Shown: one piece after another, positions 1 through 64,000 of the stretch
Layout of the letters: each line of letters opens with the position of its first letter
Numbering within the stretch: the first letter of the stretch is position 1
From: Acidisarcina polymorpha
GTDB lineage: Bacteria > Acidobacteriota > Terriglobia > Terriglobales > Acidobacteriaceae
NCBI RefSeq assembly: GCF_003330725.1
Contig: NZ_CP030840.1
Location: forward strand, 4,526,001-4,590,000
Direction: 5' to 3'
DNA length: 64,000 nucleotides
Program-made: the position numbers and the translations under genes
Notes under the pieces: generated by a model
Databases searched by the model: none
Seen by the model: only the letters and a program-made list of their open reading frames with translations
What the model was told of the DNA's origin: nothing

Positions 1-1
1 C

Positions 2-421
2 GGAGTCGGCGATCTAGCTGCGATTTTCCTTATATTCGTCGGCTGCTTCTTCCCCTTGCTGCTGACAGCCATGAGCGCAGTGCATAACGTTCCCGCCACC
101 TATATCGATGCCGGGAGAAATTTCGGATTAAGTACAAGCGACTTTGTCCTGCGTGTCTTATATCCGGCAGTCATTCCACAACTCATCACCGGCTGCCGGA
201 TCACGCTAGGCATCGCCTGGCTGGTGGTGGTTGCGGCGGAGATGATTTCAGTGAACTCGGGATTGGGATTTCTGATCATCGATGCTCGTAACGCAGGGAA
301 CCGCTATGACCTGGTCATCGCAGGCATGGTTATCATCGGTTTGATTGGGCTGCTCTTGGATTTGGGCATGCGCCAGATGGAGCGGGTCAAGTCGGTTCGC
401 TGGAGTTATGCTGGGGAATGA
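2..421 (+). CDS. ABC transporter permease, NitT/TauT (SsuC-like) type, 5' end outside window
   Basis: Inner-membrane permease of an ABC importer (binding-protein-dependent transport family, SsuC/TauC/NrtB-like). The frame is open from base 2, so the gene begins upstream of the window; about 139 residues are visible. The visible part holds the cytoplasmic coupling loop region ('ATYIDAGRNFGL' followed by 'YPAVIPQLITG') and the last hydrophobic segments. It is clearly paralogous to the next permease (both contain 'WLVVVAAEMI' and end in 'SVRW'), so the two may form a heterodimeric channel. The stop overlaps a small ATG (ATGA). The substrate cannot be read from the permease; the neighbours suggest a metal or metal complex, which is inference. 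Confidence 0.93.
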   Translation, partial: GVGDLAAIFLIFVGCFFPLLLTAMSAVHNVPATYIDAGRNFGLSTSDFVLRVLYPAVIPQLITGCRITLGIAWLVVVAAEMISVNSGLGFLIIDARNAGNRYDLVIAGMVIIGLIGLLLDLGMRQMERVKSVRWSYAGE

Positions 422-513
422 ATTTGCAGACTACAAACGAGACCAGTCGGCAGGGGATCAGCAAAACGCTTGAAGATCTTCGAGCTACCTCGAACGTCGA
501 GGTGAATTTTTGA
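418..513 (+). CDS. Possible 31-residue ORF between the two permease genes
   Basis: An ATG overlaps the upstream permease stop in an ATGA arrangement, the classic geometry for translational coupling, and opens a 31-codon frame ending in TGA 25 bases before the second permease. The predicted peptide is hydrophilic, Asn/Thr/Glu-rich, without membrane segment or cysteine. I recognise no family. It may only be chance reading through the 117-base gap, but the overlap makes it worth recording. An alternative is that the gap simply carries the second permease's leader. Confidence 0.25.
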   Translation: MNLQTTNETSRQGISKTLEDLRATSNVEVNF

Positions 514-538
514 AGAGGATCAGAGTGGCCTTTTCAGG

Positions 539-1321
539 ATGACATCGTCGGCAAAACCAGCGTTGTGGGAGCAGTTCTTCTGGCCGCTCGTCGCGGCCGG
601 ATTGCTTCTAGCAGTCTGGCAGTTCTCCGTTGTCTGGACGGGAACCAAAGTCTTCCCGTCGCCAGTCAGCGTCGAGAAAGGACTCATCGGTCTACTGCAG
701 AAACATGTGCTCTGGTCAGACATTGGCGACTCGCTCCGGCGCGTCGCCCTAGGGTTTGGATTCGCTACGGTCGTGGGCGTGCCGGTGGGCTTAGCGCTCG
801 GATGGTATCCGGCAATGAACCAGGTCGTGAACCCGGTCCTGCAGGTCCTGCGTCCAATTAGTCCAATTGCTTGGATTCCCATAGCCATCATCTTTTTCGG
901 TGTCGGAGATAGAGCTGCAATATTTCTGATTTTTCTCGCAGCGTTCTTTCCGATCGTCGTCGCCTGTATCAGTGGCGTCTCCAGCGTCCCTGCGATCTTC
1001 CGACGCGCGGGACGCAATTTTGGGCTCTCTCCAGTGCATATCCTCTCCAAAGTGATCTTCCCGGCTGCGCTTCCGCAAATTCTCATCGGATTGCGGCTCG
1101 CGCTTGGCGTCTCCTGGCTGGTGGTCGTCGCAGCGGAGATGATCGCGGTCGATTCGGGCTTAGGATATCTGGTGATCGACTCGCGCAATTCCGGCAAACG
1201 GTATGATCTGGTCGTCGGGGCGATGCTCATCATCGGTCTCATTGGGCTGGCACTCGATACCGGCATTCGGCGGCTGGAGAAGATCCGATCGGTTCGATGG
1301 GGGTTCCGTCATGGGTCTTAG
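539..1321 (+). CDS. ABC transporter permease, NitT/TauT (SsuC-like) type
   Basis: Second inner-membrane permease, 260 residues, the normal size for SsuC/TauC proteins. About six hydrophobic segments are visible, and the coupling-loop region reads 'FRRAGRNFGLSPVHILSK' before 'FPAALPQILIGLRLALG'. The frame has an in-frame TGA at 503 and no other start codon before ATG 539, which fixes the start; the nearest purine-rich stretch (GAAGAGG, 512-518) is rather far for a normal ribosome site. The end overlaps the start of the solute-binding gene by 11 bases, so the genes are one operon. It is a paralogue of the preceding permease. No ATPase gene is inside the window; it is probably upstream. Confidence 0.95.
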   Translation: MTSSAKPALWEQFFWPLVAAGLLLAVWQFSVVWTGTKVFPSPVSVEKGLIGLLQKHVLWSDIGDSLRRVALGFGFATVVGVPVGLALGWYPAMNQVVNPVLQVLRPISPIAWIPIAIIFFGVGDRAAIFLIFLAAFFPIVVACISGVSSVPAIFRRAGRNFGLSPVHILSKVIFPAALPQILIGLRLALGVSWLVVVAAEMIAVDSGLGYLVIDSRNSGKRYDLVVGAMLIIGLIGLALDTGIRRLEKIRSVRWGFRHGS

Positions 1322-2369
1322 AGGCAAGATCGCCGTGATCGCGCTCGGATGGCTTGTCCTTATTTCAAGCCTGCATGCGTATCTAAACGTGAACTGGGCA
1401 GCCGTGCTCAACGACTATCGTCCTGCCAGCAAGCGAAAGATCACGGTCGCTTATCTGCCCGTGACCTGCCAGCTTACGTGTCCGGTGACCGACTACATCT
1501 CAAAATATTCGCTATCGGGAGAAGAGTTTCTGCCGCGTATGTTCCAGGGGTTTCCGGAGATCAAAGAAGCGTTGATCTCAAACCGGGTGCAGGCGGCCTT
1601 CATCGTCGCGCCTTTGGCTCTCGCGCTCAAGTCGCAGGGAGTTCCGATCAAAGTCGTCTATCTTGGGCATCGTTACGGATCGGCGGTCGTCGTCCGCAAG
1701 GACGGCCCCATCAAGACATTCGCCGACATGCGCGGTAAGACAATCGCCATTCCGAGCCGCTTCTCCGACGAACGGCTGCTCCTTTTTCGAGCGATGAAAG
1801 TGTGGGGAATAAAGCCAAGCGAAATCAAAATGGTCGAGATGGCGCCTCCCGATGTCTCCGGAGCACTCGCCGCTCATGCTATCGATGCCTTTGTCATGGG
1901 CGAACCATTTCCATCGCAAGCGGAGATGGCCGGCTTCGGCCGCGTGCTTTTCCAGGCTCGGGAATACTGGCCCGATTACATGTCGTGCATCCTGGTCGTG
2001 CGGCAGGACCTGATCGATAGCCGTCCTGATGTTGTCCAGGTGCTGGTGGATGGTGTGGCGCGCTCCGGACTCTGGCTGGACACAAGCAAGCCGCACCGCG
2101 AAGACGCTGCGGATTTCGTCGGCCGCTTTTACTACAACCAAAAACCGGCGCTTCTTCGCTGGGCCTTGACCAAGCCGATGGATCGGGTGACCTACAGTCC
2201 GCTAGCTCCGCGTAAAGCGGACTTTGACATGGTGCGCGACCTGATGATGGAAACCGGCGTCTTGAACAAGAAACTCGAATTTGAGGATTACACCGATACG
2301 CGGTTCTCTGACCAGGCGAGTATCCAAACCCCTTGGAAATATGAACCGGGCACCGCGGTGGCGAAATAA
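1311..2369 (+). CDS. ABC solute-binding protein, NMT1/SsuA-like, membrane-anchored, with Cys pair
   Basis: Substrate-capturing component of the ABC importer, 352 residues. The ATG overlapping the permease stop is preferred over upstream in-frame starts. Residues 5-25 form an uncleaved-looking hydrophobic anchor (no lipobox seen). The core has features of the NMT1/THI5-like periplasmic-binding fold ('ITVAYLP', 'GVPIKVVYLGHRYGSAVVVR', 'FADMRGKTIAIPS', 'IDAFVMGEPF'). Unusual are C53 and C57 in 'LPVTCQLTCPVTDY', placed where family members contact ligand; most nitrate/taurine binding proteins I know of lack such a pair. With the CxxC protein next door this suggests a thiophilic metal or metal-organic ligand (inference). 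An alternative is a disulfide of structural value. Confidence 0.92.
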   Translation: MGLRGKIAVIALGWLVLISSLHAYLNVNWAAVLNDYRPASKRKITVAYLPVTCQLTCPVTDYISKYSLSGEEFLPRMFQGFPEIKEALISNRVQAAFIVAPLALALKSQGVPIKVVYLGHRYGSAVVVRKDGPIKTFADMRGKTIAIPSRFSDERLLLFRAMKVWGIKPSEIKMVEMAPPDVSGALAAHAIDAFVMGEPFPSQAEMAGFGRVLFQAREYWPDYMSCILVVRQDLIDSRPDVVQVLVDGVARSGLWLDTSKPHREDAADFVGRFYYNQKPALLRWALTKPMDRVTYSPLAPRKADFDMVRDLMMETGVLNKKLEFEDYTDTRFSDQASIQTPWKYEPGTAVAK

Positions 2370-2412
2370 GTCGAGGTTCGGACTCGAACCTGAATTAATG
2401 GAGGAGACACAG

Positions 2413-2709
2413 ATGTTTCGCAGGAAATTTCTTCAACTTGCTACTCTCGCCAGCGCCGGCGCTCTGGCTCCCATGGATGCGCTGGCCACGGTCAAAACGG
2501 CGACCTATCACGTCAAGGGATTCAGTTGCATCACTTGTGCTACCGGTCTAGACACAATGCTTGCCAAAGAAAAAGGAATTCAGTCGAGCAAATCCACCTA
2601 CCCCGAAGGCCTGGTGAAAGTGGCCTATGATCCGAAGCAGACCAACGAACGATCGATCGTGGCCTTCATCACCGACTTGGGCTTTACGGTCGATTCAAAT
2701 CCTGCATAG
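2413..2709 (+). CDS. Tat-exported heavy-metal-associated (HMA/MerP-like) protein
   Basis: Small periplasmic metal-binding protein, 98 residues. Residues 1-25 are a twin-arginine-type signal ('FRRKFLQLATLASAGALA'); the remainder is one HMA domain with the metal site 'GFSCITCATGLD' (C39, C42) and the typical ending 'FITDLGFTV'. The family (MerP, CopZ) binds Cu(I), Hg(II), Zn(II) or similar and hands the ion to a transporter. The start is set by the strong GGAGGAGA ribosome site at 2399-2406; a longer upstream frame overlaps the preceding gene and is ignored. It lies 43 bases after the solute-binding gene in the same direction, so it is probably co-transcribed and may act as its metal chaperone. 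Confidence 0.92.
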   Translation: MFRRKFLQLATLASAGALAPMDALATVKTATYHVKGFSCITCATGLDTMLAKEKGIQSSKSTYPEGLVKVAYDPKQTNERSIVAFITDLGFTVDSNPA

Positions 2710-2766
2710 AATAATCTACCCTCCTTTCTATTCATGGCGCACAGGCCTTATCCGCAGAAACAAGAA

Positions 2767-2800
2767 TGGGCAGACAGGCTAATGCTTGCCAGTCTGCCCA
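2767..2800. terminator. Hairpin between convergent genes, probable bidirectional terminator
   Basis: Arms TGGGCAGAC (2767-2775) and GTCTGCCCA (2792-2800) pair perfectly, and an inner GGC/GCC extends the stem after one mismatch. It sits in the 110-base gap between the HMA gene and the oppositely oriented TonB receptor gene. There is no long T-run, so the strength on either strand is uncertain. Confidence 0.7.
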
Positions 2801-2819
2801 CGTTGTAGCAACTTCTGCT

Positions 2820-5666
2820 CTAAAAGTGAAAGCCGACTTCGCCCGTTAGTGCGCGTGGTGTCACGAAGTGGGTACCACTAAACGTGGAGAGGAAGTTATA
2901 GAGAGCGGTCTTGTTAGTAATATTGATCGCCGTGAGTTTAAGGCTCCATTTGTATTTGTCGCCGCTGAAGAGGTTGTCATCGCCGATGGAGGCGTCGAAG
3001 AGATTCCGCGGCGCCACGCGCGGCGGGCTCTTATCGTTATCCCCGGTGCCAGCCGCTGGAATCTTCAGGAGACTCGAGGTGAGTTGGTTGGCGGGGCACT
3101 CATAGTAGGTCGTGCCCAAATAGGTAACAGGGGTGCCGATCAGGTGGGTCGGCGTTGCTCTGTCTCCGCCGCAGGACAGTCCCGATTGAGTCTCCTGGTC
3201 GGCGTTGAGGGGTATCGCCACTGGGATACCGGTGACAGGATTCGTGCTAGGCGCCGCGCCGTTGTCTACCAGAGCTACAGCTGGAACTCCGTTGAGTGTT
3301 GCAGGATTGCCGTCCGGTCCTAAGGAACTGTTACCGCAGGCCGAGTTCGGATCCGCGATGTTGTAGCATGGCGTCGATCCAGCCACAAGACCCGAGTCGT
3401 AGCGCCAATTGAAGCCGGCCCACATGGCACGTGTAAACTTTCCGCCGGGAAGGTTGTACTGAAGGTGGGTGGTCTCGTTGTATCTCTCGTCGTGATCGAT
3501 ACGGAAGGGAAATCCTACGGCGACGCCGCTTGTGGCGCCCGCACCGGCCACCTGAGGCGGGAAGAAGCGGGCAGAGACCGAGGACATCACCACATTCGCA
3601 GAGAAGTTGTGGAAGTTTGGAATGCTGGCATTGATCGCGAAGCCCGGGATCTTCGAGTTGTGCCAGTCAATTGGAAACGTAATCGGCGTGTTGCCGAGCA
3701 CACTGAAGTCGAAGGCATTGTGGGTGTATTTCCAGATATACTCGCCACCGACTACCGCAAACTTGCCAAAGGCCTGCTGGAAGCCAGCGTGGAACTCGTT
3801 GCGGAAACCGGGCTCTAGCGTCGTGCCAAACGTGGATGCGCATGCAAGTAAAGGGTTAAGTACGGGGTCGGAGCACCCCTGGCTCGACAGCACCAGGTTT
3901 TCGTTGAACGGCGTTTCTAGAGTTCGCGCATAGGAAACGCGCAGCACGGTACTCGTTCTGGGGAAGTTGTAGGCGATGCCCACGCGCGGCTCAGCCTGCC
4001 GCGCAACCGCCAACCCGTTGTAAAGATCGCCTCGAATGCCCAGATTGAAGAGCCAGTTCCTGGCTTTAATCTGATCTTCGAGGAAGAGCGCCAACTCTTT
4101 TACATCCGTGCGACCGACATAGTTAAAGTGGGTGCCGCCACGGGTGAGATCGTAAGGCGCGAGGACTGGAAGGTAATTCCCGTTCGGGAAAGACACGATG
4201 CCGTCGCAAGTCGCTGAGCCGGAGTAGCCTGCCAGAGGGTTGCCATTAACGTCCGTGCAGGGCGAGTTGTACACGTTCTCGACAATCCCCAGAGAGTCGC
4301 TCTCGCGCAGAAACGTTTGTCCGTATTGGGCGCCGACTTTGATGTTATTGATTCCCCTGGCATACGAATAATCTGCGTGAGCTGCGGTATTCAACAGAGA
4401 ACGGATTTGAGAGATCGAGGATGTTTGCAGGTTTGCAGGCCCTAGATCGGCAAGAGGATTGCCGCTTGGGAAGTACTTGTACTGGTCCTTTCGGGCCCAT
4501 GCGCCTAGATTGAAGACCGAGTAGTCGTTGACGATTCGGGTATACGTCGGATGGATGTCATACGTCCCGATAAAGGAGCGCTGGTCGGTGTTTCCCACAG
4601 TGGCGAACGTCGGGTTTGCGCTGGCGCCGGTTCCAGCCACAACATTCTGCACATTTAGCCCGCTGAAAGCATTTGGCGTCTGAAACCAGGAGCGACTGTA
4701 ATTTAGATCCAGATGCACCGAGTCTCTGGGTGTAAAGGTGTAATCCACTCGATCGAAGAGATTTTCCTCGTTGCCCTTATCATGAAAGACGGTAAACTCC
4801 GGCGGGTCGAGAAATCGACCGGTATTCAGCCCGTCAAATTCGATAAAGTTTCCCCAATTTTTTCCTCCATAGCTCAGGTCGAACCCGCCAGTCGCTGACC
4901 CAAAACTGCCGTAAGAGGAGTAGATACTGCCAGTCGGCTTTGTAACCCCTTGTCCAGAACGAGTCGTCGCCACGATGACGAGACTGGTCTTGCCGCCGAA
5001 CTCCGCTGGAGGCGCTCCAGAGATGACCTCAAGAGACTGGACCGCGTTGGTTGGAAGCTGGTTGGAGAAGACCTTGCTTTGCTGATCGGTAATCGATTGG
5101 CCGTCGATCGAAAAGGAGTTGGATGCATGGTCCCCGAGGCCGTGGAAGAGGCCATTCGAGTCGGCAGCCACGCCGGGCGACGCCATCGTCACTAACGAAC
5201 TCAGCGAAGACGACTGGCTCTCCAGCGGCAACTTTTGAAAAAGGCTGCGGTCGACGTCGGTGTGGAAGGTTGGATCGTTCTCCACCAGGTCGCCGCCGCT
5301 CTCGACTGTGACCGTAGTTGACGACTCCCCAACTTTGAGAGCACTGGTTACCTTAACAGGGATGCCTGAGCGCACATCCACATCCTGCACAAAGGACGCA
5401 AAACCGTTCGCATCCACGGTCAGGTGGTACGGATTGAATGGCACGTTCGTGAACTGAAAGTTCCCTGATGCGTCCGATGCCGCGGTGCGGATATAACCGC
5501 TCACCGGATTGATGATCTTTACCGAGGCTCCAGGCACCACCGCTCCTTGGGAGTCGGTTACCGTGCCATTGATCGAACCAGAGTTATTCTGAGCAACAAC
5601 AAATCCTTGAAACAACAGAAAGAGAAGGGGCAGCACAAGCCGCTTGGCCCTCGATATCAACAACAT
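2820..5666 (-). CDS. TonB-dependent receptor with N-terminal carboxypeptidase-regulatory-like domain
   Basis: Outer-membrane gated channel, 948 residues. A signal peptide ('RLVLPLLFLLFQGFVVA') is followed by a beta-sandwich CarboxypepD_reg-like domain (about residues 27-105, 'GSINGTVTDSQGAVVPGASV'), a plug ('FSIDGQSITDQQ', 'LEVISGAPPAEFGG') and a long beta-barrel ending in the outer-membrane signature '...GEVGFHF' with terminal Phe. This is the Oar/SusC-like type abundant in Acidobacteria, at the shorter end of their range. ATG 5666 is chosen over an upstream in-frame start because GGAGG lies 5 bases before it. The small His/Cys protein lies just upstream on the same strand. Ligand unknown; the locus suggests metal or metallophore. 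Confidence 0.93.
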   Translation of the reverse strand: MLLISRAKRLVLPLLFLLFQGFVVAQNNSGSINGTVTDSQGAVVPGASVKIINPVSGYIRTAASDASGNFQFTNVPFNPYHLTVDANGFASFVQDVDVRSGIPVKVTSALKVGESSTTVTVESGGDLVENDPTFHTDVDRSLFQKLPLESQSSSLSSLVTMASPGVAADSNGLFHGLGDHASNSFSIDGQSITDQQSKVFSNQLPTNAVQSLEVISGAPPAEFGGKTSLVIVATTRSGQGVTKPTGSIYSSYGSFGSATGGFDLSYGGKNWGNFIEFDGLNTGRFLDPPEFTVFHDKGNEENLFDRVDYTFTPRDSVHLDLNYSRSWFQTPNAFSGLNVQNVVAGTGASANPTFATVGNTDQRSFIGTYDIHPTYTRIVNDYSVFNLGAWARKDQYKYFPSGNPLADLGPANLQTSSISQIRSLLNTAAHADYSYARGINNIKVGAQYGQTFLRESDSLGIVENVYNSPCTDVNGNPLAGYSGSATCDGIVSFPNGNYLPVLAPYDLTRGGTHFNYVGRTDVKELALFLEDQIKARNWLFNLGIRGDLYNGLAVARQAEPRVGIAYNFPRTSTVLRVSYARTLETPFNENLVLSSQGCSDPVLNPLLACASTFGTTLEPGFRNEFHAGFQQAFGKFAVVGGEYIWKYTHNAFDFSVLGNTPITFPIDWHNSKIPGFAINASIPNFHNFSANVVMSSVSARFFPPQVAGAGATSGVAVGFPFRIDHDERYNETTHLQYNLPGGKFTRAMWAGFNWRYDSGLVAGSTPCYNIADPNSACGNSSLGPDGNPATLNGVPAVALVDNGAAPSTNPVTGIPVAIPLNADQETQSGLSCGGDRATPTHLIGTPVTYLGTTYYECPANQLTSSLLKIPAAGTGDNDKSPPRVAPRNLFDASIGDDNLFSGDKYKWSLKLTAINITNKTALYNFLSTFSGTHFVTPRALTGEVGFHF

Positions 5667-5749
5667 AAAGCCTCCAGATTTGGGGAGAGAAGAGATGGAG
5701 CACAGCCACATCGAATGCTAAGTGGTCGTTGCACTCCTAAATCTGAGCG

Positions 5750-6031
5750 CTAGAGCGAGGCTGGAGGCGGTCGTATGAAGGCGGTAACAAGCACAGCGCG
5801 AGAGCCTGCTGCTGGCTCTCCAAATGACACCGTACCTAGAAGTTCGAGAACGAATGGAGTGAGCCAGGCTGGCTTCACATCAACCGCATTGTGCGCTGAG
5901 GCACAGACTTGGCAGTGCGACGCGGATGCCGCATCGGCATGAACATGTGCCGCCTGAGCTGTTATGAAGACAGTCAGAACCAAGCAAAACACACAGGTGA
6001 GTACTTTGCCGAGTTTGCTTTTAGCCTTCAC
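5750..6031 (-). CDS. Small exported His/Cys-rich protein, possible metal binder
   Basis: 93-residue protein starting at GTG. Residues 9-28 form a signal or membrane segment ('VLTCVFCLVLTVFITAQAA'), followed by 'HVHADAASASHCQVCASAHN' with four His and a CxxC. This layout (hydrophobic N-terminus, H-x-H then C-x2-C) resembles the DUF2946-type small proteins often found beside copper or cobalt receptors, but I cannot confirm the family. It lies 83 bases upstream of the TonB receptor start and is co-directional, so co-expression is likely. No strong ribosome site is seen and no ATG is available in frame. Function as periplasmic metal sensor or scavenger is inference. Confidence 0.7.
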   Translation of the reverse strand: MKAKSKLGKVLTCVFCLVLTVFITAQAAHVHADAASASHCQVCASAHNAVDVKPAWLTPFVLELLGTVSFGEPAAGSRAVLVTAFIRPPPASL

Positions 6032-6585
<554 letters not shown>

Positions 6586-6684
6586 TCAATCCAAAGGACT
6601 TAAGGGTTGATGGGACCTCAAGTGACTACCCACAAATTTACCCACACAATCATTGCACCAGACGACTTCCAAGCCCTACGGCGC

Positions 6685-7819
6685 TTAGGAATGCCCCTGT
6701 GCTGCCTGCATTTCGTCACTGTCATCCTGCGTATAGAGCCCCAGCGTAGTTTTGACGTTCGCATGGCGGAGTAAGCCCTGCACCGTCTTTGGCGCCACCT
6801 TCCCGGCATTCGCCAGCCATGTAGCAGGGCTGTGCCGGCAGTTGTGAAGGCCGTATCTTTGGCCCGGAGCGATCTGAACACCAGCCTTGATTGCAGCCGG
6901 CCGCAGGTGATCCTGTACGAAGGTTGAAGCCCAGATGGGAACATTCCCGAACTTCGCTAACGACGGAAAAACGAAGTCGTCGTGCTTCGGGTAAGGCGTC
7001 TGGACGTGCCACTCTTTGAGGGATTCTGCCAGCACCGGATGCAGCGGTACTGTCCCCGTTGAAGAGGCAGTTTTGGTTTCGCCATCCCTGCCCTTGGCCC
7101 AGCGCTTCGATATGCTGATCTTCCCCTGCTCCCAATGAATGTCAGACCAGCGCAGCGCGATGATCTCCGACGAGCGGAGGGCCGTTGCGGCGCAGGTGAG
7201 CACCAAGGCGTAATGGAGCGGATTTCAGGAAAGCGTATCGAGGATGCTGAGGGTCTGTGCTGGGGTGACGATGATGGCTTTGTAATCGGTCTTCGTGCGG
7301 CATTCCGTATGAGCCACGGAATTCTTATCCACCCTTCATGCCGAAGGCCGATTTTGTAGATCCGCTGGAAAATCGTCCCTATCTTGCCTACGGTCGAGTT
7401 CGCCAGTCCTTGTTCTGTGTGGAGGAAGGCAAACCAGCGTTGAATATCAATCGGTTTGATATCCGCTGCCAAAAGGTTCCCCCACCGTGGGATGAGATAT
7501 GCGCGAACGTAATGCTGAACAATCGGTACAGTTGTGGCCGACTTCGGACGCGCTGCATCATCGCCGAAGTCTGCCTTGAGATAGAACTCGGCGAGTGAAT
7601 CGAAGCGGATGCGCCCCGGCTGGCGTTCAGCGTCGACTGAAACCAGAATGCCGCGACGATCCACTTCTCTCCAGGCGTCACTTTCTTTGGGAAAGTCGCG
7701 GACGAATCCGATGGTGGCATTGTGCTCCACCCTCCGTCCGTCCGCTACTGTCGCCCGGTACGTAACACCCAATACTCGCCTGAACGTGATTTGCGAATGC
7801 TGCCCCGTTGATAAGTCAT
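6685..7819 (-). pseudogene. Tyrosine recombinase (phage-type integrase), broken
   Basis: Site-specific integrase that would have inserted the element at tRNA-Asp; its 3' end lies 100 bases from the tRNA. Reading frames must be changed twice: the natural start is ATG 7819 ('MTYQRGSIRK'), a frameshift near 7760 moves to 'YRATVADGRRVEH', a second near 7330 moves to 'TECRTKTDYKAIIV', and an in-frame TGA (7225-7227) interrupts 'SILDTLS / NPLHYALV'. The catalytic residues are all still encoded: Arg in 'ALRSSEIIALRW', 'HNCRH' for the H-x-x-R box, 'LLRHANVKTT' and the Tyr in 'LGLYTQ'. About 375 residues if repaired. The SAM-like core-binding domain is in the middle frame. Intact function is very unlikely. 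Confidence 0.93.
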
Positions 7820-7831
7820 GATTGACCTTTC

Positions 7832-8092
7832 TCAACGAGCGCTGCCCTTACGGGGATCATAATCCTCGTCTGGCGGAAATGGTTTGCGATGACGGTGATC
7901 AATCGCAATTCCCAGTTCGGACAGCCTGAAGATTCAGACTTTTCGAAAATCACCTGTTCCTATGGCATAGGACCCGCCAATCCCCCTCCGCGCCATCGCA
8001 AGAAGCAAACGGCGATTAATTCCAAGATGCTTCGCAGCGGTCTCTGCCGATACGAAAGGTTCGGGCGTTTGAGGGTTCGGGCGGCCGGTCAT
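7832..8092 (-). pseudogene. Excisionase-like HTH protein with internal TGA
   Basis: A small DNA-binding protein lying 12 bases upstream of the integrase start. From ATG 8092 the frame reads 'FVSAETAAKHLGINRRLLL', a MerR/AlpA-type excisionase helix-turn-helix, through 'IGTGDFRKV', then hits TGA at 7934-7936, and continues in the same frame with 'IFRLSELGIAID' to a stop at 7832. Related proteins as I recall them carry Trp at the interrupted position, so a single TGG to TGA change is the simplest explanation. The repaired product would be 86 residues. Together with the adjacent integrase this forms a typical but dead recombination module. Confidence 0.82.
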
Positions 8093-8105
8093 CTTGCCGC
8101 CCTCG

Positions 8106-8666
8106 TCAGAACCATGTCTCCTCCATGGCAGGTATCAGGCGTTTCCTGCCATTTCGCAGCGAGGTTGTTATCTCCAAAGGGGTCAGGATGAGATCGGAGG
8201 TCGTGCAGCCTTTTGGCGCTCCGATGACCTGATCGGCATGCAGGGTGATGGAGCCGTTCAACGCCGGACCGCTCAGGATGCTCGAGACCGGCATCATCTG
8301 CGTCAGGATGGCCCTGGCTTCGCCTGACTGGCTCATCCGGTTGTTCATCAGGGCAAGTGTCGGGCCGCAGCTTATCGTCAGATAGCCGGTATAGTCAGCG
8401 GGTTTGACCGGTGTCGGCTTCAGCTCTAGATGAAGCATGCAGCTTTTCGCTTCATCTGGCCGGATTGACTGTCCGGTCCAGAAGCCCATCGATCGGGCTA
8501 CCTGGGGGTCAACTGGCGGAACTACCGGCGCAGCAGGTGCCACGGCTTGAACCGGCGCAATACGCACCGGAGACGGCTTGGGAGCAGGCTGGTGCGCCTG
8601 CCTCAGCCTTGCGATGAAACCCGGTGCGAAGTGAAGGACCACAAGCGCGATGCCTGCAATCCACAT
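8106..8666 (-). CDS. Hypothetical membrane-anchored protein of the integrated element
   Basis: 186 residues from ATG 8666. Residues 1-15 are the end of a membrane segment ('IAGIALVVLHFAPGF'), followed by a Pro/Ala-rich linker (about 26-52) and a small soluble domain with two Cys ('SCMLHLELKPTP', 'LTISCGP'). The strong ribosome site AAAGGAGG lies about 40 bases upstream of this ATG, and the frame is open back to it ('VQLTEKHKKWMWIAG'), so translation may really begin at a CTG or a lost start codon near 8696. It is co-directional with excisionase and integrase, 14 bases before the former. I do not recognise a family; a conjugation accessory role is inferred from position only. Confidence 0.6.
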   Translation of the reverse strand: MWIAGIALVVLHFAPGFIARLRQAHQPAPKPSPVRIAPVQAVAPAAPVVPPVDPQVARSMGFWTGQSIRPDEAKSCMLHLELKPTPVKPADYTGYLTISCGPTLALMNNRMSQSGEARAILTQMMPVSSILSGPALNGSITLHADQVIGAPKGCTTSDLILTPLEITTSLRNGRKRLIPAMEETWF

Positions 8667-8710
8667 CCATTTCTTGTGTTTCTCAGTCAGCTGTACAATG
8701 CCTCCTTTGG

Positions 8711-9465
8711 TCAGTGATCATGCGAATAACTGCGGGCAATCTGCACGGCGGCAGCCTGCCGGATTGCGGGCGAAAGATTTTTTGGAAACGAGCAAAGGTG
8801 CATGGGTGCCAGCTCTTCTTCCGTCGCGTCGCCGCTTACGAGCTTTGCCATGATCGGCGCGGAAATTCGCATATGGAGAAGCTTGCGCAGGTATTCCCAT
8901 GCGTGATGCCAGGCGATGAAGTTTTTGGTCATCAGAGCCAGTGCCGCGAACTTCAGGTAAAGGCTCAGGGTCGGCTGAATGATGAAGAGGTCCTGCAGGA
9001 CGACGGAGAGAAGAAGTACAAGTGCTGGCTCCCACACGATCCTGACAAACCAAAAAGATTTCCCTTTCGGCAGCACCTGAAAAACAGGAAGCGCCGGACC
9101 TTCGAACTCTGAATGGTTCTCGGTTTTGGGGGTGAAGCATGCGCTTACCGAGTCAAATCGAATGGGCGAGTGAAACGAGAAAGAAAAGCCCAGCCATATT
9201 TCCAGGCTGAACATCCCCACAGGACCTGCTGCGTGGGAAAACGGAATCATGCTGGTCAGGCTGCTGAATAGTGCCAGCATTGCCGGAGCAGGATCATCAT
9301 GGAAACGGCAAAGAACGTAACAGGCACCGGGTAGTACCGAGTGCCATACTGCCACCGAAGCAGGATCTCGATGGGCTGGGCGACGACGCTGCAAACCACG
9401 TCGACGAAATGAAGGGCGTTGTTCTGAAGATGCTCGACATGCATCTCTTCGGAAGCTCCGAACAT
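8711..9465 (-). pseudogene. Multi-pass membrane protein of the element, frameshifted
   Basis: Starts at 9465 ('MFGASEEMHVEHLQNN'), runs through 'VPVTFFAVSMMILL' and stops after 69 codons; from about 9300 the neighbouring frame continues the hydrophobic protein ('MLALFSSLTSMIPFSHAAG', 'FVRIVWEPALVLLLSVVL', 'YLKFAALALMTKNFIAWHH') to the stop at 8711. Rejoining gives about 250 residues with at least four membrane segments and a soluble C-terminus. The family is not recognised; a role in conjugative transfer is suggested only by its place in a block with an integrase and a VirD4-like ATPase fragment. Confidence 0.72.
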
Positions 9466-9473
9466 AGTTCCTT

Positions 9474-9710
9474 CTATTCGCGAGAGAAATGGACGCGGAG
9501 ATATGGCAATCCCTGCGGCTTGTCATGGGTTTTGATCGCATTGAAAATGCGACCAGACTGATAGCAAATGGCTTCAGCGAGCGGGTTCTCACCGACCGGT
9601 TTTAGCAACCGGGTAAACTCAATCGGTTCGATCAGGTGGGCAAGTTGCTGGCTGGCATTGACGCCGAAATGCGCATGGCTATCAGTCGCTAAAACGGGCT
9701 GGCTCATCAC
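9474..9710 (-). pseudogene. Fragment of an element protein, origin unclear
   Basis: A 78-codon frame beginning at GTG inside the end of the ATPase fragment. It contains 'HLIEPIEFTRLLKPVGENP' and ends in 'LRVHFSRE'. It has no signal, membrane segment or known motif. It may be a C-terminal piece of the coupling ATPase joined by an internal deletion, or of another transfer protein. It ends 8 bases before the membrane-protein start, consistent with a compressed former operon. Confidence 0.4.
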
Positions 9711-9927
9711 TCTTTACACTCAAAATCAGACCGCCATAAGGACGGACATTTTTGTCGGAGGGAACCTGAAGCAGCGATCTTGCCGTCGTCTCGCCGACGG
9801 TAGAAGTTTTCCCCGCTCCCAGGCCGCCGAGCGTTAGGCAGCCTCCCTCAGTAAATGCCCGAAAAGTCAGGCAGTCAGTGTCTGACAGTTGCAGAACTAC
9901 GCGGTCGAGTACGGGATCCTTTGCCAT
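9682..9927 (-). pseudogene. Truncated VirD4/TraG-like coupling ATPase, Walker A only
   Basis: Starts at ATG 9927 behind GGAG. It reads 'DPVLDRVVLQLSDTDCLTF', then a Walker A loop 'LGGLGAGKTSTVGET', then the following strand 'YGGLILSVKSDEPARF', and stops after 81 residues. Type IV coupling ATPases are 500 or more residues, so Walker B, the all-alpha domain and the C-terminus are missing. Function in the intact form: pumping DNA or proteins into a type IV secretion channel during conjugation. The assignment to VirD4/TraG rather than another P-loop transfer ATPase rests on the spacing between the P-loop and 'LILSVKSDE' and is moderate. Confidence 0.62.
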
Positions 9928-9981
9928 TTGATTTCTCCGGAAAAGGGCGCGACGATCGCGTCGCCGCGCCGCCATCAACGT

Positions 9982-10191
9982 TCAGTTGGGTTGAGTGGAT
10001 GCTGCTGGTGCTGGCGCAACCGCCGGAGCTGGAACGGGCGTTACGGTAGGCGCTGGAACGGCAGCCGGCGTCGGAGCTGGCATTGCCGAAGGAGCGCAGG
10101 GTTTGGGTTGAGTCGCGTCCTTGATGATCTGGTCAACGGGAGGAAGATCAATTCCCGTCTTTACGGATGGGCAGAGTAGAGATGAGGTTCG
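9982..10191 (-). pseudogene. Pro/Ala-rich C-terminal fragment
   Basis: An open frame of 69 codons without its own start. It reads 'GIDLPPVDQIIKDATQPKPC' and then a low-complexity tail of Pro, Ala, Val and Thr ending in 'ASTQPN'. It ends 55 bases before the ATPase-fragment start on the same strand. It looks like the tail of a periplasmic or envelope protein of the transfer apparatus whose front part has been deleted. The strand and frame bias support a former gene; its identity cannot be read. Confidence 0.45.
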
Positions 10192-10195
10192 TCAC

Positions 10196-10348
10196 GAAGT
10201 ACGTCCACGAAGTGTGGCAAACTTCTTGATTTCTACGCTTGAAGGGGCGACCGTCGTTTCTAGTATTGACAAGCGCTCAGGCGCACTCGCGCACGTACAG
10301 GAAAATTTGACTCGGTTCCTCGAGACCGAAGTGCGAGCACGCCAGTAA
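10196..10348 (+). pseudogene. C-terminal fragment of a TetR-family regulator
   Basis: About 50 residues ('SVANFLISTLEGATVVSSID', then 'VQENLTRFLETEV') match the last two helices of the TetR ligand-binding domain as I know it (typical form: 'FLIASLEGAVLLS...'). There is no DNA-binding domain upstream; the sequence before it belongs to the opposite-strand Pro/Ala-rich fragment. The abrupt junction near 10190 marks the probable edge of the integrated element or a deletion end point. Confidence 0.6.
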
Positions 10349-10558
10349 GCAGTAAGGGAAAGGTTCGCATTAGCCCTCTGCCTTGGTTGCCGTACGCACC
10401 CCGGCCTGTTTTTTACTCACTATTTGATGCTTCTTCATCGTTGGGGCATCAGCACAATAGAGGTTCTTCCGACTGGTTTGAAATTGTGCATCGGCAATCG
10501 GCTTGCCGCATCTATTCGAGCATAATCCCGCGCTTTTAGCCGCGAGGGAGAAGTCGAT

Positions 10559-10715
10559 GTGGCCGACAACCCGCTCATTACGAAGGAGATAGGTAAAGCA
10601 TGGTCCCGATGCGGGCTTGTATGCTCCCGTCACCATAGACATTGTCGAACGTGCCGATCTCAGCCACATCTCCTACGACAGCATGGCTTGCCATCTCGCT
10701 CCGCAGGGAATGAGG
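10559..10715 (+). pseudogene. DUF302 gene fragment, paralogue of the intact gene at 13.9 kb
   Basis: Two frames together give 'ADNPLITKEIGKA' and, shifted near 10602, 'PDAGLYAPVTIDIVERADLS' and 'ISYDSMACHLAP'. These align residue by residue with the intact DUF302 protein ('AGNPLIMKEMVKHV', 'DAGSYAPVTILIEERPDS', 'ISYDRMASYLAP'). The first half of the gene and the last 15-20 residues are missing. It lies directly in front of the AraC regulator, perhaps once its target. Confidence 0.8.
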
Positions 10716-10771
10716 GTGCCGAGGAGTGGGACTAAGACAATCAAGGGAAAGACAGACCTCAAAAAAAGAAC

Positions 10772-11674
10772 ATGCAGATGATTCCAACATTTTGGGGCCA
10801 GTTCGCGAAGGGAATGTACGTCAAGGAAACTCCCTCCGCCAAGCTCGTCGTGTCCCAATTCGCTCCTTTTTCTTTCGGGCGCATTTCGAGCGAAGAAGGG
10901 CTTCCTGCGGTCACGCGGGGAGAAGTTGCTGCACGTGATTACATGGTCGCGATTCAACTCGCGGATATCCCCACCATTGAGGAGTTTCTTGGTAACAGGA
11001 GGGTGTCAAGCGGCTCTTATCCAGTCGGCGGGGTAAGCGTGCACAGTCTCGAAGAGAGGCCGACGATCGACCTTCGGAATCCGTTCGACACATTGGTGCT
11101 GCACATCACCCAGGCTTCTCTCGACGAGGTCGCTGCTACTCACCGCGTGCCACGAGTTGACCGACTCAGTTGGCTCTTCGGGCGTCCGGATCCGGTTGTG
11201 CATCATCTGGGGCATGTCCTCCTCGCAACGTTGGATCAACAGAACGACGCGTCTAGGTTCTTCGTCGACCACGTGTTGCACGCGCTGCACTGTCATTTCG
11301 TCAGCAATTACGGCGGCATCACATTGCCGGCAAGACCGTTACAAGGCGGATTGAGCCCGCTGCAGATGAGGAAAGCAACAGAGTTTCTCAATACCCATCT
11401 TGACGGAGATGTCGACCTTCAGCAAGTGTCCGCGGTCTGCGACCTCTCGCTCAGCCACTTCGCGCGAGCTTTCCGGCAAACCTATGGCAAGCCACCTTAT
11501 CGGTGGCTGATCGAACGTCGTATCAACAAAGCGAAGGATTTGCTGGAGAAGACTCGTCTGCCACTTGCAGACATTGCCGTTCGATGCGGTTTTACCGATC
11601 AGTCAGGGTTCAACCGCTCCTTCAAACGCATGTATGGAATCACTCCGGGAAGCTGGCGACGGAACAACGGATAA
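10772..11674 (+). CDS. AraC-family transcriptional regulator
   Basis: Transcription factor of 300 residues. The N-terminal half (1-180) is a divergent ligand or cofactor domain; residues about 200-298 are the double helix-turn-helix ('LQQVSAVCDLSLSHFARAF', 'LADIAVRCGFTDQSGFNRSF', 'YGITPGSWRR'). ATG 10772 is followed by another ATG two codons later; neither has a good ribosome site. Members of this type in soil bacteria commonly control neighbouring oxidoreductase or hydrolase genes, so the hydrolase and azoreductase downstream are plausible targets, which is inference. It lies 57 bases after the DUF302 remnant. Confidence 0.95.
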   Translation: MQMIPTFWGQFAKGMYVKETPSAKLVVSQFAPFSFGRISSEEGLPAVTRGEVAARDYMVAIQLADIPTIEEFLGNRRVSSGSYPVGGVSVHSLEERPTIDLRNPFDTLVLHITQASLDEVAATHRVPRVDRLSWLFGRPDPVVHHLGHVLLATLDQQNDASRFFVDHVLHALHCHFVSNYGGITLPARPLQGGLSPLQMRKATEFLNTHLDGDVDLQQVSAVCDLSLSHFARAFRQTYGKPPYRWLIERRINKAKDLLEKTRLPLADIAVRCGFTDQSGFNRSFKRMYGITPGSWRRNNG

Positions 11675-12175
11675 TGAAGCAAGAAGACCAGCCAACTCGC
11701 CTGCGTTCGTCGGCAATGTACTCGCTACCAATACTGCAGCTAATGTCGGGCTTGCCTCTTCGAGCAAGCTGGGCCTTTGCACATCTGTATGTAGCAGGAT
11801 TGTCACGTCTTTGGCGGTTTGTGCCTAGATGCGATGCCACACCAAACCTAAACTCAAATTAAATAAGATAGCGACCGTAGGAGCTTGCTCATGTAGTTGT
11901 GAATGCGGCATCCGAGGGGACTCGAAGTAAAACCTCACCATCCCGAATCTCAAGACCTGTATGACTGTGCTCGGGAGGTCTCACTTCTGTGCAGCACCAT
12001 GCTCTTCGTCTCGCAAGCAAATAGCTTTCTCGACAGTGTCTGCTGACGCCGCTAAAGAAACAGAACTCAATCGGTGGCAGCGGTCAGGAACACTTCAAGT
12101 ACGGCCGCTGACCTCGCGTTTGGGAGTTTTTGAAATGAGTTATAGAGATTTAGCAATAAGAAACGGGAGATAGTC
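11675..12175. other. 500-base intergenic stretch
   Basis: No frame here has a ribosome site, domain or codon bias worth calling. Several short frames on both strands are mutually overlapping and look random. The stretch probably holds the promoter of the exported hydrolase and decayed DNA. Confidence 0.55.
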
Positions 12176-12895
12176 ATGTTTAGGCGCATCGCCGGATTGA
12201 CGGTGCTGATGGGTATGGTTGCTTTGCTGGGTACGCAAAGCTCACAAGCCCAAAAGCCTACAGTGAAAAATATTATTCTCGTTCATGGCGCCTGGGCTGA
12301 TGGTTCTGGTTGGCAGGGGATCTACGACATCCTGGTCAAAGAAGGGTTTAAGATCAGCATCGTCCAGGAACCGGAGACCACTTTCCAGGATGACGTGACT
12401 GCCGTGCAGCGCGTGCTCGCACTACAAGACGGACGTAGCATTCTTGTCGCACACAGCTATGGTGGAGCTGTTGTGACCGAATCGGGAAACGATCCATCCG
12501 TTGCAGGATTGGTGTACGTCGCTGCTCACATGCTTGAGGCAGGAGAGAGCGAAGCCGGGGAAGGAAAGCTCTTCCCGAGTGCCCTCAGCAAGTCTACCGC
12601 GCTTAAGACGACGACAGATGGTTTCACCTACCTCGATCCGTCGCAGTTTCATGCATACTTCGCAGCCGATCTGCCCGCTGACAAGGCAGCTTTTATGGCG
12701 AACTCCCGGGTGTTGAACTTGGCCGTGAGTTTTAAAGCTGTCATTACTAAAGCTGCTTGGACAACAAAACCGAGCTGGATGGTTGTCGCGGGCGCGGACC
12801 GGACGATCAATCCCAACCTCGAACGGTTTTATGCCAAACGGGCAAACGATCGTGCGGGCAGCTCGCACAGTATCGCACTAAACCAGAGCTTGTGA
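12176..12895 (+). CDS. Exported alpha/beta hydrolase, C-terminus shifted
   Basis: 239 residues. A signal peptide ('LTVLMGMVALLGTQSSQAQ') is followed by an alpha/beta-hydrolase fold of the pyrethroid-esterase/salicylate-esterase-like family: oxyanion loop 'LVHGAWADGSGW', nucleophile elbow 'VAHSYGGAVV' (S94), and acid region 'VVAGADRTINPNLERF'. The catalytic His is probably the one in 'GSSHSIAL'. The last dozen residues do not look like the family; shifting one base gives 'PELVNN...', suggesting a frameshift close to the stop, so the enzyme may still fold. It starts at ATG after GGGAGA and is followed 21 bases later by the broken azoreductase, probably a former operon. Confidence 0.85.
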   Translation: MFRRIAGLTVLMGMVALLGTQSSQAQKPTVKNIILVHGAWADGSGWQGIYDILVKEGFKISIVQEPETTFQDDVTAVQRVLALQDGRSILVAHSYGGAVVTESGNDPSVAGLVYVAAHMLEAGESEAGEGKLFPSALSKSTALKTTTDGFTYLDPSQFHAYFAADLPADKAAFMANSRVLNLAVSFKAVITKAAWTTKPSWMVVAGADRTINPNLERFYAKRANDRAGSSHSIALNQSL

Positions 12896-12916
12896 ACAAC
12901 GATTACGGAGAAACAA

Positions 12917-13556
12917 ATGAGAGTCCTCGATATCCAGTCTTCGCCGAGGCGTGAATCCTCTGATTCGAGCAAACTGACCAAAGCGTTTCTAGAGTCCTGT
13001 CTCCACTACGGCTCTTCAATCGTGGTGGATACATTGAACGTCAGGGATGAGCACTTGCCTGAATTCGATTACGGCGCAATCGGAGCGAAGTACAAAGCGA
13101 TTAAAAATGAAGCGATGACTGAGATGGAGACCAAAGTATGGGACCAGATTCAATCCTTGATCCAACGTTTCCAGAAAGCGGATTGCATTGTACTAGGGAC
13201 GCCAATGTGGAACTTCGGTCTGCCTTACAAGCTCAAACAGTTAATCGATCTCGTAGCACAGCGGAACTTCCTATTCTCCTACGATGGCAAACAGTACTGC
13301 CCTCTTCTAAATGTGGGGAAGGCAGTCGTGGTCTATACACGCGGGTCACGTTTTCTGGAAAGATACTCCCATCCCACCTTCGCGATTTGATTACCAGGCA
13401 ACCTACCTGGACTTCTGGTTGCGGCTCGTAGGTTTACGAGATGTGAGGAGCGTGCCCGTCGATAATGCGTGGAATCAAGACCGCCTCCAATCAGAGTTAA
13501 GTATTGCCAAGGGCAAAGCCGACTTGGAGCAATTGGTTGACTGGTTTGTTGAGTGA
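12917..13556 (+). pseudogene. FMN-dependent NADH-azoreductase (AzoR-like), frameshifted
   Basis: Flavodoxin-fold quinone/azo reductase. The first frame from ATG 12917 (GGAGAAA ribosome site) reads 'VLDIQSSPRRESSDSSKLT', 'GTPMWNFGLPYKLKQLIDLV' (FMN and dimer region) and 'VVVYTRGSRFLE', then runs to a stop at 13390. From about 13362 the +1 frame continues the protein: 'TPIPPSRFDYQATYLDFW', 'GLRDVRSVPVDNAW', ending at 13556. One extra base in an A-run (GGAAAGA) explains it. Repaired length is about 212 residues, the usual size for AzoR. Either a real pseudogene or a sequencing indel. Confidence 0.9.
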
Positions 13557-13893
13557 CCGTGAGAGAGCGTGCAGCCGAGATCGTCGGATTTGTAGGGAAG
13601 GTAGCCTTGTTCACATTCCTGTACCGAGTAGATTGTTGCAATCACCCCTAGGTTGAGTGAGTGCAGCATTGTGGCTGGAAACCGCAACTCGCTGAGGAAT
13701 CAGGCTGTAAGATCATCATCCTCATTCATGAAAGCTGCTCTGCACCAACGGACGGTAACTGATGCAGATGTAACGACAGGAGAAAGATATGAGAAATGCA
13801 CAAATACTACCGATCGTTATCGGCACGGCTTTCGTGGCAGCCAATTGTCTCGGAATACTATCTAGGACTGAAGCAATAAAAGGAGAAACGCGT

Positions 13894-14388
13894 ATGACTA
13901 TTCAAGAGGTTAAGGTGCAGCGACTGAACGTGATTTCCACCGAGCCGTTTGACACAGTGGTTGCACGGATCGACGCAGCAATCGGTCATCCGGATATAGT
14001 GGCATTTCACAAATCTTTGTCAGCGGCAAAAAATGAAGCTGAGATGGAAAAGGTCGTCAATCCCGTGACCCAACCAAACGGCCTTATGGAGTTTGCGCGC
14101 TTCGATATCGGAGATGTTCTCCAGAAAGATAATGGAACGACCAAGCCAAGAATTCTTCGCATTGTCGCAGGAAATCCCCTGATCATGAAGGAAATGGTGA
14201 AGCATGTCGTTGACGCAGGCTCGTACGCGCCGGTGACCATACTCATTGAGGAGCGTCCGGACAGCGTCCGGATCTCGTATGACAGGATGGCCTCCTATCT
14301 TGCACCGTACGAAAACAGTGATGCCCTCAAAGTAGCGCGGGAACTGGACGCAAAGGTCGAGAGGATTTTAACGGCAGCCGCGCAATAA
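13894..14388 (+). CDS. DUF302 domain protein
   Basis: 164 residues. DUF302 proteins form a small alpha/beta fold of unproved function, often linked to redox or sulfur metabolism. Seen here: 'VQRLNVISTEPFDTVVARID' at the start and 'DAGSYAPVTILIEERPDS' with 'ISYDRMASYLAPY' near the end. ATG 13894 follows the excellent site AAAGGAGAAA. The frame is open further to ATG 13789, which has its own site (AGGAGAAAG) and would add 35 residues including a hydrophobic stretch ('ILPIVIGTAFVAANCLGIL'); thus two forms, one membrane-tethered, are conceivable. An in-window pseudogene copy lies at 10.6 kb. Confidence 0.88.
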   Translation: MTIQEVKVQRLNVISTEPFDTVVARIDAAIGHPDIVAFHKSLSAAKNEAEMEKVVNPVTQPNGLMEFARFDIGDVLQKDNGTTKPRILRIVAGNPLIMKEMVKHVVDAGSYAPVTILIEERPDSVRISYDRMASYLAPYENSDALKVARELDAKVERILTAAAQ

Positions 14389-14447
14389 TGATCTCGCGAT
14401 TGCCCTTCTGTTTCCCCTGAGTACCATGAACGTAGCAATCATGCGGC

Positions 14448-14612
14448 TTAGTTTATCGACCTTTGGCTAGCGCAGGTTTCTATTTCAGGATGATTGCGTC
14501 TTACCTGCTCTCGCGAACGCTTTCCATAGTCCACTGGAGCATTTGTGCGGATAAGCGAGTCAATCACCGGGACGATGAACAGTGTTCCTACGGTGGCGAA
14601 GAGTAAACCGCC
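14448..14612 (-). pseudogene. C-terminal remnant of an RND efflux pump inner-membrane protein
   Basis: 55 codons reading 'GGLLFATVGTLFIVPVIDSL' followed by a hydrophilic tail. The first part matches the last transmembrane helix of AcrB/MexB-type pumps ('GGLLFATVGTLFFVPV' form). Nothing else of the 1000-residue pump is present. The remnant begins 4 bases past the stop of the HD-domain gene on the same strand, so a deletion has joined the HD gene to the pump tail. Confidence 0.8.
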
Positions 14613-14615
14613 TGG

Positions 14616-15287
14616 TCAGCCGCCCCAGGGCGAGTTGCGAATAATGCTGCAGAAGTTGATGCGCTTGAACGAGGGGTCTTTTTCAGCGAGCACGTCGGCT
14701 TTCACATTTCCGAATGTGGTGTTCGGCTTATGCTTGATGCCGTCGTAGAACGCCTGCAAAATGTCTTCTTTGAAACTGGGAGTGCGCGGGAAAGCCCGTA
14801 CAACAGCGTCGCGCTCTGTGTCAGCGAAGTTGCTGTAATCAATTCCAAGTACGTCCATTTCGACACCAGCCGTCACCAATGCGACAACTGGATGCATGTA
14901 TTGCGGAATACCCGGAGTTGTATGGAGTGCGATCGCTGTCCACACTCGATCAATGTCTTCTGATGGTAGTTCGTAGCGGCGCAGGAAATCGCGCGCTGCA
15001 TTTGCCCCGTCAACTTCGAACCGATCGGTTGCGCTGCTGTAGGATGGCACCAGACCGACGTCGTGGAACATGGCTCCGGCGTAGAGTAGTTCAGGGTCGA
15101 AGCTGAGACCGCGACGTTGCCCCGCAAGCGCCCCGAAGCAGTAGACGCGACTGGAATGATTGAACAGTAAGGTAGATTCGGTGTCACGCACGAATTCCGT
15201 GATGTCTTTGGCGAGCTTGCTATCAGGAATCTGCATGGCAGAAGGGTGTCCCGTCGGGGATGGCGAAACTTTCGTGGAAATGGACAT
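14616..15287 (-). CDS. HD-domain hydrolase, cyanamide-hydratase (Ddi2)-like
   Basis: 223 residues. The metal-binding HD signature is visible: H44 in 'LFNHSSRVYCFG', H75-D76 in 'AGAMFHDVGLV', and downstream His in 'IALHTTPGIP'. The spacing and sequence 'TTFGNVKADVLAEKDP' near the C-terminus fit the cyanamide hydratase/Ddi2-like HD group, which hydrates small nitriles or acts on nucleotides. ATG 15287 is chosen because the longer upstream frame lacks homology and the site GAGAGAG precedes it. The gene is followed immediately by an RND pump remnant. The substrate is not determinable. Confidence 0.88.
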   Translation of the reverse strand: MSISTKVSPSPTGHPSAMQIPDSKLAKDITEFVRDTESTLLFNHSSRVYCFGALAGQRRGLSFDPELLYAGAMFHDVGLVPSYSSATDRFEVDGANAARDFLRRYELPSEDIDRVWTAIALHTTPGIPQYMHPVVALVTAGVEMDVLGIDYSNFADTERDAVVRAFPRTPSFKEDILQAFYDGIKHKPNTTFGNVKADVLAEKDPSFKRINFCSIIRNSPWGG

Positions 15288-15861
15288 GGCTCTCTCGCTA
15301 TTTTGAAATTGAAGTACCTGCCTCAATCGATTGTAGCCACTCATTTCGCGCGTGAGATCGCCGCCGCCCTCGAAATCAACAGTGCAGGTCACGTGCCATC
15401 GCTACTCTGTTGAAAAGCAACGATTAGCCCACTCCGGATTGACGAAGGCCGCCAATCGAAGAAGGTAGTACAAGTAGGTGTCTCCGTAGGAGGGTGATTC
15501 GAGGGAACATCGTTCCACCACGAAAACTCTGGACGAGATGACCGATAAAGCTTGGGAACCGGGGCGACCTTAGTGAGCGGCGGGTTGGTGGATCTAGCCG
15601 GTGGGTTGGTTATCGAAATGCATGTGTCTGGCTGAACGTGATTAAGTCACGGGATGAGCAGGGGGACTCGGCGACAAGCAAAGCGCGGACAGCGAATGTT
15701 TTTGACAGCATGGCGTGATCGAGATGAATGCACTCTCGATCCGGGATCTTTATGGACTCATAGCATACAATGCAAAGCATAAGATTATGCGCGCATGGGA
15801 AGGCCGGCCGACTACGAAACTTGCAGGTCAAGTCAGCAATAACGAGCCGGATGTCGACAAC
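15288..15861. other. 570-base stretch without a recognisable gene
   Basis: It lies between the divergent HD gene and hydrolase remnant. Two overlapping frames near 15.6-15.85 kb on opposite strands lack ribosome sites and known motifs. It presumably contains the promoters of both neighbours and the start of the broken hydrolase. Confidence 0.5.
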
Positions 15862-16802
15862 TTGAACCGTCGAACTTTCATCTACACCACACTAGCCACA
15901 CAGAATAGCTATTGTGTCAGGTTCAGAGTCCAACTCACGGACGAAGTACGCGAATCAAACGCCGAATGTACCTCAGATTGCCGTCCACTTTGTTCAAGCG
16001 GACGGAATCGAGGTGTTCTACAGAGAAGCCGGCCCAGAAAATGGATCCGTGTTGCTTCTCCTGCACGGTTTCCCGACATCGTCCTTCCAGTACCGAGAAC
16101 TCATGCCCTTACTTGCGGACAAGTACCGCGTTATTGCTCCGGACCTTCCTGGTTTCGGTTTCACCCGCGCGCCGAGCGAGCGCGGCTATAAGTACACCTT
16201 TGAAAACCTGGCCACGACGACTGACGCTTTTACGCGGGCGCTGTCCCTGGATAGATTTGCGCTTTATGTTTTTGATTATGGGGCGCCGACCGATGTTCGC
16301 CTTGCACCGAAGCATCCAGAAAAGATCACCGCGATCATCAGTCAGAATGGCAACGCGTATGAAGAGGGACTCGGGAGTGCCTGGGGCCCTATTTAAAGGT
16401 ACTGGCGGGAGCCAAATAATGAGAACCGCACGGCTACTTGGAGCCCTGACGCTTGATGGGTTGAAGGAGCAATATGTCGCAGCACCGCATCCGGAATTGG
16501 TAAAGCCCGAGGGGTACACGCTTGACGCCGCGCTAATCTCCCGGCCCGGAAACGCTGACATCCAACTGGATCTTTTCCTGGACTATCAAAACAATGTGAA
16601 GCTCTACCCAGAGTTTCAGAGATACTTTCGTGAGAAGCAGCCAAGAACATTGGCGGTCTGGGGACGCTTCGATCCCTTCTTCGTTCCGGCCGGTGCGAAA
16701 GCCTTCGCTCGCGATAACCCGCAAGCAGTGGTTCATCTCATTGACGCAGGACACTTTGCACTCGAGACCAATGTCGTTGAAGTTGCCGCCTACGTGCGAT
16801 AG
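15862..16802 (+). pseudogene. Haloalkane-dehalogenase-like alpha/beta hydrolase, broken at several points
   Basis: Parts in three frames: a Tat-like leader 'LNRRTFIYTTLAT' (from about 15862), then after a shift near 15910 'VPQIAVHFVQADGIEVFYRE', 'LLLHGFPTSSFQYREL', the elbow 'YVFDYGAPTDVRLA' with Asp nucleophile, up to TAA at about 16395 where relatives have Gln ('WGPI*RYWREP'), then another shift near 16435 to 'LGALTLDGLKEQY', 'AVWGRFDPFFVPAGAKAF' (acid) and 'DAGHFALETN' (catalytic His). The Asp nucleophile indicates the dehalogenase/epoxide-hydrolase branch. At least three lesions, one a substitution, argue for true decay. Repaired size about 310 residues. Confidence 0.88.
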
Positions 16803-17144
16803 TTCTTACCGGCATGACCATCGAAGGCAAGCACTCTGACATCGAGCCGCAGCTGAGATCCTCATCGGGGCGAGCTTCTGAATGACCGGAAATCGGCACT
16901 CGCGGCTTTCCTGATACCGAAATGACCCCATCTCCTTATTGCTTTGTCTCGATCGCAGGCGTCCGCTTGCGATCGAGGTGGATGCGTTAGTCGTCGTTGT
17001 CATCAGGCCGGATCCTGAAGCTGGCAACCAGATGCGTGAACTTGTTGGAGGGTGCCTCGCCATCGATTAGCAATGCTTTTCCAACTGCGTGCCGATCGCC
17101 GGGAGCCAATCAAGAAAGTCGTCTCGCGTACCGCTCCGCTGTTG
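16803..17144. other. 340-base intergenic stretch
   Basis: It lies between two convergent units. A short minus-strand frame ending near 16990 reads 'GKALLIDGEAPSNKFTHLV' and could be the tail of a lost gene, but no start or family can be assigned. A short inverted pair (TCGATCGCA / TGCGATCGA around 16950-16976) could be a hairpin. Confidence 0.4.
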
Positions 17145-18140
17145 CTAAAAGCCGGCCACAGCATGGGGAACATAAGCTGCTTCCAACTCTGCAATTTCTT
17201 CGGCCGAGAGCTTGACCGCAATCGCCTTGACGGCATCATCGAGATGGTTAAGCTTGGTCGCCCCGACGATGGGACTATCGATATAGGGCTTCGAGAGCAT
17301 CCAGGCAAGTGCGACGGTAACCTGCGGCAATCCCTTGCGTTTGGCAATCTCCGTCAGCTTGTCGATAATCTTTCGGTCGGAATCTTCGGTGTCGCCGTAG
17401 ATCTTCTTGCCGAATTGATCGGTCTCGAGGCGCTTGGTGCTTTCTGCGTTCGACGGGCGAGCGAGGCGACCTCGCGCCAACGGGCTCCACGGCAGCACAC
17501 CGATGTTTTCGGCCTGGCAGAGGCCCATCATCTCGCGCTCTTCCTCGCGGTAGATAAGGTTGTAGTGATTCTGCATGGAGACAAACCGCGTCCAACCGTT
17601 CAGGTCGGCCAGATAAAGAGCTTTCGCAAACTGCCAGGAATGCATTGAAGAGGCTCCGATATAGCGCGCTTTTCCAGCCTTGACCACATCGTGCAGAGCT
17701 TCGAGCGTTTCTTCGATGGGCGTCTCCGGATCCCAACGGTGAATCTGGTAAAGGTCGACATAATCTGTCTGTAGACGGCGAAGGCTCGCATTGATCTCAC
17801 TCAGGATTGCTTTACGGGAGAGGCCTCCGCCATTAGGCTCATCGCGCATCACCCCGTGAACCTTGGTAGCAATCACCGTGCTGTCGCGCTGGGTGTTGTT
17901 CTTCAGAAAACGCCCCAGGACCTCTTCGCTCGCGCCCCGCGAGTAGACGTTGGCCGTATCGAAAAAGGTAATGCCAAGGTCCAGTGCTTGCTTGAGAAAC
18001 GGCTGGGAATCAGCCTCATTCAGTGTCCAGGCATGACTGCCCGGAGTCAGTGTCCCTTTGGCTGGTTCGCCATAAGACATGCAGCCGAGACAAATGCGGG
18101 AGACTTTAAGACCAGTTTTGCCGAGCCTTCGGTATTCCAT
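17145..18140 (-). CDS. Aldo/keto reductase
   Basis: NADPH-dependent carbonyl reductase, 331 residues, TIM-barrel. The tetrad is intact: D61 and Y66 in 'FFDTANVYSRGASEEVLG', K93 in 'VIATKVHG', H134 in 'DLYQIHRWDPETP'. Cofactor-site elements 'VLPWSPLARGRLAR' and 'SPIVGATKLNHLDDA' follow. It resembles the YajO/Tas-like group. The start is ATG 18140 behind AAGGGG. It lies downstream of, and in the same direction as, the EamA gene with a 180-base gap containing an imperfect palindrome, so it may have its own promoter. Physiological substrate unknown; detoxification of reactive aldehydes or sugar ketones is usual. Confidence 0.96.
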   Translation of the reverse strand: MEYRRLGKTGLKVSRICLGCMSYGEPAKGTLTPGSHAWTLNEADSQPFLKQALDLGITFFDTANVYSRGASEEVLGRFLKNNTQRDSTVIATKVHGVMRDEPNGGGLSRKAILSEINASLRRLQTDYVDLYQIHRWDPETPIEETLEALHDVVKAGKARYIGASSMHSWQFAKALYLADLNGWTRFVSMQNHYNLIYREEEREMMGLCQAENIGVLPWSPLARGRLARPSNAESTKRLETDQFGKKIYGDTEDSDRKIIDKLTEIAKRKGLPQVTVALAWMLSKPYIDSPIVGATKLNHLDDAVKAIAVKLSAEEIAELEAAYVPHAVAGF

Positions 18141-18210
18141 TTCATATACCCCTTAAATCTCTTTATAGACATTGGATGTCACATTCCCTCCTGCGACGCT
18201 GGGATAGCTT

Positions 18211-18230
18211 CCTCGACTTCGAACTCGAGG
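18211..18230. promoter_or_regulatory. Imperfect palindrome between EamA and aldo/keto reductase genes
   Basis: CCTCGACTTCGAACTCGAGG: 18 of 20 positions are symmetric with a TTCGAA core. Lying 71 bases upstream of the aldo/keto reductase start and after the EamA stop, it could be an operator or an RNA hairpin. No T-run follows. Confidence 0.35.
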
Positions 18231-18319
18231 CAAGATCTTCTTGTAGGGGAGAGCATGGTCATACCCGCAACAACGCGATCAATGGCTTTGCTAGCGTAGA
18301 CTCAGCTCATCGATCTCAC

Positions 18320-19225
18320 TCATTCTTCCCTCATGGTGAGGAAAACGCTGCCGATGACAAGTGCCGCTCCGAGCAGGGTTCGGAGGGTGATCTGCTCCGA
18401 TGCGAGGAAATGACCGAGGGCGAGAGCCACGATTGGATTCACATAAGCGTGGCTTGCGACTTTACTGGCGGGCATCCGGCCCAAAAGCCAGACAAAGGCG
18501 GTGAAGCCGAGGAGCGATCCCGCGGTGATGAGATAAAGCAGCGAAAAAATAGCTTTGGCGGGGAGTGCGGGAAAAGGGTGCAACTCGCCAGTTACCGCAG
18601 AGAGAATCAGCAGCAGGCTGCCACCGACCATCATCTCCGCTGCAGCGGCGACAGTGCGAGAGGACGGCAGCGGCAACGACTTGGTCAGCACTGAGCCAAG
18701 CGACCAGGCCGCGGAGCCCCCGAGGATGATGAAGCAGGGGAGAATAGGGAAGCCGGTTCCGCCGTTGCGGAGCAACATCAGCGCAACTCCGGCGAATCCG
18801 ACCGTGACAGCGAAGAGGATCCGCCAACGAAATCTCTGCTGACGAAAGACAAAGACTTCGAACAGGACGGTGAGCAGTGGCAAAGAGGACTCGAGTACAG
18901 AGGTGACGCCCGAGGGAACGTACTGTTCTCCCCAGAAGAGAGCGCCGTAAGTGACGGAAAACATCAGAAAACCAATTACGGCGAGGCTGCGCCATTCGCG
19001 CATCGATGGGCGTGGGGCGCCTCGCAGGCGAGCGAAGACGTAAAGGATCACGCCGGCAGTGAAAAACCTGGTCCCAGCCGAGAACCAGGGGGGCGCCAGG
19101 AGCACGGCGGTGCGGATGGCCAGGAAGGTGGATCCCCAAATGACGTAAATGGCGAAGAACGCCAAGATGACAGGGATCTCGATGCGTCTGCGGCTAACCG
19201 ATGGTGAAACCTGTGTAACCGTCAT
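18320..19225 (-). CDS. EamA/DMT-family exporter (YedA-like)
   Basis: Inner-membrane drug/metabolite transporter, 301 residues with ten hydrophobic segments in two EamA repeats. Motifs 'FFAIYVIWGSTFLAIR' at the start, 'YGALFWGEQYVPSGVTSVL' in repeat one and 'SHAYVNPIVALALGHFLASE' with 'ALVIGSVFLTMRE' at the end fit the YedA/RhaT-like subfamily that exports amino acids or small metabolites. It is divergent from the CGNR regulator gene, and the 72-base gap holds a perfect palindrome, so regulation by that protein is likely. The N-terminus (residues 1-16) is polar. Confidence 0.95.
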   Translation of the reverse strand: MTVTQVSPSVSRRRIEIPVILAFFAIYVIWGSTFLAIRTAVLLAPPWFSAGTRFFTAGVILYVFARLRGAPRPSMREWRSLAVIGFLMFSVTYGALFWGEQYVPSGVTSVLESSLPLLTVLFEVFVFRQQRFRWRILFAVTVGFAGVALMLLRNGGTGFPILPCFIILGGSAAWSLGSVLTKSLPLPSSRTVAAAAEMMVGGSLLLILSAVTGELHPFPALPAKAIFSLLYLITAGSLLGFTAFVWLLGRMPASKVASHAYVNPIVALALGHFLASEQITLRTLLGAALVIGSVFLTMREE

Positions 19226-19236
19226 ACTATCTCTTG

Positions 19237-19250
19237 ATGGTTATAACCAT
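19237..19250. promoter_or_regulatory. Perfect 14-bp palindrome, candidate operator of the CGNR regulator
   Basis: ATGGTTATAACCAT is a perfect inverted repeat centred between the divergent exporter (start 19225) and regulator (GTG 19298). Position and symmetry suit a dimeric regulator controlling both genes. The sequence is AT-rich and could overlap the -10 elements. The protein that binds is inferred from position. Confidence 0.65.
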
Positions 19251-19297
19251 ACCGAATGTTTCTTCACCTGTAAAATGAGTTTTAGAGGTTAGTTGCT

Positions 19298-19915
19298 GTG
19301 AGGTCTCGCGAGTCTGCGAAGGAGTTTCAACTGGTGGCCGGCAACACGGCCCTGGACCTGGTGAATACGCTTGACAACCGCTTCCACGAGGGCGGCCCGG
19401 ATGAGCTGCTGGAAAGCTACGATGATCTGCTGCGCTTCGTTCAGCAGGCCGGGCTGCTCACCGCAGCGCAGGTTCGCAGACTGAGGCGGCAGACGGGCGC
19501 GGAGGCGGAGCGCCGACGAGCTCTCGATCAGGTCAAGGAGTTGCGTGAGGCGGTGGCCGGCGTAGCCTATGCGTTGCTGGACGCGGAGGAACTGCCGATC
19601 CATGGAATCGCCACGCTGCAAGAGTATTTCCACCGCGCGAATGCGGCACGACGTCTGACCGACGATGGGAAGCGTCTAGTGTGGAGTTGGCCGGAGGGGG
19701 AGAAGCTTTCGGCTCCTTTGTGGCTGCTGACGCGAGAGGGAGAAAAGCTTTTGCTTTCGGAGCAGGTCAATCGGCTCCGTTTCTGCGCCAGCGATACTTG
19801 CCGGTGGCTCTTTCTCGACACCAGCAAGAACCAGACGCGGCGATGGTGCGATATGAAGATCTGCGGCAACCGGATGAAGGCGCGACGGTATCAGGCGCGG
19901 CTGGCCGGTGAATAA
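19298..19915 (+). CDS. CGNR zinc-finger regulator (ABATE domain)
   Basis: 205 residues. The N-terminal ABATE-type stress domain ('FQLVAGNTALDLVNTLDNR') is followed by the C-terminal CGNR finger: 'LRFCASDTCRWLFLDTSKNQ' and 'RRWCDMKICGNRMKARR', giving the Cys set C-x4-C...C-x4-C with the family-naming C-G-N-R. These proteins act as transcription regulators, very often beside EamA exporters as here. The start is GTG 19298; no clear ATG alternative. A UUCG-loop hairpin follows the stop. Control of the divergent exporter via the palindrome between them is inference. Confidence 0.94.
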   Translation: MRSRESAKEFQLVAGNTALDLVNTLDNRFHEGGPDELLESYDDLLRFVQQAGLLTAAQVRRLRRQTGAEAERRRALDQVKELREAVAGVAYALLDAEELPIHGIATLQEYFHRANAARRLTDDGKRLVWSWPEGEKLSAPLWLLTREGEKLLLSEQVNRLRFCASDTCRWLFLDTSKNQTRRWCDMKICGNRMKARRYQARLAGE

Positions 19916-19929
19916 CGGCTTTCGAGCCG
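19916..19929. terminator. Small UUCG hairpin after the CGNR gene
   Basis: CGGCT-TTCG-AGCCG directly after the CGNR stop and before the convergent fucosidase end. The tetraloop is stable, but there is no T-tract, so termination is only possible, not shown. Confidence 0.4.
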
Positions 19930-20011
19930 GTTGCCCGCACAAAGAGAGTTCTGCAGATAGGTTACCCGGCCCCAGGGCAGGAGCGTTTTTTGTCGGGGCA
20001 TGAATCGCAAA

Positions 20012-21448
20012 TCAAACGCGCTCCGGCTCCGCAAAGAGCCCAAACTCCGCAATCCCCGGCGACTTGCCTGTCCCGCGAATGCTCAAGCGTACTCGCTCCG
20101 CAATCGCCGGCTTGACTCGGTACACCATCGTTGTTGGAGAGTTTCCCATGCAGATCTCTCGCCATTGCCCTTGGTTCCACGCCTCGATGCGGTAGGAAAC
20201 AATCCGGGATTCCGCTCCATAGTCACTGAGATAGGTGGGTTCGACGACTGCGACCTTGTTGAACGAGGTAGGTTTTCTGAGATCGATCTCAATCCACCCT
20301 GACGTTTGTCCTGCGTCGCACTGCCAATAGGTTCCCGGATCATTATCGTTGGCTAGATCCGGCCCCGATGTATCTGCAATGCTGCTCGCATACGATGGCC
20401 GTCCAAACGCAAGGTTTGAAGAGATGATCTGCCGTGTCTCCGTTAGGCGCGCCGCAGGTTTCCGATCTCTCCATAGCTTCCCAATCTCAACGAGTCGATC
20501 CACCGCATTCTGATCGAACCGCCCCTCCCGGTTCGGCGCCACGTTTAAGATCAAATTGCAGTAGCGGGCATTGAAGGGCTCGAGCCACTCCTCTACGATT
20601 TGCTTCGCCGCGCGAAGCTCTTGCGTCGGATAATCTAGTTTCCAGAACCAATCTCGCTGGAGCGTGGTAGCAGACTGCGAGGGCACGTTGCTCCCGGCTG
20701 GAATTGTCTGGCCTGCGTGCTGCTCATACTGCTTTACATCGGTGTAGAAGAGTGCGGGTGCCGGGAACCTGCCCTGGTTGTAATCGCTCATCAAGCATGT
20801 CGGTTGCAGCTGCTTCACATGACGATAAATCTCGAGAAATGGCATCTCTTCGTAGTTCAGTCGGCTCCATGCCGCGTTCCAGCCATCGATCACCAGCGCT
20901 GTAATTTCGCCGTAATTAGTCAGCAGCTCGTTGAGCTGCGTCTTGACCAGGTCGATCTTCTCACGCGTCACACAATATGGCCGGATGTCTCGGCGCAGAT
21001 CCAGCATCGAAAAATAGAGACAAGTTTTAAGTCCCTGCGCCCGGAATGAGTCCACGTAAGCACGCACAACATCCTTCTTATAGGTCGCATCCTTCACGCT
21101 CGCACTGCTGGTTGCGGTGGGCCAAAGGCAAAATCCGTCATGATGCTTAGTTGTCAGGCAGCCGTACTCCATTCCAGCCGACTTCGCGGCTCGAGCCCAC
21201 TGGTCGGTGTCAAGGTCCTTAGGGTTGAAAAGCGCCGGCGAAGCCTTCGGATCCCCCCACTCCCGCTGCTCGTAGGTAGCCATGTTCAGGTGAATGTACA
21301 TGCCAAAGCGAAGATTGAGGAAGCGCTGTTGCAGTTCCAACATCGACAACTCTGAGCTGAGGCTGTGCATCGTCCCCGAGGAAGCCTTTGTCATTGAGGC
21401 ATACGCCGCCGACGCGGCCAGACCGCCAGTAAATTCTCTTCGATTCAT
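20012..21448 (-). CDS. GH29 alpha-L-fucosidase with C-terminal discoidin-like domain, Tat-exported
   Basis: Hydrolyses terminal alpha-L-fucose from glycans in the periplasm or outside. 478 residues: Tat-type leader 'MNRREFTGGLAASAAYA'; GH29 barrel with 'LRFGMYIHLNMATYEQREWG', the double-His 'TTKHHDGFCLWPT', and the nucleophile Asp D188 in 'ALVIDGWNAAW'; then from about residue 345 a beta-sandwich of the F5/8-type ('ANDNDPGTYWQCD', 'GWIEIDLRKPTSFNKVAV') that probably binds sugar. The conserved loop 'YCNLILNVAPNREGRF' is present. The start ATG is preceded by a weak AGAGGG. It stands alone, convergent with the CGNR gene. Use of plant or microbial fucosylated polymers fits Acidobacteria. Confidence 0.94.
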   Translation of the reverse strand: MNRREFTGGLAASAAYASMTKASSGTMHSLSSELSMLELQQRFLNLRFGMYIHLNMATYEQREWGDPKASPALFNPKDLDTDQWARAAKSAGMEYGCLTTKHHDGFCLWPTATSSASVKDATYKKDVVRAYVDSFRAQGLKTCLYFSMLDLRRDIRPYCVTREKIDLVKTQLNELLTNYGEITALVIDGWNAAWSRLNYEEMPFLEIYRHVKQLQPTCLMSDYNQGRFPAPALFYTDVKQYEQHAGQTIPAGSNVPSQSATTLQRDWFWKLDYPTQELRAAKQIVEEWLEPFNARYCNLILNVAPNREGRFDQNAVDRLVEIGKLWRDRKPAARLTETRQIISSNLAFGRPSYASSIADTSGPDLANDNDPGTYWQCDAGQTSGWIEIDLRKPTSFNKVAVVEPTYLSDYGAESRIVSYRIEAWNQGQWREICMGNSPTTMVYRVKPAIAERVRLSIRGTGKSPGIAEFGLFAEPERV

Positions 21449-21949
21449 CCCTCTCGCTTTCTGACCGACTCAAATAGTGCGCGCTTATCCAGGCTTTTCA
21501 GTTTCCCGCTCTGGCCAGCTTTTTCGCCTTCTCCGAAGATACAGTAACCCTTACAGCTCCTTATCCCGTAGAGGACAAGGCCCGCTTGGTCGACGCTAAG
21601 GCGGCGGCGAGAACGTGACTTTCCTCCACTTGCTTTCACCGTGGGATTCAGTCGATCTGACTGTGCTGTGTGCTGCGGATGGGCATTGCGGGAATTTGTG
21701 AGAGCGGTGCCTTATTCCTTGGCAAATGAGAGTACATGTTTCGTATAGCGGCCGCGACGCTCGACACGTTCTGCAGTCTGGAAGGAATTATGAACTTCAT
21801 TCCATCTGGCCCAACTCGCGCAAACGTCTGCAAGACTGGCTCGCGAGGGCACTGATCAGCTTGCAAAGCGGCAGGGAAGCCGTTACCCATCTTCCGGTCG
21901 CGAGCAGAATCAGCAAACGATTTACTACCCAGGCGGCGCTTAGGAATGT
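21449..21949. other. 500-base intergenic stretch
   Basis: It lies upstream of the fucosidase and downstream of the secreted hypothetical gene. Frames at 21648-21890 (-) and 21726-22238 (+) have no known motif; the latter overlaps the next gene antisense. Nothing else is supported. Confidence 0.5.
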
Positions 21950-22426
21950 CTACGGACTGACTACCTTCCAGAACTCTGTCGCATATCCCTGTTTATCGAC
22001 ACTGCTCGACCCGACGATGTTGGGCTCGCCATTCGTGCAAGCCCAGGAAACTGAGGTATTATGGCCGGTCACCACCATCGGAACAAACGTTGAGCTGGGA
22101 TTTTGCCGGCAATACTCCCGTACAGGCTGCGACGGCGTTCGATCCGTATTCGCCTTGGAGTCACAAGGGATATTAGCGCCGTACACACAGGCCAGGACCT
22201 TTCCATTAGCGCATCGCCACTCCATCATCTGGCTTTGATCTGATCTTAGGTTCAGATCTCTCGCCATCCATCCGGGCAGCTTCGGGCCGACATATCTCGC
22301 ATCTGGTTTGTCGATCGTTCCTACCGCTTTGCAATAGCCAACCGGGCTGTGAAACTGCTGTGCCATCAAGGGCAGTGTCAGCAAAAGAGGCGCCAGAGGA
22401 ACCAAACGGGATGACCTAGATTTCAT
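21950..22426 (-). CDS. Secreted hypothetical protein, Cys-containing
   Basis: 158 residues. A clear signal peptide ('LVPLAPLLLTLPLMAQQ') is followed by a soluble domain with six Cys ('SPVGYCKAVGTID', 'MEWRCANGKVLACVYG', 'NIPCDSK', 'VREYCRQNP', 'VSWACTNGEP'), which could form disulfides outside the cytoplasm. The family is not recognised. The start is ATG 22426 with GAGGG close upstream. It is divergent from the PadR remnant. Codon use and the signal peptide make a real gene likely. Confidence 0.78.
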   Translation of the reverse strand: MKSRSSRLVPLAPLLLTLPLMAQQFHSPVGYCKAVGTIDKPDARYVGPKLPGWMARDLNLRSDQSQMMEWRCANGKVLACVYGANIPCDSKANTDRTPSQPVREYCRQNPSSTFVPMVVTGHNTSVSWACTNGEPNIVGSSSVDKQGYATEFWKVVSP

Positions 22427-22553
22427 AGTAAATACCCTCTCATGAATTTCGAGGAAACCATTGTATGACCATTCAGCTGTTTCCCCCCTTCCGCAGACAA
22501 AGGAGGTGGAGATATCAAGCAGGAGGTAAGCCTGCGAGGCGAGAATACACCTT

Positions 22554-22570
22554 CACTTGATATTCAAGTG
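22554..22570. promoter_or_regulatory. Inverted repeat, probable PadR operator
   Basis: CACTTGA-TAT-TCAAGTG: perfect 7-base arms 37 bases upstream of the PadR start codon at 22607. PadR proteins are dimeric repressors that often act on their own promoter, so a relic operator is likely even though the gene is now broken. Confidence 0.6.
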
Positions 22571-22606
22571 AAAAGCCATCATCCTCCTTGCTAAGAGATT
22601 ACTTGG

Positions 22607-22819
22607 ATGCCTAGTGAAGATGGGAAGCCCCGGCAATTGCTGCAGGGATTGCTGGACCTAATCGTCCTGTGGACTTTGTCGGCTATGGGCGCGCAGCACG
22701 CTTACCATTGAACCTATCCTTTGCTGTACTCGCCCTGGCGGCAGCTGTTGCCATCGCCGGACTCGTTCCGCGTGCCGTGCCGCTCCATTAACCCGATGAG
22801 AGCGCTCCGCAGCGAATGA
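22607..22819 (+). pseudogene. Deletion scar joining a PadR start to an ADOP-permease end
   Basis: From ATG 22607 the frame reads 'KPRQLLQGLLDLIVLWTLS', the first helix of a PadR repressor. Within 30 codons this gives way to 'VLALAAAVAIAGLVP' and, after a one-base shift, 'RSINPMRALRSE', the last membrane helix and C-terminus of an ADOP/MacB-like ABC permease (normal ending: 'PARRAASINPM.ALR.E'). In Acidobacteria a padR gene commonly sits directly before a roughly 800-codon ADOP permease gene, so an internal deletion of about 2.5 kb or more within such a pair explains the fusion. What remains cannot encode either protein. Confidence 0.8.
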
Positions 22820-22928
22820 CCTGCATCAGCTTGTGCAACAGATCCGCTCGTCACTACAACCTTTGTGGTCAGCAAAGCCGCACGCGCCCAGAGTTCCTCA
22901 AGCGCCAAACGCTAGTCCATCGCCGGGG

Positions 22929-25900
22929 TTATAAATTGCGCTTCAAGGTGGCAGCCGTAGTCTGGATTTTGCCGGCCATTCCGGTCGGGTTCGCCATCGA
23001 GTGGAGCAGGGTGCAGATGTCGGCTTCAAATTTCGGAAGAAGTTTGGCTGCGGCTTGTAGATCGGATTCCCGTCCCGCTGTTTCCAGGTCGCGGGAGATT
23101 TGGTACGTCTCGGGGACACACAGGTAGCCAAGTTCTCCCTTCAAGCTATGGGCGGTAGCCTCAACCGCCCGTGCATCTCCTTCCACGATTGCCACTCGCA
23201 AATAGGCCAGATGCTGCGGAGCTTGCTCGCGGAATATCTCCATCACGTCCCGGAGCAGGTTCTCATCGCCGCCCAGGCCCTCCAGGGTCTTGGTTCTGTT
23301 CCAGCCGCCCCCGCTTTCCAGTTGAGGCGCGGCATCGGCATCTTGATTATGGCTGCAGGCGTCCTGTATCCGCAGGACGCCTGCAATTGCTTCCTGCAAG
23401 TCCTCGGCCCGGATCGGTTTCGAGACATAGCCATCCATGCCCGCTGCCAGGCAACGCTCCCGGTCGCCCTTCATGGCGTGTGCGGTCATGGCGATGATGG
23501 GCACGTGGGCATGGGTCAATATCTCCCGATCGCGGATCTGGCGTGTGGCTGTCAAGCCGTCCATCTCGGGCATCTGAATGTCCATCAGCACCAGCTCAAA
23601 GGGCTGCGCGGCCAAGAGAGCGAGCGCCTCCTGCCCGGTACTGGCGACCACTAAAGAGTGCCCCATTTTTTCCAACATGCGGGTCGCCACGGTCTGGTTC
23701 ACGCGGTTGTCCTCGGCGAGCAGGATTCGCAAAGCTCGGCCCCGAGGTGAGGGCTTGGTAGTCAGTTCTTTGGAGACCGCCTGCCGCTCGGGGTCGCTGC
23801 CTGAGGCAGCCAGCAGCGCCTCCAGCAGTTCGCTTGTACGAACCGGCTTGTTCAGGAAGGAAGTTAGGTACAAGTTGCCGGGACGCCCCGCCTGCATCAT
23901 TGGAGTTCCTGAAGTCAGCAGGATTAACGGCAGGGTAGCGAATCCGGCCATGCCGCGGATGTGCTCGATCAGGGAAAGACCGTCCATCCCAGGCATCTGC
24001 ATATCGGTGAGAACCAGCTGGTATGGGTTCACGCTTGCTGCGCCGGTCAATGCGGCCACGGCCTCGGCCGCACCTGCTACGCAACTAACGTTAGCTTTCC
24101 AGTGCAGCAAGGTTCGCGTCAAGATCCTTAGGCTGGTGAGGTTGTCGTCGACAACCAGGATTTTCAAACCCTGCAAAGGGCTCTCCGCAGGCATGTTCTT
24201 GGATGAGTGTGAGGCTGCGTGGCCAAAGCGCGCCGTAAAGCAGAACCGAGAGCCCTTCCCCACCTCGCTCTCGAGCCATATCCTTCCCCCCATCATCGAC
24301 GCCAGACGGGCTGATATTGTGAGTCCCAAACCAGTTCCTCCGAATTTTCGCGTTGTCGAGGAGTCGGCTTGCGTGAAGGGGGAAAAAATGGTCAGCTGCT
24401 TGTCGGCCGAAATCCCGATACCCGTGTCGGCCACGATAAACTGGAGCACACAACCCAGGCCCTCCCCCTTTTCCGCCTCCACATGCAGAGCCACTTCGCC
24501 GGCCGCCGTAAATTTGATGGCATTGCTGATCAAGTTCAGGAGGATCTGGCGAAGGCGTCCAGGATCTCCGACCACTAGGTCCGGCACTTCCGGGGCGATT
24601 TCGCCAAGCAGTTCCACTGATTTCTGTTCTGCATGCGGCGCGAAGAGCTTCAGCGCCTCTTCCACGCAGTCCCGCGGGCTAAACTCAATCGTCTCCAGAT
24701 CGATTTTGCCCGCTTCGATCTTGGAGAAATCAAGGACATCGTTGATAACCGCCAACAGCGAGTCCGCCGACCACTTGGCCGTTTCGAGGCAATCGCGCTG
24801 ATCTGCAGTCAGGTCAGTGTCCAGCACCAAATCAGTCATCCCCAGGATGCCATTGAGCGGCGTCCGGATCTCATGGCTCATGTTCGCCAGAAACTCGCTC
24901 TTGGAACGGTTCGCCGCCTCCGCCGCCTCGCGCAGCGCACCAGCCTCGTTGAGCTGCGAACGGATGTGGCCTCTGAGAACGACCACCCAGACAAGCACAC
25001 CCAGAGTAGCCATAAGCGCCAGAGCCAGCAGCACAGTCGCATGAGCAGGCGTCCACCAGGAAGGGCGTTGCAGGATAGCGATATCGGCCGGCGAGCGCAT
25101 GAGAATGCGGAAGGATTGGATCACCGTCAGACCGGCGCGTATGTGGCTTTCTGTGTCGACGCGGGCTGAACAGATGCCGGTGACGCGGAGCCTACTCCCG
25201 ATCTTCCCGGCACTCACTTCGGATCCCGCAAGGCTTTTGGGCACGATCGCCGCGAACAGAGTGTCACCGGAGGAGAGCTGAAGGGTGACGTCGGAGGAGG
25301 CAAGATCGTAACCGATCAGCAAGCCATCGATCTGGATCAGTTGGGAGGCGACTCCGCCCTTCAGAATAGTGTCGGCGGTCGCCAACTGGGGGATCATCGG
25401 GCGACTGCTTCCAGCGATTTGGAAGACCGCATCGGTCACAATCGGGGCGTTATCGTTGACCTCCACGAACCCTGCCACATCGACCAAGTCACCGACGGCG
25501 ATGGAGGTGGACTGAGTGGTCTGCGCACAGATCCCGCGTGTTCCGTCGCGAATGCAGAGCAGGGAACCGGGCCATTGCAGCGTTACATTGCCCCTGAGGT
25601 GGATGCGATGAGCGGGGGTGAAAAAGTGCCCCCAACTCAATAATTCGTCGACTGGGACAACAGGGAGCGCAAATGGATCCGTCGGAGCAGGCTTGATCAC
25701 GCGAAGGGCAGAGAGATTGGGCGCCTGAAGGTGGACGCCGATCATCTGGAAGTCGGCATTCACCAGGGGCGCGGCGGTGGCGTCAATTCTAACCTGGGCA
25801 TCGATGAGGTGGGAGTAGGGCGCACCCGGATCTCGCACCATGGTTACGCTGATGGGTCCGTCTGCCATCTCCAGTCGCAGCACCAGGCTGTTGGAGTAGG

Positions 25901-26522
25901 CGGTCGCACTATGAATAGAACCCTCGACCTCAACCCACTGGGCGTCAAGGGTACCGGTTTTGAGCATGCCGAGGCTGACGCGCTGCGGGTCCGAGGGAAG
26001 ACTACCAAGACCGAGGACACGTACCGCAGGCCGCTCAACGATGGAGCCAAAGCCGCCAGGTCCGCTTACGCCCCGCACATCCACGATTGTCCCCGGCGTG
26101 AGTGAAGGGAAGGTACCGGCTCGCGCCTTTAGAAAGATGCTTCCGGTTGAATCGTGGACGAAGGTCGCAGAGTATCCGGTGCCGTAATCAGGATCAAAGT
26201 AGGTCACAACCGCGCGAAAATGGACGGGATAGCCGAGTGAGGCTTGTTCGGCAGTGAGGTCGTGCGCTTCGCGCGTGGTCGTGAGCGTCCGCAACGCGGC
26301 GCGCGTATCGGTCTCAGCTTCGGCATCCGCTGTCAACCCCAAGAAACCCGAGCCCGCAGCCCAAAGCACCGGAACCAGGACAGCGGACATCAAGAAAAGG
26401 TAACCCGAGCGAGCAGCCGGCAGGAGGGCCTTAACCCGCGTCTCACGGCGAAAGAGAGTAGCGTCCGTCACGTCGTTCGCTTTCCCAATTCTAGGTACGT
26501 TGCACTTCTGAATCTGGCGCAC
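22929..26522 (-). CDS. Hybrid sensor histidine kinase with two receivers and Hpt domain
   Basis: 1197-residue phosphorelay protein. TM1 about 40-62; an extracytoplasmic region of about 430 residues made of several beta-rich OB-like repeats ('[13 protein letters not shown]', '[16 protein letters not shown]', '[15 protein letters not shown]'); TM2 about 494-517; HisKA with H550 in '[18 protein letters not shown]'; HATPase with '[12 protein letters not shown]' (N663/N667), 'ADTGIGI' and '[10 protein letters not shown]'; REC1 with D840 in '[13 protein letters not shown]'; REC2 with D981 in '[13 protein letters not shown]'; Hpt with H1125 in '[12 protein letters not shown]'. All phosphotransfer residues are present. 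There is no output regulator gene beside it, so signal passes to an unlinked partner. The unusual sensor suggests binding of a polymer or small extracellular ligand. Confidence 0.96.
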
Positions 26523-26947
26523 AGAGTCGCTGGCCAGCAGCCGCCGCTAGCAAGCATAGGTTTGCTATCGGCTGGGAAAGCCGGCGGCATCAGGGCCGGG
26601 GCGCAAATCTCCCTACAAACATGCCCTGCAAGGTCTGTAGTTGAGGTGCCCCAGCGAGGACGCGCAAGCCAGCTTTACACTGTAGCAGGAATTGGGAATC
26701 TTGAACTGGGTCAGAGGTGCTAATTTCGCCCAACCGCCCCTGGAGACCAAAGGAGGGTAGTAACAGTCCGCCTTCGTCGCCAGGACGCTTGGACAATGAC
26801 CGGAGTCGTGACTGCGATTGTGGCAGCAGAGACGACCCGGAGTACTCGTATCAGACCCGGAGTGCTCGTATCATTCGATATCGAGCCCATTTCTTGCGGT
26901 CCGGGCTCGATAGAGATGCACGGTGAGACCCGGGCCCAACTAATCCC
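26523..26947. other. 425-base intergenic stretch with a 20-bp tandem repeat
   Basis: It lies between two minus-strand genes. It contains the repeat listed at 26834-26873. No frame is convincing; the one at 26796-27176 (+) is antisense to the next gene. Confidence 0.5.
26834..26873. repeat. Two tandem 20-bp copies
   Basis: GACCCGGAGTACTCGTATCA followed immediately by the same unit with one change (A to G at position 11). They lie 75 bases beyond the stop of the secreted hypothetical gene and about 310 bases upstream of the kinase start. Possibly a regulator half-site pair or slipped-strand duplication. Confidence 0.8.
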
Positions 26948-27580
26948 TTACCAGCGGTCTTCTCGATGCTCGCTCTCATCCGTTGGTTTACGCACAACAC
27001 CATGGATGGCCTGCGATCCGAAATGTGTCGCGGCGGGCCCCCTGAAGACCAGCGTAATGTTCGAATGCGTGACCGAGTACCGGATGTCATCCCCTCCGGT
27101 GACGCAGACCTGCAGCGTCGAGGAAGGCGGATGCGTCTCAAAGAGGGCGATGCTTCCGTTCCCCGTCAAGATATGAACTGTGTCATTCAGCTGAAAGCCC
27201 ATCTTGGTGGCGGGAGGCAGGTAGGCAGGGCAGTCACTCGTGTCCCAGCTGATTTTGGCGTTCTTCAGCCGGATGTGATGGGTGTGAGGATTCACGAGAG
27301 GCTGGGCCGGATCTACCGCACCCGCCGAAGTTTTTCCATAGCCGGACATTGTCATATCTGCTGAGAAGTCGGCGGTCCCCCATTCCGGGTGGACGTCCAT
27401 CGACCATTCACCGTGCATTTCCCATGGGCTGCCTTTGATCGCGGGATTCAGCGGTGAATAGTCATTGATCAAACCGCTGAAGTGCACTGGCCTGCGGTCC
27501 TGAGCGAAACCATGGGCGGCTGATAGCAACAAGAGGAGTGAGAGCACGCGAACCGCTGAAATCAGGGGTTTCCTTTTCAT
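26948..27580 (-). CDS. Secreted hypothetical protein
   Basis: 210 residues from ATG 27580, chosen over an upstream in-frame start because TTGGAGATC precedes it and a signal peptide then begins properly ('VRVLSLLLLLSAAHGFAQ'). The mature part resembles small periplasmic beta-sandwich proteins: 'EMHGEWSMDVHPEWGTADFS', 'VNPHTHHIRLKNAKISWD', 'FQLNDTVHILTGNG'. I recall similar 'W-M-h-G-x-W-S' proteins in Acidobacteria but cannot name a family. It is divergent from the PD40 regulator 197 bases away. Confidence 0.82.
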   Translation of the reverse strand: MKRKPLISAVRVLSLLLLLSAAHGFAQDRRPVHFSGLINDYSPLNPAIKGSPWEMHGEWSMDVHPEWGTADFSADMTMSGYGKTSAGAVDPAQPLVNPHTHHIRLKNAKISWDTSDCPAYLPPATKMGFQLNDTVHILTGNGSIALFETHPPSSTLQVCVTGGDDIRYSVTHSNITLVFRGPAATHFGSQAIHGVVRKPTDESEHREDRW

Positions 27581-27777
27581 GAAAGATCTCCAATTCGGGA
27601 TTTGTTCGTTTTCCACGAACACAGTCGGGCATCTAAGCGGGTGAGTTCAAGCAGTAAGGTGCAGAATCGCAGCCAGCCCCTCGATTTACAGTCGAATGCA
27701 GCTCTTTGCCGTGCCTCCTGCCAAAGGTACAATTGGCTCCCGGCTCGTTTCGACTGCGGACCGCTCTGGAGCGCTTG

Positions 27778-29829
27778 ATGGTCGAACCATCCCCCAACAT
27801 CCAGCCATCCGAGAAGCTGCCTGAAGACCGGCTTGATTCGTGGAAAGAGATCGCGGAATACCTCAACCGTGATGTGACGACAGTCCAGCGCTGGGAGAAG
27901 CGGGAGGGGATGCCCGTTCATCGGCATGTGCATGGGAGGATGGGCTCCGTCTACGCGTCCCGCGCGGACCTGGAGGCGTGGATGCGCAGCCGAAATCTTC
28001 GAGCTCCACAGGAGAACGCGGAGAATGGCGTATTGCCGGCCCCTCGGATCCGACCGATCGAGGCGGCGGTGTCGAATTCGCGAAGCAAATGGAAATTATT
28101 GGTATCGTTTGCAGCAACGGTAGCCACGCTGGCGATTGCCGCCGGCTGGTGGCTTCAGAGAACCGAACACTTCTGGCGAGACCCCCTCGCTAATGCACGA
28201 TTTCAGACGGTTACGGATTTTGGCGGGCTGGAGCAGGCTGCCGCGGTCTCCCGAGACGGTCATTTGGTGGCGTTTCTGTCAGACCGGGATGGACCGATGG
28301 ACGTCTGGGTAACGCAGGTTGGATCGGGCGAGTTCCATAACCTCACCCATGGGACCGTTTCGGACCTCGTAAATCCGTCCATTCGAACCCTGGGGTTCTC
28401 GCCGGATGGGTCCCTGGTCACCTTCTGGGTTCGCAAACAAAACTGCCCGGGTAGCAGCGGCATCAGCGTCTGGTCAGTGCCTACACTGGGCGGTGAACCG
28501 CGACCCTACCTCGAAGGCGTGGCAGAGTTCGACTGGTCGCGCGATGGCAGCCGTCTTGCGTATCACACGTCGGCGCCTGGAGACCCTCTTTTCGTCTTGG
28601 ACGGTGGGTTCCAATCTAAGCAGCGACCCATCTTTACCGCGCCTGCCGGACTCCACGCCCACTTTCCGTTGTGGGCGCCCGACGCGGCATTTATCTACTT
28701 CATTCAGGGCGAGCTTCCCGACAAACTGGACATCTGGCGTATCCGGCCGGAAGGAGGCGCCCCTGAACGGGTCACAGCGCAGAATGCGCGAGTGACTTAT
28801 CCGGTCTTGTTGAATAGGCGCACTCTAATTTATCTCGCCAATGATCCTGATGATTCAGGGCCGTGGCTTTATAGCCTGGACGTCGAGCGCCGCATTCCTC
28901 ACCGGCTGACCTCTGACCTTGAGCGATACACATCACTGGCAGCCAGCGCTGATGGTAAACGTCTAGTTACTACGCGTACCACTCCAGAAAGAACACTTTG
29001 GCGCATGCGCATCACTGATTCTCCGGAAGGGGCATCGGAGGCTGAGCGCATCCTGCTGACGACCAGTCCTGGATTCTCCCCGCGACTAGGTCCCAACTAT
29101 CTTCTGTATGTTTCTGCCACCGGCACGGGGGACCGCATCTGGAAACTTGCCGATGGTAGAGGCACAGAGTTGTGGCGGGGGGAGGGGGCGAGGGTCTTTG
29201 GCGGGCCCGCCATCTCCGCCGATGGGCAATATGTCGCTTTCTCAGTCCGGCAACACGGGCAAAGGCTCCTATACGCGATGAAGTCCGACGGTACGGATGC
29301 ACGAGTGGTGGCTGATTCGCTTGATCTTCAAGGGAATCCAGTGTGGTCGCCCGATGGCCAATCGATCACGACGGCCATCACCGATCACGGCGCCCCAGAT
29401 CTGTTTCGAGTACCAATTGATGGCCGCCCTCCAATTCCCCTTGCTGGTGAATACTCCGTCGATCCCGCGTGGTCGCCCGACGGCCGCTTTGTTGTTTATT
29501 CGGGGCCCGACATTGGCACCACATTTTCTTTGAAAGCCGTCACGGCTGAGGGCGCACCGTATTCGCTTCCCGCCCTGACTCTGACCCGCGGGGCTCGTCG
29601 CGTGGCGCTGCTGCAGGGCGGACGCGCACTCGTGCTTCTGCGCGGTGAGATTCAACATAAGGATCTCTGGCTGATCGACCTTAAGAGGGGTGTCCAGCGG
29701 CAGTTGACTCACCTCGCTCCCGAATTCGACATTCAGGATTTTGATATCTCGACAGACGGTCGTGAAGTTGTCGTCGAACGGGTGCAGGAACGCTCGAACC
29801 TGGTACTGCTGGATCTACCGCGACCCTGA
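27778..29829 (+). CDS. HTH-transmembrane-PD40 beta-propeller protein
   Basis: 683 residues. N-terminal DNA-binding part ('WKEIAEYLNRDVTTVQRW', 'REGMPVHRHVHGRMGSVYAS', about residues 20-75); one membrane helix near 105-125 ('LLVSFAATVATLAIAAGWW'); then a long periplasmic TolB/WD40-like propeller with repeated PD40 signatures 'FSPDGSLVTFW', 'WSRDGSRLAYH', 'WSPDGQSITTA', 'WSPDGRFVVYS'. This architecture, frequent in Acidobacteria, looks like a membrane-bound transcription regulator that senses with its propeller, analogous to CadC; that role is inference. ATG 27778 follows GGAGCG. The neighbouring divergent secreted protein is a possible target or ligand. Confidence 0.9.
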   Translation: MVEPSPNIQPSEKLPEDRLDSWKEIAEYLNRDVTTVQRWEKREGMPVHRHVHGRMGSVYASRADLEAWMRSRNLRAPQENAENGVLPAPRIRPIEAAVSNSRSKWKLLVSFAATVATLAIAAGWWLQRTEHFWRDPLANARFQTVTDFGGLEQAAAVSRDGHLVAFLSDRDGPMDVWVTQVGSGEFHNLTHGTVSDLVNPSIRTLGFSPDGSLVTFWVRKQNCPGSSGISVWSVPTLGGEPRPYLEGVAEFDWSRDGSRLAYHTSAPGDPLFVLDGGFQSKQRPIFTAPAGLHAHFPLWAPDAAFIYFIQGELPDKLDIWRIRPEGGAPERVTAQNARVTYPVLLNRRTLIYLANDPDDSGPWLYSLDVERRIPHRLTSDLERYTSLAASADGKRLVTTRTTPERTLWRMRITDSPEGASEAERILLTTSPGFSPRLGPNYLLYVSATGTGDRIWKLADGRGTELWRGEGARVFGGPAISADGQYVAFSVRQHGQRLLYAMKSDGTDARVVADSLDLQGNPVWSPDGQSITTAITDHGAPDLFRVPIDGRPPIPLAGEYSVDPAWSPDGRFVVYSGPDIGTTFSLKAVTAEGAPYSLPALTLTRGARRVALLQGGRALVLLRGEIQHKDLWLIDLKRGVQRQLTHLAPEFDIQDFDISTDGREVVVERVQERSNLVLLDLPRP

Positions 29830-30069
29830 TCCGGCACGAGTTTCGATTTCCCGCTCAGCACATCCGGCTGCCTGACCCCTTAATGCTTGTGGCGTTCACG
29901 CGCCCCGCGAAAGCTGCAAATCCTAACGCAACCCGGCGATCCATAAAGCTCGTGAGGAATCCAGTTCCTCTCCACTTGCGAGGAGTTCGTGCAGCAATCC
30001 GCGAGGAAGGTTCATCTGCCTGCAGATTGCTTGCCGTGCTCTGTTGTCCAAGTTCTGACATTGCCTCTA
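29830..30069. other. Intergenic region between convergent genes
   Basis: About 240 bases with no gene seen between the PD40 protein and the radical SAM gene. No strong T-tailed terminator hairpin is evident. Confidence 0.5.
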
Positions 30070-31209
30070 TTAAGCTTCCAGCTGGCTCCCCGAATTGAGA
30101 TTGTTGTGGATGTCCCACGCGGCCTCGGCCATGCGCGCCCACATCTTGGGCGTACGGAAGATAGCGGGGCTGATGAAGCAGTGATGGTAGCAGCCTTTAC
30201 ATTCCGGCACCTGGCCACTCGTAGCGCGAAAATGATTTGCTTTGCCTCCAAACCAGATTTTTCGGAAATCGAAAGCGTGGTCCCGAAGATTGCCCAACAC
30301 ATCGCCGCGGAGTTCACACCCGGCGACGTCGCCAGTGGGATAGATGACAGCAGTCTCACGGCCGCCTGCGCATAGGAGTGGGGCGGTCTTGGAGTGACTG
30401 GTCTCGGCGACAATATCTCTCGAGACCTTCTCCTTGGAGTGCACGAGAAAGTCCCACGGAGTGAATTCCCCCGTCCGATCGGTGCCCTTGAGCCAGGGCG
30501 AATCGCGATCAATGACGCTGAGGTAGGTGGTTTTACAGACGTCGTCGATCGTCTTTGCGTTGAGAGGGTTTCCTCGCACCAGTATGGGCTTGAGTACATC
30601 AACAGGCAGATTGGCGCGGACCCAGCGTGCCGCCTCGCCGACATTTTTATAATTCATACCGTGCACGGTCATCCCGATATCGACTCGCAGGTTGGGATAT
30701 TGTTTGCGAAGCTCGGCAAGTTCGCGCACGGTGGCGACCACCTTATCGAAGAGGCCAGGGATCCCCCGCAATTTGTCGTGATCTTCGCCGAGGCCATCGA
30801 GTGAGATCCCTATCTTTACCTTCTGCCCAGGGCATCGTTTCAGGATTTCAGTCACATGTTCAACGATTCTTGCGGTGGCATGCCCGAGCATGCAGAAAGT
30901 CATATTTGCGGGGCGGCAGTACGAGTAGAATCGCTCGACGATATCAGGGAGATCCTTGCGGAGTTCGGGGCTGCCTCCAGTAAAGGTGACTTGCAGCATC
31001 GGGCCGAGGTTCTTTGCCAGGCTGTCGAATTCGGGAACGGAGAGCTCCTCTTTGACCTTGGTATTGAGTTCGCTCCAGTAAAAACAATGCTCGCACTTCG
31101 CATTACAGCGATTAGTGACGAACATGAGCAGATAGACCGGCATCTGTGCGCCAGGCGCCATTAACCGTTTCAAAGATGTTGCCCTTTGGCGCAATGGTGT
31201 CATTAGCAT
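30070..31209 (-). CDS. Radical SAM protein with SPASM-like C-terminus
   Basis: 379 residues. The radical SAM cluster motif is 'TNRCNAKCEHCFYW' (C35, C39, C42), followed by the SAM-binding 'VTFTGGSPELRKDL' and 'KIGISLDGLGEDHD'. The C-terminal part has additional Cys ('APLLCAGGRETAVIYPTGDV', 'AGCELRGDVLGN', 'PECKGCYHHCF'), as in SPASM/twitch proteins that bind one or two auxiliary clusters and modify peptides or sugars. The start is ATG 31209 because AAAGGGA lies 7 bases upstream; the frame extends further but overlaps the GT2 end. It follows the glycosyltransferase by 13 bases, so one operon. Substrate unknown; peptide modification or a glycolipid step are both possible. Confidence 0.92.
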   Translation of the reverse strand: MLMTPLRQRATSLKRLMAPGAQMPVYLLMFVTNRCNAKCEHCFYWSELNTKVKEELSVPEFDSLAKNLGPMLQVTFTGGSPELRKDLPDIVERFYSYCRPANMTFCMLGHATARIVEHVTEILKRCPGQKVKIGISLDGLGEDHDKLRGIPGLFDKVVATVRELAELRKQYPNLRVDIGMTVHGMNYKNVGEAARWVRANLPVDVLKPILVRGNPLNAKTIDDVCKTTYLSVIDRDSPWLKGTDRTGEFTPWDFLVHSKEKVSRDIVAETSHSKTAPLLCAGGRETAVIYPTGDVAGCELRGDVLGNLRDHAFDFRKIWFGGKANHFRATSGQVPECKGCYHHCFISPAIFRTPKMWARMAEAAWDIHNNLNSGSQLEA

Positions 31210-31222
31210 GGTTGTATCCCTT

Positions 31223-32530
31223 TCAAATCGATAAGCGGCTGTGGAGATATTCTTCATCGTGGACTCTGTCGTCTATTTCCAGAGGAACCTCATTGCTGGT
31301 TTCGTTGGTTGCAGCACGCTGGCTGCGGACGAAAAAGCGGCGATAGATGCCGGTGATAAAGCAACCGGACCTGGTTGCGTCCAAGAGAAACATTAGACCG
31401 CAGGCTGGGAAGACGAAGGACACCCCCTGCGAAGAGAAGACACGCAAAACGTCGGCGCGTGTCGACAGATAAAGGGCCGCAAGCAGACTGAAGATAATGC
31501 TTTCGTGCATTGGTGCGAAAGCAAAGGGCATCGCAAGCAGCGCAGCTATGAGCATCGTTGCCGATCCGACTGCCAGCATGTCGCGGCCGGTGGCGTGGCG
31601 ATTCTCCGACAGCGATCCGTCAGATTCGAAATGATTCTCCATTGCCAAGAGGCCCTTTCGCCAGTCGTTTTTCAGTAGTTGCCAGAGTGAGAGCAGATGG
31701 CGGTGGTCGCCTAGGGCCGCGGGCACAGCGAGGACGCGAAACCCGCTTTCGGTCAGGCGGCGACCGAGGTCGGTATCTTCCCCGCCAGCCCCTTTGAAGC
31801 GAGGATCGAAGCCTACCATCCGTCGAAAAACACAAGCATCGATCGCTCCGATCGCGGTCCAGAATTCGTTTTGCAAATAACCGGCGCGCCGCTGATAGAT
31901 CTTCGAGATGTAGAGCTGCTTGTACCGGGCAGCAAAGGGCAGATCACGAACATTTCTGGAGTAGTTGCCGACGGTTGCCTCGGCAGAAGAGGAGCACAAC
32001 GGCTCGATGAGAGTCTCGATACATCGCGAGTCGACCAGAACATCGGCATCAATGAAAACGAGAAAGCTCCCGGTGAAATCCTCTGCTCCGCGATTTCGCG
32101 CCACTGCGGCGCTGCCGCTTCCTCCAGTGCTGAGAATGGCGGCCGGTAATCCAGAGAGGATTTCTTCCAGATCGTCGTTGCCGCCATCGTCCACGACGAT
32201 AACTTCAAGAGTGAATGGCCCGCGCGATGCTAAGACAGCGAGGACGGCGTATCGGATCAGTCCGGTGGCCCGACACGCGGGAATGACCACGCGCACAAGA
32301 GGCACAATTCGGTCGTCAGAAGAAGATGGGCTGCGCCGCAAGACGCGATGTTGAGCGTCCTCGTCGTAGCTCTCGCCATCTCTCATCGAGAGGGCTGTTA
32401 TATCACGCGGACACGGCTGGTCATTGCCGGGAAAGGTCATGGCGCCCCAGTAGGTCTTGCTTTGCAGATTGAGCGAACCCCGTAAACATAGATTTAAGTG
32501 GTTTGTGACACAAGAGGCCGAATGACTCAT
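31223..32530 (-). CDS. Family 2 glycosyltransferase with C-terminal membrane helices
   Basis: 435 residues. The GT-A catalytic domain begins near residue 78: 'VRVVIPACRATGLIRYAVLA', 'LEVIVVDDGGNDDLEEIL', 'AVARNRGAEDFTGSFLVFID' with the metal-binding D-A-D, and the acceptor-site 'GGEDTDLGRRLTESGF'. Two or three membrane helices follow ('SATMLIAALLAMPFAFAP', 'VSFVFPACGLMFLL'). The N-terminal 75 residues are polar and of doubtful value; ATG 32440 is an alternative start. At 32530 the start lies 4 bases after a 13-codon ORF, suggesting coupled translation. Its partner radical SAM gene follows at once. Mycofactocin-type clusters pair a radical SAM enzyme with a GT2, but no MftA/MftB gene is visible here. 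Confidence 0.9.
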   Translation of the reverse strand: MSHSASCVTNHLNLCLRGSLNLQSKTYWGAMTFPGNDQPCPRDITALSMRDGESYDEDAQHRVLRRSPSSSDDRIVPLVRVVIPACRATGLIRYAVLAVLASRGPFTLEVIVVDDGGNDDLEEILSGLPAAILSTGGSGSAAVARNRGAEDFTGSFLVFIDADVLVDSRCIETLIEPLCSSSAEATVGNYSRNVRDLPFAARYKQLYISKIYQRRAGYLQNEFWTAIGAIDACVFRRMVGFDPRFKGAGGEDTDLGRRLTESGFRVLAVPAALGDHRHLLSLWQLLKNDWRKGLLAMENHFESDGSLSENRHATGRDMLAVGSATMLIAALLAMPFAFAPMHESIIFSLLAALYLSTRADVLRVFSSQGVSFVFPACGLMFLLDATRSGCFITGIYRRFFVRSQRAATNETSNEVPLEIDDRVHDEEYLHSRLSI

Positions 32531-32534
32531 ATAG

Positions 32535-32576
32535 TTAGCCCAGTTTCCGTACGGGAGAAGCGGGTGCTATTAACAT
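32535..32576 (-). CDS. 13-codon ORF leading the GT2/radical SAM operon
   Basis: ATG 32576 follows GAAAGGGAGACAACC and opens a 13-codon frame ending 4 bases before the GT2 start. The region TTTGAAAGGGAGACAACC plus ATG is nearly the same as that in front of the radical SAM gene (TTTGAAAGGGATACAACC plus ATG), and the first codons are also alike (MLIAP vs MLMTP). It may be a leader peptide for coupled translation, a truncated copy of the radical SAM start, or both. Too short to judge as a peptide precursor. Confidence 0.4.
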   Translation of the reverse strand: MLIAPASPVRKLG

Positions 32577-32577
32577 G

Positions 32578-33612
32578 GTTGTCTCCCTTTCAAATGGCAT
32601 GACTAGTCTGCTGCATGAGTTGCAGATATGGCGGCTGACCGAGCACGGAGGACAGTTTCGAGAAATAGGGGTCGACTGAGCTGACCGCCGCGCCAGTCAC
32701 GGTCTAGGTGCAAGCTGCCGCCTTCATCCCTGATTTTCGGGGCATACTCTTTCGACAATGAAGACTGGCCAGCAAGATCGGCAGTATTGCCTGGGCCGAC
32801 GACCTGGAAATGTGCTTTGTTCTGAAGTGGCTCCGAACAAGGCACCCGGGGCTCTGATCAGATTGGACGCGCATTATTCATAGCGGAGAGCCTCGGCGGG
32901 TGAAACGGTGATGGCGTGGCGGGCGGGCACAAAGCAGGCGAGGAGCGCGCTGAGAGAGAGGAGCACCATCGATCTGAAGTGTTGTGTTGCCCTCGAAGAT
33001 TTCACCAGGGGGTACGAACACATGGGGAGTAATTGTGGCAACATCCCGCTGGGTCGCCACACTCGCACCATAAAGATCGTTTCGGATAGCGTCGGCAGTT
33101 GCTTGTTGAGGTCATCGTCATTTCTCTCTGCCGGAGAATAGTCGGCGCTTGGTCGTTATGACCCACAAGAGTCGGAACATTTTGTTGAGCTGGCGTACTG
33201 CTGGGCGGAACGACGCCGGCCCCGAGACGAAAGTAAGTGCCAGTCTTCGAGGAATAGTCACGAATGCAATTTGTTTGATGTCTCTCAGTATCAGCTTTGT
33301 CTGGTCCTCCCACCGAATTGAAATGGGCGGACTCACGCCAATCGCCGTAAAGGTGAGTCTGCTTGGAAGAGACATTCGCACATGGTTCTCCGGACGTTCC
33401 CGATCTATCGATGGGATGTGCGAAGAGAGCCGCGGTTTCGGCCGTAAACCTTCGTTCGCGTGAATCACAAAATTCCGACAGTCTTTAGCCGCTTTTGGCA
33501 AGTTGATCACTTGACGTGGGAGGCAGATATTTAGAGATGGGCAACAAATCATCAACACAGTTCATCGCAAGCTTCATCCGACTTCTCAAGTGGGTTTTGA
33601 TACGCGAAACGG
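32578..33612. other. Gene-poor kilobase with permease remnant
   Basis: Apart from the ADOP tail at 32874-32975 nothing here is convincing. Overlapping frames at 33118-33558 (-) and 33149-33463 (+) have neither ribosome site nor known motif. A frame at 32603-32845 (-) without proper start could be the end of a lost gene. Confidence 0.5.
32874..32975 (-). pseudogene. C-terminal remnant of an ADOP/MacB-like permease
   Basis: 33 codons reading 'VLLSLSALLACFVPARHAI' and 'VSPAEALRYE' to a TAA. This is the typical last transmembrane helix and cytoplasmic tail of an ADOP family permease ('ALLACFVPARRA...DPM.ALRYE'). The remaining about 800 codons are absent; the sequence upstream is unrelated. It is a second relic of this permease family in the window, on the other strand from the first. 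Confidence 0.78.
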
Positions 33613-34567
33613 TTAGGTCGCTTTCAAGGGAAGCACCCAGTATGGATCGTTGGACGGAATCCACTCGATCGGAACTTCCGGAACCAGCGGCATCAGCCAT
33701 GCAGGCGCGCTCTCCTCTGCCCATTCCTCGAACCTCTCGTGAGTCACCGCGATTAGTCCCTGTGGATTCGGCAAACCAAGCGCGATTGCATCGCGCAGAT
33801 AGGGAAAGGCATCGCAATCCTGGGGTTCACTCATTAGGACAACATCGCACGTTTGCAGTGGTTTGAGAATCTCTATTAGTTTGTGTGCACCCAGTCCGAC
33901 CCGCTTTACAAGCAGGTTTGGATCGCCAATGACCCGTACATTTCGTGAGCCCAGTGATGACGCCACGTGACGCGCCACCTGTTTTAGGGTGGTCTCTGGG
34001 ATTGAGTAGGCTATGCCTATCATCTGTCCTTGCACGTCGACTACATGATCCTGCCAGCCGAGCTTTGCGGTTAATCCTGCCATTATAGGATCGGGTCTCA
34101 GGATGTGTTGGCGGTTGTGGAACCGCCACACCACCAGACCGTTCTCTTCGCAAAACTTCCGCTTCGCCACCATGACCGGGTCGGTCTCGAGCGTCCCAGT
34201 AACCTCGAGAGGCTTATCATGTTTGGTGGTCCCGACATCGTCGATATGGTCCCAAAACATTCTTTCGTGGGAAATCACAAAGTTCTTTTTCGCGAGTACC
34301 GCTTTTTTCAAGACTTCGAAAGTGGCCTGAAATGTAAAGACGATGCCCGTGACTAGGGTCCCAGGATCACCATACTTGAAGGTGTCTGGATCCAACCCCG
34401 GGGATCTCAAAAGCCGACCCTTCCGCAGCAACCTTGTTCACGATCCGCTCCACAATATCCTTCGCGGTCGGGCGTTGCAGTTCTGTGGCGTAAGCGTGTG
34501 CCAGTCCGCCCTTCATCAGCATCGTGGCACCGACGCCTTGGCCGAACGTCCTGCGAGAAATCAACAT
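33613..34567 (-). pseudogene. Tat-exported NIF3-like protein, one frameshift
   Basis: ATG 34567 starts a twin-arginine leader ('LISRRTFGQGVGATML'), then 'LQRPTAKDIVERIVNKV' and 'AFEIPGVG', at which point the frame ends at 34367. One base away the protein continues: 'LDPDTFKYGDPGTLVTGIVF', 'VISHERMFWDHIDDVG', 'GLTAKLGWQDHVVDVQGQMI', to the stop at 33613. The shift lies in CCCCGGGG around 34399-34406, an error- and slippage-prone run. The NIF3/DUF34 family forms a dinuclear metal-binding barrel; His in 'SHERMFWDH' is a ligand candidate. A Tat-exported form is unusual because NIF3 proteins are normally cytosolic. It overlaps the end region of its paralogue upstream. Confidence 0.82.
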
Positions 34568-34605
34568 TGTCAACCCCGATCTTTTCCTCATCCTGAGCGG
34601 TTCTT

Positions 34606-35439
34606 TTATGCAAGCCAACAGAGTTCATGCGAAGAGGGTTTCGCTTCGATAGGCATACCCGGCAACATGCCCTTCAGCCACCCTGTCAGTGCAACAGCGC
34701 CGGGATAGTCGGACTCTTCGTAGCCGACCTGCACAAGGCTTATACCGCGACCGGCAGTGATCGCATCCCGGATGTAAGTGGTGCAGTGATCGACTTCTGG
34801 TGTGTTTCCAGTGATGATGCAATCGACCCTGGGGTCGCGCAGTACATTGCTTAGGACGAGCGTGGGATACGCGAAGCCATGGATCACCGCGACACGTGTA
34901 ATCGGCTGATTCGGGTCGCCCACCATTCGTAGCGTGTTTGACTCCAAACGTGTGGAGGAGAAGGTAGCAAGCTCTAAGAGGGTGTTCTTGGGAATGTTGC
35001 AGAAGGCTGTAGCCCACTGGTCGCCAGGGTTTTCGGGTTCCGGCTGCCAGCCAAGCTCCCTGGCCAACGCATTTGAGAACCACTTGGGTCGAGCCGTGTC
35101 CCAGAGGGTTGCCAAGCGAATAATAAGCAGGTGGTGGTCTTGAATTAGCTGCCGCTTGGCCTTAAGGACAAGGTCACCCGCCATCGCATCCTTCAGACCC
35201 ACAGACAGATACTCGCCATAGAGATAAAAGGGATGTTCCCTGCAGATAATGCAATTCTTCCCGGTCCGGATCGCCAAGCGAATTGCGTCTACCGAGGGCT
35301 CGTTGGCAACCAGAATGCCTGAGACGGTATCATCATCGGAACCCGTAATGATTCCTTCATACATGGCATCTTTGTGCCGCTCCCCCAGCATTGTGTGAAG
35401 CCTATTAATCAATTCCCAGCTTGTCATTTGAGGTAACAT
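34606..35439 (-). CDS. NIF3-like (DUF34) dinuclear-metal protein
   Basis: 277 residues. NIF3/DUF34-type fold: 'DAIRLAIRTGKNCIICREHP', 'NALARELGWQPEPENPGDQW' and 'GFAYPTLVLSNVLRDPRVDC', aligned with the exported paralogue just downstream ('LKKAVLAKKNFVISHERMFW'). His ligands differ between the two ('CREHPFY' here). Family members are cytosolic hexamers of uncertain function (proposed GTP cyclohydrolase-like or metal-insertase roles). ATG 35439 follows GAGAGGGAAAG; ATG 35424 is possible too. No leader is visible, so this copy would be cytoplasmic. Operon with the frameshifted paralogue. Confidence 0.78.
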   Translation of the reverse strand: MLPQMTSWELINRLHTMLGERHKDAMYEGIITGSDDDTVSGILVANEPSVDAIRLAIRTGKNCIICREHPFYLYGEYLSVGLKDAMAGDLVLKAKRQLIQDHHLLIIRLATLWDTARPKWFSNALARELGWQPEPENPGDQWATAFCNIPKNTLLELATFSSTRLESNTLRMVGDPNQPITRVAVIHGFAYPTLVLSNVLRDPRVDCIITGNTPEVDHCTTYIRDAITAGRGISLVQVGYEESDYPGAVALTGWLKGMLPGMPIEAKPSSHELCWLA

Positions 35440-35533
35440 TACGACACTTTCCCTCTCTCCAGTATCACAGTGAGAACTTCCCCTCCCTTAGGACGAGATT
35501 ACGCAGAAACATCGATGTGGCGTGCATGTTAGT

Positions 35534-35815
35534 TTACGCAGATGCGATGGCGTCTCGGCGGACCTGCGAAAGTGATCCGATGAGGAAGAGACGGACGGCT
35601 CCCATGAAGGAGCGCGCGTTTGTTGAGGCCGCGGAGACGACACCGGTGTTCACGTTGGTTAGGTTGACGGTGGCTCCCGGGACTGCTGCGCTGCTGGCAT
35701 CGACGATCGATCCAGTGACCGTGGCACTGGTGATCTGCCCGAAGGCACGCGGAGAAATGAGGGATAGAGAGAGGGCTATTGCCCAGAGAGAGAGATGGTG
35801 AAACCTAAAGATCAC
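35534..35815 (-). pseudogene. 5' remnant of a TonB-dependent receptor gene
   Basis: From ATG 35815: a signal peptide ('LSLWAIALSLSLISPRAFGQ'), then the start of a carboxypeptidase-regulatory-like domain ('TGSIVDASSAAVPGATVNLT', 'NTGVVSAASTNA'). After about 70 residues the similarity stops and the frame ends within 24 codons. Receptors of this type are about 1000 residues or more, so the rest has been deleted. It lies upstream of the NIF3-like pair on the same strand; the pair may once have been downstream of a full receptor gene. Confidence 0.82.
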
Positions 35816-36147
35816 CGTAATACCTCCATGCCCGTGGTGCTCGGCGCTATCGATTACTATTCAGCTCGACCATAATCAGACTGACAGGTATGATTTGTCA
35901 AGCATCTCGCGACGAAGTTTTTGAACTACTCAAGTTCTTGCAGTGCGAACACTTTGGAGGGAGAGCGTCAAGTGCGCCTTCCGCTTCACCCCGCCGCCGG
36001 GCTTCATAATGAAGATGACCAAGTAATTGCCAGATTGGCTTTTTAACGAGAGAGTTTGGGCTTCCCACTTAGCATTCGATGTATATACGGATCTCGAACG
36101 ATATTTCGTGGGCTAGCAAGTATCTGTGGAGGGTAAGAGCAACGAAG
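35816..36147. other. Intergenic region between receptor remnant and TetR gene
   Basis: About 330 bases between divergent units, containing both promoters. No gene, repeat or clear operator is seen. Confidence 0.5.
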
Positions 36148-36930
36148 ATGAAGCGCATTCGCAAAGACGCAAAGGTCACTAAGAATCGACGCGGCCGACC
36201 GACGCTTCGCGGTGCCGAAATACTCACAAAGCAAATCTTGGAGGGAGCAACCAGACTTTTTCTGGAGCAAGGGTTCGCTCGCACAAAAATGGATGAGATT
36301 GCGAAGACATGCGGGATATCCAAGCAAACTGTCTATGCTCGTTTCGATTCCAAATATGCCCTCTTTGAAGCGCTCGTTATGCGCTACGGAGCGCTTCTTT
36401 TCGATCCAAGCGATGTGCCTAGCTACGATAATGAGACGGTAAGATGCGTTCTCATACAATTTGCGACAGAGGTTGTTTCAAACTTGCGACAGCCCGAAGT
36501 GCAGCGATTCTTCGCACTTGTAGCGGCAGAATCTAGAAGCTTTCCCGAGTTAGCCTCACAGTTTTGGGACATCGGACCGGGCCGGTTCAGGGTTCGGCTG
36601 CGTCCTTATTTGGAGCAACAGGTCGTCCGCGGGACGCTGAAGATAGGGGACCTAACTTTTGCCGTAGAACAAATGGCGGCGCTGCTTGCAGGCCCGCTGG
36701 TCGCTCGAATCGTTGTGGGACAGCCACCTTTTTTTGACAATGACGCAACCGCAAAGAGATGGATTGAGTCCGCTGTGGAGATTTTTCTTCAAACGTACGG
36801 TACACCGCTTGTCCATGAGGTGAAGGGAAACGCGGCACATAAGCGCGAGCTCAAGATTTCGAACAAAGCTAAAATCCCAGTGAACAAAAAGACGAAGAGC
36901 AAAGCTCGTCATCAAGGAACTGCTGACTAG
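36148..36930 (+). CDS. TetR/AcrR-family regulator with Lys-rich tail
   Basis: 260 residues. DNA-binding domain about 24-75: 'ILEGATRLFLEQGFARTKMD', 'IAKTCGISKQTVYARFDSKY'. The ligand domain ('FFALVAAESRSFPELASQFW') matches the TetR_C subgroup often controlling RND pumps. The C-terminus is a basic extension rich in Lys ('KISNKAKIPVNKKTKSKARH') that is not part of the usual family length and might add nonspecific DNA contact. ATG 36148 is chosen; the frame is open to 36079 but without a ribosome site. Target gene not evident: both neighbours are remnants or far away. Confidence 0.93.
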   Translation: MKRIRKDAKVTKNRRGRPTLRGAEILTKQILEGATRLFLEQGFARTKMDEIAKTCGISKQTVYARFDSKYALFEALVMRYGALLFDPSDVPSYDNETVRCVLIQFATEVVSNLRQPEVQRFFALVAAESRSFPELASQFWDIGPGRFRVRLRPYLEQQVVRGTLKIGDLTFAVEQMAALLAGPLVARIVVGQPPFFDNDATAKRWIESAVEIFLQTYGTPLVHEVKGNAAHKRELKISNKAKIPVNKKTKSKARHQGTAD

Positions 36931-37339
36931 CGAATCAGCTAAGTGGGAATCCCTCTCTTACGGTCAAGAGCGAGGGCGTACTCTCGATCCGTTTCCGATC
37001 GCCGCTTTTGCTAATCCCTCCATCATTCTCTCCCGTGACAAAAGCTTCCGCATAAACCACTTCTCTGAGGACGATGGCGCACTTCGAAACCCGGCACGCC
37101 CCTCTACGATCCAAGTAAAAGTGGTGGGGACCTCCTGCGCATTAGCTATGTCGCCGTATCATTCGCTGTCGTGACCGTCGCAGAATCACCAAAGATCACC
37201 TCGAGAACGTATCTGCCAGCTTATGGCTGGCGGAAACGAGTAAATCACGGTAACGAAGCTTGGGTATTTAGTGAAAGGAAAGGATGGCTGGGGGATAGCC
37301 GCAATAGCCTAATCGTTAAATCCACAGGTGCCAGAGGCG
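36931..37339. other. 410-base intergenic region
   Basis: It lies between convergent TetR and AraC genes. No gene seen. Its last part is similar to the sequence downstream of the second AraC gene near 39.1 kb ('TTGTGTGACTGCTGAGA'). Confidence 0.5.
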
Positions 37340-38191
37340 TCACAACTTGCGAAACTTGTTGTGTGACTGCTGAGACGACCTGAATTCCGTCGGTCTTTGC
37401 GAGAATTGCTGGCGGAAGGCCGAGGCGAAATGAGACGCGCTTCTGAAACCGCAAGTTAGAGCAATCTCCAAGGCGCTCTTGTCTGTGTGGCATAGCATCG
37501 ATCTCGCTGACTGCATTCTCAAATGCAGAACATGCCGGTGCGGGGACATACCCAAAGCTTTCCTGAATAAAGCCGCGAAGTGAAACTGACTGATGCCAGC
37601 CTCCCTAGAGAGGACTCGAAGGTCGAGGTCGTCCGACAAGTGGGCGTCGATGTATTCCAGGACTCTTATCAAGCGGTAGTCGGAGATTCGCTCACGAGCC
37701 AGCGACTTTTGCCACTCGAAACCTTTGGATGACCCAAGTAGAAGATGTGCAGCAAGCCACTGTGCTGAGGCCTGAGCGTAAAAATCCGGCGCTCCGCCCT
37801 TGAGAGCGGCGAGCACTGACAAACCGAAGCTCGTGATCACTGGATCATCCAAAAACGGAATCGCGCTTAGAGCTGTTTGACTCGCGCTACTGGGCTTGCA
37901 TATTTCTTGTGCAACAAAATCGACAGTATCTTGCGGCAACATTAAGATGAGAGAGGAATAACTCCTCTGGTCCTCTAGGCGGAGCCGTACGACACTTTCA
38001 TGTCCTACAGGATGGAAAGTGCCCGTTCCTCGGAAGTAGTGCGTCATGCCACGCCATTTCCCCTCGGAAAATGAATCCACCTTGACGCTTCCGTCGAGAA
38101 GCAAGCATATTGCCGGATCACGAAGTGCCGGCACTTCGATCGCTCTCCATAAGGCTGCTGCTCCTGAACGAGTACATTCAGCGATCGCCAA
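37340..38191 (-). CDS. AraC-family transcriptional regulator
   Basis: 283 residues. The N-terminal effector region is followed by the double HTH in the last 110 residues: 'DLRVLSREAGISQFHFAALF', 'ALEIALTCGFRSASHFASAF', 'FSQRPTEFRSSQQ'. No good ribosome site is seen at the start. A paralogue consisting of only the DNA-binding half lies 0.9 kb upstream (39119-39565). Such AraC proteins often control SDR and other oxidoreductase genes in this group, so the promoters at 44.9 and 55.7 kb are candidate targets (inference). Confidence 0.94.
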   Translation of the reverse strand: MAIAECTRSGAAALWRAIEVPALRDPAICLLLDGSVKVDSFSEGKWRGMTHYFRGTGTFHPVGHESVVRLRLEDQRSYSSLILMLPQDTVDFVAQEICKPSSASQTALSAIPFLDDPVITSFGLSVLAALKGGAPDFYAQASAQWLAAHLLLGSSKGFEWQKSLARERISDYRLIRVLEYIDAHLSDDLDLRVLSREAGISQFHFAALFRKALGMSPHRHVLHLRMQSARSMLCHTDKSALEIALTCGFRSASHFASAFRQQFSQRPTEFRSSQQSHNKFRKL

Positions 38192-39118
38192 CCCGCCGAG
38201 TCGCTAGTCAAAAGTGCTTTATATGCCCCTTCAGGAAACTACCTGTTCAGGTAGTCGGATGGGCTCTTCAATCTGGCATCGCCTCCTCTGTTACTCACGC
38301 TTTTGAGCGTTATTCGCCTTACAGAAGTGCATTGGCCCGTCGCTAGCCGATCTTTCACCGGCTTGCGGTACCCTCCATTGTTCTCACAGAATTCGGCTTA
38401 AGCAAGAAAGTTGATCATAAGCGTCGAACTCCTCAACGAATACGAGATGGTTTCTCAGCGAAGGTATAGAGAGGTTATAGAGCATTCTTCGATCGGTATG
38501 CGCGCTTTTGGCGTATTTCTTTGGGGGAGTACGGAGCACAACGCCCGTGCATGCCCTCAACCTGATCTGGTCGGCTCATATTCGTAAACAGCCATTCCCG
38601 GAAAGCCCGAGCTTCCCGAACTGACGTAAACGATCCGCCAGAGCGATTGCTTTCCTTCCGAATTGCTGGAGCGGAGGGGTTGACCGAGCCACAAGGCGTG
38701 TCTGGAGATAACTAAGCAGCTGGCGGTGTAGTTAAGCCCCAATGGTATGTTGAGGCCGGTTGACTTCCAAGCAGTTGGAACTCGATGTCCTGACATTCCT
38801 ATGGCACCATGCTCTCATTCTTTGGCCAGCCAGGAATGAGCCGCTACCATGTTTGGTGTGTAGACAGGTCAACGGGGCTATTGCGTCATCACGGAAGAGT
38901 CGCAGAGCGGTCTTCTTGCTTTCATCTCAGTATTGCGCGCCCGACCGGCTCCTGGTATCGCCACAAAGAGTGCCTTGGCGTCCTCATTCGGCACCATCAA
39001 AGGGCATCTACCCACGTACCTCACCGAGGAATAGCCGACCCTTTTGGAAGTCATCGGATTCTGGGAAGTATCAATCTGATCGATAGAGACGTTATATCTA
39101 CAACTGCTGGCAGAAGGG
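38192..39118. other. 930-base stretch without a supported gene
   Basis: It lies between two AraC paralogues on the same strand. One minus-strand frame (38557-38796) reads 'NIPLGLNYTASCLVISRHAL' and another (+, 38809-39162) overlaps the second AraC end; neither has a ribosome site or a known domain. The arrangement suggests that the region arose by duplication of the AraC locus followed by decay. Confidence 0.5.
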
Positions 39119-39565
39119 TTACGATTTGTCAGACCTATTGTGTGACTGCTGAGATGATCTGAACTCCGTCGGGCTCTGTGAAAATTTTCGGCGGAATGCG
39201 GCCGAGAAGTGACTTGAGCTTTTGAAACCGCAGGTTAAAGCGATCTCAAAGGCGCTCTTGTCTTTACGGCATAGCATGGATCTCGCTGCTTGCAATCTCA
39301 AATGTAGAATATGCTGATGTGGCGACCTGCCTACGGCTTTCCGAAACAAAGCCGCAAAGTGAAACTGGCTGATGCCGGCCTCCCTGGAAAGGGCGCGAAG
39401 GTCGAGGTGGTCCGACAAATGTGTGTCGATGTACTCCAGTACCCTCACCAAACGATAGTCAGAGGTTCGCTCGCCAGCAAGCGATTTGTGCCAAACATCA
39501 CGCTGGGTGTCGTTCGGAGGATCTGCTCCAGCCAATGCTTGCGGGTTTTCCGTGTTTTCTGCCAT
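39119..39565 (-). CDS. AraC-type DNA-binding domain protein, truncated paralogue
   Basis: 148 residues that align from residue 26 to the end with the C-terminal half of the AraC regulator at 37340-38191 (for example 'DYRLVRVLEYIDTHLSDHLD' against 'DYRLIRVLEYIDAHLSDDLD', and the shared ending 'PTEFRSSQQSHN'). The effector domain is missing; the N-terminal 25 residues are unrelated. It may be a 5'-truncated gene still expressed as a constitutive or competing DNA binder, or a relic. It is divergent from a TetR gene whose operators lie between them. Confidence 0.8.
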   Translation of the reverse strand: MAENTENPQALAGADPPNDTQRDVWHKSLAGERTSDYRLVRVLEYIDTHLSDHLDLRALSREAGISQFHFAALFRKAVGRSPHQHILHLRLQAARSMLCRKDKSAFEIALTCGFKSSSHFSAAFRRKFSQSPTEFRSSQQSHNRSDKS

Positions 39566-39661
39566 ACAAGTCTCCCTGACTCAGGGGTTGCCCCTTATAT
39601 GCGGTGGCGAATCGTAGGCTCGTTGTGGCAGAGACTCGTTGTTCGCCGGCCTTGTTTCTGT

Positions 39662-39716
39662 CTACCTGCCACATGGTAGAAACATAAAGAATATGATGCT
39701 ACCTGTCACTTGGTAG
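39662..39716. promoter_or_regulatory. Two 18-bp operators in front of the TetR gene
   Basis: CTACCTGCCACATGGTAG (39662-39679) and CTACCTGTCACTTGGTAG (39699-39716) are near-identical inverted repeats with arms CTACC/GGTAG, 37 bases apart, between the truncated AraC gene and the TetR gene. CTACC-N-GGTAG is a common TetR-family operator form. Autoregulation and control of the divergent gene are expected. Confidence 0.8.
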
Positions 39717-39761
39717 ATTCAATTGCCAATGAATTTTTGCAGTTCAAGTTGGGGCGACAAC

Positions 39762-40325
39762 GTGAGTTCAGATTCTCGGGAAAAGATCCTGGCGGCCGCG
39801 ACACAGGTCGCGCAGGCACGAGGCTACAACGGGCTAAATTTCCGTGATCTGGCGGAAGCTGTAGGCATAAGGGCCGCCAGCATCTACTATCACTTCCCAA
39901 GTAAGGGCGACCTAGCTGTGGCAGTGGCAAGACGGTATTGGGAGGATTCTGCGGCATTTCTCGAGACACTCCTGGCCGAATCCTCCGATCCATCCGCGGC
40001 CCTGCGCCGATATCCGGAGACCTTTCGCTGGGCACTCGAGAATCAAAACCGAATTTGTCTATGCAGCTTCATGGCATCGGAATATGACGACCTGCCGGAA
40101 CCGGTAAGAACAGAGGTTCAGAAATTTGCAGAGGTGAATGTGGCATGGTTGAGTAAGGTTCTATCCGCCGCGAATACAGTCAGCTCTAAGGAGAGCGAAC
40201 CACGAGCTCGCGCCATCTTCGCTGCCGTTACTGGCGCACAGCTTATGGCCAGGAGTCGTTCGGACATCGCCCTCTATGACGCTGTGATCGCGAGCTACCG
40301 CGTAGCTGGTCTACTCCCGGCATAA
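39762..40325 (+). CDS. TetR/AcrR-family regulator
   Basis: 187 residues from GTG 39762 ('SSDSREKILAAATQVA'). The HTH reads 'GLNFRDLAEAVGIRAASIYY' and 'HFPSKGDLAVAVARRYWED'; the C-terminal domain contains 'ICLCSFMASEYDDLPEPV', typical of the TetR_C group near AcuR/YcdC-like regulators. An ATG at 39729 (or TTG 39723) is possible but would start 6-12 bases from the operator. The gene is preceded by two strong operator repeats, so self-repression is likely. Divergent neighbour: truncated AraC. The regulated structural gene may have been lost. Confidence 0.92.
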   Translation: MSSDSREKILAAATQVAQARGYNGLNFRDLAEAVGIRAASIYYHFPSKGDLAVAVARRYWEDSAAFLETLLAESSDPSAALRRYPETFRWALENQNRICLCSFMASEYDDLPEPVRTEVQKFAEVNVAWLSKVLSAANTVSSKESEPRARAIFAAVTGAQLMARSRSDIALYDAVIASYRVAGLLPA

Positions 40326-40755
40326 ACGGTGCAGGCCGCGATAGATGGTTCCGATCAAATGTCTGCCATTCCGCTACCTGTGCGCGTTTCGCTACCTATA
40401 CGCAATTCGCTGCACGTTTGCGATTCGTCCGAAGTCCGTCCGTATTTGCTGTTTGTTTTTGACCGCAAATGATTCTGGAGTGGGCTTCTCTGTCTTCGCG
40501 TAACAGAACCACCAACCTCTGAGTGTTCATGTGGTGTCTCCGCCTGCATGGGTGCGGGGGTTGCGCTTCCCCAAATTGCGACAAAGGAGCGAGACAGATG
40601 AAAGAGATTCTCTTGTAGCTCGGGTTGAGTGACGCAGTGCAAACTCAGGGTCACAGTATGGTCAAGTTTTCCGATAGGAAGCAAGCGATAGATCCGTTGA
40701 ATAGGCACCCCGTGGCGTTGCCAAGTTCGCTTTTCAGAACTAGATCGTCTGTAGT

Positions 40756-40770
40756 TGACGATAGTCGTCA
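40756..40770. promoter_or_regulatory. Inverted repeat, candidate MarR operator
   Basis: TGACGA-TAG-TCGTCA with perfect 6-base arms, ending 20 bases before the MarR start codon. The position suits autorepression. The arms continue with partial symmetry (GT..TAAC). Confidence 0.6.
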
Positions 40771-40790
40771 TAACGATTAATGTCGATGCT

Positions 40791-41261
40791 ATGGCTGGAG
40801 AGTTGCAGAGAGAAATCCGGCAGACCAAAGACTTCGCCTCTACAGAAGGCGAGGCAGCGCTGAACGTTTTGCGTACGGCGGAGGTCATTCAACAGAAGCT
40901 GAACACCGTATTGAAACCATTCGACCTCACACTCACCCAGTACAACGTGCTCCGTATCTTGCGTGGAGCCGGGGATGAAGGCATCACATGCTCCGTGCTC
41001 GCTGAACGAATGATAGCGAGAGATCCGGACATCACTCGGTTACTCGACCGAATGGAACGCAGCGGGTTGGTTGTTCGCCAGCGATCTGCCGCCGATCGCA
41101 GGGTAGTTTTGACTATGCTTCATTTGAACGGTGACAGATTGCTTGATGAAACCCAACAGCCGATGCGCGATGCAATGCTTGGCTTGATGGGGAGATTAGG
41201 GGAGAATCGGTTGCTGTCCCTCATCTCGTCGCTGGAAGATGTGAGAGCAAACGACAAGTGA
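40791..41261 (+). CDS. MarR-family transcriptional regulator
   Basis: 156 residues. Winged helix: 'LTLTQYNVLRILRGAGDEGI', 'VLAERMIARDPDITRLLDRM', 'GLVVRQRSAADRRVVLTML', the last being the wing with the conserved D-R-R. ATG 40791 is preferred over the upstream TTG because it follows the candidate operator and matches family length. The downstream qorB-like gene (118 bases away, same strand) is a natural target, since MarR proteins often sense quinones or phenols; that link is inference. Confidence 0.95.
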   Translation: MAGELQREIRQTKDFASTEGEAALNVLRTAEVIQQKLNTVLKPFDLTLTQYNVLRILRGAGDEGITCSVLAERMIARDPDITRLLDRMERSGLVVRQRSAADRRVVLTMLHLNGDRLLDETQQPMRDAMLGLMGRLGENRLLSLISSLEDVRANDK

Positions 41262-41379
41262 CCTTTTCTTGTACCTAAAGCTTGTTATCACGACGACAAC
41301 CCGTTGCACGGACAATGGCTAATCTCCTTGCAAACACAAATCGTTACTATGCTCTTCAGAGCAGAAATGGAACTAAAAC

Positions 41380-42249
41380 ATGATCGCCGTAACAGGAGCA
41401 AACGGAAACCTAGGGAAGCTGGTTGTGAATGGCTTGTTGAAAACAATCCCAGCAAATCAGATCGTAGCCGCAGTCAGAGACCCAGAGAAGTCCGGCGATC
41501 TGCGCGACCTGGGCGTCGAGGTGCGGAAAGCGGATTATGATCATTCCGAAACGTTAGCTGAGGCTCTTAAAGGAGTTGAGAAGCTGTTACTCGTCTCTGC
41601 GGTAGTGCCGGGCGAACGCTTCAGACAGCACAAGGCCGTAATTGATGCTGCGAGACAAGCAGGTGTGAAGTTGGTTGCCTACACAAGCATGTTACGTGCT
41701 GATAACTCTACGATGCTTCTTGCCGCCGAGCATAAGCAAACTGAAGAGTACCTGAAAAAATCCGGAATCACGTTCGTACTGTTACGCAACGGCTGGTACT
41801 TGGAGAACCACACCGGAGCTCTTGGGCCGGCGCTTACCCATGGCTCGATCATGGGCTGTGCCGGTGAAGGCCGTTTTGCTTCTGCTTCGCGGGCAGATTA
41901 CGCAGGTGCTGCGGTTACGGTTCTTACCCAGCCTGGTCATGAGAACAAGACCTATGAACTCGCGGGAGACCACTCCTTCTCCATGTACGAATTTGCAGAA
42001 GAGGTTTCCAAGCAGGCTGATCGGTCTGTGGCTTACAACAATGTGACGGCGGCCGAATACGAAGCAGCACTCCTAAGCTTTGGGTTGCCGCAGATGATCG
42101 TTGACGTCGTCATCGATGCCGATTCGAAATCTTCGAAAGGGGAGCTGGATAGTTCCTCTCGTGATTTGTCGAAGCTGATCGGTAGAGATACCACAACCTT
42201 CTCTCAGGCGATCAAGTTTGCGCTGCAGTCCCTCATCAATAAGGAGTAG
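41380..42249 (+). CDS. qorB: NAD(P)H-binding NmrA/QorB-like oxidoreductase
   Basis: 289 residues, atypical SDR. The Rossmann loop is 'VTGANGNLGKLVVNGLL', followed by 'AAVRDPEKSGDL' and 'LLLVSAVVPGERFRQHKAVI', 'FVLLRNGWYLENH'. This matches the QorB group of NADPH-dependent quinone reductases, which lack the usual Tyr-Lys pair. The start is ATG 41380 with a weak site. The stop lies 3 bases before the next gene, so it is co-transcribed with the NTF2-like protein. Upstream MarR probably regulates. Symbol given by resemblance; the exact substrate is untested. Confidence 0.88.
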   Translation: MIAVTGANGNLGKLVVNGLLKTIPANQIVAAVRDPEKSGDLRDLGVEVRKADYDHSETLAEALKGVEKLLLVSAVVPGERFRQHKAVIDAARQAGVKLVAYTSMLRADNSTMLLAAEHKQTEEYLKKSGITFVLLRNGWYLENHTGALGPALTHGSIMGCAGEGRFASASRADYAGAAVTVLTQPGHENKTYELAGDHSFSMYEFAEEVSKQADRSVAYNNVTAAEYEAALLSFGLPQMIVDVVIDADSKSSKGELDSSSRDLSKLIGRDTTTFSQAIKFALQSLINKE

Positions 42250-42252
42250 TTC

Positions 42253-42786
42253 ATGAAGCGTCTCATCATTAGCAGCATCATTGCTCTTACAGGTTTGCTT
42301 AGCACTGTAGGCTCGGCTCAAAGCCCTTCACCGAACAACGGCATCCAGAGTGCCAGTTCGAATGTCGCAGCGGACACCGTCGACGTCCAGCACGTCATCG
42401 ACGCCTACCATGAAGCAGTCGTCGCTCATGACGGCACGAGACTTGCAACCCTGTTCCTGCCTCAGGGAGGCATGTGGCTCAATGTGCTTTCGGATCAAGC
42501 GTTCGCGCTTCAGAGGGCCAAGAACCCGGCCGCGCTGAAGGTGCGAGTCGGAAGCTATGCGGATTTTGCCAAGCAGGTGTCGACAGCCAAAGTGAGCTTC
42601 AATCCGACCCACACCCACCTGCAGCAGAACAGTGACGGTACGATTGCCTCGGTTTATTTCGACTTCGTGTTCCTCGCGGATGGGAAAGAAACAAATCGGG
42701 GAAGTGAAACATGGGTTCTGGTTAAAGGGAGTGATGGTTGGAGAATAGCCGGGATGACCTATTCTTCGAATCCGCCTGTTAACTAA
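42253..42786 (+). CDS. Exported NTF2/SnoaL-like protein
   Basis: 177 residues. Signal peptide 'IISSIIALTGLLSTVGSAQ', then a cone-shaped NTF2-like domain: 'VQHVIDAYHEAVVAHDGTRL', 'FNPTHTHLQQNSDG', 'GSETWVLVKGSDGWRIAGM'. Such proteins (DUF4440/nuclear transport factor 2 group) are small ligand-binding proteins or isomerases; no catalytic residue can be asserted. The start is 3 bases after qorB with AAGGAG in the overlap. Its antisense frame reads through from the XdhC remnant downstream, which is an accident of composition. Confidence 0.9.
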   Translation: MKRLIISSIIALTGLLSTVGSAQSPSPNNGIQSASSNVAADTVDVQHVIDAYHEAVVAHDGTRLATLFLPQGGMWLNVLSDQAFALQRAKNPAALKVRVGSYADFAKQVSTAKVSFNPTHTHLQQNSDGTIASVYFDFVFLADGKETNRGSETWVLVKGSDGWRIAGMTYSSNPPVN

Positions 42787-44025
42787 CGACGACTGGCGGG
42801 GGCTATTGTCATACTGACGTCCGAGCGATCCTTCTGTCCCAGATAGCACCGCCTGCATCTCAGAAATAATTGACAGCGCAATGACGGCAGGATCATCGGA
42901 ACCAAAATTCAGACCAGCGGGCGCGTGAAGCTGTCGTGAGTACTCTACGGGTGCCAGGCCCAGAGCAGAAGCGACCGCGGTCGCTAGCCGTTCTGTTCGA
43001 TGTAACGGACCGAGGATGCCTAAATATTCCAGTTTTGCCGGAATCTGTTCGCGAAGGAGGGCTTGGTCTTGATCATAAGAGTGGGTGAGGATTACTTCAA
43101 ACCTGAATCTCTTCAGTGCGGATGCATTCGTCACTACCAGCCCCTTCTCAGAACTGTCCCCGCTGACCGCGTATGTGAGCAGTTGTAGATTGTCCGCCTC
43201 GGAAATCTAGCCCGGGTGAGAAGGTAGTTGCGGCCCTCGGCCACCGTTACCCTACTTCGGAGGCGAAGCGGACAAGTGGCTGAGCGTCATTTCCAGCGCC
43301 AAACACGGTCAGCTAGGAGCCGGCTGCATTGGTAGACCTACGAGTCCGGGCAGACCATTCGGCGATCGCTCTACGGCACTGAACCCCCGACCATCTTTCA
43401 GCGCTATCCTTTGCACCGGCGCCTCCAACGCTGCCGAAGACCAGTCGCGTACCGCTGCTCAGCGGAAGTGCTCATGGCCCGTTGCCGCCTCTACGATGAG
43501 AGCGCTCCCAATTTGATCCCCTGCGAGCAAAGCCACGACAACGCAGGGTTCCGCGCCCGACCGTGCTCGCAACCTTGCGTCCAACACGGCGACAACAGCC
43601 TGTCCGGTCTCCACCAACACCCAGATCGTGCCCCCACGTCCCGAGCTGTAGGGAACTTCCAAATTATCTTCGAGGGAGGAACTGTATCGTTTCCACTTTG
43701 CCTCCTTCCGCGCTTAGCCAGGCGATCTTTTGGCTTACTTCAGCATCCAGGCAGCCGCCGCTGATCGTTCCTGCCCGCTCGCCACCTGAAGTCACTAACA
43801 TGCGAGCCCCAGGTTTGGGGTAAGACGATCCTTCCACATGGATAATTGTCGCGAGATAAAGTTGCTCTCCCGGCTTCTTGCACGTAGTGCCAGACTTAGC
43901 ATGTCTTTTGTTTCGTGCATCGAAGCATCTCCACAATCCAAGGCTTCGCCGTACTCTGCCTTCATGCTGCAGGCCGTGTCAAATACTGAGTTCACTTTAA
44001 CGAAGATGTCGGATACATCCCTCAC
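42787..44025 (-). pseudogene. XdhC/CoxI-family accessory protein gene, multiply frameshifted
   Basis: XdhC-like proteins insert the sulfurated molybdenum cofactor into xanthine or aldehyde dehydrogenases. Pieces in several minus-strand frames give the full layout: N-terminus 'MRDVSDIFVKVNSVFD'; XdhC-CoxI box 'LATIIHVEGSSYPKPGARML' and 'TISGGCLDAEVSQKIAWL'; 'IWVLVETGQAVVAVLDARLR'; Rossmann part 'VFGAGNDAQPLVRFASEVG', 'VTVAEGRNYLLTRA'; and the end 'FEVILTHSYDQDQALLREQI', 'YLGILGPLHRTERLATAV', 'AVIALSIISEMQAVLSGTEG'. Shifts lie near 43.9, 43.66, 43.25 and 43.15 kb. No dehydrogenase subunits are in the window. The last frame has lost its stop and runs on antisense to the NTF2-like gene. Confidence 0.88.
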
Positions 44026-44042
44026 GCGAAGCCATTAGGGTA

Positions 44043-44804
44043 TCAATCGCTTGGGACGGCGATGCTCATTCCACCATCGGCCATGACCATCGCGCCAACC
44101 ATAAAGCTGGCTCTGTCTGAAGCCAGGAAAGCCACCACTTCAGCAATCTCTTGAGGATCCGCAGGACGTTTGATCGGCGCGTTCTTGCCATGTTCCGCGA
44201 GGAACTGGCGGCCGTCTGAACGAAAGGTGTTCAGGAGATTAGTGACCACATCGCCGGAACCGACCCCGTTTACTCGGATCCCGTGGTCGATCGCTTCTAA
44301 CGCGAAGGTCCGGGTGAGCTGCGCAAGCGCTCCCTTGGCGGCAGCATAGGCGCTAATACCGGGGAATGTCTGAAAGCAGGCATATGATCCGATGTTGACA
44401 ATCGCTCCGCTCTTGTTCGGCATCATGGCTTTCAGTGCTTCGCGGGAGTGGAGGAAGACTCCCGTAGATGTGACGTCCATTATCGAATTCCAGTCATCCA
44501 GTGACATCTCAATGGCAGGCTTGTAGACAATGCGACCCGCGTTATTGACGAGAACATCGAGTCCGCCGAATCTGTTTTGAGCAAGCCGGACGGCTTCGAC
44601 TGCGGTTTCTTCCTTTGAGACGTCACCCACCAGAGTAGCCACATTGGCAACACCTGCGAACTGTTTGTCGATTTCAGGGTTTATATCCTCCGCTACTACC
44701 CGGGCTCCCTGAGCCAGGAACAACTGTGTCGTCGCCAGTCCAATGCCGCTGGCGGCTCCCGTAACAATCACAACCTTCCCGGAAAAAGCTAAGTCTCCAG
44801 CCAT
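44043..44804 (-). CDS. SDR-family oxidoreductase
   Basis: Classical short-chain dehydrogenase, 253 residues. Cofactor loop 'VTGAASGIGLATT' (about 16-28), 'LVNNAG' at 85-90, catalytic S140 ('NIGSYACFQTF'), Y153 and K157 ('SAYAAAKGAL'), C-terminal 'FLASDRASFMVGAMVMADGG'. D41-type acidic residue after the second strand ('VVAEDINPE') favours NAD(H). ATG 44804 is selected because AGGAGG precedes it by 5 bases; the GTG two codons upstream overlaps that site. The divergent second SDR starts 175 bases away and a 57-bp element shared with another SDR promoter lies between. Confidence 0.96.
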   Translation of the reverse strand: MAGDLAFSGKVVIVTGAASGIGLATTQLFLAQGARVVAEDINPEIDKQFAGVANVATLVGDVSKEETAVEAVRLAQNRFGGLDVLVNNAGRIVYKPAIEMSLDDWNSIMDVTSTGVFLHSREALKAMMPNKSGAIVNIGSYACFQTFPGISAYAAAKGALAQLTRTFALEAIDHGIRVNGVGSGDVVTNLLNTFRSDGRQFLAEHGKNAPIKRPADPQEIAEVVAFLASDRASFMVGAMVMADGGMSIAVPSD

Positions 44805-44873
44805 TGCCACCTCCTAATGTTATGCATTCCAGCTCTAATCATTAGATTCATTTCTAGACTCCAACTTGCCTCT

Positions 44874-44930
44874 CGGACTTGCAAAAAGCAGCGGAAGATT
44901 GTTCAAAACGTGCGATCTAAGCGAGGGGAA
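44874..44930 (+). promoter_or_regulatory. 57-bp non-coding element shared with the 55.7-kb SDR promoter (copy A)
   Basis: Begins GGACTTGCAAAAAGCAGCG and aligns without gaps to 55652-55708 at about 45 of 57 positions. It lies about 70 bases upstream of the minus-strand SDR start and 50 upstream of the plus-strand SDR. Non-coding conservation in the same orientation relative to an SDR gene suggests a regulator binding region, perhaps of an AraC-type protein. Confidence 0.6.
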
Positions 44931-44978
44931 GCTATTCAACTGCAACCAGGTCGCACTCGATCACATCGGAATAAGATC

Positions 44979-45713
44979 ATGCAAGGCATAAAGGGCAAGA
45001 CGGTTTTGATTACCGGGGCCAGCAGCGGAATTGGTGAAGCAACCGCGCGACTTTTAGCAAAGAAAGGGGCCCGCGTCGTTCTAGGCGCACGCCGCACGGA
45101 ACGTTTGAAAGCGATCTCAGAGGCAATTCGACGCGAGGGCGGAGAGGCAGAATTCCGAGCACTGGATGTCACTAGCCTCGAAGAAATGGAGGCTTTTGCC
45201 AAGTTCACACTGAAGTCGAACGGCCGTATAGACGTTATCGTAAACAACGCCGGTGTCATGCCACTATCGCAACTCGAAGAAGTCAAAGTAGACGAGTGGA
45301 ACCGCATGATCGATGTGAACATCCGTGGTGTCTTACACGGAATCGCCGCTACGCTGCCGATCATGAAAAGACAAGGGTCCGGTCAGATAATCAACTTATC
45401 CTCTATAGGCGGACATCATGTGCACCCGACGGCGGCAGTTTACAGTGCAACTAAGTTTGCCGTGATTGCCATCTCCGAAGGACTTCGTCTTGAAAATGAC
45501 AAGATTCGAGTGACTGTTATCTCACCGGGAGTAACGGAGTCGGAGCTTGCGGACAGCATCTCCGCTGAATCTGCGCGCAAAGCAATGAAACAGTTTCGCC
45601 GAGTTGCAATTTCGTCAGACGCTGTCGGCCGCGCAATCGCGTATGCCATCGAGCAGCCGGACGACGTTGACGTCAGTGAGATCATCGTACGTCCCACAAC
45701 AAGCCCCTACTAG
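44979..45713 (+). CDS. SDR-family oxidoreductase
   Basis: Classical short-chain dehydrogenase, 244 residues from ATG 44979 (CGGAATAAG upstream; the frame is open further up but that part covers the promoter). 'ITGASSGIGEATARLL' (11-26), 'LGARRTERLK' with two Arg after strand two, favouring NADP(H), 'VNNAGVMPLSQLEEV', catalytic S141/S142 ('INLSSIGGHHVHP'), Y155 and K159 ('AVYSATKFAV'). It belongs to the YdfG/serine-3-dehydrogenase-like branch. Followed by the broken CMD gene 48 bases on, same direction. Confidence 0.96.
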   Translation: MQGIKGKTVLITGASSGIGEATARLLAKKGARVVLGARRTERLKAISEAIRREGGEAEFRALDVTSLEEMEAFAKFTLKSNGRIDVIVNNAGVMPLSQLEEVKVDEWNRMIDVNIRGVLHGIAATLPIMKRQGSGQIINLSSIGGHHVHPTAAVYSATKFAVIAISEGLRLENDKIRVTVISPGVTESELADSISAESARKAMKQFRRVAISSDAVGRAIAYAIEQPDDVDVSEIIVRPTTSPY

Positions 45714-45761
45714 GGTTTTCACAAGCCCCGTTCCGGGAGACTTGGTGCGACGGGAGGAATC

Positions 45762-46133
45762 ATGGAGAGCGAACGCTTTAAGCGTGGCTGGGCCAAGCTA
45801 AGAGGAATCGACCGAGAATAGGGCAAACGCGTTCTCGAAAGTCTCCGAGATATCGCGCCAGACTTCGCTACCTATCTGATCGAATTTCCTTTCGGAGATG
45901 TGTACAGTCGGCTTGGTCTTGATCTGAAGACACGCGAACTCGCGGTAGTGGCTGCCCTCATGGCGATGGGTAATGCCACACCTCAACTTAAGGTCCATGT
46001 TCATGGCGCCCTCAATGTGGGAGCGTCTCGAGAGGAAGTTCTAGAGATCATCATTCAGATAGCCGTCTATGCTAGATTTCCCGCAGCATTGAATGGGCTG
46101 ACTTGGGCGAAAGATGTCTTTCGGGAACGTTGA
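45762..46133 (+). pseudogene. Carboxymuconolactone-decarboxylase-family gene with one in-frame TAG
   Basis: From ATG 45762 (GGGAGGAAT site) the frame reads 'ESERFKRGWAKLRGIDRE', then TAG (45819-45821), then continues unchanged in the same frame with '[20 protein letters not shown]', '[20 protein letters not shown]', '[20 protein letters not shown]' to TGA at 46133. 123 codons, the normal CMD size. Relatives usually carry a polar residue at the stop position. Everything else is intact, so this is either a very recent nonsense mutation, a sequencing error, or (least likely) readthrough. Residues typical of peroxidatic CMD (CxxC) are absent, as in gamma-carboxymuconolactone decarboxylases. Translation could restart at 45900. 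Confidence 0.87.
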
Positions 46134-46418
46134 ATGCATCCCGCAACGATCCATCGAGCTGAATACCCACCATCCGCAGCGTGGATGTCCGGAGTAGGCT
46201 TTGAGTGACTATTTCCTGTGATTGTCAATCGGTTCTGCAATCCCTGAACGTGCTCCTGGACGAGGGCGCATTCCACACAACTATGATGTGCCGTTCCAGC
46301 AGCTTCGCTCTTCACAAGGAAGATTTACCGGTCGAGACATTATCGTGCCAAATGTTTTACCCGTCTAGCGAACCTGCCGAATCGACTCAACCTGAGTCAA
46401 AGCGAACCGAGGATCTTA
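46134..46418. other. 285-base intergenic region
   Basis: It lies between the CMD remnant and the methyltransferase gene. No gene or motif is supported; the promoter of the methyltransferase is expected here. Confidence 0.45.
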
Positions 46419-47246
46419 ATGACAACCGCGCAAGCACTAAATTTAGAACAGAAGAAGGACTCCATGCTGGCGCCATGGAAGTTAGGCGATTATGGCGCAC
46501 TTGCTAGAACACTTGGCGCTCGAGAGGCTGAGGCTTTCATTGCCCGCTTAAAGTGTGAACCCAAAGCGCAGGCGCTGGACGTAGCCTGTGGCACTGGCGC
46601 TGCAACGATACCTTTGGCTCGGCGAGGCGTGTCAGTCACTGGCCTAGATATGACGCGACATCTGCTGGAAGAAGCGCGCGCAAACGCAGTGAGTGAAGCA
46701 CTATCGATCCGCTTCGATGAAGGTTTTGCTGAAGAGCTACCCTACCCGGATGCAACTTTCGATACGGTGATCTCGATGTTTGGAGCCATGTTCTCTCCAC
46801 ACCCTGAGGCAGTCGCATCCGAGGTGGCTCGCGTGCTGAAGCCAGGCGGGCAGTTTGCTATGGCCAACTGGTCAGAGTCAGGTTTTTCCGGCCGAATGTC
46901 TGCGATCCCGAGTGCCTATTTCCCCGCTCGTCCAGGGGCGATATCACCAATGCTCTGGGGCGACGAAGGAACGATCCGTGAAAGGCTCAAGAATGACTTC
47001 GCACATGTTGAAACTACAATTGTGGGCTTCAACTGGGAGTTGCAAATGAATGCACTCGATGCTGCGGGCTTCTTCGCGAAGAGCGCGGGCCCTTTGCAAC
47101 TCCTGCTCAACCGTTTAGATGACCAGCAGGCTTCCGCTCTCTTGCATGATTTGGAAGAGTTTTGGATGAAAGAAAATCGTGCCTCCGACGAAAGCCGTAC
47201 CGTCGTTCGCAACGAGTACTTGCAGGTATTCGCCATCCGACGTTGA
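46419..47246 (+). CDS. Class I SAM-dependent methyltransferase
   Basis: 275 residues. Motif I 'ALDVACGTGAATIPLARRG' (about 52-70), acidic strand-two end 'VTGLDMTRHLLEEA', motif II/III 'LPYPDATFDTVISMFGAMFS' and 'EVARVLKPGGQFAMANW'. This is the Methyltransf_11/UbiE-like group acting on small molecules; the acceptor is unknown. The start is ATG 46419 behind GAGGATCTTA. It stands between the CMD remnant and an MFS transporter, 78 bases before the latter, perhaps with shared transcription. Confidence 0.94.
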   Translation: MTTAQALNLEQKKDSMLAPWKLGDYGALARTLGAREAEAFIARLKCEPKAQALDVACGTGAATIPLARRGVSVTGLDMTRHLLEEARANAVSEALSIRFDEGFAEELPYPDATFDTVISMFGAMFSPHPEAVASEVARVLKPGGQFAMANWSESGFSGRMSAIPSAYFPARPGAISPMLWGDEGTIRERLKNDFAHVETTIVGFNWELQMNALDAAGFFAKSAGPLQLLLNRLDDQQASALLHDLEEFWMKENRASDESRTVVRNEYLQVFAIRR

Positions 47247-47324
47247 ACAAAACATCAGCAGCTACTTCATGTAAAGTGTTTCACGTCAACTGGGGTTTGC
47301 GATGACCCCGATCATCCGTGCGGT

Positions 47325-48638
47325 ATGAACGAGCGAGACGCTTCGATAGGAGATTTTGTGCTTACCGCAATCCAAACCGAACGCTCAGTGAGTAAACCAT
47401 GGCTTTTCGCCCTGGCTTCTCTTGGAAGCGCTCTGGAGTTCTACGATTTTGTAGTTTTTGTATTTTTGACCGGTGTTGTGGCAACCGTCTACTTCCCGCC
47501 AACTATGCCCCTCTGGTCTCGCCAAGTGCAGAGCTATGCCTTATTCGCAGTAGGGTACTTCGCCCGTCCGCTGGGCGGCATCGTCCTGGCACATCTGGGC
47601 GACATCCGTGGCCGGAAAAGCACGTTTCAGCTGTCCGTCCTGCTGATGGCGATTCCGACACTGCTTATCGCAGTTCTGCCAACTTACAAGACGATCGGTG
47701 TTGCTGCACCGCTCATTTTGATGTTCCTCCGAATTGTGCAGGGGATTGCGATAGGAGGAGAAGCGCCTGCGGGGTGGGTGTATGTGGCGGAACAAGCGGA
47801 CGATCGTAGGCGAGGCTTGGCGGTCGGGTTGCTCACTAGCGGTCTGACTGTGGGTATCTTCTTTGGCTCGGTAGTCACGACATTGCTGAATCGGTTCTTC
47901 ACACCCCTTCAAATTGAACAGGGATTCTGGCGCCTACCGTTTGCGCTTGGCGGAGTCTTTGGATTGACCACAGTGTTTTTGAGACGTTGGCTTTCCGAGA
48001 CCCCGGTCTTCAAAGACTTGCGCGCTCGTAACGCACTGGCGAAAGGGGTGCCACTACGAACCATCCTGTCAAGCTGCGGTGGCGCCTTCGTTCGTGCGGT
48101 CCTGCTGACCTGGATGCTCACCGCTGCAATCGTCGTCCTTCTGCTGATGTCGCCGACACTATTTCACTCCCTGTTCGAATTGCCGATTCGGATGATCCAG
48201 ACAGGCAATCTTCTAGCCACAGCGGCTCTGTGCCTTTCAACAATTATGTTCGGGGCGGCATATGATCGCTTCGGCACGAAGCGAGTCGCGTCGATTTCGA
48301 TTGCTCTCTTCGTGTTGTCAAGCTATGCCCTCTATCTCTGCGCCGGACACCATCCTCAGTATTTCATTGGGCTATACGGAATAGCCGGTCTTCTTGCAGG
48401 TTGCATCATTGTCGCTCCTCTCGAGATGGTCGGTCTGTTCCCGCCGGCGCTACGGATCACGGGATTCGCCGCCAGCTACAACATCGCATACGCGGTCTGT
48501 GGGGGAGTCGCTCCTCTTGCCGTTGCTGCGCTCACCCACTACAGCTCTCTGGCTGCATCAGACTACATTGCAGTCGCGAGTTCGATGGGCCTCGTTGCTG
48601 TCTTGACTAGCGGAAAAACCGCTCATCTCGCCCATTAG
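47325..48638 (+). CDS. MFS transporter, metabolite:H+ symporter (MHS/ProP-like) type
   Basis: 437 residues, twelve membrane segments. Signatures of the MHS group: 'SLGSALEFYDFVVFVFLTGV' at TM1, 'GYFARPLGGIVLAHLGDIRG' with 'RKSTFQLSVLLM' between TM2 and TM3, 'RIVQGIAIGGEAPAGWVYVA' at TM4, and 'GAAYDRFGTKRV' after TM7-8. Family members take up organic acids, proline/betaine or shikimate with protons. The start given (ATG 47325) adds about 22 polar residues; no strong ribosome site. The genomic context of aromatic/redox enzymes hints at an organic acid substrate (inference). Confidence 0.93.
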   Translation: MNERDASIGDFVLTAIQTERSVSKPWLFALASLGSALEFYDFVVFVFLTGVVATVYFPPTMPLWSRQVQSYALFAVGYFARPLGGIVLAHLGDIRGRKSTFQLSVLLMAIPTLLIAVLPTYKTIGVAAPLILMFLRIVQGIAIGGEAPAGWVYVAEQADDRRRGLAVGLLTSGLTVGIFFGSVVTTLLNRFFTPLQIEQGFWRLPFALGGVFGLTTVFLRRWLSETPVFKDLRARNALAKGVPLRTILSSCGGAFVRAVLLTWMLTAAIVVLLLMSPTLFHSLFELPIRMIQTGNLLATAALCLSTIMFGAAYDRFGTKRVASISIALFVLSSYALYLCAGHHPQYFIGLYGIAGLLAGCIIVAPLEMVGLFPPALRITGFAASYNIAYAVCGGVAPLAVAALTHYSSLAASDYIAVASSMGLVAVLTSGKTAHLAH

Positions 48639-48926
48639 ATACAGCACACTCGCCCTTGCCGATCTTGCGGTGTTACGAGACTGGCAGTCGTCGGTGAGAG
48701 TGATGCGTTCCCATCCGACACGTGGGAGGATGCTTTGGAAACACCCGGTTGCTCTATGGACAAGTTTCACACCTGTCCCAACCATCACAACGAAGCACCC
48801 ACCCTTGTGCATAGACGTCTGTTTGATCTAGGGCTCTGCGAGAAGCAGAGCGACGGCTCAGGCCAGTTATTGGCCGTGGGCGAAAGAATGGATGATGTAT
48901 ACGATCTAGGTGTAAGCCACAAACAC

Positions 48927-49451
48927 ATGGCACTCTTGCCGATAATGTTTTTTGCATCGGCTCTACTATTTCGTCTTGCGACTCTAGGCGATCTCGTTAG
49001 GTCACGCGAGAAGAGTGAAGAAGGACGGCGCAATCGAGTACGGAGCATCTAACTCGTCTTGGCTTGCTATCGCTCATGTTCTTTTCTACATTGCAGCCAT
49101 AACCGAGTGGTTCATTCGGAAGCCTCCAGTAGACGGTTTATCGATATTAGGAATTGCACTATATGTCATGAGTGCGATGGCGCTCGTCGGAGTCATCAGC
49201 AACTTGTGCCGGCTGTGGACAGTAGAGTTGCTGATTGCACGGGATCATGTACTCGTGCAACGCTCACTGTTCGGCGTTGTACGCCATCCAAATTGTTTCT
49301 GAATATCGTACCGGAACTGATCGGGCTTAGCTTTGGTCTGCACGCCTTCGTAACACTTATAGTGGTCGGTATTTTTTATTCTATTCCCCTTAATATCCGA
49401 ATTCGGGAGGAGGAAAGAGTGGTGAAGACCAGGTTTAGTGCGTATAAGTGA
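48927..49451 (+). pseudogene. Isoprenylcysteine-carboxyl-methyltransferase-like membrane protein, frameshifted
   Basis: Pieces in three plus frames: 'MALLPIMFFASALLFRL' to 'VRSREKS' (from ATG 48927), then 'KKDGAIEYGASNSSWLAIAH', 'LFYIAAITEWF' and 'VQRSLFGVVRHPN' (frame from 49015), then, after a shift near 49292, 'FLNIVPELIGLSFGLHAFVT' and 'IRIREEERVVKTRF' to 49451. The order and the 'RHPN' box match the ICMT/PEMT-like integral membrane methyltransferases of bacteria (about 175 residues). Two one-base shifts make it a pseudogene or an assembly error. Confidence 0.8.
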
Positions 49452-49632
49452 CCTGATACTACTGTGTCGCTGCTGTCTGATCCGAGCAGCACGGTGTCTT
49501 CAAGGACGACGCGGACAGGATGGGTCATGTTCAAACGTCCGCGCTTTCCTGTTTAGCTTGGACATTACTTGGAGTCTGATGAGAGAGTTAGTGCAACAAA
49601 GCCGTGAGTTGTGGCTACGAAAGGAGGAGAGA

Positions 49633-50967
49633 ATGATGAATCAATCGACCTCATCGGTCCGAACTCACTGTTTGTCGCCCTCACGGGCGAGAGCAGCGAT
49701 TGATGCACCGCTTGGCTCAGTTTCCTATGCGCGGATGTTCCCCGATCTCCCGGCGTTTCAGGCCGATGAGCAATTCCTGCACGCACTCGGCTGTCGCGGC
49801 GGTCTTTGTGATTGCGGAGATGTTGATGGCTTTCCCGAATCCTTAGGTGACACTGCAGCCGGCTGGCCTATATTCGGTCAATTTGTGGCGCACGACATAA
49901 CCGCGGACCGATCCATTCTGCGAGTTCATACAGATACAACCAAATTGCACAATGCACGCAGCCCGAAACTCAACCTCGAATCTCTGTACGGGGATGGACC
50001 AACTGGCCACCCCTTCCTCTATCAACGTGATGATCCGGCGAAGTTCTTGCTTGGTCTGGATAACGCGAATGTTCAACGAAACGCAGAGGGTATCGCGATC
50101 ATTGGCGATCCACGCAATGATTCCCACATGCTGATCTCTCAATTGCACCTCGCCGTCTTGAGGGCTCACAATGCGTTTGTCGATGCCGCCCGGCAAGCGG
50201 GAGTACCCCCTGGTTGCGTGTTCGAGGAAGCCGCCCGTCAGTTGCGGTGGCACTATCAATGGGTCGTTCTCCATGAGTTTCTGCCTGCGCTCGTCGGACC
50301 AGCCCTTGCTGAGCAGGTTCTCAGGGAAGGTCCGCGCTATTATCGTCCCGGGCATGACGCCTTTATTCCGCTCGAATTTGCCGATGCCGCGTACCGATAC
50401 GGCCATTCTCAGATTCGCCACCGCTACCACGTGAACCCACAAAGTAATCCGGTCCCTCTGTTTCCTGACCTTCTGGGATTCCGTGCGGTACCACGCGAGC
50501 ACGCGGTCGACTGGAAACTGTTCTTCGACACCCCTGGAGCCGCGCCGGCGCAGCGAGCCAAGAAGATGGATGGAAAGCTTGTAAAGGCTCTGATCGAACT
50601 GCCGGTAGCGGTCAGCGGTGAAACTGAGATTGAGGCGTATCATTCACTCGCTGTTCGTGACTTGCAACGAGGGCAGGGTGTGGGGCTGCCCTCTGGCGAG
50701 GCCGTGGCACGCCACCTCAGAATAGCTCCGCTCTCCGCGGACGAGGTGGGCATCGCTTCGACGGGTTGGCGTAGCGAGACGCCCCTCTGGTATTACATCC
50801 TGCGCGAGGCCGATGTTTGCGAGGGCGGTCATCGTCTCGGCCCGGTAGGGGGTCGCATCGTAGCCGAAGTACTAGTTGGACTCGTGAGTGCGGATGCGAC
50901 ATCCTTTCTCCAGAGCCGCCAGGAGTGGCGCCCTCAAGAAACGCTTAGCGAATTACTGGCGTTCTAG
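49633..50967 (+). CDS. Animal-type heme peroxidase
   Basis: 444 residues from ATG 49633 (AAGGAGGAGA site; the longer upstream frame is not plausible). The catalytic frame of the cyclooxygenase/myeloperoxidase superfamily is clear: distal His H87 in 'FGQFVAHDITADRS', catalytic Arg R161 in 'IIGDPRNDSHMLI' followed by 'LRAHNAFVD', proximal His H258 in 'AAYRYGHSQIRHRY'. No signal peptide is seen, so a cytoplasmic or nonclassically exported enzyme. It oxidises halides, phenols or lipids with peroxide; the product is unknown. It is a single gene with 860 empty bases after it. Confidence 0.92.
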   Translation: MMNQSTSSVRTHCLSPSRARAAIDAPLGSVSYARMFPDLPAFQADEQFLHALGCRGGLCDCGDVDGFPESLGDTAAGWPIFGQFVAHDITADRSILRVHTDTTKLHNARSPKLNLESLYGDGPTGHPFLYQRDDPAKFLLGLDNANVQRNAEGIAIIGDPRNDSHMLISQLHLAVLRAHNAFVDAARQAGVPPGCVFEEAARQLRWHYQWVVLHEFLPALVGPALAEQVLREGPRYYRPGHDAFIPLEFADAAYRYGHSQIRHRYHVNPQSNPVPLFPDLLGFRAVPREHAVDWKLFFDTPGAAPAQRAKKMDGKLVKALIELPVAVSGETEIEAYHSLAVRDLQRGQGVGLPSGEAVARHLRIAPLSADEVGIASTGWRSETPLWYYILREADVCEGGHRLGPVGGRIVAEVLVGLVSADATSFLQSRQEWRPQETLSELLAF

Positions 50968-51831
50968 CCATGGTGGGGCCACATGGCTAGACATGGCGGA
51001 CAATGCAAGCATTGGAAGAACTTGCATTGGATAACGTGGCGTCTATTTTGGTTTGAGAAAGTCGTCCGCTAATTAGGGCGACTTATGAAGATGCAATGCC
51101 GTGAACTCCACCGCTGCCGGATCGGGTTGCTGACCTGGTTCTCATGGTGCAGAGACAGTGCCGGAGACAAACACTTTACGAAGAGGGGAAGGTGCCGGGG
51201 AGCACCAAGCACAACGAGATCGAACAAGATGCGCGGTCGCAGGTGATTAGTTTCTCTCGTAATTCGCAATATGTAAGCAACATTCCGCCGTTTTGCGCAG
51301 GTCGATTACGCACCCTAGGCCTCTCGTCCTGAGTCTAATTGTTGAAGTTCGAAATCCGTGCAGGATCTGCTTCTTAAGCTCGCTCTGAAGCTGGCGACGC
51401 CTTAATCACTGTACTGCTGCACCATGTCGGTGGCTCGACATCAATATGGAGATCTGATTTGCCTACATCGATTGGTGATATATCTTTGGTTCGACACGAC
51501 GGTGCCGGCTCGAATAAAATATGGCCTAGCGTGAGATATCAACTTCGGGTTCATGTGCAGCGGGTTGGTGTCGTGGCTGGTAGCCGCATGGAGAATAACG
51601 ACCAATCTTCATGCAGCACAGCATCTCCACAGACGCAGTTGACAAGTTGCTAAAGGCGGCGAACCTGTGTGGCTAGACCATTCAGCTAGGCTGCTGTCTT
51701 GTCACATGAAATTCAGAGAAGGCAAGTGTAGATGGGCTATTCGCATCGCTACTCAACCTAAACCCGCCCAGTGAAATTCCCGTACTTCTGATTTCCGATT
51801 CGACTTAAAAACAAGCACAAGGATTGTTTGA
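50968..51831. other. 860-base stretch without a supported gene
   Basis: Short frames of 60-66 codons on both strands overlap one another and lack ribosome sites. Composition is more AT-rich near 51.4-51.6 kb. Nothing with confidence; likely decayed sequence. Confidence 0.5.
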
Positions 51832-52377
51832 ATGCTGAAGGTTTTCCCGTGGATCGAGCGTAGCTTTCAATTTGATTCTCCGCGATGGATGTATCCAAAC
51901 CTCGTGGAGAGAATTCGCGGGGGACCGGCGCGGGTTGAGGACGCCGCAAGGGATGTACCTTTATCCCTGATGACCAAACGGGAGGGGACCTCCTGGTCCA
52001 TCCAGGAAAATATTGGACACCTGCTGGATATTGAACCCCTCATGTTGGGTCGCTTGGATGACTTTCGACAAAAGCTTCCGCAACTCAGAGCTTGGGAAGA
52101 GACGAATGGCGCGACCTGGGAAGCAAATCACAATGCCCAGCCCCTTCAGGAGCTACTGGCTGGGTTCCGCAGTGCTCGATCGACGCTTGTAGAACGTTTC
52201 GACTCACTCGATAATTCTTTGATCGAGCAGGCCGCGTTTCACCCTCGCCTCAAGCGCCCGATGCGGATCATAGATCTTGTCTATTTTATTGCGGAGCACG
52301 ACGACTATCACCTTGCAAAGATATCTGCGATAAAACAACAAGAGTGGGGCTCGCGCCCGAGGGGTGAGACTTTCTAA
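51832..52377 (+). CDS. DinB-family putative metal-dependent enzyme
   Basis: 181 residues, four-helix bundle. The metal triad H63 ('NIGHLLDIEPL'), H156 and H160 ('YFIAEHDDYHLAKI') is complete, as in DinB/YfiT-like thiol-dependent transferases and hydrolases. ATG 51832 has only a weak site (AAGGATTG). Such proteins use bacillithiol, mycothiol or glutathione in detoxification in some phyla; in Acidobacteria the cofactor is not established. Upstream of the TPP enzyme with a 390-base gap. Confidence 0.9.
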   Translation: MLKVFPWIERSFQFDSPRWMYPNLVERIRGGPARVEDAARDVPLSLMTKREGTSWSIQENIGHLLDIEPLMLGRLDDFRQKLPQLRAWEETNGATWEANHNAQPLQELLAGFRSARSTLVERFDSLDNSLIEQAAFHPRLKRPMRIIDLVYFIAEHDDYHLAKISAIKQQEWGSRPRGETF

Positions 52378-52767
52378 TCCGCCCACACCTATCCCCGGAG
52401 GTATGCCTCTAGGCCGGTACTGAACGTGGTTACGGTCGCGTCGCTGTATCTCGCTCGTCGCGTGGTCAAGCGCCCATCTCACCCCCGACTTCCACTTTAC
52501 AGACGGGCTATCCCGGGTCGACATCAAAGCCCTTGCTACCCGCTAACAGGCCAGAGACTACTAGAAACGCTCCATGCCCGAAGCAGAAGACGAAGGGCCG
52601 CCCGTGTGAGAGTCGCCACTTTTGCCTCATTCGAGGCGTTGGGAAAAGACTGCGAGACCTTGTTCGGCTGGGCAGAGCGCACTGGTCAGACGAGCCATCC
52701 CGGCCTTTACGAAAGCGAACGGCAAAGGCGTCACGCACCGACAAGATTGAGAGATGGAAGGTTTGTT
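52378..52767. other. 390-base region upstream of the TPP enzyme
   Basis: An open frame fused to the TPP gene runs through here, but its translation is Arg-rich and unlike any enzyme leader, so I regard it as non-coding. It includes GCCCGAAGCAGAAGACGA (near 52576), similar to a stretch at 54545 on the other side of the TPP gene. Confidence 0.45.
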
Positions 52768-54402
52768 ATGAGTAATACTATGCGGGGTGCCGATATTGTA
52801 GCTCGGTCCCTCGATCTGCTTGGATGCAGGAGGATTTTCACGTTATCCGGCAACCACATCATGTCGCTCTTCGATGCAACGCTTGAGACCAAGATCGAGT
52901 TGGTCCACGTACGGCACGAAGCCGCGGCGGTGCACATGGCGGACGGCTGGGGGCGCCTAACCGGCGAGCCCGGTGTCGCAATGGTCACGGGCGGTCCGGG
53001 GCATGTGAATGCTATTGGTGCCCTCTTCGCTGCGTTGGCCGCGGAGTCGCCGATGGTGCTGCTGTCGGGACATGCTGCAACGTGGGAGTTGGGACGTGGC
53101 GGGTTCCAGGAGCTCAGACAAGCCGAAATCGCCGGGCCGGTAACGAAGGCTTCATGGACCGCGAAATCGGCCTCCAGCTTAAGCCAGGATATCGGCAACG
53201 CGATGCGTATTGCCAGACAAGGGAGGCCGGGACCTGTCCACGTCAGCCTTCCCTCAGATCTTCTCGACGAGATCGTTGATGCCGCTTCGATTGTCTGGCC
53301 CAATGAGCATGACGGACCAGTCGCATCGAACCTTTCTCCGCATATTGCGGACGACGTTCTCGCGGCGATTGCGTCCGCTGCCAGGCCAGTTATCTTCGCT
53401 CCGCCCCAACTTTCTGACGTCAGCGGACGCACGCTTCTCAGGCAGTTGGAGGAGATCACGAACGCGCCCGCAGTAATATTGGAAAGTCCACGAGGCATCG
53501 CCGATGCTACCCTCGGCGCATTTCCGGATCTGCTCGGAAGGTCCGACCTTGTTGTACTCCTTGGGAAGTCTCTCGATTTCACAACGCGTTGGATCGCAAC
53601 TCCAGATTTCGCCCAAGATGTAAGAGTCATCTCGATTGACCCTGAGGTGACGATGTTAGAACGTGCGGCGAAGGAACTAGGCGACCGGCTTCTTCTCGGC
53701 TGTGTAGCAAACGCGAGGGCTGCGGCGGCGACACTTATTGCGCGGGCAGTCTGTCGTCGCGGTGACGAGTGGCTCAAAGAAGTACGAGCGGCGCTTAGCG
53801 GGCGACCTGCTGAGTGGGCTTCGGTTCGCTCGTCAACTGCCGGTCGGCTTCATCCGGCGGAGCTTTTACGCACTCTGCGTCCTTACGTCGAACGGGATAA
53901 CGACACAGTCTTCATCTGCGACGGTGGTGACATCGGACAATGGGCCCAAAGCATGCTGCCGGCGCGGCGCCGAATGGTCAACGGGGTCTCAGGAGCGATT
54001 GGAAGCTCACTCTCGCTCGCGCTTGCGGCAAGATATGTAGAGCCCAAGGCTCCGGTATTCGCTGTGCTAGGCGACGGTGCGATCGGCTTTCATCTATCGG
54101 AAATCGAGACGGCCGTGCGGTGCAATCTTCCTTTTGTTGCGATCGTTGGCAACGATGCATGTTGGAACGCCGAGAGCCAAATTCAACGGCGGACATATGG
54201 TCAGGACCGAATACATGGCTTGGAATTAACGCCTGCACGCTATGATCTCGTTGTGTCAGCGCTCGGCGGGCACGGCGAATTGGTGACTGAAGCGGATGAT
54301 CTTGCAGGTGCGATCGAGCGATCGCTTGCCAGCGGTAAACCCTCATGTATCAACGTCATGACTGAGAGCATTGCTGCGCCTGTGGTTCGATTGGCAAGCT
54401 GA
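52768..54402 (+). CDS. Thiamine-pyrophosphate enzyme, acetolactate-synthase-like
   Basis: 544 residues from ATG 52768 (ATGGAAGG site). Three-domain TPP enzyme: N-terminal PYR domain with catalytic E51 in 'VHVRHEAAAVHMADGWGRL' and 'VTGGPGHVNAIGALFAAL'; central domain ('VVLLGKSLDFTTRW'); C-terminal PP domain with the TPP/Mg signature 'AVLGDGAIGFHLSEIETAV' (about 435) and 'VAIVGNDACWNAE'. The layout fits thiamine enzymes of the acetolactate synthase/oxalyl-CoA decarboxylase/benzaldehyde lyase group; the exact reaction is open. No small ALS subunit is nearby, arguing against branched-chain synthesis. Confidence 0.93.
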   Translation: MSNTMRGADIVARSLDLLGCRRIFTLSGNHIMSLFDATLETKIELVHVRHEAAAVHMADGWGRLTGEPGVAMVTGGPGHVNAIGALFAALAAESPMVLLSGHAATWELGRGGFQELRQAEIAGPVTKASWTAKSASSLSQDIGNAMRIARQGRPGPVHVSLPSDLLDEIVDAASIVWPNEHDGPVASNLSPHIADDVLAAIASAARPVIFAPPQLSDVSGRTLLRQLEEITNAPAVILESPRGIADATLGAFPDLLGRSDLVVLLGKSLDFTTRWIATPDFAQDVRVISIDPEVTMLERAAKELGDRLLLGCVANARAAAATLIARAVCRRGDEWLKEVRAALSGRPAEWASVRSSTAGRLHPAELLRTLRPYVERDNDTVFICDGGDIGQWAQSMLPARRRMVNGVSGAIGSSLSLALAARYVEPKAPVFAVLGDGAIGFHLSEIETAVRCNLPFVAIVGNDACWNAESQIQRRTYGQDRIHGLELTPARYDLVVSALGGHGELVTEADDLAGAIERSLASGKPSCINVMTESIAAPVVRLAS

Positions 54403-54585
54403 ATCGGCTGCCACCAATGAGAAAATGATCTTTATGCGCGGAAGCTCATCCCGAAGGAGCGGATAAGCACCTCGCCCGTCTGCTGGCGCAACACCCACCT
54501 CATTGGCAACCTAAACTTCTGAGTACGTCCGGAGACACCGCATGGCCGAAGCAGAGGACGAGAGCCATTATGAAAGGTAGAAGAT

Positions 54586-54714
54586 ATGCCGAAACGAATT
54601 GCCATCTTGGGAGTATCTGGCGCCCTCGGGACCGCGCTTGCCGTTCATATCCTCCGTGCAGGGTTGGTAGAGCCTACTGACCAGCTTTTGCTGGCACGGA
54701 GACATAACGAGTGA
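54586..54714 (+). pseudogene. N-terminal remnant of an NAD-binding dehydrogenase
   Basis: 42 codons from ATG 54586: 'PKRIAILGVSGALGTALAVH' and 'LVEPTDQLLLARR', a first Rossmann unit of malate/lactate-dehydrogenase or saccharopine-like type, then TGA. The remainder of the enzyme is absent. It begins 183 bases after the TPP gene. A deletion seems to have removed the rest up to the SDR remnant. Confidence 0.55.
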
Positions 54715-54880
54715 ACGAAGGTTGCGCAGCATGCGCGTTGATTTGCTAGATGCATTTGATGACGGCCAAAAGTTGCTACTGGGAACAGACAGCGCCCCCG
54801 TCCTTTTAGACCCTCAACCGCGGTGGCGGACAATTAGTCATTCCCGACAAACCATCCGAGCCGAGACGAAATACAGCCCG

Positions 54881-55599
54881 CTATGCCTGTGTCATGCCAC
54901 CGTCCACGCAAAGGTCTGCACCCGCGATAAAGCTGCTTTCATCCGACGCCAGCAAACATATCGCATTGGCAACTTCCTCCAGCCGGCCTAGCCGCCCGAG
55001 TGGGATAAGGGCTCTTAGCGTGTCTCTCACTTCTTATGAAGCTTCCGCCATCATCGGGGTCTCCGTTGGTCCAGGACTCGCTACATTCACCCGCAACCCA
55101 CGTGTAGCTAATTCGTTGGTCCACGTCTGCGCAAATGATCGCATCGCAGCTTTGCTGGCGTTATATGCCCCGTAGCCGGGAGTTCTCCGATGGAACCAGC
55201 CACCGACGCCACCAGAACGATTGTGCCTCCACGTGCCATTAGCTTCACTGCCTTTTGAACCGTGAATAACGCTGATCGAGCATCCAGATCGAAGGTCTTG
55301 TCGTAATGATCTTCGGTAATTTCTTCGAACTCGCAAAATCGGCTAAGCCAGAATTAACTACAAGAATGTCTAGTTTGCCTCTTTCGAACGCGGGCATACT
55401 ACCGGTCGAGATCCGCAGCCACTGTCACATCCGCTTGTACTATCGCCGCTTGCGGACCCAACTTGGAGGCCGCCTTCTCCAGTTCATTCTGTCGTCTTCC
55501 CTACACGAAGGCACTATCGGCTATTAGGTGCTGGGCGACAGCGAAACCGATACCAGTGCTTCCACCGGTAACGACGGCCACTTTGTCATTGAAGTTCAT
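54881..55599 (-). pseudogene. SDR-family oxidoreductase, several frameshifts
   Basis: ATG 55599 begins 'NFNDKVAVVTGGSTGIGFAV'. The later pieces, in changing frames, are 'ELEKAASKLGPQAAIVQADV', 'FDLDARSALFTVQKAVKLM', 'TIVLVASVAGS', 'GYGAYNASKAAMRSFAQTW', 'LRVNVASPGPTETPMM', and the end '[18 protein letters not shown]', '[20 protein letters not shown]'. A whole classical SDR (about 245 residues) is recognisable, including the Tyr-x3-Lys site, but at least four shifts are needed. It shares a 57-bp upstream element with the intact SDR at 44.0 kb. Confidence 0.9.
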
Positions 55600-55651
55600 A
55601 TCAGTCTTACCCTGTGTCGCACCTAAACACTCTGATTCGTGCAGTGCATGC

Positions 55652-55708
55652 TGGACTTGCGAAAAGCAGCGAAATATTGTCCAAATCTGGCGATTTACGC
55701 GATGGCGC
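55652..55708 (+). promoter_or_regulatory. 57-bp non-coding element shared with the 44.9-kb SDR promoter (copy B)
   Basis: Begins GGACTTGCGAAAAGCAGCG at 55653, upstream of the SDR remnant start (55599) by about 55 bases. The orientation relative to the SDR is the same as in copy A at 44874-44930. See that entry for the alignment. Confidence 0.6.
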
Positions 55709-55789
55709 AAGGATCATCTGCAACTTATGCATCGTATGACACGGAAGGAGAGGATGAGGAGTTTTGCGGCTCCGCCTCTCTAAACCAAA

Positions 55790-55804
55790 TGAGAATCATT
55801 GTCA
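55790..55804. promoter_or_regulatory. Fur-like box upstream of the ABM monooxygenase gene
   Basis: TGAGAAT-C-ATTGTCA matches the 7-1-7 Fur consensus TGATAAT-N-ATTATCA with two substitutions. It lies 41 bases before the start codon at 55845, where a repressor would block the promoter. The match is by eye; chance occurrence in 64 kb is possible. Confidence 0.5.
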
Positions 55805-55844
55805 TTCCACCTGAAAGCTAAGCATTACCTTCAAGGAGATTTCT

Positions 55845-56306
55845 ATGGCACAAACCGCTGCGAAGCCCAAAACTGGAACATCGCCTGGACCCAACCCTCC
55901 GAACGATACGGAACTGGAAGTACATCAAGGTTGGGTGCGGAGTGGTCGAGATAACACACCTGGGATGAAGGGCTATTACATCAATCTTGAAGCCAAGCCC
56001 GGTTATGGCGACAAGGTGGAGAAGTTCCTTCAAGACATCCACGCTGGAGTGGAGAAGGAACCAGGTACAGGTCCATGGTTCGGCCTCCGCTACTCCGACA
56101 CGACCTTTGGAATCTTCGAGGCCATGCACGACGCAGAAGCGCGACATGCGCATGACGTCGGTCCCGGTGGCAGTAACTTCCTACGTGGAGCGGAGTTGGA
56201 AGAGATGCTGGCCTACCCTGCACACCTGTATAGGGTCGACATCATGTACGGAAAGTTTAGTGTCATGCTCGGGAAGAGAATTACCGAAATTGGCCCCTCG
56301 ACTTAA
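55845..56306 (+). CDS. ABM-domain monooxygenase-like protein
   Basis: 153 residues, ferredoxin-like dimeric alpha/beta barrel of the antibiotic-biosynthesis-monooxygenase family. The domain begins near residue 42 ('KGYYINLEAKPGYGDKVEKF'), with 'EPGTGPWFGLRYSDTTFGIF' and 'EAMHDAEARHAHDVGPGG'. Relatives include quinol oxidases (YgiN) and heme-degrading IsdG enzymes. The N-terminal 40 residues are a polar extension. The start is strong (CAAGGAGATTTCT-ATG). A Fur-like box upstream would link it to iron supply, making a heme- or quinone-related role worth testing. Confidence 0.88.
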   Translation: MAQTAAKPKTGTSPGPNPPNDTELEVHQGWVRSGRDNTPGMKGYYINLEAKPGYGDKVEKFLQDIHAGVEKEPGTGPWFGLRYSDTTFGIFEAMHDAEARHAHDVGPGGSNFLRGAELEEMLAYPAHLYRVDIMYGKFSVMLGKRITEIGPST

Positions 56307-56546
56307 CGCCAATGGCTGGTCGGTCATTACGTTGGCTGGATCGACCAATTCCCATAGTTCGGAGAACTACTCTGCGCCCAAGCGAATACGTGAAAATTGG
56401 ATCCATCCTGCAGCCGGAGCAGGCAGGATAGACCAATGAACAGTACCGCAACGCTCATCTCAAATTATGGATATCTGCAGGAGCTGGTACTCAGCCTCGA
56501 ACGCTACTAGCTGGATTTCCACTGCTAGAAGTTTTGGCCCCGATCC
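56307..56546. other. Intergenic region between convergent genes
   Basis: 240 bases between the ABM gene and the secreted hypothetical gene; no gene and no clear terminator. Confidence 0.45.
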
Positions 56547-57254
56547 TTACATCGGGGGAATAACTTCTTTGCCAATGCTGACAAGTCCGGCTTCGCCGCT
56601 CGGGTTCGTCTTAATCATCACAGCCGCAGCGATGCTCAGTGCGGATCGGTCCGCCAGCACGTAGCGCACGATCGGCGCGTTAGCAGGTACCGTGATTTGA
56701 AGAGTTTTGCTGCCGCCATCGTAAGCGACTATGAGCGTGCGGCCAGCTTTACCGCCCTTGGCTGAGACGGCGCCCCTGGTCGCCTTCGTGTCGACGAGTT
56801 TGTTCGCTACTGTCTCTGAGATGTTTGTGACCCCACCGTTTGTCATCTCGGTCGGAGTCTTGACAGAGGAGTGCGTGGCGGTAGGGTCGGGCAAGGCGTC
56901 CCATCCGTAGTAGGCAGCTCGTCCGGCGCGCATGTCTTTGGGAACGAGCGCGACTTCAACCGCAATCATCGACTTCGGAGTTCCTTTGACGGCTGCACCG
57001 ACGAAATCGTCAATTTTGATTTCATCCGGGCTCGATGGAAGTAGTTCGGCATACGTCGTGTACGCTCCCGTCTTTAGCGTGAGACTGCGGCCGCCCTGAT
57101 CCTTGAGGGTAATGCTATGGTCATCCATCGCAGTAATGACGCCGCGAACACGGGCGGGCGTTTGGCCAAGAGCAGCAGAAGGCGCAATTAGGGCAGCGGC
57201 GACGACGATCAGAGCTGCGGTACTCGCGGTTAACAGGAAACGGAAAGAAAGCAC
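56547..57254 (-). CDS. Secreted hypothetical protein with an OB-like domain
   Basis: 235 residues from GTG 57254, chosen since a proper signal peptide follows ('FLLTASTAALIVVAAALIAP' with cleavage after 'ALG'). The mature N-terminus resembles DUF5666-like small beta-barrels: 'VRGVITAMDDHSITLKDQGG', 'IKIDDFVGAAVKGTPKSM'. The C-terminal half ('KTLQITVPANAPIVRYVLAD') repeats a beta pattern. The frame is open to 57371, adding a basic N-terminal extension; that start lacks a good site. Role unknown. Lies downstream of the amidase pair on the same strand, 155 bases away. Confidence 0.75.
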   Translation of the reverse strand: MLSFRFLLTASTAALIVVAAALIAPSAALGQTPARVRGVITAMDDHSITLKDQGGRSLTLKTGAYTTYAELLPSSPDEIKIDDFVGAAVKGTPKSMIAVEVALVPKDMRAGRAAYYGWDALPDPTATHSSVKTPTEMTNGGVTNISETVANKLVDTKATRGAVSAKGGKAGRTLIVAYDGGSKTLQITVPANAPIVRYVLADRSALSIAAAVMIKTNPSGEAGLVSIGKEVIPPM

Positions 57255-57409
57255 GGGCGGACACCGCTCTTCTTTCAGCAGGTTCGGTTTGCGAAACAGA
57301 CGATTACGGAACTTGAAAACAATTTGTTCGGGAGCGACACCTGCGAGAATGATCTGGACAAATGTGGCCATCGCCTGTGGCCATCGCCGACCTTCCTAAG
57401 GGATAGGGG

Positions 57410-58864
57410 TTATTGAGAAGAGTGCCCGTCGAGATGTAGACGTGAAGAAACGTCAGTCCCGACGGGAGGGTGCAGGTTTCGAACAGGGCTCGCCATCTCG
57501 AGCAGAGAGGCAAGGTGCAGCACGACCGACTCGGCAAACCAGCCCGACACTAATTGCACTCCGAGTGGCAATCCCTCCCCGCTCGTCCCGAACCTAATCG
57601 ACAGTGCGGGTAGCCCGGTGATGTTGAACGGTACGGTTGCTCCGAGCATGTTAGTGGCGGGAACGGTTTCGCCATTGATGACAAACTCCGAGAGGCCATG
57701 CACAGGCGCTGGAATGGGTGTCACAGGACAGAGCAATGCATCGTAACGTTGAAAATACTTGACGAACTGATCTCTCAGCCGCTCTGCTTGCTGCTCCGCC
57801 TGGACATAGTCCTTCATGGATGTATCGGGATTTGCAAGGACCCCCTGAACATATTTGAATACTTTGCCCTCCTGGTTTTTCGTCGCTTCCCTGAACGCGG
57901 GCTTCGCTTCCATCTTTTGTAGCTTGAAGAAGACATCGATGGAACTGATCAGTTCAAGTGCAGGCAGCTGTACCGGATCTACGATGCACCCAGCCGAACT
58001 CAGCGCCGCCGCGGCTGCCTTCACCGTGGCGGCGACCTCGTGGTCAATCGTTCCAAAACCCAGCTCGACGAGCCAGCCGACCCGAAGAGGCTGATTAGAC
58101 CATGCATCCAGCCCAGAGTCCAGACCGAGGGGCGCTGTAGAAAACCCATCGGCGCCGTCCGGCCCGGCTAAGAGTGAATAAGCTAACGCAAGATCGCGAA
58201 CACTGCGTGCCATTGGACCCACATGCCAAAAGCGACGCGGCACCCGCGGCCACAGACCCGTCATCGGAATGCGACCGTGTGTTGCTTTCAGAGCGACGAT
58301 ACCGGTGTGCGCCGCCGGGCCACGCAGTGAGATGGCGACGTCACTACCAAGACCCAGCGGTGACAGGCCTGCTGCGATGGACGCCGACTCTCCCCCGCTG
58401 GAACCGCCGGGAGTGTGATTGAGATTCCAGGGGTTGTTCGTTCGACCAGTGAGAAGATTGTCTGTTTCGGTCGCGTACGAGAACTCGGGAAGATTGGTTT
58501 TCGCAAGCAGGATCGCACCGGCGCTTTTCAAACGCGCGACGGATAAAGCATCGGTCTCCGGGATCCGGCCCTTAAAAATTGGTGAGCCACGCTGGGTCAG
58601 GACCCCTGCAGTGTCTATCGAATCCTTTACCGTAAAGGGAACCCCATGGAGGGGTCCGAGTTCTTCCCCGGAAAGAACCACTGCCTCGGCCGCCTTTGCC
58701 ATCTCAAGGGAATTGTCTGCCAGAGTGACGATCGCATTGAGTTTCGGATTGAGTGCCTGCATGCGATCCAGATGTGCTTGGACGACCTCTACTGGAGAGA
58801 CCTCCTTCGTCCGGATGATTTCAGCTAACTTGGTTGCGTCACAATAAATAAGCTCAGAGCACAT
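57410..58864 (-). CDS. Amidase, amidase-signature family (copy 1)
   Basis: 484 residues. The Ser-cisSer-Lys triad is visible: K80 in 'GVPFTVKDSIDTAG', S156 in 'TPGGSSGGESASIAAG', S179 in 'GSDVAISLRGPAAHTG'. Hydrolyses C-N bonds of small amides; the substrate is undetermined. ATG 58864 follows GAAAGGAA. It is a tandem paralogue of the next gene (70 bases apart), with closely similar sequence throughout, for example both contain 'KDSIDTAGVLTQRGSPIFKG'. The two probably form one transcript, upstream copy first. Confidence 0.96.
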   Translation of the reverse strand: MCSELIYCDATKLAEIIRTKEVSPVEVVQAHLDRMQALNPKLNAIVTLADNSLEMAKAAEAVVLSGEELGPLHGVPFTVKDSIDTAGVLTQRGSPIFKGRIPETDALSVARLKSAGAILLAKTNLPEFSYATETDNLLTGRTNNPWNLNHTPGGSSGGESASIAAGLSPLGLGSDVAISLRGPAAHTGIVALKATHGRIPMTGLWPRVPRRFWHVGPMARSVRDLALAYSLLAGPDGADGFSTAPLGLDSGLDAWSNQPLRVGWLVELGFGTIDHEVAATVKAAAAALSSAGCIVDPVQLPALELISSIDVFFKLQKMEAKPAFREATKNQEGKVFKYVQGVLANPDTSMKDYVQAEQQAERLRDQFVKYFQRYDALLCPVTPIPAPVHGLSEFVINGETVPATNMLGATVPFNITGLPALSIRFGTSGEGLPLGVQLVSGWFAESVVLHLASLLEMASPVRNLHPPVGTDVSSRLHLDGHSSQ

Positions 58865-58933
58865 CGGGTTCCTTTCAGCATAGCCACGTCGGTTCAGTTC
58901 AAAGCATTGAAGCGACGCGACTATGCGCCCTGG

Positions 58934-60340
58934 CTAGAGGCTTGGGTGAAGATCCCGGACAGGACTGATCGTCTCGAGCAGAGAAGCGAGATATAGGATC
59001 GTCGACTCGGCGTACCACTTGGATACAAGCTGCACTCCAATTGGTAGGCCGTCGTGACTCGTACCGAACCGCATGGACAGTCCCGGCAGTCCGGTCACGT
59101 TAAACGGCACGGTAGCACCTTGGATCTGTACTTCCGGGACGGGCTTACCGTTCACCATGTATTCCGACAGCCCATGTGCATGTGCCGGCACAGGCAGGAC
59201 CGGGCAAAGTAAGGCGTCGTAACGTTCGAAGTAACCGGCAAACCCATCCCTCAACCGCTCGGATGCTTGTTCGGCGTGCACGAAATCCACCATGCTGGTA
59301 TCAGGGGTCGCGAGCATGCCTTTAGAGATTTTGAACATTTCGTTCTCGTGACCGGCGGTGACCTCCGCAAAGGACGGCTTCATCTCCATCACGTGCAAGC
59401 GATTGAATACATCGAGCGCATTGTCCCGTTCCAGTTCCGGGATGCGCACCGGTTCCACAACGCAGCCAACTCCCTGAAGTGCATCAGCTGCCTTCTCTAC
59501 TGTCGCAGCGACTTCAGAATCTATTGGCCCGAATCCCGGTTCGACCAGCCAGCCTACACGAAGTGGACGCCCGGGCTTTGATCCAATACCAGTATCGAAC
59601 CCAAGGGATGTCACAGAAAAACCATCGGCACCGTCTGGACCTACAAGAAGCGAATAGGCTAATGCGATATCACGAACGCTGTGTGCCATCGGCCCAACGT
59701 GCCAATTTCGACGCGGTACCCGACCCCAGATCCCCGTCATCGGAACGCGACCATGAGTCGCTTTGAAGCCGATGACCCCGGTGTTCGCAGCTGGACCGCG
59801 TATCGAGATGGCCAAGTCGGTTGCGAGGCCGAGCGGTGACATCCCGGACGCGATAGCAGCCGACTCACCACCGCTCGAACCACCCGGCGTGCGATCGAGG
59901 TTCCAGGGATTATTTGTCCTTCCCGTAAGCAGGTTATCCGTCTCTGTAAGGTAAGAAAACTCCGGAAGATTGGTCTTCGCCAGCAGGACTGCACCAGCTC
60001 CCTTAATGCGAGCTACGCTTACGGCATCCACGTCCGGAAGGCGGCCCTTAAAAATCGGTGAGCCACGCTGAGTCAGAACCCCGGCGGTATCGATTGAATC
60101 CTTTGCAGTGAACGGAACCCCGTGCAAAGGGCCCACTTCATCACCTCGCAGCACTGCGGCTTCCGCTGCCTTAGCTTCGGCGAGTGCGCCTGCCGCAAGC
60201 GTAACGACGGCGTTAAGTTTCGGGTTCACCGCCTCGATGCGATCGAGATGGGCCTGCACAACCTCCACGGGCGAAACCTCACGTGTGCGAATGAGTTCAG
60301 CCAATCTAGTGGCGTCGGAATATAGGAGTTCAGAGGTCAT
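58934..60340 (-). CDS. Amidase, amidase-signature family (copy 2)
   Basis: 468 residues from ATG 60340, selected by the GAAAGGAAG site 4 bases upstream; a longer frame to 60412 has no homology with copy 1. Triad: K80 ('FTAKDSID'), S156 ('GGSSGGES'), S179 ('DLAISIRGPAANTG'). It is a tandem duplicate of the gene downstream. The conservation of every active-site element in both indicates that both are functional, perhaps with different substrate range. Lies downstream of the tautomerase gene. Confidence 0.96.
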   Translation of the reverse strand: MTSELLYSDATRLAELIRTREVSPVEVVQAHLDRIEAVNPKLNAVVTLAAGALAEAKAAEAAVLRGDEVGPLHGVPFTAKDSIDTAGVLTQRGSPIFKGRLPDVDAVSVARIKGAGAVLLAKTNLPEFSYLTETDNLLTGRTNNPWNLDRTPGGSSGGESAAIASGMSPLGLATDLAISIRGPAANTGVIGFKATHGRVPMTGIWGRVPRRNWHVGPMAHSVRDIALAYSLLVGPDGADGFSVTSLGFDTGIGSKPGRPLRVGWLVEPGFGPIDSEVAATVEKAADALQGVGCVVEPVRIPELERDNALDVFNRLHVMEMKPSFAEVTAGHENEMFKISKGMLATPDTSMVDFVHAEQASERLRDGFAGYFERYDALLCPVLPVPAHAHGLSEYMVNGKPVPEVQIQGATVPFNVTGLPGLSMRFGTSHDGLPIGVQLVSKWYAESTILYLASLLETISPVRDLHPSL

Positions 60341-60442
60341 TTCTTCCTTTCTGTTTCCCCAGGGGAGCAGACAGTAGTAGCGAACTTCGTTATGGCAAGA
60401 GCCGCTGAACAACGGGAAGCCGTACCATAAGTAGCGACCCGG

Positions 60443-60820
60443 TTAGTTCCAGGGATCGCCGTTGCCGAACGACCAGTCTGCGCGTTCCACGAAGACCAAG
60501 TTGATCATGACGTCATCAGGGCGCACGGACAGCTTATTCTTGAGCTCGTCGACGATGAACCTGTAGAAGGCGAGCTTTGATTCCTTATCGTTGCCAACAG
60601 TGCTGGTGACTTGGATCAAGATAAAGTCGGGTGACCGCTTCATTCCAAGGAAGCTAGGGTCATAGATGAGATTCTCCGGTTCATGCTCGCCGACTACGAC
60701 GAAGCGGTCTCCATCCGGAGCCTTCAAGACTCCGACGATACCCTGGTATACGACGTCGGCCAGAGTGGCACGGTACGCGGTGGGTTTCCCCTTAGCTAGA
60801 TCAATACGTGCAAATGGCAT
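60443..60820 (-). CDS. Tautomerase-family protein
   Basis: 125 residues from ATG 60820, preceded by AGGAGACTTAC. The catalytic N-terminal proline P2 ('MPFARIDLAKG') is positioned correctly after Met removal, as in 4-oxalocrotonate tautomerase and its long-form relatives. 'FILIQVTSTVGNDKESKLAF' and 'RPDDVMINLVFVERADWSFG' match the second half of the two-beta-alpha-beta tautomerase superfamily. Such enzymes act on unsaturated acids from aromatic or halogenated compound breakdown. The longer frame to 61021 is rejected. Confidence 0.93.
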   Translation of the reverse strand: MPFARIDLAKGKPTAYRATLADVVYQGIVGVLKAPDGDRFVVVGEHEPENLIYDPSFLGMKRSPDFILIQVTSTVGNDKESKLAFYRFIVDELKNKLSVRPDDVMINLVFVERADWSFGNGDPWN

Positions 60821-61222
60821 GTAAGTCTCCTGTGGCGCAGAGTTGAGGTGAAAATATGACAAGATCTGAAAGGCAGAACCTTTCAACCTCATGCTGTCTA
60901 AACATACTGGGATACCTTCAGTGAGGGAATGCCGAAAGCTCTCAAAGATCTGCCTTTTCGGCACGCGGTCAACTTCCGCTTCTTGAACGCAGATCCTAAG
61001 GCTTGTAATCCAAGGTCCCATCTTCCCCAGTGATCAAACGCATTGGTTGAGTGACTTTTCAGAACACGCGCTAAATGGATGGCCGTTGCGATCATCGTTC
61101 TGATATTGCTAGGTGTGGCTGCGAGCGGTCGCAGGCAGTTTCGGAGGCTTGGTACAGGAGGCGAACATAAAGAACGCTACCTAACCTCATTGACTCTGGC
61201 ACCGAATTGGTTCCGGGGCCGT
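60821..61222. other. 400-base stretch, no supported gene
   Basis: It lies between the tautomerase start and the end of the FUSC remnant. A short frame at 60898-61095 has no motif. The tautomerase promoter is expected here. Confidence 0.4.
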
Positions 61223-62428
61223 TTAGTCTTTCGATGAGCCGTTGATTGAGAGGGAGTGTCTGACTGTTCTGGGACGAGCAATGAGTTTGCCTGTGCCATC
61301 GACCAATAGGGCGACAGAGCCGCCCAAGGCAGTGTTGAACAGGCGGATGTGAGCTGCATCGGTTTGGGAGAAGCCACCAAAACGGAAGAGACAGACGATG
61401 TAGATGGTGACACAGAGCGAGAAGGCTGCGTAGTTGACAGCTTGCAGAGAAATGAGGACCACGCAAAGACTATGACTAGCAGAAGGTCGACCGGTATGGT
61501 GAGTGGAACGTACAGTGCGATTACAATACCGATCCCCGCGCCGAGGAGGGTTCCGATAAAGCGGGCTATAACGCCGGCTGAGCGTGTTGGACCATTGCGG
61601 CTTGAGAACGAGGAGCCCCGTCTTAGGCGACCAGTAGCCGTTACGGACGTGAAAGTGACGACAGATGACGGTGGAGAGAACGAGCGTCATAATGAGGCGC
61701 AAGGCGTAGGACGTTGCCTCGTGCGAGGAGTGAAGCTTCTGGCGGAAGCGGGCTAAGAGTTGAGGTATACGGCTGCGCAAACATGTGTCGCTGGGTCAGG
61801 GTCCGCGCGATCGCCGCGCAGGATCCTACACTTTCTGAGGCCCTGCATCCTGCACTTCCTTACATCGGCGCGGAGGTAGGCTGCGGGTCCAAATTCGCGC
61901 CGGTGGGTAAAGTGAAGGGCAGTGAAGACGAGCATCTAGAGAATTCCACCGACCAGCACCATGGAGGTGCGGCCGACGGCGTAATGGAGGCCGTCAGGAA
62001 AGAAGCTCGCGACGATGACGAAGACAGCGCATTGCTGGCCGATCCAACCTGCGGGCGGGCTGACATCGAAGAGCAGGGCATAGTTGATGGCGGCAAAGAC
62101 GAGAAGGAGGACAACGAGACCAGTCGATTCTGCGCCGATACTGCCGGCCAACGTAGCCAAGGCGATGCCGAAGGTGAGCGTACCCATGCTGAGGAGAGTC
62201 GAAGCAAGGGTTCGTGTAAGATGGCGAAGCCGACGGTGAAGGCGGCGCCTGCGGCGATGGCTCCTGCACCGGGGATGACCTGAGCGCTGACCGATGATTG
62301 AGCACAATCGCTACGGCAATCGTTGCGCGTACCCCGTCTATGGGCGTGCGCTTCACCCAGGGGAAGACGGTGGTGTCGGTGGAGATTGAGAGGACACGAG
62401 TTAGCTTCACGGTTACAGGTCCGGTCAC
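61223..62428 (-). pseudogene. FUSC-family membrane protein, multiply frameshifted
   Basis: Fragments in several minus frames give the order of an FUSC/YccS-type aromatic-acid efflux or resistance protein: 'VLSISTDTTVFPWVKRTPID' (from 62428), 'LLSMGTLTFGIALATLAGSI', 'VVLLLVFAAINYALLFDVSP', 'CAVFVIVASFFPDGLHYAVG' (first membrane block), then 'YALRLIMTLVLSTVICRHFH' and 'VRNGYWSPKTGLLVLKPQW' (second, the FUSC signature), ending with 'HIRLFNTALGGSVALLVDG' near 61.3 kb. At least four shifts are needed. Expected full size about 350-400 residues. Confidence 0.82.
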
Positions 62429-62556
62429 GACCGCGGAATAGTGTGGCGCAAATTCACCATTCTCACCATGTTCTTACTGTGGAGCATTGCCTCGTCCAGG
62501 CACATGGTAGACAAGTTCATTCCTTCAGCTTGAGCCAGTCAGATGCCTCCTCCGAG

Positions 62557-63453
62557 TCACACGGTCAGTCGCAAGGCATCCTCGATCATTTGCGCCACTT
62601 TGCCGGGCGCCTCCTGCGGCGCACAGTGCCCAACCCCTGAGAGTAGCCGTCGCTCATAGTAGGCCGTGAACATGCCTTCTTTGCCCTCCGACCCCGCCGG
62701 CGGACTTACGCGATCGTCCTCGCCTTGGAACCCGATCGTTGGCACTGTAATCTTTGGCTGCTCCGCGAGTCTTGCTTCAAGTGGCTCTAGCGCAGGATCT
62801 CCCGCGGCGTTCCCATATCGATGGCGATAGGAATGGATAGCCGTGGCTACAAAGTCCGGGTTTTCGAAGGACAAGGCCTCCCGCTCAAAGAGCCCCGCGT
62901 CGAACCAGTTTGGCGACCACAGCCGCCACAGCTTCTCGCTGAGCGCCTTACGGTTCATCTCCAGTCCCACGCGCCCACGGTCCATATTGAAGTACCACTG
63001 GTACCACTGCTGATACTCCAACTCCACGTCGCCAGGCGTCTTCGACGACTTCTTGATGTCTTGAATAGCATAGCCACCGGCGCAGACCAGCCCTCGCACC
63101 CGTTCCGGCCAGAGCGCCGCTACGACAGTCGCCGCCCTGCCGCCCCAATCGTAGCCCATCAGCGTGGCGCGCACGATCCCCGCCTCGTTGAGGAGTTCGA
63201 GGACGTCGTTTCCCAGGGCCGCTTGCTGACCTGATCGAAAACTATGCTCTGAGCGATACCGCGTCGGTCCAAATCCGCGCAGATACGGTACAAGGATTCG
63301 GCGGGTTCCGTCGCGGATTTTGTCGATTACTCCATCGAAGCAACGCGGGTCATACGGAAAACCGTGAAGCAGAAGAATCGGCTCACCATCCTCTGGCCCG
63401 GTTTCTTCAACAGCCATTTCCAGCGAGTTCGTCTTCATCGTCAACATCTTCAT
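62557..63453 (-). CDS. Alpha/beta hydrolase of the epoxide-hydrolase/dehalogenase branch
   Basis: 298 residues from ATG 63453 (GAGGAGGAA site). Oxyanion region 'ILLLHGFPYDPRCFDGV'; nucleophile elbow 'LMGYDWGGRAATV' with Asp D102 instead of Ser, as in epoxide hydrolases and haloalkane dehalogenases; acid in 'GFQGEDDRVSPP'; catalytic His in 'GVGHCAPQEAPGKV'. Cap-domain Trp/Tyr ('WYQWYF') could bind halide or epoxide. The upstream frame extension is discarded. Lies between the FUSC and aldehyde-dehydrogenase remnants. Confidence 0.93.
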   Translation of the reverse strand: MKMLTMKTNSLEMAVEETGPEDGEPILLLHGFPYDPRCFDGVIDKIRDGTRRILVPYLRGFGPTRYRSEHSFRSGQQAALGNDVLELLNEAGIVRATLMGYDWGGRAATVVAALWPERVRGLVCAGGYAIQDIKKSSKTPGDVELEYQQWYQWYFNMDRGRVGLEMNRKALSEKLWRLWSPNWFDAGLFEREALSFENPDFVATAIHSYRHRYGNAAGDPALEPLEARLAEQPKITVPTIGFQGEDDRVSPPAGSEGKEGMFTAYYERRLLSGVGHCAPQEAPGKVAQMIEDALRLTV

Positions 63454-63636
63454 AAGCCGTTCCTCCTCGGGGTGCCAGGCCTGAACTCGTTGACACCGCG
63501 TCTCACACCGCACCTGATGCTGCCCGTATTGCAAAGTCTGTCGATCTGGTCATCATTCCCTGCCGTCCGACCGCCTTTGCCCTAGCGGCCGTGAGCGACG
63601 CCTTCTGGATTATCCAAGCAGCTAAGGAATCGGTTG
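63454..63636. other. Short intergenic region
   Basis: 180 bases between the hydrolase start and the end of the aldehyde-dehydrogenase remnant; promoter presumably here, nothing else seen. Confidence 0.4.
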
Positions 63637-64000
63637 TCATGGTGCCCTCCGCTTGCCTTCCACTTTGTCTGTCGCGGCGGGTGCGTCGGCAGACATCTGC
63701 GGCCCATGCTCGGCATGCCAGTCAGCTTCAGTAACGCACTTTTCGATCTCCGCTTCGGCCTCGGCTGTAAGTTTGCCCATCTCTCGTGTAACGACCGTTG
63801 CGAGCGCAGCCTTTTCTCTCCTCAGAACAACCGCGAGGCTTGTAAGGAGCTTTGCGCGTTGATGCACTGATACTTTCCTAAATGACTGAAAAGCTCTATC
63901 CGCGCCCACGAGAGTGGCTTCGATTTCTTTGGAGTGAAAAAATCGGTTCACCCGTTGCAGGATTTACGGTCGTAAATGTTGACGAACTGATCTGATCTCC
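63637..64000 (-). pseudogene. 5' part of an aldehyde dehydrogenase (SSADH-like), frameshifted and truncated
   Basis: At the right window edge the minus strand reads 'STFTTVNPATGEPIFSL', the usual start of succinate-semialdehyde dehydrogenases, then shifts near 63.93 kb to 'SKEIEATLVGADRAFQSFRK', 'HQRAKLLTSLAVVLRREKAA', 'VVTREMGKLTAEAEAEIEK', 'ADWHAEHGPQMSADAP', and stops after about 115 residues at 63637. The remaining 340 residues, with the catalytic Cys and Glu, are missing. The true start lies at or beyond the window edge. Confidence 0.85.

Follow-up and report, generated by a model that had tools for sequence, protein, structure and literature searches.

What a glycosyltransferase and a radical SAM enzyme make together, and why near-identical translation starts lie at two places around their genes, are the questions raised by a small locus in the 64,000-nucleotide stretch of the Acidisarcina polymorpha genome analysed here (the window). 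Three open reading frames are consecutive on its minus strand: a 13-codon ORF, a gene for a GT2 glycosyltransferase and a gene for a radical SAM enzyme. A first-pass annotation had described this row together with a copied start region, and both are present, the two copies being identical at 29 of 33 positions. As argued below, the GT2-radical SAM pair, a rare unit found in distant bacterial phyla as well, probably builds and modifies a cell-surface sugar compound.

Layout of the locus and the copied translation start

The radical SAM gene (30070-31209, minus strand; 379 amino acids) was assigned by Pfam, alignments and a structure model with a pLDDT of 92.4. Its start beside the repeated motif is ATG 31209 and not ATG 31257, the upstream ATG of the longest ORF. 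The GT2 gene (31223-32530, minus strand), also assigned by Pfam, alignments and a structure model, has its stop 13 nt from that ATG. The 13-codon ORF MLIAPASPVRKLG (32535-32576, minus strand) terminates 4 nt ahead of the longest GT2 frame, and the earlier claim of such a spacing is borne out at the GT2 ATG. Pfam scores were 54.4 bits for Radical_SAM, 28.4 bits for SPASM (cut-off 21.5) and 62.1 bits for Glycos_transf_2. No consensus promoter was found in 29800-33000. The GC content of the GT2 core (0.57) and of the radical SAM gene (0.55) is near the window average (0.553), and composition therefore gives no sign of a recent transfer of either gene.

Copy 1 of the 33-nt repeat (31196-31228, minus strand) overlaps the GT2 stop codon and comprises the ribosome-binding site, the first four codons and two further bases of the radical SAM gene; copy 2 (32563-32595, minus strand) comprises the like parts of the 13-codon ORF. 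The copies align without gaps, and their core motif, TTTGAAAGGGA(T/G)ACAACC-ATG, lies at both starts. As first printed, the pattern was one base short and has no hit in the genome; once corrected to TTTGAAAGGGA(T/G)ACAACCATG, it has exactly two matches in the 7,600,726-base genome at up to three mismatches, and the two in the window compare with 0.01 expected by chance. The window holds nine direct 33-mer pairs identical at 28 or more of 33 positions, this repeat included, and several of the other eight are located in paralogous genes; five mononucleotide shuffles of the window gave no such pair. The copies cease to resemble each other inside codon 5, and past the 33 nt the flanks of copy 2 (263 nt on the downstream side, about 1 kb on the upstream side) gave no sign of another gene remnant. 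What is left is a copied translation start, of which neither copy is identifiable as the older. The C-terminus of an ADOP permease, at 32874-32966, lies as gene debris near copy 2.

The 13-codon ORF could be the remnant of a duplicated radical SAM gene, or of a duplicated GT2-radical SAM unit, since the repeat takes in the start of the radical SAM gene and, in copy 1, reaches across the GT2 stop, and since the permease debris is nearby. We consider this unlikely. When the bodies and 3' ends of both genes were compared with the flanks of copy 2, between 46 and 273 of 300 shuffles scored as high, so a larger duplicated gene could not be detected in these flanks. The first-pass proposal of what is left of a longer radical SAM copy was rejected on the same ground, no similarity being detected past the 33 nt in the flanks compared.

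Somewhat less likely still is that the 33 nt are a shared cis-element, such as a translational operator, through which one regulator would act on both genes, the ORF itself being irrelevant. A near-identical ribosome-binding site with first codons, found only twice in the genome, would suit such an element. Against it, a search of 29000-34500 against Rfam gave nothing at E up to 1, and the 33-nt copy was not seen in the GT2-radical SAM junctions and GT2 upstream regions read in the three closest listed relatives.

Three further candidates were rejected. A conserved leader or precursor peptide, also proposed at first, is not supported, because a scan of 10 relatives turned up no MLIAPASPVRKLG-like peptide ahead of GT2. 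It ran from 200 nt before the longest GT2 frame, whose start may be wrong, to 60 nt inside that frame and considered ORFs of 5-45 codons preceded by a word resembling a ribosome-binding site; its top local score against MLIAPASPVRKLG was 17 (self 63), and L053, L054 and L055, the loci that form a clade with the window (see below), gave no candidate. A riboswitch or structured leader was set aside for want of an Rfam match and for weak folding, the RNA of the tiny ORF having a z of +1.75, weaker than 197 of 200 shuffles. A nonsense mutation that split one frame into the small ORF and GT2 was dismissed, since the two starts are 46 nt apart and the frames therefore differ.

The copied stretch may help ribosomes to enter and to reinitiate. 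Reinitiation is reasonable for the 13-codon ORF because the gap to GT2 is 4 nt, and reinitiation from leader ORFs has been proposed for many bacteria (PMC4833913). In that study, leader-gene spacing peaks mainly at 10-11 bp, with a smaller peak at 5 bp; counted in the same way, the spacing here is 5 bp, which fits the smaller peak and not the main one.

The glycosyltransferase and the radical SAM enzyme

The GT2 protein has the features of its class, namely a GT-A fold, a DXD motif and a further acidic pair, as judged from Pfam, alignment and fold matches. In an alignment of 23 of the 32 listed rows, D161 is conserved in 22 of 23, and D163, E251 and D252 in all 23. The GT-A domain, from about residue 75 on, is followed in the model by long C-terminal helices that look transmembrane, and the model resembles chondroitin polymerase (Z 22.9 over 207 residues), hyaluronan synthase (Z 21.8 over 305), PcManGT (Z 21.0 over 285) and related enzymes. 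Residues 1-66 are unconserved and modelled with a pLDDT below 50; the true GT2 start is therefore uncertain. Coding signal in this part is weak. These features, along with the strong ribosome-binding site at ATG 32576, would also be compatible with a reading in which the start of the small ORF was the original GT2 start, severed by a frameshift, with GT2 now poorly translated or begun at an internal start. The core GT2 frame is intact, however, with its conserved acidic residues, and the GT2 proteins of relatives themselves begin near the core, which makes a severed start improbable.

In the radical SAM enzyme the CxxxCxxC motif (C35, C39 and C42) is kept in all 39 aligned rows (39 of 81, the window and 80 relatives). 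Candidate ligands of an auxiliary cluster are C280, C298, C337, C340 and C344; the first four are present in 39/39 rows and C344 in 37/39, L055 being one locus that lacks it. The C-terminal spacing is C280-x12-G-x4-C298 and C337-x2-C340-x3-C344, and no more. SPASM enzymes with two auxiliary clusters have the seven-cysteine motif CX9-15GX4C-gap-CX2CX5CX3C-gap-C (as given in PMC6231123). The SPASM label given at first holds in that the Pfam cut-off is passed, and fails in that the seven-cysteine motif is not present. Searched against PDB sequences with a limit of E 0.01, the C-terminal profile matched BtrN alone (E 7e-4), although the match ends short of C337. BtrN itself belongs to the twitch enzymes and has a single auxiliary cluster (PMC6231123 and PMC9012708). 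A C-terminal match to BtrN alone and fewer than seven cysteines make the domain better named twitch-like than full SPASM, and the pattern of C-terminal cysteines suggests one predicted auxiliary cluster, as in BtrN.

The GGEP motif of radical SAM enzymes helps SAM binding. Here it is replaced by GGSPE (residues 78-82), as though the glutamate were shifted by two residues. GGSPE occurs in all four clade members (the window, L053, L054 and L055) and in none of 82 other relatives, which keep GGE. Among looser radical SAM hits GGDP was seen in 9 of 44 and GGRP in 1 of 44, so the third position of the motif is not fixed in the superfamily. As a natural experiment, this change common to the four clade members could show what the motif does in SAM binding.

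The radical SAM model shows a helix at residues 5-17 and the first barrel strand from residue 26. With a single helix ahead of the barrel, the modelled enzyme has no N-terminal peptide-binding domain, and no fused N-terminal RRE domain was seen in the model. Among fold matches of the model (VIA) the top one was SkfB (Z 24.3, rmsd 3.0, 282 aligned), followed by SuiB (Z 22.7, rmsd 3.4, 293 aligned) and BlsE (Z 22.2, rmsd 3.4, 293 aligned), which tie, and BtrN (Z 18.3, rmsd 2.9, 225 aligned). The whole-protein profile likewise ranked SkfB best of 31 PDB sequences. The PADLOC viperin profile pVip, for which no cut-off is stated, matched residues 29-189 only (E 3.2e-11, 41.2 bits). Among the NCBIfam matches listed, no model reached its cut-off for either protein, the radical SAM result covering the best 25 of 42-59 matches.

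Recurrence, distribution and neighbourhoods of the pair

Relatives were taken as the best 80 of at least 517 confirmed in a scan of named genomes. The nearest among the matches listed are from Kapaibacterium and Ignavibacteria MAGs (56% identity), whose proteins are nearly identical to each other, and from a Chloroflexota MAG (45%); the rest are at 36% or less. These three, L053, L054 and L055, form one clade with the window (support 100/100), and all four have the pair; L053 and L054 are nearly identical and were counted as one lineage. In these three relatives the GT2 and radical SAM frames overlap.

The neighbourhood check proposed with the first-pass annotation showed that the pair recurs. 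A GT2 gene lies at most 200 nt upstream on the same strand in 33 of the best 80 relatives, the three closest listed included, a count obtained with a GT2 profile seeded with 5 of those 80 loci and the window; a narrower profile, from the window, L053 and L055 alone, gave an adjacent GT2 at 30 loci. With the latter profile, the adjacent GT2 was the top-scoring one in 12 of the 13 loci that hold several. A supported clade of 13 members from other phyla has an adjacent GT2 in nine. Of the remaining four, L062, L066 and L068 carry a high-scoring GT2 no more than 3 kb away, and L063 begins close to the end of a contig. On the tree, which has weak deep branches and many long end branches, the adjacency label changes 16 times, at least 8 of these forced by supported branches, as against a shuffled mean of 26.9. 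Pairing is therefore clustered, yet has been gained or lost repeatedly, and these changes count against a single old origin of the pairing.

The distribution is patchy. Among 398 genomes sampled from the host's family the host alone matches at 1e-35, whereas 57 of 396 sampled genomes of its phylum match, the host included, with the listed others at no more than 34% identity; both scans scored up to four candidates per genome, in genomes sampled from larger groups. At 1e-60, matches were found in 2 of 296 genomes of the phylum of the Kapaibacterium MAG and in 1 of 298 of the class of the Chloroflexota MAG, the MAGs themselves included. Such patchiness over distant phyla suggests horizontal transfer. 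A viral origin was rejected, a scan of viral contigs that is able to detect close relatives only having confirmed none, and so was a plasmid origin, all 31 plasmid records being below 60% identity (among the matches listed, 27.4% for the best near full-length one and up to 32.1% for partial ones).

Around the wider family we surveyed 102 of 151 picked neighbouring ORFs, with L053-L055 excluded and ORFs above 900 amino acids dropped; the choice of ORFs was greedy, and some frames may be wrong. Among the 102 proteins were 17 GT2, 8 PMT_2, 8 radical SAM, 5 epimerase and 5 GT1 matches. None of the 15 neighbour proteins scanned around L053, L054 and L055 was a glycosyltransferase; beta-propeller, RtcB, Hen1-like, PKD-domain, dehydrogenase and similar proteins were found there, and near L055, on the other strand, a polyprenyl synthetase and a phosphoglucomutase/phosphomannomutase gene. 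As no glycan cluster flanks the closest clade, the glycan context is borrowed from relatives at about 30% identity. The first-pass annotation had held that orthologues embedded in a well-known polysaccharide cluster would speak against a new pathway; distant relatives do lie amid surface-glycan genes, in no cluster that we could name, while the closest clade does not, so that this objection applies in part only.

Proposed function and comparison with known systems

The pair and its recurrence are plain from the genomes, and the best-supported reading of them is that the two enzymes would act in sequence on a membrane-linked sugar. In this scheme the GT2, anchored in the membrane, would transfer a sugar onto an acceptor linked to the membrane, either a lipid-linked sugar or a glycolipid, and the radical SAM/twitch enzyme would carry out a radical oxidation, dehydrogenation or decarboxylation of the GT2 product or of the donated sugar. 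The 33-nt copy of the radical SAM start, if that was the direction of copying, would provide a strong ribosome-entry site upstream of GT2; ribosomes would read 13 codons, terminate and be able to restart 4 nt on at GT2, so that GT2 and the radical SAM enzyme would both be fed from near-identical ribosome-binding sites. We infer the substrate class, the type and order of the reactions and the membrane topology. Taken whole, a compact and horizontally spread two-enzyme operon that glycosylates and radically modifies a membrane-linked glycan, fed by a copied start, is a proposal to which we give about an even chance. A bolder version, which we think less likely, is that the patchy GGSPE clade, each member with its own GT2, modifies a membrane-linked sugar by a radical reaction that is new, and that the host's unit copied its own start to equalise expression.

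Of the two pathways suggested at first, a glycan or glycolipid substrate is favoured by the wider-family neighbourhoods, whereas a modified peptide is disfavoured, the model having no N-terminal peptide-binding domain and no precursor being seen. The form of a peptide pathway that comes closest is a redox-cofactor route resembling that of mycofactocin, in which the radical SAM enzyme would crosslink a short peptide, either the 13-residue one or the product of an unlinked gene, and the GT2 would glycosylate it. Among NCBIfam models the window GT2 matches MftF best, an enzyme that glycosylates a RiPP cofactor made by a radical SAM enzyme (PMC7491314), and the best fold matches of the radical SAM enzyme, SkfB nearest, include the peptide-modifying SkfB and SuiB. 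The scores nevertheless fall far short of the curated cut-offs (GT2 74.6 bits against 280 for MftF; radical SAM 41.1 bits against 265 for MftC), and the GT2 proteins of L053 and L055 match EpsD, an exopolysaccharide enzyme, best, likewise far below its cut-off. MftB had no match in the genome, in a search that also found none in 14 control genomes. With the model lacking an N-terminal peptide-binding domain and the 10 relatives a small-peptide counterpart, we judge this route unlikely.

Many phyla have genes in this GT2-radical SAM order, and the curated NCBIfam models among the matches listed include none that covers the pair; titles and abstract openings, with few subscription journals covered, yielded no published description of it. 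The closest clade shows the pair at its barest, as two genes that no recognised glycan cluster surrounds, and the function is therefore directly testable by expressing two proteins.

Among known systems, mycofactocin (MftC/MftF) is alike in having a radical SAM enzyme and a GT2 in one pathway and unlike in that the proteins here score far below its cut-offs and no precursor is seen; judged by their sequences, they may work as a GT2-radical SAM pathway that the cut-off tests place outside the mycofactocin family. The RiPP maturases SkfB and SuiB share the radical SAM barrel with a twitch or SPASM domain, whereas SkfB has an N-terminal RRE domain (PMC6231123), of which the window model has none. 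BlsE, the cytosylglucuronate decarboxylase, is a sugar-modifying radical SAM enzyme whose fold matches over nearly the full length, but it is 19% identical, and the GGEP motif, whose residues are crucial in BlsE (PMC3715490), is altered in the window enzyme. Similar in gene order are pairs such as those at L057-L060, L065 and L070, in which GT2 is directly upstream and the radical SAM protein is 31-36% identical over the best segment, whereas these pairs lie amid glycosyltransferases, epimerases or PMT-type enzymes and keep GGEP. BtrN, the twitch radical SAM dehydrogenase of butirosin biosynthesis, differs in that its profile match stops before C337, and the GGSPE motif and the GT2 partner set the window enzyme apart from it; C280 and C298 nonetheless align with two BtrN cysteines, which we take to be cluster ligands.

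Gene debris and neighbouring ORFs

The small 13-codon ORF (32535-32576, minus strand) is preceded, at a distance of about 300 nt, by a C-terminal remnant of an ADOP-family permease (32874-32966, minus strand), of which 30 residues align to positions 774-803 of the 803-position ADOP permease profile. This remnant is gene debris. Two adjoining minus-strand genes (33613-34431 and 34606-35439) each give a weak match to DUF34/NIF3, and a 93-aa ORF (35534-35815, minus strand) resembles a cut-off N-terminal part of a large receptor of the outer membrane that carries a carboxypeptidase-like domain.

Repeated genes within the window

Comparison within the window revealed 33-mer repeats (direct pairs, at least 28 of 33 positions identical) common to two tandem minus-strand ORFs of 484 aa (57410-58864) and 468 aa (58934-60340), which are likely paralogues. 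The same comparison found 33-mers common to a minus-strand gene, presumably AraC-like (37340-38191), and its shorter paralogue lacking the N-terminal part (39119-39565, minus strand).

A different radical SAM gene in the host's family

At four loci in the host's family (L034, L035, L037 and L038), the radical SAM gene is a different one, with 27-30% identity to that of the window (30070-31209, minus strand). By eye, a gene resembling a B12-type binding protein adjoins it at all four, and NUDIX-like genes are also present at L034, L035 and L037.
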